A stretch of 64,000 nt of DNA from Adineta ricciae. Its lineage: Eukaryota > Rotifera > Eurotatoria > Adinetida > Adinetidae. Made by a program: the position numbers and the translations under genes. Below the pieces are notes generated by a model. The model was given only the letters and a program-made list of their open reading frames with translations, was not told the DNA's origin and searched no databases. Below, piece by piece: positions 1 through 64,000 of the stretch; the first letter of the stretch is position 1, and each line of letters starts with the position of its first letter. The stretch lies in NCBI GenBank assembly GCA_905250025.1, contig CAJNOJ010000399.1:1-64000 (forward strand), written 5' to 3'.

Positions 1-595
1 CCTTAGCTGACAAACTCCAATTACAACAATTCATCCCACAAGTTACCCAATTCTTGAGCTCAGACAAACTTCAACAATTGCAAAACCAATTCTTTGCCAC
101 CGTTGTCGCTGCTGCTGGTAACCATTGGAATCCAGCTACACTCGGTCAAGCTATTCAACAAATCGTGACCCAATTCGTTCCACAACTCCGTCAAATGCGT
201 ATTGAGTGAGTTTGATGATAGATGTGAGTTATATGTCATGCCTGATACATCATTTTAGTTGGGAAGAACTTGGTCAATCTGCTCTTAATGGTCTCGCCAA
301 TGCTCTTCCAAGCATTCTCATGGGTGCCCTCAGTCTTTTTGGGAAACGGGATGCTAAGATGGACTATGAACAATTAATAGCACAATTGCCAACTGACAAA
401 CTCGCTCAAATTGTCCAACTTATCAAAAATACAAACAAAAACAAAGTTTTGGCTAGCCTTCGCAAGCTCCTTCAAAGTTTCTTCCCTGGTTACCAAGGTC
501 GCATTAACTTCGATGATCTCGCTGCAAATGTACTCAATCATTTAAACAGCATCTTACCAGTCCTCAGTCAATCCATCACAAATATCTTCGGTTAA
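1..595 (+). CDS. 3' part of an unrecognised helical repeat protein
   Basis: The coding frame is open from base 3 and runs off the left edge, so the N-terminus is missing. A 53-nt intron (206-258, GTGAGT...TTTTAG) splits an Asp codon, giving ..RQMRI-D-WEELGQ... The last exon ends at TAA 593-595. The visible protein (about 180 residues) is built of amphipathic helices rich in Leu, Gln and Asn. It looks like two diverged copies of one unit: each has a DKL motif, then an FF pair, then a stretch ending in a run such as SILPVL. Codon use is cleaner and more C-ending than in the surrounding genes, as in a strongly expressed gene. I recognise no family. A secreted or structural protein is possible, but the signal region lies outside the window. 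Confidence 0.6.
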
Positions 596-994
596 AAAAG
601 TTTAAAAGTTTTTAATGGAAAAATAAACGTAAATAACATAACTTTGATACCTATCTGATGATTAATTGTTTGTTATGAATGGAAATAGCTTTTTGACTGC
701 AATACGAGTCTGAACCTTTCGCATATCGTTTTCAGAATGAGTCATGCGATGGAATTTATGTCTAGGATAATGAATTAAAAGAGTAAATAAAAGATTACTT
801 TTCCAGCCAAAAGAACATTTCATCATGCACGATGGTAGTAATTGGCAGTACATCTTTGGGATTTGTCTGGTAAAGATGAGTATTCTCGTTTATTCGGCAT
901 TAAAATAGGTATAAAATAAAATCGAAAACAGTATATGTACATCGAAATATCAAAAACGACTCTTGCATAATCAGGTTTCCCGCAAAATGTTCAT
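596..994. other. intergenic, convergent 3' ends
   Basis: This is AT-rich sequence between the end of the first gene and the end of the H2A gene. It should hold both 3' UTRs. I see no open coding frame with coding character and no RNA gene. Confidence 0.5.
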
Positions 995-1757
995 TTATTC
1001 CATCTGTAGATCACTGTCATTAGCATAATTATCCGATGGCGTTGATTTCTGTGAACTTAATATAGAAGATTCATCGAATCGAACATGACGAGTACGACGG
1101 CGTCGATTTTTCTTGAGTAAAACCTAAATAAACGATGTGTAACAAGAAAAGATTCACCAAACACAAACCTCGTGAATAAACGGTTGCACACCACCTTGTG
1201 GAATAGTCACTTCTTCACACAATTTTGCCTAGGAAAAGCCATGAAGAGAAAAATGAAAGACAGTATCAAATCTCACAAGTTCATCGTCATTTTTAATCGC
1301 TAGAGCAATATCACGGGGAATAATTCGTTTTCGTTTGCTTTGACGACACATATCACCGGCTAATTCGAGTGTTTCAGCAACCTGAAAAAGAAACACTCAC
1401 ATCATATCAAAGTACATGAATTCATTCCGATCAAAATTTACTTACTAGATACTCTAAGACGCCAGCTAAGTGAATTGCTGCCTGAGGACTTATGCGAGAT
1501 GCATAACGTCCTTCACGCAAACGATTTTCAACACGGCTAACAGGAAATAATAAACCCTAAATATATGCTAATTATTAATATTTCATCGCTTGTGAAACAA
1601 AGCTAACAGATTGTTGTGAGCGACTTGTCCGTCGTCCATTTGTTGACTTGCTTTTATTTTGCGCGGGTTTGTCAATGATATTATTATTAGAGTCTCGTTC
1701 TTCACTTGAATCCGTAGATAAACGTAAATCGTCACTTAAGGAGGAATTCGTATCCAT
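995..1757 (-). CDS. Divergent histone H2A variant with long N- and C-terminal tails
   Basis: Five exons (1757-1608, 1556-1446, 1381-1277, 1228-1169, 1123-995) joined by introns of 51, 64, 48 and 45 nt give 184 residues. Canonical H2A has about 130. The histone fold is clear: [19 protein letters not shown], then [33 protein letters not shown] and the docking segment [19 protein letters not shown]. Acidic-patch residues E61, E64 and the D/E triplet at 90-92 are kept, but the position equivalent to E56 is Ser (ASRIS). About 50 Ser/Asp/Asn-rich residues precede the fold, and about 38 follow it, starting with an Arg block and HVRF. There is no terminal SQE/D motif, so it is not a typical H2AX. The start was set at ATG 1757; the frame upstream has only TTG. 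Multiple introns and no stem-loop seen suggest a replication-independent, polyadenylated histone mRNA. It resembles the enlarged H2A variants described from bdelloid rotifers. Confidence 0.88.
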
Positions 1758-1967
1758 TGCGATTTGATTGCAGTCGACCAAAAACGTGAGATATTCATAA
1801 AATTCAAATGAGACGAGATCAGTTTATTTATACTAACAGACATTCTGACCGTTAGAAAATTCATTTTTCGTAAACGCACATGGTGTCCATTTCGTTTAGT
1901 CACATTCGCTGATAACAAACACTAAAAAGAAAACAAAGCGACGAAAGAATTTCATTTGAAAAAAGAA

Positions 1968-2557
1968 ATGTCCTTGAAATCTTCTATTCTCATCATTCTT
2001 CTTCAAATAGTTTCGGTCGAATGCTTAACAACCAGTTGTCAAAAGAATCGCTTTATTGATTACAATCAATTAATTGAAACACGTTGTATCATCGAAAGTT
2101 GTATTCTACCATCGAACTGCACTGTGCGAGCTGAATGTGAATGTAAACGTGATTATGTCGTTCGATATAACGTCACAATTGAACATGAAGACGATGAAGA
2201 TGATCAACATGACGATGATGAAGAAGGAATGAATGTTCATTTAGGTGTGATCTCTCGATCGCCGAAAGACAAATCTCATCCCGCGATTTTCGTAAGTTGA
2301 ATCCTTTTGTCTTTGCTGTAAAAAGATTTTTATGATAGATTGGTGAAAGTTATCCATGTTTCTATGATGAACGTGACATTAGTACTGTGTTTTGGTCGAG
2401 ACCTAACCGTCAAACTTATTACATTCTATTAACACTAAGTTTGATCTTAGTTTTCACAATGATTCTTGTTCCAATCATTTATCTTCTATTAATCATTAAA
2501 TTTACTAATTCGGAAACGAAAAAAGACAAAAAAATGAACGAAAAACTTGTTTTATAA
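1968..2557 (+). CDS. Two-transmembrane protein with Cys-rich loop, channel beta-subunit-like topology
   Basis: Two exons (1968-2291, 2339-2557; 47-nt intron) encode 180 residues. The N-terminus (MSLKSSILIILLQIVSVEC) is a signal peptide or first membrane span. It is followed by a Cys-rich extracellular loop (TTSCQ..TRC..SC..NC..CECK) with N-glycosylation sites and an Asp/Glu/His run, then YPCFYDE, a long hydrophobic helix (YILLTLSLILVFTMILVPII) and a short Lys-rich cytoplasmic tail. Two spans, an intervening Cys-rich loop and an aromatic-Cys motif before the second span recall KCNMB or insect TipE auxiliary subunits. The assignment rests on topology only and is tentative. The stop overlaps that of the AP-3 sigma gene on the other strand. 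Confidence 0.55.
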
Positions 2558-3091
2558 CTTTACATCGTATCGTTTTTCGACGTCGGCTTTGAATTTTTCA
2601 GTCTTTGTATCCACCACCGATTTAATTTTTGATCCCATTTGTGTTAGAACCCCGGATTCTTGTCGTTCTAAACGTAATTGCGTACGAATATCATTTAAAA
2701 CTACATCCGGACTGCGTTCTACCACGAACCCACCCATGAAAAGTTCATTTAAGATATGATTCACTCTTTCGGAATGAAATATCAAATCCAATTCACAGAC
2801 ATTTTCGAAATTCTGATCTAAACATTGCACAAACATATGAATCATTTCGAAAATATCGTATTCTGATTCAGTTGAATCAACAGCGAATACGAAATAAAGC
2901 GTTGCATAATGACGATAGATTAATTTGTTCTCATTGTATTCGACGAAGTTACACGAATCCAAATCACGCTTGGAGACGATTTGAAACGCTTCACGAAGTA
3001 ATTTTTGCTGTAATTCCGTCGTACAGGAATCGAAAAATCTCAATATTCTCGCTTGACCACGCGTATTAAAAACGAGAATTGCTTTAATCAT
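2552..3091 (-). CDS. AP3S: AP-3 complex subunit sigma
   Basis: A single uninterrupted frame of 179 residues. The family signature is strong: MIKAILVFNTRGQARILRFF at the start, VSKRDLDSCNFVEY, then NKLIYRHYATLYFVFAVDS and FENVCELDLIFH. AP-3 sigma is the small subunit of the AP-3 adaptor, which sorts cargo from endosomes to lysosomes and lysosome-related organelles. The C-terminal tail after residue 140 is family-specific and variable. It is one of the few intronless genes here; most neighbours have introns every 100-200 nt. The start ATG is at 3091. Confidence 0.93.
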   Translation of the reverse strand: MIKAILVFNTRGQARILRFFDSCTTELQQKLLREAFQIVSKRDLDSCNFVEYNENKLIYRHYATLYFVFAVDSTESEYDIFEMIHMFVQCLDQNFENVCELDLIFHSERVNHILNELFMGGFVVERSPDVVLNDIRTQLRLERQESGVLTQMGSKIKSVVDTKTEKFKADVEKRYDVKL

Positions 3092-3670
3092 ACTTTCGCG
3101 TCTTGTTTTTCAAATACAAAGGCTATGTTTCGAAGAACAGAAATAGAAGTGAGATAAGCAAGTATGACAAGTATAAACAGATACACGTGGGGACGAGAAG
3201 AAATAGCAATGGCTTCTTATCTTTAAAAAAAAAGCTTTCATGTTTAAGAAAAACTAAGTGCTATGCAAGTAAATCACTGGGAACAGATTTTCACGGAAAA
3301 CCTTGAACGAAGGTTAGTTAACAAAGTAGTGATAAATGACTACTGTCATTTGTCTTCCGAATGGTAAGACATTGAATATTGACAGAGAGACTTACCTTCA
3401 ACTACGAATAACAACGCCGAAAGCATATTGATTCAAGGGTAGGTTCATTTGAGTGACGAGAAGTGTTCCGGTCTCTTTTTTCTCTTATTATTTAAATCGA
3501 AATAAAAAAAAAGACAAAAAAAACTGAGATGCACAACATCTGAGCATTCCACTAGAAAAGACAAAAATAGGAAGAACAGGCAGCAGACGGCGTTTATGCA
3601 CAAACATAGATTTATATATATATATAATTAAAAAAAGCGCTTGAAACGAAAATACTGCAGAATCAAACGA
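3092..3670. other. intergenic with (TA)n tract
   Basis: This lies between the AP-3 sigma start and the protocadherin stop. It contains poly-A/T tracts and a TA dinucleotide run near 3612-3626. No coding frame is convincing. The AP-3 sigma promoter and the protocadherin 3' UTR should both be here. Confidence 0.5.
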
Positions 3671-6600
3671 CTAGACGACTGTCGAATTTGAAAATAAGAT
3701 TGTCGAATCTAAAGATTGTTTATCTAAAACATGATCTCGATTCATGTACAATTGTTCAAATCGTCTTAACGCATGATCTGCTAGTCGACCTGGTGAATTC
3801 GATGTTGGTAATGGTAGAATAGTCCTTTGCTGATGTTTATCTTCCGATTCAAGATTGAATCGAACACGTCGCGTCGTATCCGTACTATTTGTTGGCGTTG
3901 ACACGTCATTTAAACGATTGATTAATGCTGAAAATGATGGTGAATGCGAACTTTTTTGGATAATACCTTCTTTCATCATTGTGTACGGTTGACGGAAGGT
4001 TTGATGTGCATGAGATGTTAATAAATTCATACTTCCGACGGGCATTGGTGGATCAGAGATATCAGATGAACCACAGAAGCCATCATCGGAGCTAACAGGT
4101 GTGTGCGGAGAGTTATTTGTTGACGAAGATGAAACAGTTGCTACGCTGTAATCAGTCGGTGTGGATGCCGGTTGAGTCGTTGAGTTTGTGGTGATTGTTG
4201 TTGCAGTGGATTCGTAGGTAATAGTCGAATGTCGTTTAGGTGAGCATAGTTGTTGAGAGAGACTTGTTGTTGAGTGGATTTGTGACGGAATTGAGAGACG
4301 ATTTAACGAATGAAAAGTGGATGAATCAGCACTACGTTGAGAATAACGAGACTCCGGACGAGTTGTCGTTGATAATACCCATGAAGAATAAGTCTAAAAG
4401 AAAGAAAGTCTTTCATGGCAAATCTTTTCTTCGAAATAAAGTTTTACTTTGCTTCTTTGTTCGTCATAAATTTCTTTTTCATTTAATTTTTCTAATAAAC
4501 AACAATTATCATTGAGAACGGATGATGGTAAGATCGAATCTTTGTTCAACATGAGTAACGATGGTGATGAGGACAGATCGTTGTATTCATAACAATTGCT
4601 AACACGTAAACTTTGCCGTTTATCATGAGGATTGAGGGTGGGTGATTTAAATAAATTCATCGTCGAACTATCCGATTGTTGTTGCAACGCTGACGATGTT
4701 GATATTGAATCTTGCTTTTTCAACAATTCCTTCTGTTGCAATGCTTTTCTTCTGATCAAGGAAATGAATAGAAATGTAATACCAATGAGAATAATGCTTA
4801 GAACGGTAATAACAATGAAAACAAGAAATCGATTGGATTCTTCCAAAGATGATGGATGACGTGAACGATACGAGTGATGATTTGGTGGTTGTGATGGTTG
4901 ATGATGCGATGACGAACGATATTGTAGATACGAAAAGCGATTGTTGATATGTGAACCCAGATGATCGTAGAGTTTAACTATTGTTTGAACACGTTCGTAA
5001 TTGTTAACAACAATTAGTTTTAATAATTTCTCATCGAAAAAATTATCTCCATCAATGATCTAAACAAACAAAAAATTCGAGATCGAATAAAGTTTATCAA
5101 AAGCATTTTTACTCTGAAGGCTAAGTAATACACTCCTTCGTTCAATGTCGTTGAATTTGTCGAGTTGAAATAAAGTTTGCCGTATTTATCAAGATAGAAC
5201 TTTGATGAATCGAATTGAAGCGATGGTTTCTGTTCGGACAGATAATCATAGTTTTTCAATTGACTAAGACTATTCACAAGCATGAGAGTATGATTGGGAA
5301 TCTGATCATGATCTTGAATATCTATTTGACAAATGGAATCTTCAGTTCGCCAATAAGTTCGATCGATAATCAATGTATCGTTATTATCATTAGGAAATGT
5401 AAATCGAGGAATTTCATCATTTAAGTCAAGAATATTAATATGAATTTTAACCCGGGAGGATTTGTGCTGACCATCGGATGCGATTACATAAAAGATGTAC
5501 TGATTAAATTGTTCACGATCAAGAGGATTAAGTGCATAGATTTTGCCATCGGAAGGAGAAATTTGGAAGAGGGATGAAATTTGAGGGGAAGGATTGTCGA
5601 GAGAATAGATTAACGGAGAATGATCAGCATCGTAAGCAGTTACTTGACCAATGTAACTATTAGGAGAATTGTTTTCATACATGGAGAATTCGTAAGTGGA
5701 TTGGGGAAACTATTTAAAAAAAAAAGCACGATTCTCATTGTTCTGACGAGTTCTGCATGAACTTACTTTTGGAAAATTATCGTTTTGATCGATGATATTG
5801 ACAAACACAATCGCAGTGGTTTTTAATCGTTGTCCGGTCTTGGGATGATCGACAGCAGTGACATTGAATGTGAAATTAGTCATTTGTTCATAATCAAATT
5901 GGATTTTTGTTCGAATAATTCCTGTTTGATTATCAATTGTAATAAAATTATTAAAATAATCATCCAATTCATAAGTTACTCGACCATTATCATCTTTATC
6001 TGAATCATTTGCATGCACTTGCAGTAAAATCGTATTAACTAGATTATTTTCTTGAATATCAACATAATAAATCGGTTTATCGAATCTCGGCGCATTATCA
6101 TTATCATCCAAGATTGAAATCGTCAATTGATAGAATGACGACAAATTCGGTTGACCATTATCAGACAAAATTAGATGTAGAATATATTGATCTTGATACT
6201 CCCGATCGAGTTTCGTTGTTGTGGATAGTACAAATGTTGAATCAGCAAATGGACCGTAAATTTGAAATGGTAATAAATGCGAAGAATTGAATTTGAGTTC
6301 AAAATGATAGGGTAACGCATCTAAATCTGACGCAATTAGATTTGCTATGATGACATCCGTTTGTTCAACTTTAGATTCGAGTACGCCGATGTGAATATTG
6401 AATGAATCGGTGTCATTGAGAATATCGATTGTTTGCAATGGAAAATTCCATGATAATAACGGTGAACAATCATTAATATCTTCGACTTCAATGATCACAT
6501 AGGTGTAAAATGGAATATGTGATCGATCGTGACCTTGAATAACTAGTTTCCATGTTGTGGTTGACTCGTAGTCTAAGGAATGAATTAAACTTAGATATCC

Positions 6601-7197
6601 GGTGGAAGAATCGATTTGAAAGTATTCGAAATTTCGTTTGGAATTCGATGACGCGAGCAGATAATTTGGCGTCGCTGAACACGATACAATCGGTTTTAAT
6701 TGGAGGAAATTTTTATACAATTCATTTTCTCGTAGGCGAACTCGATAGGGATTTTTCTCGAATTGGCATTGTTGCTGATCGACAAATTGTTTATTGAGGA
6801 GAAAATGTGCATTGCCGACAAACAGCTCCTTTTGATTTCGATGAATATTATGCTGATTTTTGTTATTGCAATAGAACGGTAATGTTACTGTTGATTGATC
6901 ATTCGTTATATTGATATGAAATGCTTTGGTATACTTTAATTCAACGGCCAGTTGATAAATGGTGGTATTGTGCGGTGAGACAACTTCGAGTTTCAAGGTA
7001 TAATTTAATGGACATATTGTAGTGAGAGATGTTCGAGTGAGTAACTGACATGACGAGTCGAGATAGAAATATTTCGATTCGGTTTGTAGTAGACAACGAA
7101 AAGATTTGAAGGAGGCAAATTTATGAATAATGAGATCGGAATTGGCATAATTTGTTGGATCGATTTCAATGGATGGTAATGAACGTAAATGATGATT
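3671..7197 (-). CDS. Protocadherin-like adhesion receptor (five cadherin repeats, one TM), 5' end unresolved
   Basis: Exons read 7197-5767, 5709-5113, 5059-4448 and 4393-3671, with 53-57-nt introns. Four calcium-binding inter-repeat linkers mark about five ectodomain repeats: VEDINDCSP, ILDDNDNAPRF, IIDQNDNFPKF (its last Phe added across the splice) and ILDLNDEIPRF. LDRE and DYE motifs are in the repeats. A transmembrane helix (RFLVFIVITVLSIILIGITF) lies near 4840-4770, followed by a Ser/Thr/Gln-rich cytoplasmic tail of roughly 300 residues with no recognised domain. An unresolved base (N) at 7198 falls at the 5' edge. The frame is open to about there, but no signal peptide is visible, so a first exon or the start is missing or hidden by the assembly ambiguity. 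It likely mediates calcium-dependent cell adhesion. Confidence 0.85.
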
Positions 7198-7627
7198 NAT
7201 ATGATGAAATCGGAAGAAAGTTCAGTTCAATAATAACCTTCGTATTCATCAATTTCTTCACTTACGTAGTTCATTCAGATTTGTTATCAATTATCTGATA
7301 TTAAATATCATATTTAGCTTTTTTTAATCAGCGACCTCGAAAGATATAGAACGTTCAGTGAATAAAGACAAATTAGAGAAGGGAGAAAGAAAAACTTGAT
7401 ACAATCTTAATGAACTCGATTTATCTCGATGAATAGTTTAATAGTGAAATCAATTACAGATATCAACTACTTTTCATCCAAACAGAGATTTCTAGAGGGC
7501 GTCATCGGTAGATTTCAAATCATGAAGTCGAACGGCAAAAATCGACTTCTCTTGATATATTTTCAGAATTTTCCAATAATACACTACTTTTCACTTTGCT
7601 TACGTTAATGTGATCTGAATCGAAATT
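7198..7627. other. intergenic / possible missing protocadherin 5' exon, with assembly N
   Basis: Starts with an undetermined base at 7198. In the protocadherin frame an in-frame stop appears about 25 nt further upstream, and no acceptor is obvious. A signal-peptide exon was looked for and not found in the 430 nt. Confidence 0.4.
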
Positions 7628-7816
7628 TTACTCAGACGTTGTGGTATTCCTATCAGATCGACAAACTAATTCACCAGTAAGAAGTTCAATTGTCGGAACA
7701 CGATAGTCACAAGTTGTTTTCCATAACAGTGCTGCTCGAGACCAGCTATAGATTTCATCAAGTTTAATGACACTATCAGTACCGTCATGGGGACCATTAA
7801 TTTTTCTGTCGTTTTA
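7628..7816 (-). other. Orphan coding-like segment, no start codon
   Basis: Downstream of the PEX6 stop, same strand, a frame of about 60 codons ends at TAA 7628-7630. It has protein-like composition, with stretches such as DGTDSVIKLDEIYSWSR and YRVPTIELLTGELVC. There is no ATG in this frame. An AG preceded by an AT-rich tract at about 7810 could be a 3' splice site. It could be a last exon of something, a decayed gene, or an alternative 3' exon. I do not recognise the family. Confidence 0.35.
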
Positions 7817-7865
7817 TATATATATTTTTTTTTTAAATAAATAACAAAACTAAACATTTCTTAAA

Positions 7866-10257
7866 TCAAGACTTTTGTAATCGCTCATACTGCTTAATTT
7901 CATTTTCATCTAGTGATGGACTGAAGTCGGCTAAACAATCATAAAAATCGCTTTTCATTAGAGTCACTTGTTGATCTTCCTGTTCATTTTGACTATTTGT
8001 AATCAACCGCCGAATTGCACGAAGATAAGCATCGCTCGCCAAGGCATAAAAATCAGCACCAGTCATATTCAATGGACACGAACGGACAAACTCATCAACA
8101 TCAAAATCTTTGTCATATATTTGAAACCTACAAAAAAGGTTTTGTCTTTTTTTATAGAAATCTTGTTAAATCTCCTTCTCTCGTACTTTTGTGTTAATGC
8201 GTGAAACATCTGCTTTCGATCATTGTGATCGTTGGTTATTCCAATGTAAATCAATTTGTCAAAACGACCTGGTCTTAACAATGCATCATCTAATAAATCA
8301 GGTCGATTTGTTGCTCCGATGATAAATATATGATGTTCAGCTTGTTGTTGATCGATTTCTGTGAGTAATTGGGAAACAAGACGATCACTCACACCAGATG
8401 AATCCGACGAAGTTCGACCACGGCGCGGTGCAAGTGAATCCAATTCATCAAAGAACAGAATACATGGTGAAGCAAGACGAGCACGCTCAAATAGATCACG
8501 AACGTTCTGTTCGCTTTGACCAACGTACATATTTAACAATTCCGGACCACGAACAGATAAAAAATTTAAAGAAAATTCCGTTGCAACTGCCTTTGCTAAC
8601 AAAGTTTTGCCTAAAAACCCAACGGTGAGATCATTCTTACAATCAAATATCAGTCATACCGGATCCTGGTGGACCATATAGAAGAATTCCAGTTCTAGCA
8701 AAACATATCATTTTTATAGATCTAACTGAACCACTGATTTACCTCGCTAAATCACCAAATAAGTCCGGATGAAGTAACGGTAATTGAATCGTATTCAAAA
8801 TCTCTTTTTTCGCTGTGGACAACCCACCAATATCACTCCAGCGTACATTGGGTATCATGGCTTTTCGTTGACTAGATAGCTTCGACGTATGACTCTTTTT
8901 CAATGCTTGTTCAAAATCAGTGTTTGTCAACATGATTGAATTGGTTGATGATCTATTGTGTAACGTGAAAACAAGGAGAGAATAATGGATGAATGGATAT
9001 ACTCAAGTGATCGCCAATAAGCAGCTTCGATAGTTAGACGAATTAGTTGATCGACTTCACTTATTGGCCAACCTAAAATGATGATTTTCTAGAAAAGTTT
9101 CTGATATGAGTGTATCAGATTTTACCTTTCGTTTGAGCTAAAACAAGCTCATAATTGAAATCATCTGCAACTGAGATATTCGATAGTCGAGTACGAAGCC
9201 AATTCTTTCGTACTTCCATCGGAATTGCCTGTTAAAAACAAAGAAAATTTCACTTCGACACACAGAGAAGAAGGCAAACACTACTGGAATGGCTAGTGTA
9301 TAACTGAATAAACTCAAAACTTGTTCGCTTAGTAGGTGAAGCTTCTGAACAGCTGCTAGAATAATCAATGGTCCATTCTCATTCAACGTAGATTGTAATT
9401 GTTGAATCAATTTTCGAATTCCATTTGTTACAATCGCATCATCATTTTCAACATCAGTTAATTTACACAAATAATTCACCTAAAATGTCCAAATCACTTA
9501 TCCAAATCAAGTACGTCTTCTTTATTCTTACGTTATTAAAAAACAATACACACGGTGTAGATTTACATGCAGATTGAATCGCTTGTTCAATTCGTTTGAC
9601 TGTCGCTGCGGCTGAATCACCCGCAAACAGCTGACTAGATACCTAAACTACTTCGATGATTATTTCAAAAAGAAACTATTCCAATAATCACTGTATGACA
9701 ATGGTAACCACAATGTCGACAGGCGTAATCAACTAAAGCATTGAAATGATTCATTCCGTGGATAAGAATTGTTGGTATAGATGTTTGTTTCGACCACTGA
9801 ACATCAAATGTTGTTAACATTTGACATAGACGTTGACTGGCGAATACAATTGTTTCGTCTGTCGTCGATGAGCTGAAAAGAGAATGAATTTTGGTGATTG
9901 AGTTTCTGTGATGATCTTTCTTACGTAGGAATGAGTTTTTCTTGACGGATGTTTTTTGTATCAATGATTATTCGACAATTATCAACGGAAATCAAAGCAT
10001 CTTCACTTTTCATAGATGAAACAAGAAAATGCACTTCTAATTCTGAAAGGAACGAAGAATTTTTATCTGCAACTATTTGATCTATTTCGATATCGACCTG
10101 GTTGTAACAGAGGACGAATTGTAATTTGATCGTTTAATTTTATGCGTCTCGGTTCGCTGAAATAATCTTGAAGATCCTCATCAACATTAATCGTATCGGG
10201 ATAATTCGGTGAGCGAATTAGTGCCAAGCGTAATTCCATAGTTCGATCTGAAATCAT
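7866..10257 (-). CDS. PEX6: Peroxisomal AAA ATPase PEX6 (short N-terminus, degenerate D1)
   Basis: About ten exons encode a PEX6-type double-AAA protein. With PEX1, PEX6 forms the hexameric motor that extracts ubiquitinated PEX5 from the peroxisome membrane. The D2 ATPase is intact. Walker A (GPPGSGKT) is restored across the splice near 8630-8650. The pore/Walker region reads [20 protein letters not shown]. Walker B is [13 protein letters not shown], and the second region of homology is [20 protein letters not shown]. The C-terminal helical part is [19 protein letters not shown]1 is recognisable only by alignment: its P-loop position reads [12 protein letters not shown] and lacks GxxGxGK. The protein is roughly 600 residues, against about 980 in human PEX6. 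The missing part is N-terminal, the region that contacts PEX26. The start at ATG 10257 is constrained by the upstream PSMC5 stop only 157 nt away. Confidence 0.9.
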
Positions 10258-10414
10258 CGCTCGACTATTACAGAGAATATGAACTTTGAAATAAGAATGT
10301 TTATCTTGATTTATTTTGTTTTTTTTTTGCTTTTAATATGATAACAAATAGAAAAGAAAAGTCCAAGAGCAAATAAATTTAAAGATAAAAGTGAAGAACA
10401 AAAGAATGATTTGA

Positions 10415-12153
<1,739 letters not shown>

Positions 12154-12173
12154 ACACGTTTGACGAGTACTAC

Positions 12174-12175
12174 CT
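12174..12175 (-). promoter_or_regulatory. Candidate trans-splice acceptor before PSMC5
   Basis: On the minus strand the AARS2 stop is followed by a TTTCACAG site, then 20 nt, then the PSMC5 ATG. The 33-nt gap is too short for an ordinary promoter, so an acceptor for a spliced leader is a reasonable reading. Inference only. Confidence 0.4.
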
Positions 12176-12186
12176 GTGAAATTTAT

Positions 12187-15100
12187 CTAAAAAACATGTG
12201 AAAAAAGTTCAGCGGACATTCGATCGAAATCTGTCTGATCAAAATCTTTCTCAGTCACTTGAAAAACAACTAGTTTCTTTGTTGCAGTGAATAAATCACG
12301 AGTTTGCTGATCGTAATCATCGAAATTTGTCATGACGCTCATTTTATATCGCTTTTTCATATGTTCAATCAATTGACTACGTTGACGAGGATTTTTCATG
12401 TAAATAATCATCATCTTTTGATTCGTATTCACGTAGATGACATAAGGTTGGTGTTTTCGACTATTTGTTTCATCGTCGTAACGCAAAAGCATATAACCAA
12501 TATCATAAATAGGTAAATCAGCATTGGATTGCATGAAATTCCTTGTTAAATCTTCATTTAATTGATTGACGAAATACTTTCTTAAAGTTTTCTTTTCCGG
12601 AGTCAATCGATGCCAACGATCCAAATAATTTGCACGTTGATTGTACGGAAATTCAAGAGATTTGTCACTCAAATAAGTTTCGCGTAATTTCCGACATTCA
12701 TTGTATAAATAATCCAATGGTATTCGCTCTCGGTTTTGTTCAAGATAATGGAATCTTTGTTGAAAGTCATTTTCAAACGAATCTCGAACGTGTTTCGCAA
12801 ATGAACCAGTCAAACAGTACAAACGCTTGTTACTTTGACCTTTCGAATCGATTCGAACAATGAGAAAGTCTTCAATTTCACGTGTAGATGATACATGCGT
12901 GCCACAACATAATTCACGTGAATATGTTGAATCAATGTTAACACAACGAACATTCGGTGGGTAAACTTCATTCGGTAAGCGAGAAATTGTCGAATCAGAA
13001 TGAATGGAATTGTAATCGAGCATATTTGTCGAAATTGAAAGATCGAGATGAATCATTTCGTTGATCTTAACAAAATATATCGAATGATTGTTTAAATGGT
13101 TTGTTAGATTCACTTACTTTATTTTCCAATTCTTCGAAGGTACGCTGTGTCGCATCAGTATTGATCGATGAGTATTCAAAAATGAAATAATCTTCATGTA
13201 TTAGCGACGCTTTCTGCATCAAATTTCGATCGTTCAAAACGTCTCGTAAAACTTTATTGACTAAATGTGTTGCTGTATGGTTCCGACTGAGATTCAGTCT
13301 TCGATCTCGATTTATAAAACATTCGACATGTGTATCCGTCAAAGTTCCAGTCTGAAGAAATGAACCATAGTGAAGAACATGCTTGTGCAGACGAAAAACG
13401 TTTCTACGATCGAAAATTTCATAAATATGAAATTGAAAATAGAAGAAAGGAAACTTACTCGACTTGAAAAGTGAGATTATTCGAAAATTGAAGTGTTCCG
13501 TGATCGGAGGCTTGACCACCACTGGTTGAATAGAACGGTGTTCGATCAAGAAGTATGTAATATTTCGAATTTTTATCAACTGATTTAGCAGACTGTAGTT
13601 TATCATTGATAATCAATTGAATTCGTGCATTTAATGGCTGATCTGGTTGATATTTATAAGGTTCATCGACTGTTGCTTGGATTGCAGAAGATTGATTAAT
13701 TAAATCCAAGATTTGATCAGTTGGATGCGAAGAGACCGTTTGATTATCTTTAATAGTTTTGTTATACACAGAATATAATTTACTCTTTCGTGTTTCTTCA
13801 CGCATTAGTTCTTCAAATCGATTCCAATCGGGTTTTAATAATGGATTCAAGCGTGTATAATCTTCGATCATTTCAATTGGAACATTTGTCTGTTCGAATC
13901 GACCAGCATATAATCGATGAATATCTTCACCAGAGATCATATAATCCGATTCTACAGAACAAAATATTCACTCGCAAGTTTAACAATCGCTCGATCTTAC
14001 TTTGTAATTTTTCATTGATGAACTTTTCCAGCAATGGTTTTGCTAATTTGTACTTCTTCATGTAGTTTAATTCACACAATTGAACAAGTTCAGAAGTGCG
14101 ATTGACTTTCTCCTTCAAATCTGGATATGCTGGAGAAAGAATATCTGTGACAACGGGTATCAATTTCGATAGAATAGCCACGTTTTCTTCGTCGATATGT
14201 AAAGATTCATGTGCGATGCGTGCCGCTCGTTCAATCATTTTCTTCACTAAACCACCGATGCCTTTCTTTTCAGGAACCACACCATCACCAATCGCGATGG
14301 TGAACATTCGCGCATGGTCTGCTAATAAACGATAAGCATATTGCTGATTGCAATTCGCTTGCGAATAGGGAAGAATTGATGATGATTTTGGGCAATAGGA
14401 ATGAATGGTTTGAAACAATGGAGTAAATAGATCAGTGTCATAGTTCGATTCAACGCGATTGAGAACAGCAATAAGACGTTCAAGACCCATACCAGTGTCG
14501 ACATGGACGTTAGTCAATGGTATTAAAGCTGCAGTAAAAAAGATATTCGTTTGCAAAAGCTACATGCAAGAAAAGAGCTTACATTTATCTTGTCGTCGTT
14601 CGTATTGCATGAAAACCAAATTCCATATTTCCACAACCTGTGGATTATCTCTATTCACTTGCGTTGGATCTCCTTGACCCGTATGGTCATAGTGTATTTC
14701 CGTACATGGTCCACATGGTCCCACTTCTGCCATTTCCCAGAAGTTTTCTTTCATGCCAAAGGGTAAAACTCTTTTCGGGTCAATTCCTAATTCAATCCAA
14801 ATTTGTCTTGTTTCATCATCAGCATCAACTAAATTTTCTTCCCCCTTAAAATAGGTGAAAAATAATCGATTTTTATCAATGCCATAAACTCTTGTCAATA
14901 AGTCATAAGCCATCGAACATGCTTGTCGTTTAAAATACGCATTATTAAAAGACCAATTGCCTAACATTTCAAAAAACGTATGATGATATGTATCGTGCCC
15001 GACATCGGACAGATCGTTATGTTTTCCGCCGACTCGAATACATTTCTGATGGTTAACCACACATTGGCGAACATTCTGATTTTGTTGAGAGAGAAAAATG

Positions 15101-15321
15101 CTTTTGAATTGATTCATTCCACTGTTGACAAAATATGTTCCTGAATCTTTCGGTGGAATAACTGACGACGACGGAACTATCGTATGAGGAATTGAAGCAT
15201 GTTGAGTGAAATAATCGATGAATGTTTGTCGCACACGAGACGATGGCCATTTTATCGAATAACAACGAACAAAATGTCCTAATTGATTTGATGTTCGAAG
15301 AAATCGCCTAGAAAGAATCAT
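12187..15321 (-). CDS. AARS2: Alanyl-tRNA synthetase, mitochondrial type
   Basis: About 950 residues over several exons. The N-terminus is basic and hydroxylated (MILSRRFLRTSNQLGHFVR), consistent with a mitochondrial presequence. The class II core follows: VNSGMNQFKSIFL, the NHQKCIRVGGKHNDL block, HHTFFEMLGNWSF, VGPCGPCTEIHYDH and motif 3 as DTGMGLERL. The editing domain is present with its metal ligands, NHTATHL and CCGTH. The C-terminal C-Ala domain of the cytosolic enzyme is absent, as usual for mitochondrial AlaRS. The enzyme charges mitochondrial tRNA-Ala and clears mischarged Ser/Gly. The splice at about 14582/14530 gives QDK-S-LIPLTNVHV. The start ATG is at 15321. It is the first of a tight AARS2-PSMC5-PEX6 run. 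Confidence 0.94.
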
Positions 15322-16247
15322 GACTCTTCATTTGCACTCAATCAATTGAAGATTTCGTTCATGTGATAATCAACAAACAACTTACACTCACATCGAACAA
15401 ATACTAGATGAATTGCAGAGTATCTAACTGAAATAACAAATAACACACGACAACCGGTGTATATTCTATTCACTCTTTTCCGAATCTTTTGATGACTCAA
15501 TGCAATCTCCTTTTCGACAACCAATCATCAGATTGTGTTCAGTAGATGTCGCTTGACATTGCAATCGCTTTTAGATCATGAGAATCATTTAACTTTTTTG
15601 CAGTTTTCTGTTTTATCTCAAAAAAAAGAAGGAAGATCACACACACAACAAAAAAAAAAGAACGAAAAGAAAAGCGAGAGAGAACTTGAAGAGAGTTATA
15701 AACAATGGTGGCTTTTTTTAAATTCTTGTCAAATACACAGAGCGGTTCGAGATGAGCTAATCGAAATTAATAAAGAAGAAAAAACATGTTATATAATCTC
15801 TATCTGTTCACAACGCTATGCGTATAACACGAAAGAAAAAAAATCACCCAAAATATCAAACGCAATGACGATTAAAAAGTACAATGAGACACAATGTTTC
15901 ATGCACAACTCCCTCGGAAGAGAGTGACAAAATATTTCCAGGTCTTTGGATGGTTTTCTAGAGTGATAATAATAATATCCAAGAACTACTACTGAAAAGA
16001 AAATTTTCTCTTGAATAGGAACAATATAGGTATATAAAAACAAACAAATAAACGGAAAATAATCGAGAAAGAACAATGCATTCAACCAGAATATTGTGTT
16101 TGTCTGTTGATAGGATAGAAATAAACATAAACACATATTTATATATATATATATAGACATTGAAGCAAATGAACATCGACTCTATACAAAAAAAAGAAGA
16201 AGAAAAAGAACAGAGATAAACAAAATGGGAAAGAACATCGGAAACGA
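15322..16247. other. intergenic, AARS2 upstream / CNOT1 3' region
   Basis: No gene seen. A/T homopolymers, AAGAAAA-rich stretches and a TA run at about 16141-16156. It should hold the CNOT1 3' UTR (minus) and the AARS2 promoter. Weak plus-strand frames here are low complexity. Confidence 0.5.
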
Positions 16248-19200
16248 TTAGGGTTTAACGATGGCTGTTTGTTGCTGCGTTTGTTGTTGTTGACCAGTTG
16301 CGGGTGCGTTAGGAATATGAGGACAGCCACGTGTGAGTGTTGTCAATAAGCTAAAAAGCAGGTTAGTTAGATTAAACATGAAAAAAAAAGTTAGAAAAGC
16401 GATTCAGTTCGAATTGTCACTGGTAGAAGAAGAAAATGATGAGACGAACCGTTTAACATCTGGTGAAATGCTCATAAATTCTCGCGACCAAAGTTTCAGG
16501 TTTGGATTGCGGACAAGTTCGAGAAATGTTATTAATAAGCCCCATGGATGTGGACGATTAGCCACAAGTCGTTCAAGTAAAACCCTAGATTAAAAAAAAG
16601 CAGAATATGTCTCTATTTGTGATTCAAATGCTTATTTTCTTACCGAACAATTTGTTCTTGTAAAGCTTCTGAATTAGCTTCAGCAAATAAATATAAAAGT
16701 GTATAACTAAAATAATGTGTATGTATATTTGGATATCTCAGATGATTTGCCATCGCATTTAAAAATATATAACGTCCTTCGGTATCCAAATCCACTGCTA
16801 AATTTTGAAAAATATCCATATGTGCGGAATGAGTTATTGACGACATTAATGGTTGTCCATTGGTTTTGTTATTCAATGTTGATAGTGCTTGTGTAGCAAC
16901 GTATAGAACAAGTGCATTTAACATTCGAATGTTGTAATGAGAGCCAGGATCCGCACCTTGCTGTAAATAGGAACGTAGTTCGGATAAAAATGTCACTGGT
17001 GCACGTGTACGTAAATATGAATCTAAGTTTTGTTTGAATTTAGGTGGTTGGATGTTTTGTGCGAAGTTATAGGCAATCACCGGAAGAATGGAGATGTCAT
17101 TAAGTGTATCAACTTTAAAGTTAACCAAAAATGGATCGGGACAACGCATATGTTTGGGAAATGCGGATAGAACAATATTTCGTAGTTGATGAGCAATCAA
17201 TGGTAAGGCATCGCAAAATTGATAATAGTGTTCGCATAGAAATTCTGGAAAATCATGTAATAATAACATGAAGGTCTTCAAAATGCCTTTGAAATAAACT
17301 TGGAATGATTTTGGATGTTCGCCCGATCGTATAAATGGTGTGACTAAACGTAAGGCATCAACAAGTAACAACGCGTACATATGATGAGTTTGATGAGTGA
17401 AACGACCACCTGATAAAAGTAAACGGGACATGAATGTTCGATGGGCAACGATTTCAAGCCAAGCAAATGCAAAACCGGGTACACGTTGCGGACGTAGAAG
17501 ATGCAAACAATTGGTGAATGCCAAGTAAATATAGTACATAACATGTTCATTTGCTGATGAGTCTTCCGTTGTTGATGTTGCACTAAATTGAAAAGAGTAT
17601 GTATGATTAGGAATGAGGTAAGTAGAATGTTTTTACTTTAATAGGGATGATGACGAAAGAGTGGCAGTGGATTCTTGGAATAAATTGAGAATTATTCTTT
17701 GATAGGCTAACGGATGGAATTGGTCGCCTTGTTCTTCATGATCAGCATAACAATGTGCAGCCAAGATGCCTAAGATTCGGTTGATTAAATGAATTCGTGC
17801 ACCATAACTGTTATTATCCGATGTATGAGTTGTTAAAAGAGATAAAAATCGGCAAAGTGCGTCGATTCCTTGGTGACATCGTGCATAATGTGCTTGTTGA
17901 GCTGCAGATGACGACGAATTCGATGTTATGGGTGGTGCTTGACGGATAGTATCATAAACACTATTAACACATAATTGAATTGTCATGCGAAGGAATTTAG
18001 CGATAGTATCATCAGAACGGAATAAGCCTTGCATATTCATCTAAATTTTAAGCAAATAGAATGAAATTATTGTGAGAAATTCTCGATTTTACTTGATTAA
18101 AAAAGCCTTGAAAAGCTTGTTGTTGACTAAGTCGATTTGTTTGTGTCATTGCTAATTTCACCCAACCGCTCAAGATATGCTTCGCCTTATTCGCGATTGT
18201 TGCTGTTTCCATTTCATCTGTGGACATTAAATACTTATGACCATTACTGATAACAGACAGTGAGATAATCGCCAGTTTGTCGGTCTTCGCTGGCGAAGTT
18301 GTACTTGTCTCATTTGTTTCATTGGAATTCGCATTATTATTTGCTGTTAATGAAGTGTAATTCAATCGAATGATTTCTAATAGATCTCGTACAGCTTCCG
18401 CAGGTTGTTTCCCAATTAATGATATACGATGAAGTGAATCAAGTATAGCCGCAATATCTGTGTCCATACAACATGGCTGTTCAATGACAGAATTTCGGAG
18501 AAAGCTGACAGCGAAATGAAGCGCTGGATTGTTTCCTGAATCGATTAATTGTGCGACATGTCCATCCATTTGGCGAATATCCAAAAGACGATTTCGAATC
18601 AATTGATTAACAGCGTAAACATTGAATTTCAGATCATTCGGGCATTCCAACCATGCCTTTGTCAATTGCTTAGTAATCACTGACATATGTAAACGAATTT
18701 CGACGAGTAATTTCAAAACACTCATATGAACATTTTTAAAACGCTCTAAATTTTCACCATCTTGACTTTGAGATTGAACTGTATAATGTTCGAGTAAATT
18801 GTAGATGATAATATTTAAAACATTGGCCAATGCAGCTTGCGGTGCATTGCTCGATGTCTGATTGTGTAGATTGGTACGAAGAACGTTGACACTTTCGAGT
18901 AAGTGTTGTAGAGGATTGACGAATGTTTGATTATGTTGAATTTGAATGGTTTGATCGATTTCAGCAATTAAACGATCCCAGACCGAAGGACCTGTTTCGT
19001 CCATCGAAACGAGATCTCGTTTTTCATTATCACTTGGTTTAAAACCTGGAATATAATGAACAAAATCTTCGTAAATTGCCAATTGATGTGATGACAACGG
19101 TCCATAGCGTAAACGTATTGGTTCTATTAATCTATCTGACTGGAATTCGGCGATGCTTGCAGCGGATGGTAATTGTCGTCCTTCTGTGCGACAACGTTGT

Positions 19201-22200
19201 CGAATTTCGATATCACTTGCTAAACGTTGATCGATCAATTGAATAGCGCGATGAATTGTTGTTCGTTGTAACAGACAACAGCATAATTCGATATTTGACG
19301 CTGCAATTTCCGTTGCTGCTTGTTGGATCATCTCACGTACTTGATTGGAGACTTGATCATTTGTTGAATTTGTTGTGCCATTAGTTACCGTAGCTGAAGT
19401 TGAATCATTCGTATTAGAATTCACATTTGTTGATGTTGAATTTGCTGAAGGTGCCGGTGGTAAGCCAAGAACTGTTTGTAGATGAGTTTTGATGTATAGT
19501 TGAATCTGATCTTGGAGAGCCGGACGTGCTGTGATAAGAACGAGGCCACTGCTTAGATATGCAACCATATTACGTGCAGATGTACGCAACTGTTGTTCGT
19601 CGGGATTTAAAAGAAAATCTTTTTTTACAATGGTCTCCGCAGCACTGGTGGCGACTTTTAGCGAACGTTGAACAGTTAGAAGACTTTCGTTAATTGCTTG
19701 TTCAATCGGAGTATGAATGTAGGTCTTGAGACGTGGATGATGTTGAAAGAGGGGAATATTTGGATTGATTTCGAGCATTGAACTCAATGATTGAAAAATA
19801 GATGGTTTAAAGTCTGATAATTTATATTTCGGTACGGGTGGAAGAGATGAAGGTGTCAATGATGACGATGATCCTGGTGATGTTGTAGATAAGGATGGCG
19901 GTGCTTGAATAGGAATCGATATGATCGCTGAAGTTGCAGACGATTGTTGACTAGACGAAAGTGGATGATAATTGAGAATTGCTGGATCATTGTAGAGTGA
20001 TGCTAATGTCGTCGAAGGATTAGATTGTTGAGTTTGAAACGGAATTGCCGGGCGACTTGTAGATGACAATTGTTTTTCAATCTTGTCAAAATATTCTTTA
20101 TTGGATAAGATATTATGAATTGGAATATCCTAAATGGAAGAGAATGATTTATTAATGGAATTTGAGAATTCGAATAGTTACACTTAGTTGAAGTTGTAAT
20201 TGTCGACAAAGAACTTCGATTTCGAATTTTAGGTTTAATTTAAAGTTATCCGAAGAATGCATTTCAGCGAACACGGACATAATTCCCATTAGCCATGGAT
20301 TTGGTTGTTGAAAAATCTAAACCAAATCAAATCACGCATTTCATTTTCAATCAATTTTGTTTTACTTTGCTTCGAGCACATGATTCTAAAATCTTCGCTA
20401 CAAATGGAATGATATATAGTAGCTCTTGGGAACCCATATGATAAGCTTCGATAACAAGAGATTTGATTTCCAAATCCTAAGAAAAATGTTCAGAGGAGAA
20501 AATGTCAAATGATGTGCATAGAAATGATTCGAACCGTCGCGAGAATTGGCTTATTTCTTCCGATAGTGAGAAGTCCCAACCAATGTCCGAGATTCTTCAA
20601 CAACGCTCGGTCGGGGATATTGTTCATCTGTTTCTGGCTAAGCAAAAGAATCTGAAAAAAAATCAGCTAATCGATTTGAGTACTTCGCGTTGTTCGATAT
20701 TTACTTTTATATTTCGATGAGTTTCGCTTAATACTGTATCATAGAGAACGGTCATATTGATCGTGTTGACAAAACCAGCATATAACGTATGAAAATTCGG
20801 TTCAATGGAAGCACGTTTCATTACGAGATATTGACCAACCCATTTCCATAATTGTTCATCGTTACTCAGGACTTCTCTTAAGTCATCCGCCTAAAACCCA
20901 GAACTTTCTATCTACTCGAACGAAATGATCTCTCTAACCTTTTCAGATATGTTGGCAAGTGATAAATTATTGAATGTAAAAGAAACTTTATCATGGATAT
21001 GTTCCGGAGGTGGTTTGACGCGAACGAGGAGATAACTGGGATCATTTGTTAACGTTTGAATATTCGCATTTTGTGATAACGAAGGCTAAATGAACCAAAA
21101 AGCTAATCATCGAACATTTTTTTCATGAAGAAATTCTTACTCCTTTTTGTGCTGGATTTTCTCTTCCAAGGCCACCACCGATATTATTTCCAGGTATATA
21201 TTGTTGACTAGTAATTGATGGTGCACTGTTCATTCGTGGAAACATATTTGCCGGAGTCATAGATAAATGAGATACTTGTGATTGAGGACTAGCGGTTGTT
21301 GGAAGCGGTAAGGTTGATGTGGGAGTTATTGTTCGTAATGGATCAAATTGCTGTGGCATGGTTAGTTTCGTACCGTGCTCAAGACATTCTCGAATACTTC
21401 TTGGAATATCTAAGTAAGTTGGTGAAGCTCGTAATTCGCGAACAAATGCAGGTTGATCGCGAACTCTAAAATGAAATGATTATGATCGGCACTATTCAGT
21501 TGACTTGTATACAAACCTTGTTTTACATCTGTCCAATGCTACAACAGCGAACTTCCAGAGATTCGAAGTAACTGGTTCTTTCAAACCGTCTAAGATATCT
21601 TGAGAAGCGTCTGGTGTTCGCTGTTGAAATAAATTTCGTTCTAAAAGGCCTCCAAATAATTGTGCTGTTAAAATTAATTCTCGGGTGGGATATTGAGCAA
21701 AAAATTTATATTCTTCAAGCAAATTTTTAATGCCATTGTGAAAAATTTCCTAAAAACAAATTTCCTTGTTTTTTCCAAAACAATTTTATCCATCGACAAA
21801 CAGATCTTACTTTTTCTCGTGGAATTTGAGAATCTTTACATCGAGCCATGATATCAAGAAATTCATCGACAGATATTGGTGGTGAGTTGCCTCCCGTAGA
21901 ATAGAGACGTTTGAAATAAACATCAACATCAGCGATTTCACCCATTGTTGCTGACGAAGTCGGTGTAGTTGTTGACGATGATGAGCCAATTCCTAATGGA
22001 TCATTACCAGTCGTACCTTTATTTCGAAAACAAAACAAAGAAAATAGTCAGATAAAGAAAAGATTTCTATCTCACTGAGAAGATGTTCACTTGGATCCAT
22101 CATCATTTTCTAGTAAATACAATCGAACTATAGTGTTGAATTTGTTTTTCTTTCTCTCTTTTTCTTAGTTAACCCATAGACGAATAGGTGCATAGTCCCT

Positions 22201-25200
22201 CGATAAATCTGATCAGACAACACTGCTTTTGCTGTAATCGTCGCATGGTCTATTATTATTGTTTTGTCAAAAATACGACTTGTAATAGTGGACGTGTCGA
22301 CAAATCTCTATTTTTCTCGCTCTTTTCTTTTTCTTTTCTTTCTCGAACTTTTTTTTCCTACCCCTTTCTCTCTTTTACGTTCTTCCGTTCTTTTGCTGCT
22401 GCTGCTATTACTATTGCTCTCACTAACATACAGACGTACACACACATACATACATACATACAAGTGACTTTTCTCCGTCTCGGCCGCCGTTTTTGTTTTT
22501 GTGTTCGATGACGTACGCGTTCGTTTTTCTCGTTCTTTTTCTCTACTAGCGATGTGCATATGCATCATGCCATCCTCTACTATGGACTATGTTGACGCGG
22601 CTGTGGCAGCACACGCTTAGATATCTTTTCCATATGAAAAAGCGGCAGTTTGGAATGTCTTACTTTGCACTGATCGAGCTTGACTTGATGAAGAAGGTTC
22701 ACCGAATAAATTTATCGGCGAATCAGATTGGAGTGATAAGGAGGTTGGTACAAGCCGGGGAATGGTTTGTTCATTGAGATTTACATTTGAGAAATATTTT
22801 GCTGTTGATAACATTGTTTGAATTTCTTGACTAAGAACACTGTTTTCGATCGAAGACAAATGACTTTGTAACACAGTGAAGAGAGTCTGAATTGTTTCAA
22901 TGTTAATCGGAGATCTCAAAATAGAATCGACTTTCGATGGAGAAAATGGAACGAATAACTGAGGAGTTTTTCTACGTAGATATTGAACGATGGTTTCAAT
23001 GAGAAATTCCTAAATGAATAAAGAAGATTTCTTTTCTTTTCTAATCGAATTTCGTTTATTTTCCATTCGTACTCTGTGTACACATAGTCTATCGAATAGC
23101 CACTTATCCAGTTTTAAATATCCACGTCGAGATGCCAAACAAGCAAGATCTAATACGAAGAATATCGGCTGTGCTCCAAGCAACACCGGTAAACATTTCA
23201 AGTCTTGTACTATTTCTAGAATACGACCTAGTCGTTGTTGCTGCTGTTGATCATTGTCATTTGCACGAGTATACCAATCAGCTAAGGATGTTAATAATGT
23301 TGTACGTAATCGTTCTGTTTGAGACTTAAAAGAACAAAATGATTTCTGTTGAAATAAGTTCATCGTACCTGAAAATTCCACATGTAATTAAGTAAAACAT
23401 TTGCATTGGGACTTCTGACAAATAACAATGGAATAATTAGTTGTAGTAATTCTTGTTTTAATCTCGTCCAGAGAGTCTACGATTAACAGTTTGAGAAATA
23501 AAGATAGGACAAGTTGATACACTTACATGAAGTTGAATGAAACTAAGAAAAATCAATTCACAGGCTCGTTGTATTCCATATTCAAACACCTCGAATACAG
23601 CTGAGTGTAATCCCATATTGGCTATTTGTAATAAACATTCGATTAAACTCAGCGAACGCCTAAATTCACAAAAAGAACATTTCATTCAAATTTTTCATTA
23701 AATCTCAAGTTTAATCGAACCAAGTTCTTGTTTCTTTTGTATCATCAATGGCGTATTGCAGACAATCACTTGAGACGACATGTACAGGATAATCTCCGAA
23801 ACAAAAAACATCCGGATGACGGATCGCTTGGACTAACCACGATAACTAGAGATAGTCAAATAGGGATCTCCAAATCTACTTTGATGGATCATTTCCTACT
23901 TGTCCCTCAGGATTCTGCCATGGACTGTAGAGTAAATTGATATAGAGTTCTGTTCGAATAACCCGTCGAAGTGCTGCAATAAGAAGGATTAATCCTTGTC
24001 GATCACGTACGAAAAAGCCGGTATGATCCAATTCTTTCACCACATGTTTCCAATTCATTGTGGGAATCTTTAAAAAGTTGAGTTTTACTTTGAATAAATA
24101 GAAATCTTTCATACCAAATCATTAATGACAAGAACAAATGTGTCAATATTCCATGTTTGAAATGATTGCTCCTCTGTAGTTACGATCAGATCATTGCCAT
24201 TTGAATCCTAGAAAAATCTTCGATAAAATCAAAGTGTTTTTCTTAAACTAAGAAATTTACCAAGATAGACGTATCATTACTCAGACCAGAATGAGTCTTT
24301 ATCATTGCAGAAATGATTCGAGCAACAGTCATTGGTTCAATTTCTTGCACACCAAAATGTACAAGAGTTTTCCGACAATCTTCAATGGAAGCGGTAAAAC
24401 TGTAACCTATTTCAAGTATCATATCCGCTAAAGATCCATCCATTTGCCACTATGGTCACAAATCAATTTGTTTGAAAAAAACAACAACAACCCTATTTCG
24501 TGACTTACCACTGATTTAGAGAGATTACTGGAATCGGATAATATTTGATTAAGAGAAAGATTGACTGATGATGTATTCGATGGATAAAGTAATGGGGAAA
24601 GTATCACAGAACCATTTTGACTTATTTTTTCTTTCGGATATTCTAAAAGATTTCGAGTATGTGAGAAAATTCGTTCTTATTTAGCACACTCAACCTGTAC
24701 GAAGTTTATCGAGAAAATTTTCCAAGTCTTCGGCTTCAATCAATAATTTTACTGATTCATTGGACAAAAATAGTAACAACGAGTGAAGAACTTCGATAGG
24801 TAGATTGTTTACACCCGTTTCATTCATTCCATTATCTTCAAATAAGTAAAATATAAATAAATCACTTCGATCTTTCACCTACCGCCGATTGTAGTTCGAA
24901 GGAGACCAGGTAAACATCTCCGAAGATGTTCCCATGCTAAAGTTGTCAATTCATCATGCATTGAATTATGCAAAGCGAGTGTAAAAATCAATTCCTGCAC
25001 TTGATTCAATTTCAGTACATTCGACAAAGCCGTGAAGAATCCATCGAAAATCTTCAACGACTTCAAGCAAAACAAAAAAGAAGGGCTGAAATCAGACCGT
25101 TCATCAAATACCTCAGCTTACCTTCTGTGTAATGGCTGTATCAAATGCATAACAAATCAACATGGTAAAATTTGGTTTTGAGATCAACGTTGGAATTTCG

Positions 25201-25465
25201 TGTTGCCAATAGCTGATCTGAACAGTTTCGTCATTAGATTGCAAATCGAGATAATTGACTAATATTTGATATAAATGTCGTTCAGCTTCAAATCCGTGTT
25301 CATCAACGAGCTATAAAGTAGAGAAAGCGAAGGTATGGAAAGTGGAATCTCAAGAATTTTTACATTCGATATTTCTGCGTAGGAATTTGTGAAGTTTTCC
25401 TTTGATAATCTTTTGATTGTCAAAGATATTTGACCAAGTGCGAATGAAAGAGCATTGAGATTCAT
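16248..25465 (-). CDS. CNOT1: CCR4-NOT complex scaffold CNOT1
   Basis: About 9.2 kb with dozens of short introns, of a size to encode a protein near the usual 2,300-2,400 residues. The start at ATG 25465 gives [14 protein letters not shown], matching the conserved CNOT1 N-terminus; an ATG seven codons upstream is less likely. N-terminal HEAT region: [56 protein letters not shown]4G (CAF1-binding) region about 21.7-20.4 kb: [53 protein letters not shown]3819/CN9BD region about 19.8-18.6 kb: [36 protein letters not shown]-terminal NOT1 superfamily domain 17.5-16.6 kb: [52 protein letters not shown]. It scaffolds cytoplasmic mRNA deadenylation. The stretch 22110-22670 is a non-coding, repeat-rich interval about ten times longer than the other introns. 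Confidence 0.95.
22110..22670 (-). repeat. Low-complexity interval inside CNOT1 with microsatellites
   Basis: Contains a (ACAT)n tract at 22443-22462, a GCT run near 22394-22408, and long C/T-rich tracts at 22145-22390 on the plus strand. There is no coding character. It separates the exon ending near SSSSQARS from the exon that begins [11 protein letters not shown]. It is either a long intron (boundaries about 22110 and 22663/22670) or a boundary between two transcription units. Confidence 0.6.
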
Positions 25466-27817
25466 GTCCAAGTTTTGACTTAACATGAAATGAAATCTAA
25501 AAAACAGTTACCGACATGTGCAAGTGAAATAAATGTTTTGACCGGTTTCTTACACAATCATAAGAAACGAAAAATGACAATTGATATGGTATTTATATCA
25601 AAAACGACGATAGTTTATTGCACAAGCAATATGAGTAATTTCGAAGGGAATGTCCAACTCATCTTTTTGTGCAATAGATGTCACAATGCGACAAGTTTTG
25701 GATTTATATAAAATATTAAAGAGTGATTTCATCTCCATTTATTATAGTTTTTTCTACAAGAAAGTTGCACTCTCAAGTCGGAATATGCCAAGTAGATTTT
25801 GTTTTATAAACATTGAAAAGACACTTTAGTTGAATTTACAATTGATCGAAAACTACCAATCGACGCGTTAAAGTGGTCGTTGACTAATGATAATTATCAA
25901 TGATACTTGATCTATGAAATGCTAAGTACTATTAGAATTGATTAGCAACTATATTTTCCCTTTCCTTCTACTATGGAACAATCCAATCGTAGTTGAGTGA
26001 AAAATTCCTTTGAATAAATGATGGATCTTCTCTGTTTATTATCATCATTGTCCGTAAACACATACGAAAGATGCGAAAAGTGAACAGTGTGAATTCGTAT
26101 GTATCACTTGATCTCTTCTTTTCCTCGTTCCAACATATCAGAATCATGATCAGTTTTGATATATTCACTTGTTTGTAATTACCAGCATGTGTACCGATTC
26201 GATACCGTTTCATCTATACATGTTCTGTAAAACACAAACACGATAATGATGAGAGAATCGAAGAAGACTGTCCACAAAATGTGTTGAAAGTCGATGTAAC
26301 TCGAGTCGGGACAAACGTTTCAATTAAACAATACAAAAGACCGCTGAGAGTAGAGAAAGTATGTCATTGGACTTTGATCTAATGGCATATTGATTCGATG
26401 AATTCCTTCATTGCAGAATTTTATCAAGAAGAACGAGAGTTTCGTGCAAGTTAGAGTGTTAAAGCAGATGATGTTAATTTGAAATGTAAACGGTGTGGGT
26501 GTGTTTTCATCTTTCGCACTTGTTATTTGCTCACTTATGCAAGTTCATTGTCGTTCTTTATTCGTTTACACTCAAGAAAAAGAAATCTCATCCGTGTGAT
26601 GTGTCAAATCAATATTGTATGAGTATCGTTCGAATTGATTAGTCTTTAAAAAGCTGTTAAAATGATTGGATAAGTCAATGAAGAGAACAAATCTTCAAAA
26701 GATGAAATAAATTTGTGTGAAATTTTATCACACTCATTTCAGTCAAGTGATCAACATCTTCCAGTGATAAAACACATAGTCGAAAAGATTGCTTCATCAA
26801 GCGAGCAGTAGTAACAGAGAAAGAAAGAGAGTTAGGAAGTGTTTTATGATTGTATAAAAATCGAGTTAATTTGTCATTTCAAAGAGATGAAGATACAAGG
26901 ATTACATCGATGAAACGTGCTTATATCTAAAGGAAACGTAAAATATGTGCGCGTGGATGATTGACTTCATGTCGGCAAACGTACGTGAGAGATTAATAAG
27001 ATAAATATATGAAAATAAAACTGGAAATATCGAAAAAGATGTGTGAATCCTCGCATTTGATCAAAAGCAAGACATGCTAATTGTCATGCTGAGATTATCC
27101 ATAAATGGCAAATCGTTTCAATTCTTCTTGGCACTATTTTGAAAATCAAATCGTCTACTTTGGTAAATACTTCACCAAAGTGGTCTCTTACTGTTATCAA
27201 TAATATCATCACTTTCAGATTAGCTTTCACACACACGTAGACGTTTGAAACTTAAGGGAAAAAACGCGAGACACTTGCCGCTGCTTGTCATTAATTCGAT
27301 ATGTATATAGACACACACTCAATCTATTCCGTATTCTTTTTTTTCTCTTCGAAAGAATTTTTATTGGTGAATTATTCTCATTGGTTGCTACTGCTCTACC
27401 GATTGGTCTTTTCTTTTTTTTCGAACAAACCAGGAGCGAGCTCGACTACTCATATACATCATCATACATCAACACAGAGAAGAGAAAAAAAGTGAAGGAG
27501 AGAGAGAGAGAAAAGACCATTATCAAGCATTCAACAGCACTTCTTACAATCTCCAATATCTCGATGGCATAAAAACACTCGCTTTTCTCTTTCTTCTTCT
27601 TTCACGAAACCAACTGTAGATCTTAACGGAAAACATACTCGGTAGGTTTGTATACACATCTATATGATATCAACAAGTTCAGATAAATAGCAGACCAGTT
27701 ATAAAAAAAAGACAACGATACTTGCGATGAGAGCTCTAATTGTGCCTTTATTTATGGCAGACATTCATCGCAGAAAGTTTTATGATCAGTTCAGAAGCAT
27801 GAAGAATATCTGGTTAA
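25466..27817. other. Long intergenic region between divergent CNOT1 and odd-skipped genes
   Basis: 2.35 kb, the longest gene-free stretch in the window. No coding frame with family resemblance and no tRNA-like element seen. Contains a GA-rich run near 27497-27516. It must hold the CNOT1 promoter and the upstream control region of the developmental gene at 27818. Confidence 0.5.
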
Positions 27818-29202
27818 ATGTTAGAAAATGATCGATTTGTTTTAGATCGATTCTATTCGATGTCGCCTGTCTTAATTTCGAATTCGAATAAGATTTGCCC
27901 ATCGATGCCAGCCATTGCATTAAATAATACTCAGATTCGTACTTTGATTAACATCTATCCACCTCCACCATCCGTTCCTCTTCCGCAAAATTTTCATCCA
28001 CTCGATTTACGTAAACATTCGCCATCAAATATCGCAGCGCAAACATTTTATCACTTATATTTTCCTCATTTATTGGCTCTTCAAAATCAATCAGCAACAG
28101 CACATCATCAAATCACTGATCGAGGGATCAAACGATCGACAAGTTCTCATGGTAACTCATCTTTTCCTTCTTTGAATTCTCGTCTTATTCTCCGTTTTAG
28201 AATCACCACAAAAACGTCAGACAATTCTTCCATCCAAACGCTTCGATTTCGCTAAATTAGCCGATGAAGCTGTTCGAGACAAAGAAGAAAATTCAAATTC
28301 TTCAACATCATTGAATACTAGCAGTCATAAAAATGATTTGTCAGTCTCATCAACTCCATCACCAGCTGCTATCACAAGTGGTGTTTCTTTACTTGCCTCG
28401 AATTCGACATCGTATGTAGTGTTTATTTATTTGTTTGGACTTCTGGGGCAAAGATTAGTTGAGTTGTTGTCATTCTTACATTAGAATGCAGAAGAAGATG
28501 GTTATCGGATAATTGAGACTATCGAGATAAGATGAGGAGCAAATGACTGACGCCTATACATTCACTTTCTCTTGATAATTAGAAGAAAACAAATACTTCT
28601 TCTTCTACCAATCATTTTTCATTTCAATAGAAATTCATCAACTCGCTCTGCATTTCATCCAGTATTAGTTCCTAATCGAAATACATTAAATAAATTAAAC
28701 CGACGATCGTTTCCAACCGATAGTTCAATCAAACATCATGGTATGAAACGGTAAGTTGTAGAACGAATCAAACTCTTTGTAAAGATAATCAATTGTAGGA
28801 AAAAACGAGCCAAAGAACATATATGTCAGTACTGCAATCGTCATTTTACCAAATCTTACAATTTACTCATTCACGTACGAACTCACACAGATGAACGACC
28901 ATATACATGTGATTTATGTTTTAAATCCTTTCGACGACAAGATCATTTACGTGATCATAAGTGAGTTTTCTTCATCATTTTTAATTCCACTGTAAAATCT
29001 TCTTCGTGTTTTAGATATACACATTCAAAAGGTATGAAATAAAAATAAAAGGTCGCAATCGAACTCAATTTTTACCTCAAATCTTTTCCTTCTAGAAAAA
29101 CCATTCAAATGTTTGGATTGTGGCAAAGGCTTTTGTCAATCTCGAACACTCGCAACCCATAAAGCGACTCATCAACAACCGACTAGCCATCATAATCGAT
29201 GA
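27818..29202 (+). CDS. OSR: Odd-skipped-related C2H2 zinc-finger transcription factor
   Basis: Six exons (27818-28151, 28201-28411, 28631-28750, 28799-28960, 29015-29031, 29096-29202) give 316 residues. Three C2H2 fingers are diagnostic of the odd-skipped/OSR family: [38 protein letters not shown] and [19 protein letters not shown], linked by RTHTDERP and YTHSKEKP. An upstream [12 protein letters not shown] motif matches the conserved segment ahead of the fingers in vertebrate OSR. OSR proteins pattern gut, leg joints and kidney mesoderm elsewhere. Exon 5 is a 17-nt microexon encoding the linker between fingers 2 and 3, and the 219-nt intron 2 is long for this genome. The start is the first ATG of the open frame; a later one (MSPVLIS) is possible. 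Confidence 0.92.
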
Positions 29203-29441
29203 ACACACTCCGTTTCATCTTTTGCTGATATTTCTCATTTTTGTATTTGTCTGTAATTAAATAAACATGATCTTCTCGATCAAATGAATATCCATGTGAT
29301 GCTCTCATTCATTTGTCACACGTACCTATTCAATGTGATGACATCTAACGATAAACTTCTTTTCGATGAAAAAGCTGATCATACGAACAAAAAAAAAAGT
29401 ATAAATACATGAGAGAATAGAATGAAAGTCTATATTCATCC

Positions 29442-30590
29442 ATGCCTCCCTGCTTTGATAATGCGGAAAATGTCACGTTAGTACTGAAATTCGTGTATTT
29501 TCTTATGTTTAGACCTGATGCTTTTTCTTGTAGAATACGTCAACGCGAAAAACTGATCGTGTTGCTTGGTCGAACAGATACAGGCAAGACAAGTACATTT
29601 AATTTAATGACTGGTCTTTGTCAACCAATTGGTAATCGAATCTCGAGTACAACATCTAAATGTTATTCTTCGGGAAATTACATCGACACACCAGGATTTG
29701 GTGATACACGTGGTGGTGATGTATCTCATTTGTCATTAGTCGATTTTTTCATCTCACTTTCGTCAGGAATTGATATTTTATTTTATTTCGTTCGATTTGG
29801 AACGATGAACACAACTGATCTTAACTTATTTCTCGATATTTATAAACGAATTTTATCAATCGATGCATACGAAAATTCGTGTTTAGTTATAACCGATTAT
29901 TCATTAGCAAATCTCGAACAAGTCAACATCGATGGAAGTGAAGAAAGAAAATCTTTGTTAAAACAATTGCATGACAATGATAAATATTCTTATATCTTAG
30001 ACAAATTTCAAAATCGAGTGATGTTTCTCGATGTTTCACCGACTGATTATTCTCGTCGAGAATTATCAAAAGAAATCATCGATCGATTTCTTCATTCGTT
30101 CCAACCCAAATCGCGTTTCAATTGTCAAAATCTTCAAGATGCCTATCGACTTATTCGACGAACACAAGAAATGGAAGAACATTGCCGAGAATATCGAACC
30201 GAAATCGAGGAATTGAAAACTGAAAATGAGTTTTTGAGAAATTTATATGAAAAACAAATTCGTCATTGTCAACAATTACAAATCTCTTACGAAGAATCGA
30301 CGAATCAACTTGAACAAGTTCATCAGCAAACTTTATTAACAATTGAAACAAATCATATTTTGACAATTGAAGAAATGAAAAGACAAGAACTTCGTATTCG
30401 AGATGAAGTTAAACAAGTTCGACAGCAATTAGAAGAAATCGAACAAGAAATGGATAGAAGTGTGACATTTAATGTTGTTTCTTATATTCCATTGATTCAC
30501 ATCATTACAAATATTATGGAACTCAATACAAAACGAAAAATTACTCAACGAATTAGAAAACTGTTACATTCGAAAAAGAAAATTATGTAA
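29442..30590 (+). CDS. AIG1/GIMAP-type GTPase with coiled coil
   Basis: Exons 29442-29476 and 29534-30590 (57-nt intron) give 363 residues. P-loop GRTDTGKTSTFN and G3 DTPGFGDTRGG are those of the AIG1/GIMAP/septin-like TRAFAC group. SCLVITDYS follows where the family's G4 region lies. After about residue 220 comes a long coiled coil rich in Glu, Gln and Arg (EEHCREYRTEIEELKTENEF onward), then a short hydrophobic stretch (VVSYIPLIHIITNIME) and a Lys/Arg-rich C-terminus. These GTPases form membrane-associated oligomers in immunity and survival in vertebrates and plants. Function in this organism is unknown. Confidence 0.75.
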   Translation: MPPCFDNAENVTLVLKFVYFLMFRPDAFSCRIRQREKLIVLLGRTDTGKTSTFNLMTGLCQPIGNRISSTTSKCYSSGNYIDTPGFGDTRGGDVSHLSLVDFFISLSSGIDILFYFVRFGTMNTTDLNLFLDIYKRILSIDAYENSCLVITDYSLANLEQVNIDGSEERKSLLKQLHDNDKYSYILDKFQNRVMFLDVSPTDYSRRELSKEIIDRFLHSFQPKSRFNCQNLQDAYRLIRRTQEMEEHCREYRTEIEELKTENEFLRNLYEKQIRHCQQLQISYEESTNQLEQVHQQTLLTIETNHILTIEEMKRQELRIRDEVKQVRQQLEEIEQEMDRSVTFNVVSYIPLIHIITNIMELNTKRKITQRIRKLLHSKKKIM

Positions 30591-31689
30591 ATATAGGAAT
30601 AAATAATGAAATTTCACTTCACATACAGAGAAATTTTTCGGAAAGATAACGTTCACATATCAAATGTTCCGAATCAATAATAAAAAGGAAGATTTCAAAT
30701 GAGATACCATGACTTTTGTGTGCTTAAGTGTCTGTATTTCAACACTCTTTACTGTTGAATAGTTTTTGCTGATCTCAACACAAATACTATCAATATCTTT
30801 TTAGGAAATAATGCAAAATTCTTCTGAATAATAATATTCGATTAGAGACTGCTCGTGCTAGTTATACTGGTGACAATATTCGCATCTGTTAAGAATATTA
30901 AAATGATAATTGCAGGAATCAAGAAGTTCTTTCAAATGATTTTAATTCTTATCTGTATTTATTGATTGTTGATGATGTAAAAAATGAATATTGAAATAAC
31001 GATATTATATCTTTTGTTCTATTTCAATGTCAGTCTAACTCTGTATTATTGTTTTGCAATCGATATGATTCTTTTTCACTCGAATAAAAACTAATTAGTA
31101 TTTTGTTACAACTTTTTCTTCTGTGATGTTCATTGATAAATATTCTAAACTAAAATCGAATTCATGAGAGAAATTCATTTTCAATACATTGCCAAATCGG
31201 ATATGCATTGCGTTGCATTACACGTTTCTTCATGCAGAAGATTCTTGCAATCTGTTGTGTTCTCCTTTTTTTTTAATTTCAAGTTTATAATCACTAACCA
31301 TGTCGATGAGAAACAAAAAATGAAGACCATACCGTATTTGAATAATTTATTTGTCTATTGGCACTTGGCCATATGTCGTTTATTTTCGACGAAGATTAAA
31401 TGTACATATCTTTTATTTAACAGTTAAAGATTTTCACATTTTAAGCCCGTTTAAAAATTCTATTTGTACTTCTTGGTTAATTCTTATTTATTCGTTCCTT
31501 GGTATTTCTCACGAAATATGAACAAATCTTGTTTTTCTACATTCATGAACGTTCTTATATGAGCTATCCACTGAAAAACTGCTTTTGTATCATTCATCTA
31601 TTGCTTATCTACTTATTTGCTTACACAACATTAGAACCAAACAGTCAATCCATAGTTTCCTTCTTTAACAACAATAACAGCTTTTACAC
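30591..31689. other. intergenic, nothing recognised
   Basis: Very AT-rich. Short open frames on the plus strand (31164-31427, 31499-31696) have low-complexity, hydrophobic composition and no start context or splice partners. I see no gene. Confidence 0.45.
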
Positions 31690-33620
31690 GAAATGATAAG
31701 TTTAAGATACGACGATGAATTTGTTTGATAGTTACTGACGATTGATTTGAGAAATCGTTCCACACCACGACCAAGATTATCATATGCTCCAACGACGAGA
31801 TTCGGATCTATATTGAGATAATTCTAATCATCAGCATCGAATACATTAGGTGGATTAAAGACATCAAAATCTGAGTGTTCTCCAACCTTTTCGTCGAAAA
31901 CAAATGTCAAAATGAGCAAGCATTGCTGCTGTTTCAGCGATGATTTGACAACTACTTTCATCAAGATGGATATTCATATCGTGGAAAACGATTTGTAATT
32001 AGGTGAGTTCTGATAAAGAGGGAAATGATCGTAGAACAGATCAATCATTGCGAACAAAGATTGGTATACCCGCATGAAACATTAGTTGAATTGACCAAAT
32101 AGTAGAGGGGAATGAAGAGAAGTTTTTCAAGAGAGTAAGATTATTTGTTAATCTAATGTGATGAATATGGGGCATTCTCATAGTCGGTGGTAAAGAGTTA
32201 TTTTATGACATAGCAAGTGTACGAAGTTGAAGTGGATAAATCGTGGTAGAATTGTATCGTAATGGAACAATTGTTTCTATTTTAGTTATGTATCCGAATG
32301 CATCATCTAATGTGAAAACTTCACCAAATGTCCATCGTGAAGTGTACCACACATGAAAAGTTTCTTGATGACAATTATACTAAAAGCAAATAAAAGTAAT
32401 AATTATCATTATTCACTCAAAGAAAATTGCGAAGATCCAAATATGTGATAACGCGTTCTCGTTTCCTCTGTTATCATCAGATTAGATCGTTCAACTGAGA
32501 ATAAGTAAACATATAGTTACTCACATAGCAATCAAGATTCGTCATGTGTTCGTATTTTCGATTCAGCCAACGTATCGTATATGTGACACGAACTGTTTCT
32601 CGTGGACGGAAGCGGCTTCCGTTTGGGATCTCTTCACTCAGTTCGATTGCACGACAGTTTTCTTCCGTAACAAATGCAAATTGAGCATCAACTTGACGAT
32701 TGTCAGCGAACAACGCCGATTTGTTGACACAATGTAATCCATTGATTGTAATGAAAAGAATCAATGTCATCTGTCGAAGTACAGACATCATATCAGGAGC
32801 GGTGAGATATTCAATCATCACCCAGTTCATTCTCTTGAAATCTTCAAAAATTAAAGGAAAACATTGCCTAAACTAAATTGAATGAACGTAGATTTATCAA
32901 CTTTGATGATACCAATCTTTTTGATAAAACATTATCCGAGTACAAACGAAAGCTATGAATAGCCACATGTAATACTGACAGTGTACTAGAAGGTTTCTTC
33001 AAGCAGAGGTAAACGAAGATAGGTGAGAGGACATTTTATTGTAGTTGGCTGCCACAGTGGAAGAGACATTTCTACATATTGTCCCAGATCGAGTGATCGA
33101 AGCACATGTAAACGCGGCAAAACGTCTTCTATGTATGTTGCCAATCTGTCGGTTGGGTGTAACACAGTTCCACCAAAGCCCCGCTAGTGATAAAAGAAAT
33201 TGTTTAGATGAATATATCAATGAAAAAGATGACATGGCAGTTAAACCCTAGAAGATTCATCGAACTCTTCTAGCTTTTTGTGCAGCTATCTATCGACAGC
33301 GTAAAAGTACAGAAAGAAACAACTGATTTTACCTTAGTTATTCTTCTTCGTGGAAAACACGTTTCATTGTGAACTTCACTCATGCTCACAGGTCGAAATA
33401 AACAGTTTGTTTGTAATGTAAGACATTGAAGTGAACGAGAAAACTTGTAAGCATCTGTCAAGTTATGAACACCATATAATCGTAACGTAATCAAATTTGG
33501 TCGGTAAGGAAAGCGAGATGGCTGAAGAGATGATACATCCACATCAACGACAAGTGTCTCATTTTGAGTCAATGGAAGACGGTTGAGAAGCGTATCAAAT
33601 TTGTACAAAGATGGTGATGA
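31690..33620 (-). pseudogene. Decayed LRR/F-box-type gene
   Basis: Coding-like blocks run along the minus strand in different frames, with stops between them. They are: RPNLITLRLYGVHNL and RSLQCLTLQT (33608-33270); LPRLHVLRSLDLGQYVEM ... CPLTYLRLPLLEE, ending in TAG (about 33130-33000); an NGLHCVNKSALFADNRQ block (32830-32477); CHQETFHVWYTSRWTFGEVF and IYPLQLRTLAMS (about 32390-32215); then FPSTIWSIQLMFHAGIPIF (about 32100). They look like the leucine-rich F-box-like proteins that are very numerous in bdelloids. Several in-frame stops (for example after LAMS, ELT and DADD) cannot all be removed by plausible introns. Family naming is from memory and tentative; the evidence for breakage is stronger. 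Confidence 0.5.
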
Positions 33621-34385
33621 TAAAAATTGTCACAACGATAGACACCTCGTTCGTGTACTAATTGTTGAATGTGATGAAACAAATGACCGAGCGATTTCAG
33701 TTTCAATTTGCATATACTGACCATAAATAATCAACAACAACTATGTGTTCAGTTGCTTCTTTTGCATTCGACTACAATTTATGGAAAAATCGATTGATCT
33801 GACCTGGCCATTGAGTAATAAATAGCAAACGGAGGAAAGAAAGTTTTTCATTTGTCATGTTTTGTTGTACATAAGAACGATGAAACTATCGATAAGAATG
33901 ATAAACAACTCCGTTGATGTACAAAAAATGGACAGTGCTGAAAATGAACGAATTGCGCAGATTTGATCGGTATATGATAGAAAAGCATTCTGAACATGAT
34001 TCTCGAGAGGACTTGAAACGACTTTCTATTTTGCTCTGTTTGTCTGAAATATTTTGTTCTACTGCCCGCTATTTCCTATTGAATACGAAGAATAACAAGA
34101 TTGATACTACTATGTCAAATGGTCTTCGAAATACCTAAAACTAGTAATAGATTTCATGATCTGTCTTCAATTTGTGTCACTGATGTACATTGCTTTACTC
34201 TTCATTAGATTGAGATCTGAAGTATTTATTTATTATGCAGTTGCTTGATGACAAAAGTTAATCTTTATTTTTATTCTTGTTGATCATCGGATAGTTGTTG
34301 TTTTTTCTCTTCCACACTCGGTCAAAAACAAGGCAATACAAAAAACAATTAGATGTTTAGACTATATTTCTTTGTATTGATTGTT
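33621..34385. other. intergenic, nothing recognised
   Basis: AT-rich sequence between the LRR-like relic and RPL18A. Possibly the 5' part of the relic on the minus strand (to about 33750) and the RPL18A 3' UTR. No convincing frame. Confidence 0.45.
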
Positions 34386-34972
34386 TTAAAAATATGTGTG
34401 AGGACGACGAGTTGTAAAACGTGGATGATGTAAACGTTTTGTTGCTTTGTTAACCATTGGAAATCTAGACGAGAAAGTAAACAAAAGTCAATAAACGAAG
34501 GATCATTTCATGTCACATACTTGATTTTCGAATCATGAAATTGTGTGACATGTGGTCGACGGCAATCTTTAGCGGCTAAACGTTTAATCTTCATGATTTG
34601 AATTGTTGATGGTCTGGCACGGTGTTTGGCACCCATATCTCGGTAACATTGTGTTACAGCTAATGCACGTGTTAAATCCCGATATTCACGGTACATATTG
34701 TGTGTACCTGAACGGGAATCGTAACGAAGCCAAATACCGAAATTCTTCACGACTAAAGGTTTACGTTCATTGACTAATTTACATTCCACGATTTCACCAG
34801 CACTTTTCTTGACACGTTTTAGTTGACGTAAGAAGAACCAGAAACGTGATTTCGCTTGAACTTCATCAGGTGCATAGATATGCATTTCATAGAGTGGTGG
34901 CGTTTTCAATGTAGCTGATGGAAGTTTACGGCCGATAATGCGATACTCACGGAGATTACCTTTTGCTTTCAT
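34386..34972 (-). CDS. RPL18A: 60S ribosomal protein eL20 (RPL18A)
   Basis: Exons 34972-34521 and 34464-34386 (56-nt intron) give 176 residues, the usual family length. Conserved blocks: [91 protein letters not shown], and C-terminal HPRFTTRRP. eL20 sits on the solvent side of the large subunit near 5S rRNA. Start ATG 34972. Codon use is biased toward the commoner codons, as in other highly expressed genes. Confidence 0.97.
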
Positions 34973-35927
34973 GATGATTGTTGTTTCTGTGGTTTTATTT
35001 TAGAGACGAAAAACTTATCTAAAAAAACGGCAAATTTCTGAACATGAATATCAAATCAATAAGCAAAATGTAAAAAAAAGTAAAAGCAACGAAGAAAATA
35101 AATAAGGGGGAACGCTTGGATGGTAAACTATGGAAGTCTATTTGATTGGATTTTGTTCTCCGAAGTTTTATGATGATGAATGGAGGAGTCTATAATAGGT
35201 TATATGTGTAATACACAAGATGGCATTAGATGACGAACATTTCCATTTAGTTAAGTAAGGGTATATGGTGTTAATTAAACAGTTTGCATGTTTGTAAGTC
35301 ATTTATCACAATTCTATTCATTAGTTTGGCAAATTTTGTTTTGTTTTGTTTTTATGTATGTGTGTGTGCGTCTTTTAGGCGATATAATCGATTTAGTGTG
35401 ATGTGTATTTTATTTATGCAACAACAGCGGAGACGAGAACTGAAGACAATCATCTTTTTTTTTATCGTTGTCGTCGTTCCGTTGACAAAAGCTTTCGCGC
35501 ACAAAAGGAAGAACGCTAGAGAGAGAGAGAGACATGAAGACAAGTAGCTATGGGAAAGAATAAATTACTGTAGGGCGTGGTGTTCCTTCACGTTCTTTTT
35601 CTCATTTTTTTTCTATTAGCTTGGAGTGTGCACACATTTTACATTTTCTTTCAGAACTCCAAGCGTCATTCTCTCAAATTAATTTTTCCTTCTTTACTTG
35701 ATTTACGTTGATGCTGCCGAAGAGATGACGTCGACATGGCCTTGTATATTATTTGCCTTTGTACACTACCGGCACCCAGAATATAACAAGGTAGACGGCG
35801 ACGACGACGACGACGACGATGGTAAAGATCCTTATTCTGTTACTTGCTGTTCTGTTAATGGGGAANTCATTCCTCATCGACATCATTTGCAACTCAAAGG
35901 TCATATAGATCACTTCCATCGCCTGCA
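34973..35927. other. intergenic between divergent RPL18A and Kv-beta genes, with GAC repeat and assembly N
   Basis: Contains the RPL18A promoter, a pure (GAC)n-type run at about 35796-35820, and an undetermined base at 35866, all upstream of the Kv-beta start. A plus-strand open frame 35698-35931 spans the repeat and the N. It looks like 5' UTR, but an extra N-terminal exon cannot be excluded. Confidence 0.45.
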
Positions 35928-37992
35928 ATGACAACAACAACAACAGCAACAGTCAATACTCTACATGAAGATAATCCTAATCAATTATTTGATAAAATTG
36001 CTAATAACATTTTTCATTTTGAACATCAATTGAATAATTTTCATACTTCGTCAATCAATCAGAACATTAACGAAATCTGTATGCCACGTTCGACACGTCA
36101 TTTATGCGGATCACTTATTCCTTTGCCATCACCAGCAGCATCGTTGAATCTTGATCAACAATCGATCGAAAATGAACAATCTCATTCTCCTCTTCTTCGT
36201 CCTCTACTACCAATTCAAAGAATTGATCTGAAATATAGGTCTCATATCGTTTCGAACTTGACTAAGTCATTTCTTCTCCTCCTCATCAAAGAAAAAGACA
36301 ATTTTCATCATCATTAGCAGAAGTAACATTTGTTTTTTTTTAGAAATTTGGGCCGTAATGGATTACGAGTTTCTCAATTAGGCCTTGGAACTTGGGTTAC
36401 ATTTGGCGGACAGATATCTGATGATGTTGCCGAAGAATTAGTTACGATTGCATATGATAGTGGAATTAATCTCTTCGATACCGCTGAAGTTTATGCAGCT
36501 GGAAAGTAAGACAATTTGTTCTTCTGTTCTGCGTTGTTTTGATTCATGTCCATCCGTAACAGAGCGGAAATAACACTTGGAAAGGTTTTAAAAAAGAAAA
36601 AATGGCGACGATCAAGTTATATTGTCTCGACGAAATTGTTCTGGGGCGGAAAGTATGTGGAGGAGGATTATTGAAAAGAAAACGGAAGAGTTTCTCTTCT
36701 ATAGGGCTGAAACAGAAAAAGGACTTTCAAGAAAACATGTCATTGAAGGTTTGAGAGCGAGCCTCGAGCGTCTACAATTAGATTATGTTGATATTGTTTT
36801 TGCTAACAAACCTGATACATCAGTGCCAATGGAAGGTAAAATGAAAATCCGATGAAAAATTTTCCTCGATTTATTTACTTTTAATTAAAGAAATCGTTCG
36901 AGCATTTACACAAGTTATTAATGATAATCTTTGCTTTTATTGGGGAACATCAAGATGGTCACCAATGGAAATCATGGTAAATCTCTCATTGTCATTCTTC
37001 ATCAAAGCACAATCTGTGCGCTATCTTTTTTCAAGGAAGCTTATTCAGTTGCACGACAATTTAATTTAATTCCTCCAATATGTGAACAAGCTGAATACCA
37101 TCTCTTTCAACGTGATAAAGTTGAAGTACATTTACCCGAGATCTATCATAAAATCGGTACGACTAATTCAACTTGTTTTTCTTCTTGCTCATTAATTCTA
37201 TTTAGGTATTGGAACAATGACATGGTCACCATTAGCATGTGGCTTACTGAGTGGAAAATATGATGATGGTGTACCAATACATTCAAGAGCAGCACTTAAA
37301 GTAATACAACATTGAATGAAGATAATAGACGAATTTGAATCCTGTTTTTAGGGCTATGGTTGGTTGAAAGAGAAAATTCTGAATGAAGAAGGTCGAAAAC
37401 AACAAAGCAAATTACGAGAACTAGCTGTCCTAGCAGCGAAATTTGATTGTACACTCGCTCAATTAGCTATTGGTAGGTGCATTGAGAACAAATGTAAGGT
37501 TCTTCATGTCAAGGTCAACGATGAAATTGGTTCTTTAAGAAAACAAGTCGAACTGAAATAAATGTCACGGTTAATATAGATTTTGATATACATATGTCAA
37601 AATAATTAAGTTATCGAAACTCATTGTAAGCTGTTAGAAGTTGAGAGAGAAGATCTAAAGAACAAAAATAAGGAGGAAATTTTATTCGATTGATAATCCT
37701 GTCTTCTTTCGTAGCCTGGTGTTTGAAAAGTGAGAGCGTTCACTGTGTTCTACTTGGCGCATCATCTGTCGAACAACTCTACGAAAATCTCAATTCATTA
37801 CAAGTAAAATCTCGTGATACTCGTTCTTATTCAATTATTTGAGTTTCTTCTTTGAAGATTGTATCGAAATTAACTCCATCAGTCATGACCGACATCGATC
37901 GAATTCTCGGTAATAAGCCAACAGTACGAGTTTCAACTAAAAACGAAACAAATTTTCAAACACATGTTCAATTACCACAAGCACAGCGATAA
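35928..37992 (+). CDS. KCNAB: Voltage-gated K+ channel beta subunit (aldo-keto reductase fold)
   Basis: About ten exons. The AKR core is strongly conserved: [35 protein letters not shown] (catalytic Asp and Tyr), [104 protein letters not shown], and the NADP-binding end [17 protein letters not shown]. Kv beta subunits dock on the T1 domain of Shaker-type channels and tune inactivation by redox state. The N-terminal 104 residues ([16 protein letters not shown]..) are Asn/Gln/Ser-rich with no ball-peptide motif I recognise. Exon 1 uses a weak donor (AG|GTCTCA). One intron, about 37480-37714, is about 240 nt. Ends at TAA 37990-37992. Confidence 0.94.
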
Positions 37993-38467
37993 TTATTGTT
38001 GTTTTCTAATGATTGTATTTTTTTTTTTTCGTCGTAGTACATATTGTATACGCAGTGTGTGTGCGTGTGTTTTTTCTTTCTTCTTCGTCTTTTTTTTTTT
38101 TTATAAAAACTTACAATAATGCTGTGATTGTGCTAATCTTTTCTTGTTAAATTCCATCAGTTTCAGCAAATCAAAACAAGATTTTTCTTTCTTCATAGAA
38201 TAGAATGAAACAAACAAATCGAATTAAGACTTCTTCCGAAACAATACTCATCTCTAATTAGTTAACTTCCAAGATACATGGAAATCCTTTACGAAAACCT
38301 TATTTGTATTCGATCTGGAGATAGTTCAATGAGAGATCGATTCTGATTGGTCGAAAGAAGAACAATTAGAAGTAGAGGTTAATAACATGAATTTGATTGG
38401 ATATCAATTGAAATAAAAGAAAAGCAATATTTTGAAATTATATTACTTCACAGAATCTATTTTCAAT
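37993..38467. other. intergenic, nothing recognised
   Basis: T-rich 3' flank of the Kv-beta gene, including a 12-nt T run near 38090 and a GTGTGTGCGTGTG tract. The DNAJC21 promoter must lie here. Confidence 0.5.
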
Positions 38468-40391
38468 ATGCGGTGTCATTACGAAGTACTCGGTGTTGAT
38501 CAGAACGCGACTGAAGACGATTTGAAGAAAGCGTATAAGAAATTAGCATTGCAATGGCATCCCGGTTCGTTCAATCGAATGGTTAACTTTTGTTTTTATG
38601 AATCGTGTTTCTCTTAGATAAAAATCCTGATCGAATAGCGGAAGCGCAACAACGATTTTTAGAAGTTCGAGCTGCTTACGAAGTTCTGTCAGATTCAAGA
38701 GAACGTGCTTGGTATGACGCTCATCGAGATGTGATGCTGCAAAAAAGTTCTGGCGATGATTATCAAGATGATACAATCAATATCTTTCCGTTTTTTACAT
38801 CTTCGTGCTACCAAGGATACAATGATAGTGAAAATGTATGTTTTGATAAACAATTGATGAATATCATCGATTTCTTTTTCTATTATCTTTAAGGGTTTTT
38901 ATACGGTCTACAATAAGCTGTTTAAAGACATAGCTGAACAAGATTTGAAAGCATCCACTGATAAAACAATTGAAATACCCGAGTTCGGAACGTCAGAAAG
39001 TTCATATGATGATGTAAGGAATGATTTATTTGGTGTTTTTTTTTCGCAAGATTTGTCATTTGATGAACAGGTTGTTGGTCCATTTTATGCATACTGGTCG
39101 AGTTACTGTACACTAAGATCGTATGTTTGGAAAGAAGAACATGATACACGTGAAGCAATGGATAGACGCGTCCGACGATTGATGGAACAGGAAAATAAAA
39201 AACTACGTGATAAAGCGAAAAAGGAACGGAATGAGGAAGTTCGGGTATGAGAAATCAGTAGACAAAATTTGTAGAAATATGAAATGATTATGTTTAGGAA
39301 TTAGTTGCATTTGTGAAAAAACGTGATAAACGAGTACAACTTCGAAAAGTAATGAAAGTTCTCATTCGGAAAGCAAATTCAATTTCGTCTATTTGCAGAT
39401 TTATCTTGAAGAACAAGCAGCACAGAAGAAGAAAACTGATACTGAACGACGAAATCGCGAAAAGCAAAAAAAATTGGAGTAAGATTTTCTTTTAATCGTT
39501 TCCATTTCCATGAAATTCACTTTGTAGAGAATTAGCAAATTACAAAGAATCTCAATGGATGTCATTTCAAGATTTAGAGAAACAATTAGATGACTTGGAA
39601 AATTCAGTAAAAAATCAGTTTCAAGAAGCAAAAATGAATAACAACGACGAAGATCAAAATGACAATCCGGATGATTCCGATGATGATATCAATGAATTAT
39701 ATTGTGTAGCTTGCAATAAATCATTCAAATCCGATAAAGCGTAAGAAAAACAAAGTCATGTTTTCCTTTTCACATTCTACTCGCTTCTTTAAAGTTTCCT
39801 CAATCATGAAAATTCTCGAAAACATAAAGAATTCGTGCAATTGATGAAAGCACATATTCAACAAGAAAATGAAGATTTATCATTGAATACTCAAGATCAA
39901 GTTGAATTAACGAATGCGGATTACGATCAATTTGTGCAATTACCCACGAATAACCAATCCAGGTAAATATCATGATGTTTTCATTCGAATGATATCACAT
40001 ATTTGTTTTTCAGTAAATCGAAAAAGAAGAAGAAGAAACAACGACGAAATAACAAAGAAAATGATGCATCATCAGATGAACAGACTGAAGCATTAGTATC
40101 CAATGAACAGAATGAAGACGAAGAAGAATGCGCAGCACCAACAGTAACTAAAAATAAGGATAAATCGACAACAGAAACAAATCCTGAGGTTTGAATTATG
40201 AATGTCTTTGTTTTAATCAATAGATTTCATTTCAGACATCGCAAGAACCGATTATTCTTCAATGTTTTGTTTGTAAAGAAGAATTTTCTTCTCGGAATGT
40301 CCTCTTTAAACATATTAAAGAACTTGATCATGCTAAACCGATTCCGGTTAAATCCGAGCCGAAAGTGAAAGGCAAAAGCAAAAAGAAATAA
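38468..40391 (+). CDS. DNAJC21: J-domain ribosome-biogenesis factor DNAJC21 (yeast Jjj1 type)
   Basis: About nine exons. The J domain is at residues 1-65: [33 protein letters not shown] with HPD restored across the first splice. Then the DNAJC21-specific block [63 protein letters not shown] and a charged coiled coil. Two U1-like C2H2 zinc fingers follow: [20 protein letters not shown] and [20 protein letters not shown], separated by Lys- and Glu/Asp-rich linkers. Jjj1/DNAJC21 works with Hsp70 on the late cytoplasmic maturation of pre-60S subunits. It is the first gene of a close same-strand run; ELOF1 starts 120 nt after its stop. Confidence 0.95.
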
Positions 40392-40486
40392 TAAAAAAAT
40401 GTGTTAGTTTTCAATAAAAATCAACGACAAAATCGTTCTTTTTATTTTTGTCTCTATTGACAAGTTTGTTGATTTGAATCTTTTTC

Positions 40487-40488
40487 AG
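40487..40488 (+). promoter_or_regulatory. Candidate trans-splice acceptor before ELOF1
   Basis: GAATCTTTTTCAG, a strong pyrimidine-tract AG, lies 23 nt before the ELOF1 ATG in the 120-nt gap after DNAJC21. No donor is visible in the gap. Confidence 0.4.
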
Positions 40489-40511
40489 ATTTTGCTTTCT
40501 TTATTAAAAAT

Positions 40512-40864
40512 ATGGGCAAACGAAAATCCAAACGAAAGCCTCCCCCAAAGCAAAAGCGTATTGAAGCATTGGCTGCTACATTTCCATGTCCATTCTGTTC
40601 ACATGATCGATCATGTGAAGTGAAAATGTAAGATAAAACTTTCTTCGTGAAATCTGAATTCATCCGCGATTTTCAGTGATCGAAAAGCTAATGTTGGAAC
40701 GATTGAATGTCGTATGTGTCGTGAAGCATATTCAACATCGGTTCATTGTGAGTGTCAAATATTTCGCGTGTGTTGTTCATTATTTGTTGGTTTTAGATTT
40801 GAGCGAAGCTGTAGATGTTTACAATGCCTGGATTGATGCTTGTGAGGAACAAAATCGGGACTGA
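40512..40864 (+). CDS. ELOF1: Transcription elongation factor 1 (ELOF1/Elf1)
   Basis: Three exons encode about 83 residues, the family length. [16 protein letters not shown] is the basic N-terminal tail. Zinc ligands are in CPFC and [15 protein letters not shown] and [19 protein letters not shown] complete the fold. ELOF1 binds elongating RNA polymerase II and helps nucleosome passage and transcription-coupled repair. Splices: GAAGTGAAAAT|GTAAG...CAG|TGATCGA gives VKID (commonly VKMD), and CATT|GTGAG...TTTTAG|ATTTG gives HYLSEAV. It is the middle gene of the DNAJC21-ELOF1-small basic protein run. Confidence 0.96.
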
Positions 40865-41003
40865 ATTTGTTGTTGTTTTTTTGTTCTTCGTCTTGAATTT
40901 ATGTAATTAGATCGATGTGAATATTAATAATCCAATAAAAATACTCGAAATCTTAGTTTCTACCTTTCACTGATCGAGCGATTTGTGGTTTTATATTCTT
41001 TTC

Positions 41004-41005
41004 AG
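41004..41005 (+). promoter_or_regulatory. Candidate trans-splice acceptor abutting the next ATG
   Basis: TATTCTTTTCAG is followed immediately by ATG 41006. A 3' splice site directly against a start codon, 141 nt after the ELOF1 stop, is expected if a spliced leader is added there. Confidence 0.45.
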
Positions 41006-41569
41006 ATGACGGACATGAAACCAGTCCTTTTGTTGCTTCCCAAAGCTGTATGTCATAGTTTCTGATTTTCTTTCCTTTTATTTTCATCTAAATATTCGTA
41101 GTTACTTAAATCATTTGCGAATGTGAATGAACTTCCGTTGTCCTATCGTCATTTAACTAAAGGAAGACAATTTTCTATAGTAAGTCATCGAAATCACTTT
41201 GCAAAGATTGACAACTTTGTTCTCCAGGGTGATCATAAATTACGTGCTCGTCGTCAAAATGATTCAACAGCTGAACTGTATTGCTTTCAAAAGAATAGTA
41301 AAGGAAACGAAGCACAATTAAGTAAGTTTTCTCTTTGATACGAATGAGAGAAAAAGCGATCGTTTGCTTTAGTATCATCTCCAGTGGAAACATATTCATT
41401 AATTCAAGATATCGATCCGCCAATGGATTGCGCACCTAAAGAAGTTACCTTTCGGCCAGATTTTCCAACTGATCTTAAACTTCGTTGTTTACCATTCGGC
41501 TCAGATGAACCGAAAGTCAATGGTACAAAAACCAAAACAAAAAAGAAACGAAAACGTCTAGAAGATTGA
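41006..41569 (+). CDS. Small protein with Lys-rich C-terminus, possibly RNA polymerase I RPA34/POLR1G-like
   Basis: Reading ATGACGGACATG at 41006, exons join as ..LLLPKA|LLKSFANVNELP.., then ..KGRQFSI|GDHKLRAR.., then ..NEAQL|VSSPVETYSLIQ.. with short introns. The protein is about 125 residues. It ends in a basic nucleolar-type tail (KVNGTKTKTKKKRKRLED) after PTDLKLRCLPFGSDEP. Small size, a central KGR/K-RxR beta-rich segment and a Lys-rich tail recall the dimerisation module and tail of RPA34/CD3EAP. That is only a resemblance, and I am not sure of it. The coding call is firm because frame, splice sites and composition agree. Confidence 0.5.
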
Positions 41570-41695
41570 AATTCTAACTGGTTTTCAAATAAATTGTATT
41601 GAACATAAAAAAAAGCTTTGAATTTGAAAAAAAACATTAAACACACATTCCAACATACACATTTGCTAAATAACATTAGATTAGAATGACATAGT

Positions 41696-42090
41696 TCATA
41701 TTCGCCGCTGACAACAAGTTGAACATTCAAGATTGATAATAGTTTCACTCTCGATGACCGAATAGACAAGCGTGGGTTTACCTTTGGGAGTATTCGAGTA
41801 TGAGATCAAAGAATTTATACCAAGATTATAATAAGCTGAATCATCTTTGGTAACTAAAGGGAAAAGTAACTATTGATGAAATTGGTTGCAAAAAAGAATA
41901 GACTAACTTTGACAAATCGCTATATTTGTACATGATGAGTCTTCCGAAAATGGCTAACATGGATTGTATTCATCTCACGAAAAGAGACATTTATCTTTAG
42001 GTATATGTCGAAAAGCAGGAATCCATGTTCTAATCCTTCTGTAGATAAATGGATACGACCGAATCGCACGCGTTTATAAATACAATTGTT
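41696..42090 (-). pseudogene. Broken inverted copy of the neighbouring MRH/ATG27-like gene
   Basis: On the minus strand a block reads EYNPC-stop-PFSEDSSCTNIAICQ, then after a 54-62-nt intron-like gap TKDDSAYYNLGINSLIS..., ending LECSTCCQRRI and a stop at 41696-41698. This parallels SYNPCKSFSEGDTCKDVAVCQ|VSKDKTLTFILG in the intact gene at 42352, including the splice position after ..CQ. TGA 41975-41977 and TAG 41954-41956 interrupt the frame, and no membrane span follows. It appears to be an inverted, degenerate paralogue about 260 nt head-to-head from the live gene. Confidence 0.6.
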
Positions 42091-42351
42091 TTTGGTTTAT
42101 ATTGAAGTATGTTCAGTGAGATGAACATGGAAACAAAGGATATGAAGGAGAAAGATGGTCATCATGGTTTCAAATATCGACTAATGAGCAAAGACATGAC
42201 AGAGTATTTTTATATAGAAAAGATAATGAAATAGTTGAGTAAATAGAGAAAACGAAATGATGAAGATAAATGATAAATAATGATGACGAGTTTTGCTCGT
42301 TTATCTTTTATTTATTTCGTGTTTTTCTTTTGAAACGAAAAGAACCTTCAC

Positions 42352-43261
42352 ATGAAAATGAGTCGAGTTACAAATTGCATTGTCGTTATTTTCGTCAGTG
42401 TCCTTTTCTCGGTCATTAGTTCCGATGATCCCTGTCGTTTTGAATCTAAAGAAAAAGGAGTCATTGACATATCGTCGTTAGCTAACAAAGATGGAAAAGC
42501 CGCATTTCCCGATGAAACACCTTCGATAGGATCTAACTATAGTATGTATTGTGCAGATTCCCCTCGAACTGGATCATGCTTTTTTTTCTATATAGTTTAT
42601 AGCTACAACCCGTGCAAGTCTTTTAGTGAAGGCGACACATGTAAAGACGTTGCTGTTTGTCAAGGTTAGATCGCATTTTTATACAATAAGTTTTGAAATT
42701 CATTAGTTTGATCTTATTCAGTGTCGAAAGACAAAACACTTACATTCATTCTCGGTAAGCAAGATAGTGCCAAATGGAACGAAGGAGCTGGTGCCGGCAC
42801 GAATCCAACAATCGAATATACGTTTGAACTAAAACACGTCACTGTTGAACTTCAATGTACGGACAGTGCAACTGCTGAGTTGGAAGCGTTAGGTGAAAGT
42901 CCAACAAACAATTATAAGTTTCGTTTACTATCCAAGTGTTCTTGTTGGAACGGATGCAAAGGTAAGTCGTTCATTGAGAAATAGAGATGTCGATGTCAAT
43001 CATAAGAATCTGTTGCAAATAGCGGCGGGTGGCGGTGGTTTACCTGGAGGTGTTGTGTTTATCATTATTCTACTGGTTCTTGCTGTGGTTTATATCATTG
43101 GATTTGCCATATACAATAAAGTTCGCCTTCAACGAACAGGTTTGGATATTCTGCCGCATCGAACATTCTGGGTAGCTTTGCCAGTCTATGCAAGAGATGG
43201 TGTTATATACATATTTCGACGTGCTACAGGAAAAGGTGGTCTTGAATACAATAAAATATAG
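42352..43261 (+). CDS. MRH-domain type I membrane protein, ATG27 / mannose-6-phosphate-receptor-like
   Basis: Exons join as ..AVCQ|VSKDK.. (TGTCAAG|GTTAG..TTCAG|TGTCG) and ..NGCK|AAGGGG... The N-terminal signal peptide is MKMSRVTNCIVVIFVSVLFS. A Cys-rich lumenal MRH-type domain of about 190 residues has conserved Cys near PCRF, YSMYCADS, NPCKSF, DTCKD, VELQC and KCSCWNGC. After a Gly-rich hinge comes one transmembrane helix (VVFIIILLVLAVVYIIGFAI), then GLDILPHRTFWVALPVYARD, very like the cytoplasmic tail of ATG27 and CD-MPR-type receptors. The C-terminus is GGLEYNKI with a YxxI-like sorting signal. It probably cycles between Golgi, endosomes and autophagic membranes. Start at ATG 42352 or the in-frame ATG at 42358. 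Confidence 0.85.
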
Positions 43262-43550
43262 AACTGTCCTATATTGCTACTTTAGTTTTTCTTTTTCATT
43301 TTGGTCATTTCTTGTAAACTGAAGTGATTTGACAAAATAAAATACGCATTTTATTCTCTGTAGTAAGACTCTCTTTCTTCGAATTCTAATGTATAACTAG
43401 CGCTCTCTTCAGATATATATTTCAATTGGACAGAATTACAGTCAAGATTACAGTTCGGTCGTTCGATTCGATCTTTTACGTACTAAAACTGACACAATTA
43501 CCTATCGAGATAAAACATTCACAACCTAGATTTCCATACTTACTTTAGAT

Positions 43551-44426
43551 GGAAGTCTGTCAGATATCATACTCTTTTCACAGTTCCATAGCTGTTTGTC
43601 TTCATTGCAAACAAATAAAGTCTGAATCATCCTTCCTATTCGAAGATTTACAACATCGTTGATCATTGTAGCAACTTTGTATGAAACATATTTTACGACA
43701 TAACGAAGAACTTATATGTCAAGCTCATGTCTGCTGTGATCAGTTCAATCAATTGATTCCACAGATCGAGAGTCTGTCATTTGAACAACAATTCACATTA
43801 GCTGAAGGTATGATCTGTGGCACTTACAAGAAGAAACTTGATGATATGTTTTCATTCTGACAGAACATTTGAATATTTGGATGGACAAGCAAATGAAACA
43901 GTTGAACAAAATCTATCAATAAAGGTTGTTCGAATTGACAAAGACACATCTCACAATCAACGAAAAATGGACACATTTCAAACAGAACCAACGAAATCGA
44001 TTAGAAGATATTAGACAACGTTTGTTCAATTTGAAGTTGAATAAGCAAATTGGTATTGAACAATTACACCGATTGAAAACAATCATCGAACAATTACAAG
44101 AAGAACTTCATCAATTTCGAACCGAACATTTCAAGAATGATATGTATTTAAATTGTGACAATACGCAAAACTCTCGATTAAATGCAGATGTAAAACCATT
44201 TGAATATGTTCCAAAGAAAGAACAATCGAACTCGTTCTCTTCTGTTCGATCAGATGATTTTCTAAATCACTTATTCGATGAATGTGCTTTTGTTACTCCC
44301 GTTCATCAAGTAATCTCTATCCTTTCTTTCCCTTTCCATCTGATTTCTCATCTTGTAGTCGATGTGATCTATTCAGTGAATCACTGTCAACTATTCGAAG
44401 CAGATAAACAAGTTTTCATTCAATAG
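43551..44426 (+). pseudogene. Degenerate B-box/coiled-coil-type gene
   Basis: From ATG 43551 a Cys/His-rich start (MEVCQISYSF..VCLHCKQ) runs into TGA and TAG near 43660-43672. The same frame resumes as CMKHILRHNEELICQAHVCC. A normal 58-nt intron follows, then HLNIWMDKQMKQLNKIYQ and a further in-frame TAA at 43920-43922. After that comes a clean coiled coil (NQRNRLEDIRQRLFNLKLNK, QLHRLKTIIEQLQEELHQF) to 44426. The order zinc finger, then coiled coil is that of the B-box proteins common in bdelloids. With three stops it is probably dead, unless splicing is unusual. Confidence 0.45.
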
Positions 44427-44506
44427 TCTGATAACTTCTTACATGATTTTTATTTCTTTTTTAAGATAATCAAAAGCAGTCGTGATGATGATTAATCTTA
44501 TCTTTT

Positions 44507-44508
44507 AG
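44507..44508 (+). promoter_or_regulatory. Candidate trans-splice acceptor abutting PEX11 ATG
   Basis: TTATCTTTTAG runs straight into ATG 44509. There is no upstream exon of PEX11, so the AG is best explained by leader addition. Confidence 0.45.
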
Positions 44509-45259
44509 ATGTCTAATTCGAAAATTAGTCTTGATGAAATCATTCGCTTCACATCACGAACAGCTGGTCGTGATAAAATCTACCGAACAATTCAATATGC
44601 ATCACGCTTTCTCGCATGGTACTATATAAAGAAACGAGGAGTTGCCAATGGTGAACTGTTTCAAAACATCGAATCAATGATGAGTTTGACTCGAAAAGGT
44701 AAAAAAAAGAACATTTGTATAGTAAGGAAAGTTTATTGATTGTTTTATTTTTGAAGGAATGCGACTTGGTCGATTTGTTGATTATGTAAAAAGTGTTTTG
44801 GAAAGTTTTCATATTCGAAACAAACGAATTGGAACATTGTTCGGTTTGATTGCTGTTTGTCAAGGTTTATTCATGTTCTTCGACAATATTTTATTACTTC
44901 ATCGATACAAAATCCTCCATTTGACAAATGCACAACGTTTTCAACAATATCTTTATCAAGTATGGCTTCTTTGGGTGTCCTGTGCATTGACACGAGATTA
45001 TTATGAAATTCAAGCATCATTTCATATTGGACAATATCATCAAAAACAAGATAAATCATTGATGCGTCAAGCAAATCTGTTCTGGGCAAATAAACCGTTA
45101 GTGATTGACACAATCAAAAATCTTTGCGATCTTTACATTCCATTGTCGAATTTGAATGTTGTTCGTGCTAATCCAGGTTTACAAGGTTTCGCTGGAACGG
45201 TTTCATCGTTGTTGGGTTTGTTGCAATTGTGGGATAAAAGTTATCAATTGCCATCATAA
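44509..45259 (+). CDS. PEX11: Peroxisomal membrane protein PEX11
   Basis: Two exons, joined SLTRK|GMRLGRFVDYV, give about 230 residues. PEX11 features: an N-terminal amphipathic helix (DEIIRFTSRTAGRDKIYRTI, then QYASRFLAWYY), LGRFVDYVKSVLESFHIR, a hydrophobic segment (IGTLFGLIAVCQGLFMFFDN) with HRYKI, and a C-terminal membrane segment around LQGFAGTVSSLLGLLQLW ending near the C-terminus. PEX11 remodels and elongates peroxisomes before fission. The start ATG 44509 is directly preceded by TCTTTTAG, an acceptor-like site. DCTN5 follows 108 nt downstream on the same strand. Confidence 0.9.
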
Positions 45260-45365
45260 AAACGATTTTCATATTTTGATTGTGATTTACTTCGTTTTTT
45301 AGCAGATGCTTGTAAAGAGAGTTTGTGAGGCGCAGTTCTATTTATTCTTGATTGTGCTTTTTTGT

Positions 45366-45367
45366 AG
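45366..45367 (+). promoter_or_regulatory. Candidate trans-splice acceptor abutting DCTN5 ATG
   Basis: TGTGCTTTTTTGTAG is followed at once by ATG 45368 in the 108-nt gap after the PEX11 stop. Same arrangement as at 41004 and 44507. Confidence 0.45.
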
Positions 45368-46024
45368 ATGGAATTACCGGAAGTTTCGTATAAAAAAGCG
45401 GATTTTATTGAAACTACATCAGGTAAGAGAAGAATTTGAATGAACCATCAATGTTTCTGTTGTGATGATTTAGGAAACAAAGTTTGTCGTCGTTCGATCA
45501 TGTGTGGTTCACAAAATATAGTTCTTCAAGGTAAAACTATTGTTATGGCTGATTGTATTGTTCGTGGAGACTTGGCCGCTGTGAAAATTGGTAAAAACTG
45601 TGTCATAGGAGAGAAATGTGTTATTCGTCCACCGTTCAAGAAATTTGCCAAAGGTGTGGCATTCTTTCCTATGCAAATCGGTGATCATGTGTTTATCGAA
45701 GATGAATGTGTGATCAACGCTGCATCGATTGGATCATATGTACACGTTGGAAAGAATAGTGTTATTGGAAGACGATGTATTATTATGGATTGTTCATATA
45801 TTTTGCCAAATAGTGTTATTCCACCCGAAACAGTCATTCCTTCGTATAGTACGTGAGAAAAGAAATCGAATGAAGTTGGTGAATGACATTTGTTTGTGTT
45901 TTTTTTTGTAGCGATTTATGGTGGATCACCTGCAGCATTTGTTGAAGATTTTCCGGAAACAGCAAAAGAATTGATGATTGATGTGACACAATCGTTTTAT
46001 CAAAATTTTAAACCGCTTCAATGA
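45368..46024 (+). CDS. DCTN5: Dynactin subunit 5 (p25)
   Basis: Three exons encode about 180 residues. [26 protein letters not shown] begins as in other DCTN5. Left-handed beta-helix repeats follow: [85 protein letters not shown]. It ends [15 protein letters not shown]. The last donor is GTACGT (..PSY-T-IYGGSP). p25 pairs with p27 at the pointed end of dynactin and helps select endosomal cargo for dynein. Confidence 0.95.
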
Positions 46025-46212
46025 TAGTTTGGCGTTTTGTTGCGAGACTTGTGGTGAAAGATGGTCGATGTTTTATTCTTTATGAGGAGCAATCTCTTCT
46101 TTCAAGGGAAATTTGTATTTTCTATTCGTTATGATTATAAATCTATTTAGAAATGATAAAGGAATCATATCAGTTATTCAATGAAATTTAAGAAAGGTCT
46201 AATAGAACAAGA

Positions 46213-47600
46213 TCAATGATGCCTGAGAAGAGTTTCGATTGCTTGTATGAGACGGACAGTACGTGGATCCAAAGTTGGCACACTGAAATCAAGATGATTG
46301 CAAACGTGGGCAAAGCTTAGTTGATATGGAGGATAAGCTAATGCACAACTACCACCCATACCTATTAGAAGGAAAGACAGAAATATCGTTGTTGAAATGA
46401 TCAATTCAATCCAATCGATATTACCTTTGTGACCAAATACGCCTGTTGTGAATGCTTTGAAATAATTCCCATAGGCATGAAAACCACCACGAGCAAAGTT
46501 TGATGTCACACCAAAGAGAATGCGATCAGGTTCATCTTTTGGTGTGACACTTGTTGTCGCTTTTGTTAATGTTTTTTCAGTTATGAAACATGGTTTGGTT
46601 TCACCATTTTCATGAACATCACCAATCAATCGTGCATAAATTCGAGCTAATGTTCGAGCATTTGTTATTCCGTTAGCAGCCGGAATCTGTGCACGATGAA
46701 GTTCAGTTTTGTTGAATACGATATTTGTACTAGAAGGTGGTTCCATTGGAAAAGCCCCGCTGCAAGAGAGAGCTTTTTGAGTGAGAATATCCATGGGCGG
46801 CAGAGGAGCTGGAGTGAGAATGATCTTCAAACGAAACAAAAAGAGATCAGTTTTTTTAGTCAGCTTGACCACTGGGTGCGTACTTTCTTGATAAGTGGAG
46901 CCACACGTGCCTCGATTTCGTCATTTGGCACACCAACATAGAATTCGTTATCCAGTTCATCACGAACAAATTCACCAAACGATCGATGTTTAGGATCAAC
47001 TCGACGAACTAATTCACCAGCAAGAAAGCCAACTGTCACAACATGATAACCATGCGTAGTTCCTGGTTGCCAATATGGTTTTTGAGCTGCTAATAATGAT
47101 GTCATCCGAGACCAATTACAAACATCATCAAGTGTCAATGGCTCATCAACACATGGTAATCCACCTCGATGTGACATTAGTTCACCAACAGTGATGTTCT
47201 AAATGAATAGATATTCACAATTCTTAATCTTCTCCTCGTTTCCAAACGGAACACATACCTCTTTCCCATTTTCACCAAATTCTGGCCAATATTTTGCAAC
47301 AGGTTCATCATAATCTAGCCAACCTCGATCAACACAGAGAGCAATGGCCGCAGCCGTCACTCCTTTTGTTGCTGAAAACACTAGCTGCAGTGTTTGCGAT
47401 GTGTAGGGCTCTTCTCTATGCTGTACATCTTTCCATCCACCACTCAAATCGATCACACATTGTCCGCGATGATAAACACACACACTTGCACCTATGTCCA
47501 ATCCGTCAATGAAATTCTGCTCAAAAACTGTGCGTACAATCTCCCAGCCTGGTGCTACATATCCATGAATATTGACATCATTGTTACAATTATTTGCCAT
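46213..47600 (-). CDS. Serine beta-lactamase-fold esterase / LACT-type protein
   Basis: Four exons from ATG 47600 to TGA 46213-46215. The fold is that of class C beta-lactamases and EstB-type esterases: GASVCVYHRGQCVIDLSGG, the nucleophile motif LVFSATKGVTAAAIA (SxxK), YDEPVAKYWPEFG, ITVGELMSHRGGLP, a Tyr motif in THGYHVVTVGFLAGELVRRV, and GHKG|MGGS near the C-terminus (splice restores the Gly). There is no signal peptide. Nematodes and other animals carry similar lact genes, and bacteria carry close relatives, so horizontal origin is possible but not shown. Substrate unknown. Convergent with DCTN5, 188 nt between stops. Confidence 0.85.
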
Positions 47601-49491
47601 CGATGAAATTCACTTAATCAATCTAAAAAGAATTCAAAGAGCGATACTTTTTCTCTATTTCATTGAAGTGACTTCGTATAGCTATGATCAGCAGGATAAA
47701 TTTTTATACCTGTATCGAATATATACAAAGTAAGAAAAGAAACAAAATGTCGTGTCACGTTTTCTATTGTTTTATAATACTTAGCTTGACAAATATTGAT
47801 GGATGTCATAAATATTTATTTGTCAATGTTCTTAAAATGTGATTCATCTTTTGAGATCCAGCGAAAGAAGAAGACATACAAAAAATCTATTCAATACTAA
47901 AAAAAACAACTCCAAGCATCTTGACAAATCGATCAATTTGTGGATTAAGATTCGATTTTTAGCGAAGACAAAAAGATACTCAATACACACACTGAGACAA
48001 GGATTGGTATTTCGCTAACAAATTATGAACAAAAAGGAAAATAGAAGATTTATATTTGTAAAAGAACTGTGCTAAATTATATAGAAGCGAATCGACATAA
48101 GCTTTTCCGAAATTTTCATGTTTTTTTGCAGTTTTTGAAGAGGAAAGGGAATGGTTTTTGGAAGCTTTATTAATACACCCGTTTGCAAAACTGACTTTTC
48201 CCTACAAAATCCAACAATCGATGTATCCCTTTGTATTATGCTAATGTTTAGCTGCCAAATGTTTTTATTTTTCAAATCGGTTGCATTTGGCATTGTTGAT
48301 AGTTTATTTGTAATTGGAAGTTTGTTCCTGAGAAAATATTCACAGCTTCGAATCTACATATCAGTGAATATCAAATTCTCTAAAAGATTCTTTGCTTTGC
48401 ACAATTACTCACTCGAACGAGTACCTACCTAGTTCGACTTATAATGTATAGTAAAATCTCTTCATAATGAACGCCATCGGGACTTTTCAAAATGTCCAAT
48501 AAGTAGAAGAAGGATCTTTATTGAGATAACACTATTATAGACGGAGTAAATGAGTTCTATGGTCATTTGAAAATTAATAACGAATAAATATACAACGGTA
48601 TGGTTCACTGTTGTTTGTAGAGACTCAATTTAAGTAAAAACTGATTCGTCGAATTTGAAAGTGTCCACTGTGCGTGCTCAATTCCTAATACACTCTGGTG
48701 CTTATCTAGATATAGTCATACTGATGGCGTTACTAAGGATGGACTAGGTAGAGCACCGCCCAACCATCGGTCATTTCTTGAAAACTGATTTTTGTGGTGA
48801 TAGACATAATAAAATACTAGGTGTGTATATTCACTCATGCCTTCCCTTATAGCTACTTAGTCGAAATTATGTTTGACTTCTTGTCTTAATTACTAGTTTC
48901 AGAATTATTATGTTATAGGTTATTCAGAATGGAAATCTTCATATTCATTGATGAATTATTCATCTAAAATGAAACTGACTTTCATGTATACACATCATGT
49001 GTTGTATTGATATTCATCACATATATCTTTTAGATGAATATTAAATCCAATACAGAGTATTACTTTAAAGTGCAAAAAAAACACATATATAATGGCGATT
49101 ACATGTTACTATGGTTCTGTGAGAGTAACTAAATGTTTGGCATAGCGATGAATTGTCGAAATTTCTCATCTAAAAGACATACTTTGATACAATCTGAAAG
49201 TTTTCGATTAATATAAATGATTCTTCATCGTTAAAGATTTAAATCGATATTATTAATCAAATCTCACGCGCTTATTTGTGTCAGATTGATATGAAATGAA
49301 AATATCAAGCTGACACCCACTTTTAATGAGAATATTTGCAAAAGTATCAGTATAGACAGATAAGACACACATAAACCCAATGTCTCTTCTATGATGGTAA
49401 CATATTGAATTGATTGTCTAATAGAAAATCTTTGGATAAAACTTCAACAACATTTGACATTGGTATGTAAATTTGTGATCATTGTTGAACA
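47601..49491. other. intergenic, nothing recognised
   Basis: 1.9 kb of AT-rich sequence. The open frame at 48151-48432 (plus) is hydrophobic and low complexity, with no support. A 13-nt inverted pair (TATTCATCTAAAA) lies near 48955 and 49030 without flanking duplications. No RNA gene seen. Confidence 0.45.
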
Positions 49492-50989
49492 ATGTTTGGA
49501 AGAATTCAATCATTTCAAATCGTCAAACTTCTCACAAGTGTTTGTTTCATTCTTATGATTTACAAATATTTAAATGAATATCCAAATCCTGATTTCACTG
49601 ATTCATCTTATATCAACTTAACATTCAATGCATTAAAACACGCTAAACATGAAGAAATGAACTTTAAAACACAATATCAATTAACAGGGATTATTGTTTC
49701 CTCTCAACACTCTCCGAATATCAAACCATTACTTCACTATTATCTTGAAACGAAACTTTTCCAAGAAATTATCATTTGGAACGATGATCCACAAAAGAAT
49801 TTAACTCTAAATTCTCTTTTAAATAAAAACACATCATCAATTCGTATTCATATCATCAATTCCAATAAAACTCTTCGAGATCAATCAAAATATCGTGCAT
49901 GTGCATTAGCACAAACACTTGTTTGTTTCTATGTCGATGTTGAATGGAACATCAAATCATATATTCGAAGTCTCATATCAAGTTTTCGATCTGATCCAAA
50001 TGTTTTACACACAACAAGTGATTTGTCGATGTTTTATAAGAACATGTTCAAAACATATTTCGACGAGTCAATTGATTTGCATACGGGATTTGCAGTGATG
50101 AATAGAGGAAGTGTGTTTTTACGTGAACATGCACAAAGACATTTACAATTTTTAGAAATTCATTTCAAAGATCATCCAGGTTTGAATTTCGATAGTAAAT
50201 TGATTATGAAAGAATTTGTTTTCTATTCATAATTTAGAGTTCTGGCTATTTAGTGATGTTTATTTTCCGATTTGGTTCAATGATATTCCAACTCAATTAA
50301 TAGTTAATGTTCAATCATTGCCAATTACTGAAAATCAACGTAAAGCTGATATTTATCCCATACGGAAAATCACTGAATTACAACAAACAAGTTCTATTCT
50401 TGCTCTTCGTCAACTAGAATCATCTTTACGTTTAAATGAACGAAAAACCAATGGAACTTTCCCTCGACATCAACAACGTCGATTTCCATATCTTATCAAA
50501 ACATCAAGTCCAACTGATGAGTTCATTTTATTCAGTAATATTCTTGCTTTTGATATTTCGACTCAACACACAAGACGTGGAAATGAATTCAAATCGAACG
50601 ATTCTATGGATTCGAATGTAACGAAGGCGATTGATGGTGATGAAACAACGTGTTGGAATCCACGAAGATTTGTCAACAAAGGCGATTTCTTTGCTTTTGA
50701 TTTCCATTCCATTGAAACAAATATCATTCTTCTGCTAATTGTCAATCAGAGTGAAAATTTTCGAAATTATTTAGATATTCATGTGTCATTTGATGGTCAA
50801 TGGTGGATTTCTTCTCCGTTATTATCTCAGCAAATCAAATCAGAAAAGTTTATTGACAATTTCCATCGATTAATAATCGATTCGAAACACTTTCCACTCC
50901 AACTCCGATCATTTCGTTATATTTCATTCAATGCAACACGTTATCTCTCCGAAAGTTTTTCTCTATGTGAAGTCAAATTGCTGAAATAA
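49492..50989 (+). CDS. Type II membrane glycosyltransferase-like protein with galactose-binding-like C-terminal domain
   Basis: Exons 49492-50179 and 50238-50989 (58-nt intron, ..DHP-E-FWLFSD..) give 479 residues. A signal anchor (IVKLLTSVCFILMIYKYL) precedes a lumenal domain with QLTGIIVSSQHSPNIKPLL, FQEIIIWNDDP, ALAQTLVCFYVDVEWN (at the acidic metal-site position), SDPNVLHTTSD, and LHTGFAVMNRGSVFLREHAQ. That order recalls an uncharacterised glycosyltransferase-like family best known from fungi. The last 150 residues contain AIDGDETTCWNPRRFVNKGD, a discoidin-like signature, and end SFSLCEVKLLK. Probably Golgi-located; the sugar and acceptor are unknown. The fungal resemblance is from memory and suggests, but does not prove, gene transfer. 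Confidence 0.65.
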
Positions 50990-51332
50990 TCTTTGTGAAA
51001 TTCTATAATGTCTGTGATGATCTGAACAATATCACGTTTCTCGAATACGAAATTTGTTGTTTCTTTATAAGAGATCTGTTATTGTTGGAATAAGGAAGAG
51101 ACGGCAATTCTTGATTTAAACTGTTATCGAATTTTTCCTTTAGAGTGTATCGATGTCGCTGATGTGAAGAATGGTTTTCCACAAATATTAGGAAATATTT
51201 TTCGACAAATAGAAACGAGAGAATCAATTTCCGTAAAACGTTTGATTCCTATGAAGATTATCTCTTGCTTTTCTCAGTCGTTTCACAATACTGACTTCCA
51301 TTAAAAACACTATCATAGGTATATAGCATAAC
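50990..51332. other. intergenic flank of the MITE
   Basis: AT-rich 3' flank of the glycosyltransferase gene. The last 8 bases (51325-51332, AGCATAAC) are the left target-site duplication of the element that follows. Confidence 0.6.
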
Positions 51333-51626
51333 TAGGGGTGTTACTTTATCTTTATTTTTCTTTAAATAAAGAATAAAGAATTTTTTTACAATTTTTGACC
51401 AAACACAATAAAATTTTTGATATTCACAAATTAAATTAACGGGGAGTTATGTCGTGAGACAAGATGTTACATTTTACCTAAGATTAGGTTCATTTTCTGA
51501 CTTAACATATAATCTCACACTTGGCTGAAAAATTAGGTATGTTACTTTTTCTTTACTTTTCTTGAAATAAAGAATAAAGATAATCTTTACTTTATAAATA
51601 AAGTAAAGATAAAGTAACACCCCTAA
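51333..51626. mobile_element. Non-autonomous hAT-type MITE (294 bp) with 8-bp target duplication
   Basis: The ends are perfect 22-bp terminal inverted repeats: the left end starts TAGGGGTGTTACTTTATC at 51333, and the right end is its reverse complement finishing at 51626. The element is flanked on both sides by AGCATAAC (51325-51332 and 51627-51634), an 8-bp target-site duplication. TAGGGGTGT ends and an 8-bp duplication are hallmarks of hAT transposons. There is no open frame inside, so mobilisation would need a transposase from elsewhere. The left end is repeated imperfectly inside (51534-51580). Confidence 0.88.
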
Positions 51627-51634
51627 GCATAACA

Positions 51635-52340
51635 GAGTACAATTTATTAACGCTATCAATGAAAACTAGGAGTCTTGCTTTGTGCTGCTATATGCTTTCA
51701 AAGTCTAGAATCGTTCTAGGAAGAAGAATCTTTAAAAACGAGCGCACGATAAGTCCGAACTAACCGATCGATTGTCGCATGTGATTTACATTATGTTATG
51801 GACTAGTGATTCTCCTCGGAAACTTCTATAATTCTTCTTTAGTCGTACTCGATAGAGGTAGTTGAGATTGTACTGTATATAAGGATACTATATGATTTTA
51901 ATATATTACATCCTCTATTCTTCACCTTTCAGCTTTTACTATTGATTTGGTATAGGCAAACACACATTCTAAACATTATATACAGATAGTTTTCGATGGA
52001 TAATTCGCTCGAAGAGCTTGAACTACATCAATGGTGAATCCAAACTTCAATCATTTCAGAACAAAGAAGAGATTCAAATTACTGATTTGAAGTTAATATA
52101 AATCGGTCTTAGACAATATTTCTTAAGGCATAATAACGAGTTTTATATAAAATGGTCGCTACAGCACTCTTGTGCTAATTATGAGAACTGAAAAAATCGT
52201 TTCTAAACTTGTTCTGTTTCGATCATTCTGTTGTTCGTAATAGTAAACGACGCCATCTCTTACTCAATCATTTTTATTGCTCGAAGAGACTAAGCCAATA
52301 ATACATTTTTGTTCTTTTCGTTTCTTCACGTATGTAACCA
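51635..52340. other. intergenic, USP2 upstream region
   Basis: No coding frame recognised. Contains the putative promoter of the USP2 gene. Confidence 0.45.
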
Positions 52341-54388
52341 ATGAAATCGTTGCGTCGTTTATATGGAGAAGTATGTTTCATGAAATAAAAACAACAGAAA
52401 TTGTTTGAGAATCTAATGTATTAGTTCATCAGGTGGCCATTAGTGCCGCCTATTACAAATATCGAATGAGCCGACAAAAAACTTCTCCAGGTATACCATT
52501 ACCACCTTCATCAACTTATTCAAGTAAATATTCCACACCGGCACGTTCAGTACCACTCGGAACAACTACAAATGTTGCCGCAATAGCAAGATCTATTAAT
52601 AATATGAGCATATCAGCTGGAACTAGTCGAACGCCGTCGTCAACTGAACGACCACTTCGATCAACCAGGATTACTTCGCTTCGAACGGGATCGTCTAGTC
52701 AAGATCGATCAGTATGCAATTTTTCTTTAAGGTTCGTTCGAAAGATTGTTATTTGATCGATCAATTTTTTAGAATGTCCAAACAAATGGAATTACTCATG
52801 ACCATACAGAACAAACAATGAATCCTACAGCGACTGTTTATAGTATCTCTTCGAATAATGAATCTTCAATTTCAAAAATCTCATCAACCGCAACTGCAGT
52901 ACCGAAGACAACAACAAATTCTCAATCAAATTTAATGAATGGTGGCCTATGCGGTCTACAGAATCTCGGAAACACAGTAAAGTTCATCGAATGTAGTCCC
53001 TTTCTTCAAAGAATCAATCGTTTAGTGTTTTATGAATTCGGTACTACAATGTTTATCGAATACAAAACCTCTTTTATTGTATTGTTTGGAAGAGAATCTC
53101 GACGATCAATTGAACACATCAACAACAAGCGTGATGAAAGGCGTTCTAATGAAAGGTTTGTGTGCAAACAAAATCGATTGTACTGAGCTTTTATATGATT
53201 GATTACGTTTTAGAATATGCTAGTTTAATTCGTAAGATGTGGTTATCATCCGACAAGCGATCGATTGTTAGTCCATCGTCTTTCAAGAATACGATTGGAA
53301 AGTTCGCTCCACGTTTTACGGGTTATTCGTAGGTGAAAAGTTTCACTGAATATCAACTATTGATTTGCTTCTCTTTTAGCGAACAAGATTCACAAGAATT
53401 TCTACGGTATCTTTTGCAAGGCTTGAGCGAAGATGTGAATCGAGTACGGATTAAGCCAGCAGCGATTACTGTTGACGAAAAACAAGAAGAACGAATGAGG
53501 TAAAATAAGAAGAAGATTAGCATTGAAAGACAATGTTTCATCTTTAGGGAAATCGATCGCGCGAAAGCCAGTTGGCAACGCTGCTTAAAATATGAGAATA
53601 GTCGACTCGTTGGTATGTTTGACTGGAAGGAAGTTTTAGTAAATTATCGATTTATTTTGAAGATATCTTCGCTGGCCAGTTAAAAAGCACTCTAGAATGT
53701 TCGTTTTGTCAATATCAATCGATAACCTTTGATATGTTTTGGGATCTATCGATACCTTTGCCACGTGTAAGTAGTGAACGACACGAATAGAACAAGAAGC
53801 GGATTTTGTTGTCTTACAGGATAAATCATCAACTAGTTTACAAGAATGTTTTCAATTATTTATGAACAAAGAAGAACTTGATGGCGACGAGAAACCGGTA
53901 AGAGAAAATGAAAGAACTGAATATAAATTTTCTTTATCTTCGGTTGTGTTAGATGTGTGCTAAATGTAAACAAAAACGTCGATGTACCAAACAACTCTCA
54001 ATTCAGAAATGTCCCGAAATTCTTGTTCTTCATCTCAAACGTTTTTCTCAATCTTTTGGTCGAGGGAAACTCAACAATTTAGTAAAATTTCCCATCGAAA
54101 ACCTTCGACTCAACGAGTTCATATCCGAAAGTGCCGAAGGTTTGTTTCTTCCATCAATTCTTCTCATTCCCTTCATATCTCAATCTTCCAGGACCACCCC
54201 CAATCTACAATTTATTCGGCATTTCAAATCATAGTGGTTCACTTTACACCGGCCACTATGTCGCTGAATGTAAACATCCGTTCACACATGAATGGCATGA
54301 ATTTAACGATTCAAATGTTCATACAATCAACGATGAAGAGAGTATCATATCGTCGAATGCATATGTGTTATTCTACGAACGACAATAA
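52341..54388 (+). CDS. USP2: Ubiquitin-specific protease, USP2/USP21 type
   Basis: Exon 1 is only 30 nt (52341-52370, MKSLRRLYGE, donor GTATGT), and the next begins VAISAAYYKYRMSRQ at 52433. A Ser/Thr-rich disordered N-terminus of about 150 residues leads to the catalytic domain. The Cys box is GLCGLQNLGNT|CFMNSVLQCLSNT (split by an intron), with EQDSQEFLRYLLQGL, the zinc ligands CSFCQ and CAKC, and LSIQKCPEILVLHLKRFSQS. The His box is SNHSGSLYTGHYVAEC, followed by HEFNDSNV and SNAYVLFYERQ at the end. Family members remove ubiquitin from cyclin D1, fatty-acid synthase and other substrates in vertebrates. PNPLA follows 314 nt downstream, same strand. Confidence 0.93.
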
Positions 54389-54688
54389 TCGAGAAGAAGG
54401 CTTTTTTTATCGTTTGTTTGTTGAAGTTGAATTCTTTTTTTTTTTAATATCTCAGATCTTCCGAATGACGAATATTTTCAAAATTGTTTCCCCTCTTGAG
54501 TTTGTTTTTCAGTGTGTTTACACATACGACAATGCTTTAACGGATTGTAACTAAATCAATGAAAGCCCAGCGTGTTTTGTTTGACGTTTTCTTCGTTTTT
54601 TTTTCTATGCATAATGAACGATTGAATCTGTTTTCTTTTTTTGAAATATTTTATAGAAAAATCGAAAGGATTTATCAATCTACTTTGT

Positions 54689-54690
54689 AG
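54689..54690 (+). promoter_or_regulatory. Candidate trans-splice acceptor before PNPLA6/7
   Basis: CTACTTTGTAG ends 12 nt before ATG 54703, between USP2 and PNPLA6/7. It resembles the AGs that precede other downstream genes here, but the 314-nt gap also leaves room for a promoter. Confidence 0.3.
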
Positions 54691-54702
54691 ATGTGAATAA
54701 AT

Positions 54703-57700
54703 ATGAATATTACTCAATATATCCCTGAACAGTTCTCGTTCTTAAATGGACGTTTAGTAAGTAGTGAATAACACTTCTTTGGTTTGCTGATTTTGCTCCT
54801 TAGATATTTGGAGATCGGATTGAAACTACAATTGTTGGCTTTTGTTTGTCTACTGTTGTCGTTCTACTTTATTATCTTATTCGGCGATCGCAAGCGAAAA
54901 CTCGAAGTAGGAGATTTGCTGTTTTTGGAAAGAGAATTTTAATTGATTTTTAGCAACGGAAAACGCGAATCGATTTCGTAAACGTGATAAAGTACTTCAT
55001 TATGGAAAACGCTTTCTACGTACCGTAAGACACTTTGAATTGTTTGAGTTTTCATTGTGGAAAATTTACTAGATGCGATCGTATTCGTCTACTGCACGAA
55101 ATCGCATTCGACGTAAAACACGAAGGTAAAAGGAATTTGAATGATAATAAATCAATTAGACTTGTGTTTTCATTATAGATTTCATCAACAAAAAGCTCCA
55201 TCAGAGCAAAGCTATCTTTCACAACGTAAACCTCCGGAATTCTTGCTAGACACGGATGGTGATGGAGCCGATGGATCTAATCAACATCAAATTCCACCGG
55301 AAATCTTATATCTATTGAAAAGTGTCAAGTCTGTTATCGGATTTAGACGGAAATTCATAGAATAATTCGTTTTCATCTAGAGTTTTCGGTCATTTTGAAC
55401 GGCCTATTTTTCTTGAACTGTGCAAGTATTTAGAAAGTAAAACTGTTCTCGCTGGTGCTTATATTTTTCGAATTGGTGATGCTGATGATAGTTTATACAT
55501 AGTACAAAAAGGACTTCTACACGTATTTATTACAGACGAAGTAAAAATCCAACGTGTCTTATGATTTGATTTCAAACAAAAGACATTTTACTTCTAGAAA
55601 CATCATCGACATTTGATTAAAGAATGTGTGGAAGGTGATACAGTGTTTTCTCTACTAAGTATGGTAGATGTGATGACTGTAAGTGACAAGAGTAATTTTA
55701 TGCATTAACTCAGCATTGAGTGGTTGTTCTAGGGTCATAGTAAACCATTTAAAACTGTTAGTTGCAAAGCAATTGAAGATAGTATTGTACTGAAATTACC
55801 GGCAGTTGCCTTTTTGAATGTATTCAAAGAATACCCGGAATGCATGGTTCGAATTATTCAAGTAAGTTTCACTTTTACAAGGAAAGTTCTGACTTGATTT
55901 TCATACGCTTGGTGTTTATTTAGATTCTGATGATTCGACTTCAACGTGTTACATTTCTTGCTCTTCATGATTATCTTGGTTTGACAACCGAATTGACTCG
56001 TTCATTTAATGATACATTTCGTGGTCAATCAGTTCATAAAACTCAAAAAGATGCTCATCACAACAAAATAAAACGTCAACAAAGTCTTATCCAGCCTAAA
56101 TCTGTTCCCGATACAACAACACCTTCTATTGATGTACTAAGCAATACAACTGATGAACAAGCAGATAACAATAACATTCAATTATCACGGTCGATCTCTA
56201 CAACATCGTATACTTCACCTTCGTCAGATCATACTCAAACTGTCACACCAGAAATTAGTGAACAGACTAATGAATTCGAAGGTTTGTCTGCACCAACGAC
56301 AACTGAGCGAACTGTATCGGTTTCCATACCTATGGAAAGACGTTTATCGACTTTTGCTGGTCAGCGATCGATGAGTGTGGTGGAAAGAAACTACATGAAA
56401 CCAGATTTTGAAGAAGCAGCAGCTCGTGCTCGAGTAAAAAATTCGTTAGATACAACGTTCTTTGAAAAACATAAGATAAGTTATCCAAATGTGTCGCAAA
56501 ATCGAACATCCAACTCATCCGCCGGCCATCGACGACCAAGTTTCTCCGACGTAACTAATCCGTCTTTTCATTTTCCATCCGAATTAAAGTTTTCTTCTAG
56601 CCTGATTACGGTCATCAATACTCTCGATCAGCAGGCTCAGGTAGTGATAGTGCTGGAAGTGAATATAACGAGCGCATGGACAGCTCAAATCTACAATCGG
56701 AATGGCCACAAGTTCGAGAAGCTTTAGCTAAAGCTCTTGGTGGGATTTGTCATATGTTCATTGAATATTAATGTAATTGTTTGCTTTGATCACAATAGGT
56801 TTTGAAGGAGATGTCACATTGCTTGATGATAAATTTCACATGCACCGTCTACCAGACAGATATACTCTGGCTCGAGAAGGTGAACAGTTGAATAAATTGT
56901 TCTTTGTCATACATGGGGCAATCGCGGCTCATATGCGAGAAATAAGTGGATCAAAGAAAGAGCGTAAGAAAGATTTTTCCAAACTACCTAAATTGAAATG
57001 TTGACGACTTCCTTCGCATTCGTTCTAGGTATTATGTTCATCAATCGAGAAAATGAAGTTAGCGGTCTTGTCAGTGTTCTTACTGGTGGTTCGTATTTTT
57101 CAATCGAAGAATATATCCATTGTGTATCCATTATTGTCTCCTATTGTAGAACCAACACTATTCTCTTACCGAACACATGGTTTAACAGATATTTGTACAT
57201 TAACAAAAGAGAGCATATATGACCTATTGCGTATTCAACCAAGTTTAGTCTTATCGATAGCAGCCAGTTAGTTCATTTCTATATTTTTGTCCGAAACAAT
57301 GCTTGTTTTGCCGTTTCTCATAGCAATGGTTCAACGAATGTCACCATTAGTACGTCAAATAGATTTTGCTCTGGAATGGATGCTCGTCGAAGCTGGAAAA
57401 GCTTTATACCGGTAGGAGCGAATATCGTTCAAATTGTTCGTAACATGCTTTTTGCTCTCGAATTCTTTCAGACAAGATTATAAACCACAAAATGTTTATA
57501 TTGTTCTCAATGGCCGTGTTCGAAGTGTCTTATTGACACAAGACAAGAAACGCCGTGAATTGATTGGTGAACATGGTCGCGGTGAAATGGTTGGTCTCAT
57601 CGAAGTTTTAATGGAAATGCCTCGACAATCAACAACAATTGCTGTTCGGTAAGTTCGTTTAGGTGAATTGATTCCTTGTGAACGACTTGTGTTTGCTTTC

Positions 57701-60700
57701 AGTGATACGGAATTAGCGGTAATTCCATCGGGGCTTCTAAATTATATCAAATGGCGTCATCCACGAGTCGTTTCACATTTGATTCACGTATTGTCACAAA
57801 AAATCTATGGAACCATGCAAAATACTTTGACCAATAGTGTTGGTTTAACAATGCCATTAGCTGATGGTAAAGAAATTTGTCTCTAATATGAACTAATCGA
57901 TCCTATTATGTAACGAAACGGTTTTTCTAGAGGAGTTTCAAGATCAAACGACTGCACTGAACAAAAACTTATCAACTGTTGCCATTGTTGCTGCATCGTA
58001 TGACGTTCCACTTGATTCATTCACATGTGAACTTGTTCATAGTCTACTGGCAATCGGTAAGACGATAACTCATGTTTCCGTCTTCTTTTTTCTTATATAA
58101 AAAGTGATTATCAGGACCGACACTTCATTTGACACAACAATTAATCATCGATCGATTTGGTGATAGTGCATTCGAAAGTATCAACGATTATCGGTTGAGC
58201 GCATGGCTTGGTCAACAAGAAGAATTACATAAAATTGTTGTGTATCAATGTGATAAACAATTAACGCCGTGGACCAAACGATCACTTCGGCAAGCTGACT
58301 GTATTCTCATCGTTGGTATTGGATGGAAAGAACCAGTCAAAGGATCAGTCTGTGTTTTCCTTTTGGTGAAGTCTTTTTTTATATGTCGTTGTTCTGTTTT
58401 TATCAAGGTTGAAAATGAAATTGAACGAATAGCAGTTCGAGCTCAAAAAGAATTAATTCTTTTGCATCGTATGGGTAGTTTAAAACCTAAGGGTACTGCA
58501 CAATGGTTAAAAGAACGGAATTGGTGTACATTTCATCATCATGTTCGATGTCCGGAGCGTGTTTTTCAAAACGTGAATCTGGAATGTTGGGTAAGACCAT
58601 CATCTTTGTTTTGATGGCTTTTCGAACAAAAAAGAAATCATGGTTATTCTTTGTATTTAGAATGATTATACCGATTTACTCGAGCCAGATCCCGACCCAA
58701 CAACCGATTTTGCTCGTATGGCACGCTTTCTAACTGGAACAGCTATTGGTCTTGTTTTGGGCGGTGGTGGAGCTCGTGGCTGTGCTCATGTCGGTATTAT
58801 ACAAGCTATGCATGAAGCTGGTATACCAATTGATCTCATTGGTGGAACAAGCATCGGAGCATTTATGGGTGCATTGTGGGCCGATGAATTGAATATCAAA
58901 GGGTATATTGAACGAGCAAGGGAGTGGTGCAAGGTAAGGATTTGACCAGAGTGTTTTTTTGATACATTAATCTTTGTTGATTGCAGAAAATGACATCTTT
59001 TTGGAGAAAATTAATTGATTTAACATATCCAATAACAAGTATGTTTACAGGTAAGTGAACAATACGCTGATGCTTATGGAAGATCAGTAATGAATGGATG
59101 GATTTTAAGGTGCTGGATTCAATGAAACAATCGAGGAAGCTCTTCTCGATGTACAAATTGAAGATTTATGGATTCCATATTTTTGCATCACAACAGATAT
59201 ATCCGCATCAAAAATGCGTGTACATACGACAGGTAAAATTCGACATCTTTCTTTTTCCTCTTCCTCTCTTTTGAAAGAAAAACAACGAAAAAAGACGTAT
59301 GTTGTTGTCAGAAATCGACTTGAATAAGGGTCTTCCCCTATTTTCTCTACAGGAAGTGTTTGGCGTTACGTACGTGCATCAATGACGTATGCATTTTATC
59401 TTCCACCTTTGTGTGACCCATCCGATGGCCATCTTCTTCTAGGTGAGATATTCTATATCAAAATGTCCACTTTGGAAGAATATGAACCATGAAAGAAAAA
59501 AACAAACTAAATGAATTTTTGTTTTTCGTTCAGATGGATGCTATATGAACAATCTTCCTGGTAAGATATTTAGATGAATAGAAAGAATTGATCGATAATT
59601 TCTATTCATTTATCTTTTATCTCACAGATTCCTGGACAGTTTTCTAATACACACAACATACGTCTTTTTTCGAGCGATGATTTTCGATGTTGTGCTTTAA
59701 TTTATTGAGATGCTGTTAATTGTCTGAATCTAGGATCATTATGGCGATATGTGAGAGCATCGATGAGTCTTTCAGGTTATTTTCCTCCGTAAGTTCATTT
59801 CGTTCTTCTTTTGCTCGACTGATTTTTTCGATCTGTTAGATTATGTGATCCAAATGACGGGCATTTACTACTTGATGGTGGATATGTAAATAATTTACCG
59901 GGTAAGATATGCTCATTTTCATCGATAATCAAAATTTACTCCAGAAGAAAAGCAAAACTGTCCAGGAATCTACATCTGACTATTGAATTCTATCGTTTCA
60001 ATTCTTTTAGCTGATGTTATGTATAAACTTGGGGCACATACGGTTCTTGCCGTCGATGTAGGTGCACAAGATGAGCAGAATTTCTATAATTTCGGTGATC
60101 AGTTATCTGGTAAGATGAAAAAGAGATTCGTCAATTTTTATAAAGTGACGATTAACTTTAGGCTGGTGGCTTTTGTATAAACGTTGGAACATTTGGTCAA
60201 CACCGGTTAAGGTGCCTGAGTTGAGTGAAATTCAGACACGTTTAGCTTATGTTTCATGTCAAAGACAATTAGAAATAGTAAAAAATTCTAACTTCTGTGA
60301 ATATTTACGTCCACCAATTGATCGTTATCGAACTTTACAATTTGGTCTATTCGATGAAATTCGAGTTCGTTCTTCTTCGATTAAATTTTTGCATTCATAC
60401 AGAAGTCTTTCTCTCTACAGGATGTTGGCTATCATCATGGTAAAGCTGTGTTTCACGGTTGGTCAAAATTGGAATCGTATGATGCAGTTTTTCTCAAACA
60501 AAAGCTCAAATCATCTCGAGAAAAACAATCGCGACTCGTAATGATTCATTGGTAATATTTCTCGAATTTAATATCGAATTTTGTTGTTTTAGCGTAAGCA
60601 AGAATCGACTGCAACCAAATTCATCGATCTAGCAGAATTGATAACACGTGTACCTGACGCAACTAAAGAAGAAGATGACGATGACGATGATGATGACGAC

Positions 60701-61012
60701 GATGAAGCGAACGATAATGATGAAATTGGTAAATACGATCATTTTCAAAATATCTATCTTCATCTCTTGTATTTCGTCCATTAAGAAACAACAAACACTG
60801 AAGATTCGCACACTTCTATATCGAGTAATACGAAACGGCGAAGAAGAAAAGTTTCACATACAAGTCATCGTTGGCTTAGTACAATAAGCGGTGGTGGTAA
60901 ACGATATAGACGGCGCGTTCGATTACGTTCACGACCTGAAACACCAGTTATGCCTGTTGAAACCGACAGTCAACGAACATCATCAGCAATAGCTCCAAAT
61001 GAAGATATTTAA
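54703..61012 (+). CDS. PNPLA6/7: Neuropathy target esterase-type lysophospholipase with duplicated catalytic exon pair
   Basis: A large gene of roughly 1,500 residues and some 30 exons. An N-terminal ER membrane anchor ([20 protein letters not shown]) comes first. Cyclic-nucleotide-binding-like domains follow: [17 protein letters not shown] and [10 protein letters not shown]; then [11 protein letters not shown] and [13 protein letters not shown]; then [16 protein letters not shown] with [15 protein letters not shown]. The patatin domain has the oxyanion loop [14 protein letters not shown], nucleophile [31 protein letters not shown] and [13 protein letters not shown]. The catalytic-Asp segment is encoded twice: 59353-59442 plus 59534-59560 (ending DGCYMNNLP), and 59734-59788 plus 59840-59901 (ending DGGYVNNLP). 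Shared downstream sequence is [20 protein letters not shown]. The C-terminus has an Asp/Glu run and Arg-rich tail. It deacylates phosphatidylcholine and lysophosphatidylcholine at the ER. The start is the first ATG preceding the anchor. Confidence 0.95.
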
Positions 61013-61288
61013 TCAATTCGTATATGTTAATCAAGCTCATCAATATGTACAATGTACTCTACTTCTTTTTCCTTGGCAGTCCGGTGCTTTCACACATATT
61101 ATTTATTGTCTCTTATTTGTTTCCTTCATTTGACTGTTAATTACACATTTTTCAGGCATATATCTACTCGAATTAAACATGAAATTTTACAGCTAAAATA
61201 TTTCGTCTTCTCATAAAGTGATAAACCATTTATTCATTAAAACAAAAAGATAAATGTCTCTTTGATATCGTTCATTAAATTCCATCAT
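61013..61288. other. convergent 3' ends of PNPLA6/7 and VEGF-like gene
   Basis: 276 nt of AT-rich 3' flank shared by two converging genes. Nothing else seen. Confidence 0.5.
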
Positions 61289-62374
61289 TCATCCGGAAAC
61301 TGTTTCACATCGTCTAAAAGAAAAATAAGAATGTTCGCTTTTTGATAAGAGAAGTTTTTCTTCTTACGTGCACATCGCATTCGGTCGTTGATTTGCATTT
61401 GAACAATAGTTACTTGTTTGTCCCGGTAAACGTCGGCGACATGTACATTTTGGTTCATTACTACCAGGAATCATTGAACATGTTGATGAGATCAAACACT
61501 CCGGTGTACAACGCGGCTTGATACATTGACATAATGTCGCATCTAAAACCTACAGATACTTTGCAAATGAATTGAGAATAGAATTGAACCTTACTTTGCC
61601 TTCATGTTGACATTGATTTTCGGTCTTACCACATTTACATTCACATTTCGTATGATTCATTAATGTCCATGGACGATTGATTTCGTATTTATCAGTATCA
61701 TCCAAAGAAATCAATAGTAACTACATGAATAGAAAATAGAACATGTTGCGATATGCAATTTGACCTACTGGACTAAATGTAACTGGCTTTTCTTCGACAG
61801 CTACACAAGGAAATTGTGCTTCTTGACAGCAACCACCACAACGATGAACTTCAAGACATTGTGGATATGATATCATATTATTTCCCGATGAGCGATCAAC
61901 AGGCACCGGTTCGCAGATAACACGAGGTTCACAACCACCATTTCGTGGTTCGGTCAGTGATCGACCATCTGTAAAACCGAATTACTATTAGATAAATACA
62001 ATTCGATCAATCGACATACTTTTATTCAGACGTCGTGCAGTAGTGAATATCTCCTGTTGTTCCTTTTTCAATGCTTCCGGGGCCATCATCGCTAAAAAAA
62101 AACCAGAAACGATCAGGATTAATCAACAAAAATACTTGTATTCTTACACATTCGACCTGCTTTGCTTGAAGTTTTGAGAATAATCAACGCTTCTTGAATC
62201 GACTTTGCTCGTGATAATTGAGCACGAATTAAAGCTTTGTGATGTTCGTCCTAAAGAGAATTGTGATAAAACAAAGTCCGAACTTTTTCATGGCAATCTT
62301 CTCACTTCATTACAGTTAATATGATTAATCAAAAGTACCAGAAATACTATCGTCGAGAAGAACACTGCCTTCAT
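61289..62374 (-). CDS. PDGF/VEGF-family growth factor, copy 1
   Basis: Starts at ATG 62374 with a signal peptide (MKAVFFSTIVFLVLLINHIN, then CNE) and ends at TGA 61289-61291. After a helical propeptide-like segment (HHKALIRAQLSRAKSIQEAL) comes the cystine-knot core: GGCEPRVICEPVPVD, SYPQCLEVHRCGGCCQEAQF and CVAVEEKPVTFSPV. A Cys-rich tail (HTKCECKCGK..., CQCIKPRCTPECL, CTCRRRLPGQTSNYCSN) ends TRCETVSG. This is the PDGF/VEGF spacing, with RCGGCC intact. The Cys-rich tail resembles that of VEGF-C/D or insect Pvf factors. The product should be a secreted disulfide dimer acting on a receptor tyrosine kinase. Short introns (for example 62.3 and 62.1 kb) keep frame. Confidence 0.88.
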
Positions 62375-62611
62375 GCTGTTTGTTTTCTCCAATGAATCTA
62401 CTGACTCTTTTCGTCAGAATCTTTTTCTATGGGAAAATACTGTGCACCCACCATGTATTTATATCTAAATCGGTCTGTCTCCTAATGATAGATAAGACAT
62501 CTGTCATTTCTTGACTCATGATATTTCGCATATTTATTTATTATACATTATGTCATATCTAACAAATACACTGTCAAAAGATTCAAGATAGTTTTCATTT
62601 GGTGGTTATCT
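62375..62611. other. Spacer between tandem VEGF-like genes
   Basis: 237 nt between the stop of copy 2 and the start of copy 1. Promoter of copy 1 and 3' UTR of copy 2. Confidence 0.5.
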
Positions 62612-63731
62612 TCATGGATATTTCACACATTTTCTAGAAGAAAGAAAAGCGAAATTGATGAAATATCGAGGAAATATGATGAATCGATTTGTAATATACT
62701 GACTTGCAACGAGCATCAGGTTGATAACCCGAAGAACATGAATATGCGCCATTTTGACCTGGGATAGGTCGTTTGCAAACGCAGGATGGTTTTTCTTGTG
62801 TACTAAGCAATTGACAACGTTGCATAGCTTGACATTGAGGAAAACACGCTTGTTCTCGACAGCGACATAGTTCATGGTCCAAAACCTAAACGTTTCCATT
62901 GAATTTCAATGAAAGAGTCAGGAGAGAAACAGACTTGAGCACTACTTGGACAAGCATTCTCATCGAGTTTACATTTGCATGTGCATTCGGTGTGATTTTC
63001 GGTTTTGAATGGTTTCATTGCAGCGATAGGTGGACCGGAACCTTCGCCATGTTCGAATTTAATTATCTAAACAATCGAATTTCGTTCGGAATCAATCAGA
63101 AAGACGGTTTGCTTACCGGACTGAATGAAACATATTCAATTTTCGTTGGTTCACATGAAAATTGTGCTTCTTGACAACATCCAGAACATCGATGTACTTC
63201 CACGCAGTTCGGAAAAACAATTCCACCTGATATTGCCTCTTGAGAATAAACAGGAACACATGTAATACGTGGTAAACAACCACCGTTCACATATGGCACA
63301 ATTTTATCGTCTAAAAACTGAAAATCTTCACGAAAAAAATGTTCCTTCTCAATCTTTACCTTTCGCCAGTTCGAACCCAACCAGTTGTGTATCGATATTC
63401 TTCTCAAGTTTACGAATATCCGCTGTAAGAAAACGACAATTCAATAATCAAGTAAAACAGTTCCCTCTTCTCTACTTTGCATAGCTACTTGATGTTTATT
63501 GCTCATACTCGAATCCGCATAAATAGCAAGCGCCTGCTTCAATGTCCGAGCTTTTGATAATTGCGCTTTGAAATTTGCCAGGACGATCTATTCAAATTGA
63601 AGCACCTCACAAATCGATATTTGAACATTGTCAAGTTCTACCTGATCACGTGTACCGCTAATCGACCCATGACATGAACAAATACTCAGAACGATAAGTA
63701 TGATTTGACCGAGTATAACTCTCCGAAGCAT
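62612..63731 (-). CDS. PDGF/VEGF-family growth factor, copy 2
   Basis: Starts at ATG 63731 with a signal peptide (MLRRVILGQIILIVLSICSC, then HGS) and ends at TGA 62612-62614 (..DARCKKCVKYP). The layout matches copy 1: a helical N-terminal segment (ANFKAQLSKARTLKQALAIY), a cystine knot (GGCLPRITCVPVYSQ, FPNCVEVHRCSGCCQEAQFS, CEPTKIEYVSFSPV) and a Cys-rich tail (HTECTCKCKLDENACPSS, HELCRCREQACFPQCQAMQR, CVCKRPIPGQNGAYSCSSGY). The motif is RCSGCC, where copy 1 has RCGGCC. Copies share exon order and intron positions, so they arose by tandem duplication, but they have diverged widely outside the Cys pattern. Confidence 0.87.
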
Positions 63732-64000
63732 TTTCTCGATCAAAAACGATCTTCGTATGGTCGATAAAAAGATATTTATGAATATGTCGTCAATGCTCGA
63801 TTCTTTCTTTTTTCTTCTTCTTCTTGTTCTTCTGTAGGATATTAATCATCAATGATATCTGCTTTATAGATACAAAAATATCGCTCATTAAACAAAGTAC
63901 AAAGATGCAGAAATCAATTTAGCAGAAACATCAATTTGGAGATAAGCGAATAATGATAGGAAGACAATCTAATCATATGTTAGATATGACACACAAATAC
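63732..64000. other. Upstream flank of VEGF-like copy 2
   Basis: 269 nt to the window edge. A CTT-rich tract at about 63802-63832. No gene seen. Confidence 0.5.

Follow-up and report, generated by a model that had tools for sequence, protein, structure and literature searches.

Two catalytic-aspartate cassettes and two crossing intronic stems in an NTE-type gene of the rotifer Adineta ricciae: a candidate RNA splicing switch

The gene and its two aspartate cassettes

The window, by which we mean the whole stretch of 64,000 nucleotides of Adineta ricciae DNA that was analysed (contig CAJNOJ010000399.1, positions 1 to 64,000), holds on its forward strand a neuropathy target esterase (NTE)-type gene that starts with ATG at 54703 and ends with the stop codon TAA at 61010-61012. 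The gene model was set by hand and comprises 26 donors and 26 acceptors plus either of two cassettes, A and B; with one cassette it has 29 exons and encodes 1411 amino acids, and with either A or B its terminal stop is the only one. Pfam finds in the model the NTE P-loop-like domain (NTE_Ploop, PF24179, E 1.1e-57), cNMP_binding in three stretches (PF00027, E 1.1e-35) and Patatin (PF01734, E 3.5e-28). In the predicted protein this combination of P-loop, cNMP-binding and patatin domains corresponds to the domain make-up of neuropathy target esterase (PNPLA6/7), which bears out the identity proposed by the initial annotation, and the model shares with NTE (PNPLA6/PNPLA7, Swiss cheese), besides these domains, the motifs GGGGARG, GTSIG and DG. 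GGGGARG, which we take to be the patatin motif, lies in one constitutive exon with Ser1023 of GTSIG, and Ser1023 together with Asp1143, which either cassette can provide, presumably forms the catalytic Ser-Asp dyad of the model. The closest sequence relative of the catalytic domain with a solved structure is the patatin-like protein PlpD (PDB 5fqu, E 3.9e-28; 5fya), and three more structure matches are far weaker. When the B protein was compared with the gene by tblastn, it matched the exons it comes from as well as copy A and no further duplicated exon, and it had no match elsewhere in the window outside the gene. The gene and the exons that matter here are as follows.

54703..61012, + strand: NTE (PNPLA6/7-type) gene, ATG to stop (hand gene model, Pfam)
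58661..58933, + strand: constitutive exon with the GGGGARG motif and the Ser in GTSIG (residue 1023) (gene model)
59110..59232, + strand: common upstream exon, ends in phase 1 (...MRVHTT/G) (gene model)
59353..59442, + strand: exon A1, 90 nt, phase 1 to 1 (gene model)
59534..59560, + strand: exon A2, 27-nt microexon, phase 1 to 1, DGCYMNNLP with the catalytic Asp (gene model)
59734..59788, + strand: exon B1, 55 nt (gene model)
59840..59901, + strand: exon B2, 62 nt, LLLDGG with the catalytic Asp (residue 1143) (gene model)
60011..60109, + strand: common downstream exon, starts in phase 1 (A/DVMYK) (gene model)

Copy A (90 + 27 nt) and copy B (55 + 62 nt) measure 117 nt apiece, enter and leave in phase 1 and have GT/AG at every border; read with the common edge codons, each gives 40 protein letters. 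The initial annotation had described two such copies, either of which can join HTTG upstream and ADVMYK downstream, and the gene model confirms their coordinates, lengths and phases, while the translated exons confirm DGG in B against DGC in A and SLSG in B against TYAF in A. The two copies are identical at 76 of 117 nucleotides and at 30 of their 39 own residues, or at 31 of 40 if the fixed downstream Ala is counted. In A the internal intron splits the Asp codon and the catalytic Asp sits on a 27-nt exon of its own, whereas in B the intron comes after FPP, and this difference in place would imply the gain or loss of an intron in at least one copy after the duplication. By Nei-Gojobori counting A and B have a pS of 0.79, which is saturated, and a pN of 0.20. 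When B was left to drift neutrally until it had 41 differences (20,000 simulated walks, 10% of them free of stops), 15 of 40 residues were still identical on average and 24 at best, against the 31 observed. Residue identity kept at saturated synonymous sites points to two copies that are both old and selected, and the simulation together with pS and pN makes it unlikely that A is a long-dead duplicate; judged from their sequences, both cassettes are under purifying selection.

The splice sites of the cassettes were scored with a weight matrix built on the remaining donors and acceptors of the gene, 26 of each, and all of them fall inside the range of those other sites. A1 has an acceptor of 6.0 and a donor of 7.2 bits, A2 an acceptor of 8.5 bits (better than 21 of the 26 other sites) and a donor of 10.6 bits (better than 25 of 26), B1 an average acceptor of 6.5 bits (better than 13 of 26) and a donor of 8.7 bits, and B2 an acceptor of 3.0 and a donor of 10.2 bits. 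The acceptor scores are to be read with the weak discrimination of their matrix in mind, since AGs that are not acceptors, at 59443 (9.9), 59776 (6.9) and 59945 (5.8), rival real sites. The donors in the cassette region read GTGAGAT, GTAAGAT, GTAAGTT, GTAAGAT and GTAAAAT. The three introns that bear the pairing arms described below are 120, 173 and 109 nt long, the introns inside A and B 91 and 51 nt, and the remaining 25 introns of the gene 47-70 nt. The lengths of A1 and A2 are divisible by three and those of B1 and B2 are not, and the predicted products have 1411 residues with A, 1411 with B, 1450 with A+B and 1372 with neither, so that all four combinations are in frame and the reading frame does not enforce exclusivity. 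Skipping of A2 alone, with 59442 joined to 60011, would likewise keep the frame and give a product that lacks the catalytic Asp.

These values bear on three means of exclusion published for two-exon clusters and named in the accessible part of one article (PMC6071210), namely steric hindrance, U2/U12 incompatibility and NMD of the double form. That any of them should keep A and B apart seems to us scarcely credible in view of the middle intron length, the donors and the frame. Steric hindrance is excluded by a middle intron of 173 nt, when modelled introns go down to 47 nt; U2/U12 incompatibility by donors that all look U2-type (GTAAG, GTGAG, GTAAA), a judgement made on donors only, against the U12 consensus; and enforcement by NMD or frame-shift by the open A+B form of 1450 residues.

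Crossing stems in the surrounding introns

The three introns around the cassettes contain two pairs of perfectly complementary arms.

59286..59305, + strand: arm a of stem 1, 20 nt, in the intron upstream of A (100% complementary to 59653-59672)
59626..59643, + strand: arm b' of stem 2, 18 nt, in the A2-B1 intron (100% complementary to 59954-59971)
59653..59672, + strand: arm a' of stem 1, 20 nt, 9 nt downstream of b' (inverted-repeat search)
59954..59971, + strand: arm b of stem 2, 18 nt, in the intron downstream of B (inverted-repeat search)

Stem 1 (59286-59305 with 59653-59672) has 20/20 Watson-Crick pairs and spans exactly A1+A2, and stem 2 (59626-59643 with 59954-59971) has 18/18 and spans exactly B1+B2. 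The two stems are unrelated in sequence, and the middle intron, which separates A2 from B1, contributes an arm to both. Read along the RNA, the elements come as a, A, b', a', B, b. With their arms interleaved in this way the stems cross, and no nested fold can hold both. Searched with a seed of 14 for inverted repeats of 18 nt or more within 1500 nt, the whole window gave six, which are three self-overlapping palindromes, the 26-nt terminal repeat of an intergenic element, and stems 1 and 2. The intergenic element lies at 51333-51625, is 293 bp long and has 26-nt terminal repeats.

Different introns of the gene form 435 pairs; in 433 of these no perfect complement is longer than 10, and the two exceptional pairs (20 and 18 bp) are exactly those that enclose A and B. 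Between the first and the last of the three arm-bearing introns the longest perfect complement is 6 bp, and no single intron has a perfect hairpin longer than 11, the length found in the A-to-B intron. When the 778-nt region was shuffled 3000 times with its dinucleotides preserved, no repeat reached 18 (the longest was 17, seen once) and the second-longest repeat never exceeded 12, while the longest perfect repeat in 20 shuffles of the whole window was 15. The window has no further copies of the arms at up to three mismatches. A looser search near the region found two imperfect repeats with 81-82% complementarity, which count against the reading that we favour below.

Perfect identity between arms can stem from recent templated copying, and complementary flanking introns promote back-splicing in other animals. 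The repeats might accordingly be mutational products, left by template switching or the ends of small transposons, with no role in the choice of exon, or might help a circular RNA of A1+A2 to form, and the same window does hold an element with terminal repeats. We regard this explanation as very unlikely: two unrelated perfect repeats each enclose exactly one homologous cassette, which is unique among the 435 intron pairs, the arms lack any other copy in the window, and there is no target-site duplication around 59286-59672 and merely a 2-bp match (AC) around 59626-59971.

As isolated duplexes stems 1 and 2 are predicted to have energies of -27.9 and -28.3 kcal/mol, and the best pairing between arms that are not partners reaches -13.4 kcal/mol, against -28 to -29 for own partners. 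The folds were calculated as secondary structure only, that is, for RNA free of proteins and pseudoknots, and for 59110-60109 the best fold has -249.5 with stem 2, -244.4 with stem 1 and -214.0 with all arms unpaired. When the RNA runs from 59110 to 59680, 59720, 59800 or 59900, stem 1 is predicted with 20/20 pairs; at 59975 it is still ahead (mean pair probability 0.68 against 0.31), and at 60010 stem 2 takes over with 18/18 pairs (0.93 against 0.05). For the full segment the preference for stem 2 is 0.993, 0.989, 0.986 and 0.975 at 10, 20, 25 and 37 C. With an equilibrium so one-sided (about 97% stem 2), the use of both A and B would need kinetic or protein help. If both stems formed at once, they may give a pseudoknot with loops of about 320 and 281 nt, which would loop out both cassettes.

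The region folds more stably than its shuffles (z = -5.1, 20 shuffles). The predicted openness of the splice sites shifts by at most 0.11 between the two stem states, so the stems would have to act by looping, and masking of splice sites is ruled out. The only known RNA family to come up in the region, mir-1010, scored 21.6 bits (E 0.098) where the gathering score is 70, and was rejected.

A proposed loop-out switch and its relatives

The initial annotation had predicted that the two Asp segments are mutually exclusive. Selection on both copies, the splice scores and the two competing stems support that prediction, and we infer from them that A and B are very probably two mutually exclusive two-exon cassettes, each giving the same 39-residue piece with the catalytic Asp, chosen by competing loop-out stems. 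Stem 1 would loop out A, 59232 would then join 59734 and B would be used; stem 2 would loop out B, 59560 would join 60011 and A would be used. As the stems cross, each could hinder the other. Splicing of 59232 to 59353 would remove arm a and leave stem 2, which would exclude B, and splicing of 59901 to 60011 would remove arm b and leave stem 1, which would exclude A. Since all arms lie in introns that are removed, the first splice could potentially be self-locking. During transcription stem 1 could form first, and stem 2 would be slightly favoured once arm b has been made, so that the speed of the polymerase or of splicing, or a protein that binds an arm, could set the ratio of the two forms.

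Another possibility that could be considered is that part of the transcripts carry A and B in series, giving 1450 residues with a duplicated active-site segment, and that the stems merely tune ratios. Such a form would be in frame and free of stops, its 173-nt A2-B1 intron looks spliceable with an average B1 acceptor, and its domain still matches the Patatin profile, with 111 bits in two stretches compared with 103.3 for B and 89.7 for A; a good score for this in-frame form counts against strict exclusivity. On the other hand, a second copy of the strand and its Asp loop would probably disrupt the patatin fold; either stem takes out a single cassette, and no long pair of arms lies around the two together (6 bp between the outer introns). 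We consider series inclusion unlikely and return to exclusive choice by competing stems.

The predicted layout of the NTE-type gene equals the bidirectional pairing model of the srp type, in which separate pairs lie each round one copy and interleave. In the accessible parts of the articles concerned, bidirectional pairing of mutually exclusive exons is described for srp exon 4, after Yue et al. (PMC6071210), and also for hymenopteran Dscam exon 4 and for lepidopteran, hymenopteran and coleopteran Dscam exon 9 (PMC6071210, PMC8042237, PMC6027157), a like arrangement being predicted in beetle Dscam exon 9 (PMC8042237). The same accessible text gives srp two complementary intronic pairs, one for each exon, with a pseudoknot that impedes joint pairing and with the inner arm of the second pair upstream of that of the first (PMC6071210). 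The NTE-type gene has this two-pair layout, with b' upstream of a'. It differs from srp and Dscam in that its cassettes consist of two exons with an internal intron placed differently in each copy, its arms are perfect, its stems are unrelated in sequence, the whole switch occupies 778 nt and the segment that would be exchanged includes a catalytic residue.

Control by a docking site and selectors, given for Dscam exon 6, 14-3-3zeta and MRP1 in the part of the review that is accessible (PMC6071210), likewise uses competing intronic pairing to pick a homologous exon. The NTE-type gene, in contrast, has no shared docking site, and its arms pair strongly with their own partner only, so that a mechanism of the Dscam exon 6 type is excluded by the weak pairings between non-partner arms. 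In human ATE1 exons 7a/7b are reported, in the accessible text, to be governed by competing elements R1-R5, of which R1 and R4 compete for R3, with an effect of elongation rate on the ratio (PMC11802352); that gene too has two exons with competing stems, but the competition is for R3, whereas the NTE-type gene has two separate crossing stems. A literature search with most subscription papers outside its reach found no report of alternative catalytic-Asp or mutually exclusive exons in NTE/PNPLA6 genes, and none of mutually exclusive exons in a rotifer. The accessible text of one study has changed splicing ratios of mouse Pnpla6 in sepsis with the exons unnamed (PMC11607010), and that of another reports an edited intronic site (PMC7462079); neither describes such an exon pair.

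For competing stems it has been proposed, in the accessible part of the review, that the arms were duplicated along with the exon (PMC6071210). Of such an Ivanov-Pervouchine origin no trace is seen here. The arm introns of A and B have no direct similarity beyond that of shuffles: the scores of I_A/I_AB, I_A/I_B and I_AB/I_B were matched by 67, 150 and 200 of 300 shuffles. Without correction for the 12 intron comparisons made, the strongest similarity was between the intron that precedes A and the one that lies inside it, a score that 6 of 300 shuffles reached. Age may have erased the trace of an arm duplication from these introns. If the switch is real, the lack of any sign of arms derived from the exon duplication would bear on how such systems arise.

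If exclusive choice by competing stems holds, the locus would be a very compact case of such control, with two cassettes, two stems and no shared docking site in 778 nt, and this compactness would make each element testable in a small minigene. It would also place a layout of the srp type in another gene and probably in another animal lineage. We go one step further only tentatively, leaning slightly against it, with the proposal that the 778 nt form a self-locking RNA switch with two settings, the canonical active site of B (DGG) and the non-canonical one of A (DGC, TYAF for SLSG, Asp on a 27-nt in-frame microexon). Co-transcriptional RNA folding would then set the chemistry of the enzyme or its on/off state, the unit of exclusion would be an exon pair, and the layout would have arisen independently of the arthropod cases.

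The putatively swapped active-site segment

The residues of the two cassettes were tallied against 96 prokaryotic patatin loci (L006-L101), the best-scoring from sets of 4, 396, 297 and 296 genomes; these sets had matches in 4, 143, 236 and 270 genomes, and three of the first four recur later. In the alignment 95 of the 96 loci cover the segment, one having been dropped without alignment, and 90 of the 95 segments are distinct. Both cassettes keep the near-invariant positions, which are S137 and P146 (92 of 95 each) and D158, G159 and P166 (95 of 95 each). A departs from B at nine positions. Four of its residues, T139, Y140, F142 and C160, occur in none of the 95 relatives, which have the residues of B at those sites in 40, 16, 76 and 77 cases; as these relatives are prokaryotic, such absence says nothing on animal NTEs. 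V130, L144, S151 and M162 of A occur in 33, 11, 2 and 8 of the 95. At position 141 the relatives have Pro in 93 of 95, and the Ala of A and the Ser of B once each. Y133 and Y161, which A and B have in common, are likewise found in none of the 95, so absence alone is no proof of oddity.

Cassette A thus keeps the Asp of the dyad and changes the adjoining segment in ways unusual among the prokaryotic relatives examined. It is possible that isoform A has a different substrate preference, a lower activity or a regulatory function, and we favour the view that it would be a form of altered activity. Copy A could instead be a decaying duplicate that is always skipped, silenced by stem 1, with B alone in use. 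Stem 1 does loop A out in our scheme, the four residues unseen among the 95 relatives are in A, and its Patatin profile score is the lower of the two. We find this highly improbable, given that A is free of stops and has retained 31 of 40 residues at saturated synonymous divergence, that its splice sites are inside the gene's range and that it retains D158, G159 and P166; stem 2, whose only evident effect would be to remove B, would moreover make no sense. If A and B are indeed exchanged, splicing would choose the wall of the NTE active site together with the catalytic-Asp segment, and two active sites could be compared in one scaffold.

Searches beyond the window gave a few matches and turned up no animal relative. 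The search of genome contigs yielded four bacterial loci from 572 candidate stretches. In viral contigs the 18-nt arm has one exact match (L102), and the protein search there gave one locus (L001), with 36% identity over query residues 156-194 (E 5e-4).

Microexon A2 and the acceptor-like site downstream

The second exon of cassette A, one of the twin cassettes of the NTE gene that carry the catalytic Asp, is a microexon:

59534-59560: symmetric microexon A2, 27 nt, encoding DGCYMNNLP only, catalytic Asp included

The frame predicts that skipping of A2 alone would leave the protein in frame but without the dyad Asp. Downstream of A2 we observed an acceptor-like site, TATCTCACAG|ATTCC (cut 59627|59628), which scores 3.5 bits and beats 6 of the gene's 26 other acceptors, and the would-be intron that it delimits (59561-59627, 67 nt) has a size usual for the introns of this gene. 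Splicing from A2 to this site would yield DSWTVF and then a stop. The AG of the site forms bases 1-2 of arm b', the 5' arm of stem 2, which encloses cassette B, and we hypothesise that the site may be a decoy masked by this stem.

Weak match to mir-1010

A weak full-length match to mir-1010 was detected at 59545-59633 (21.6 bits, against a gathering threshold of 70; E 0.098). It covers a local hairpin (59571-59612) at the 5' start of the A-to-B intron, and is probably due to chance, although the would-be 67-nt intron after A2 is shaped like a mirtron.

Surroundings of the gene

51333-51625: AT-rich intergenic element, 293 bp, with 26-nt terminal inverted repeats (TAGGGGTGTTAC...)
52400-54400, + strand: putative ubiquitin-specific protease-like gene, upstream neighbour
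61250-63750, minus strand: two similar cysteine-rich genes, downstream

The intergenic element is bordered by TA at each edge and resembles a small DNA transposon of the non-autonomous kind. The reading of the upstream gene gives the impression of a ubiquitin-specific protease, and the cysteine-rich genes are, on a similar impression, apparently a tandem pair.
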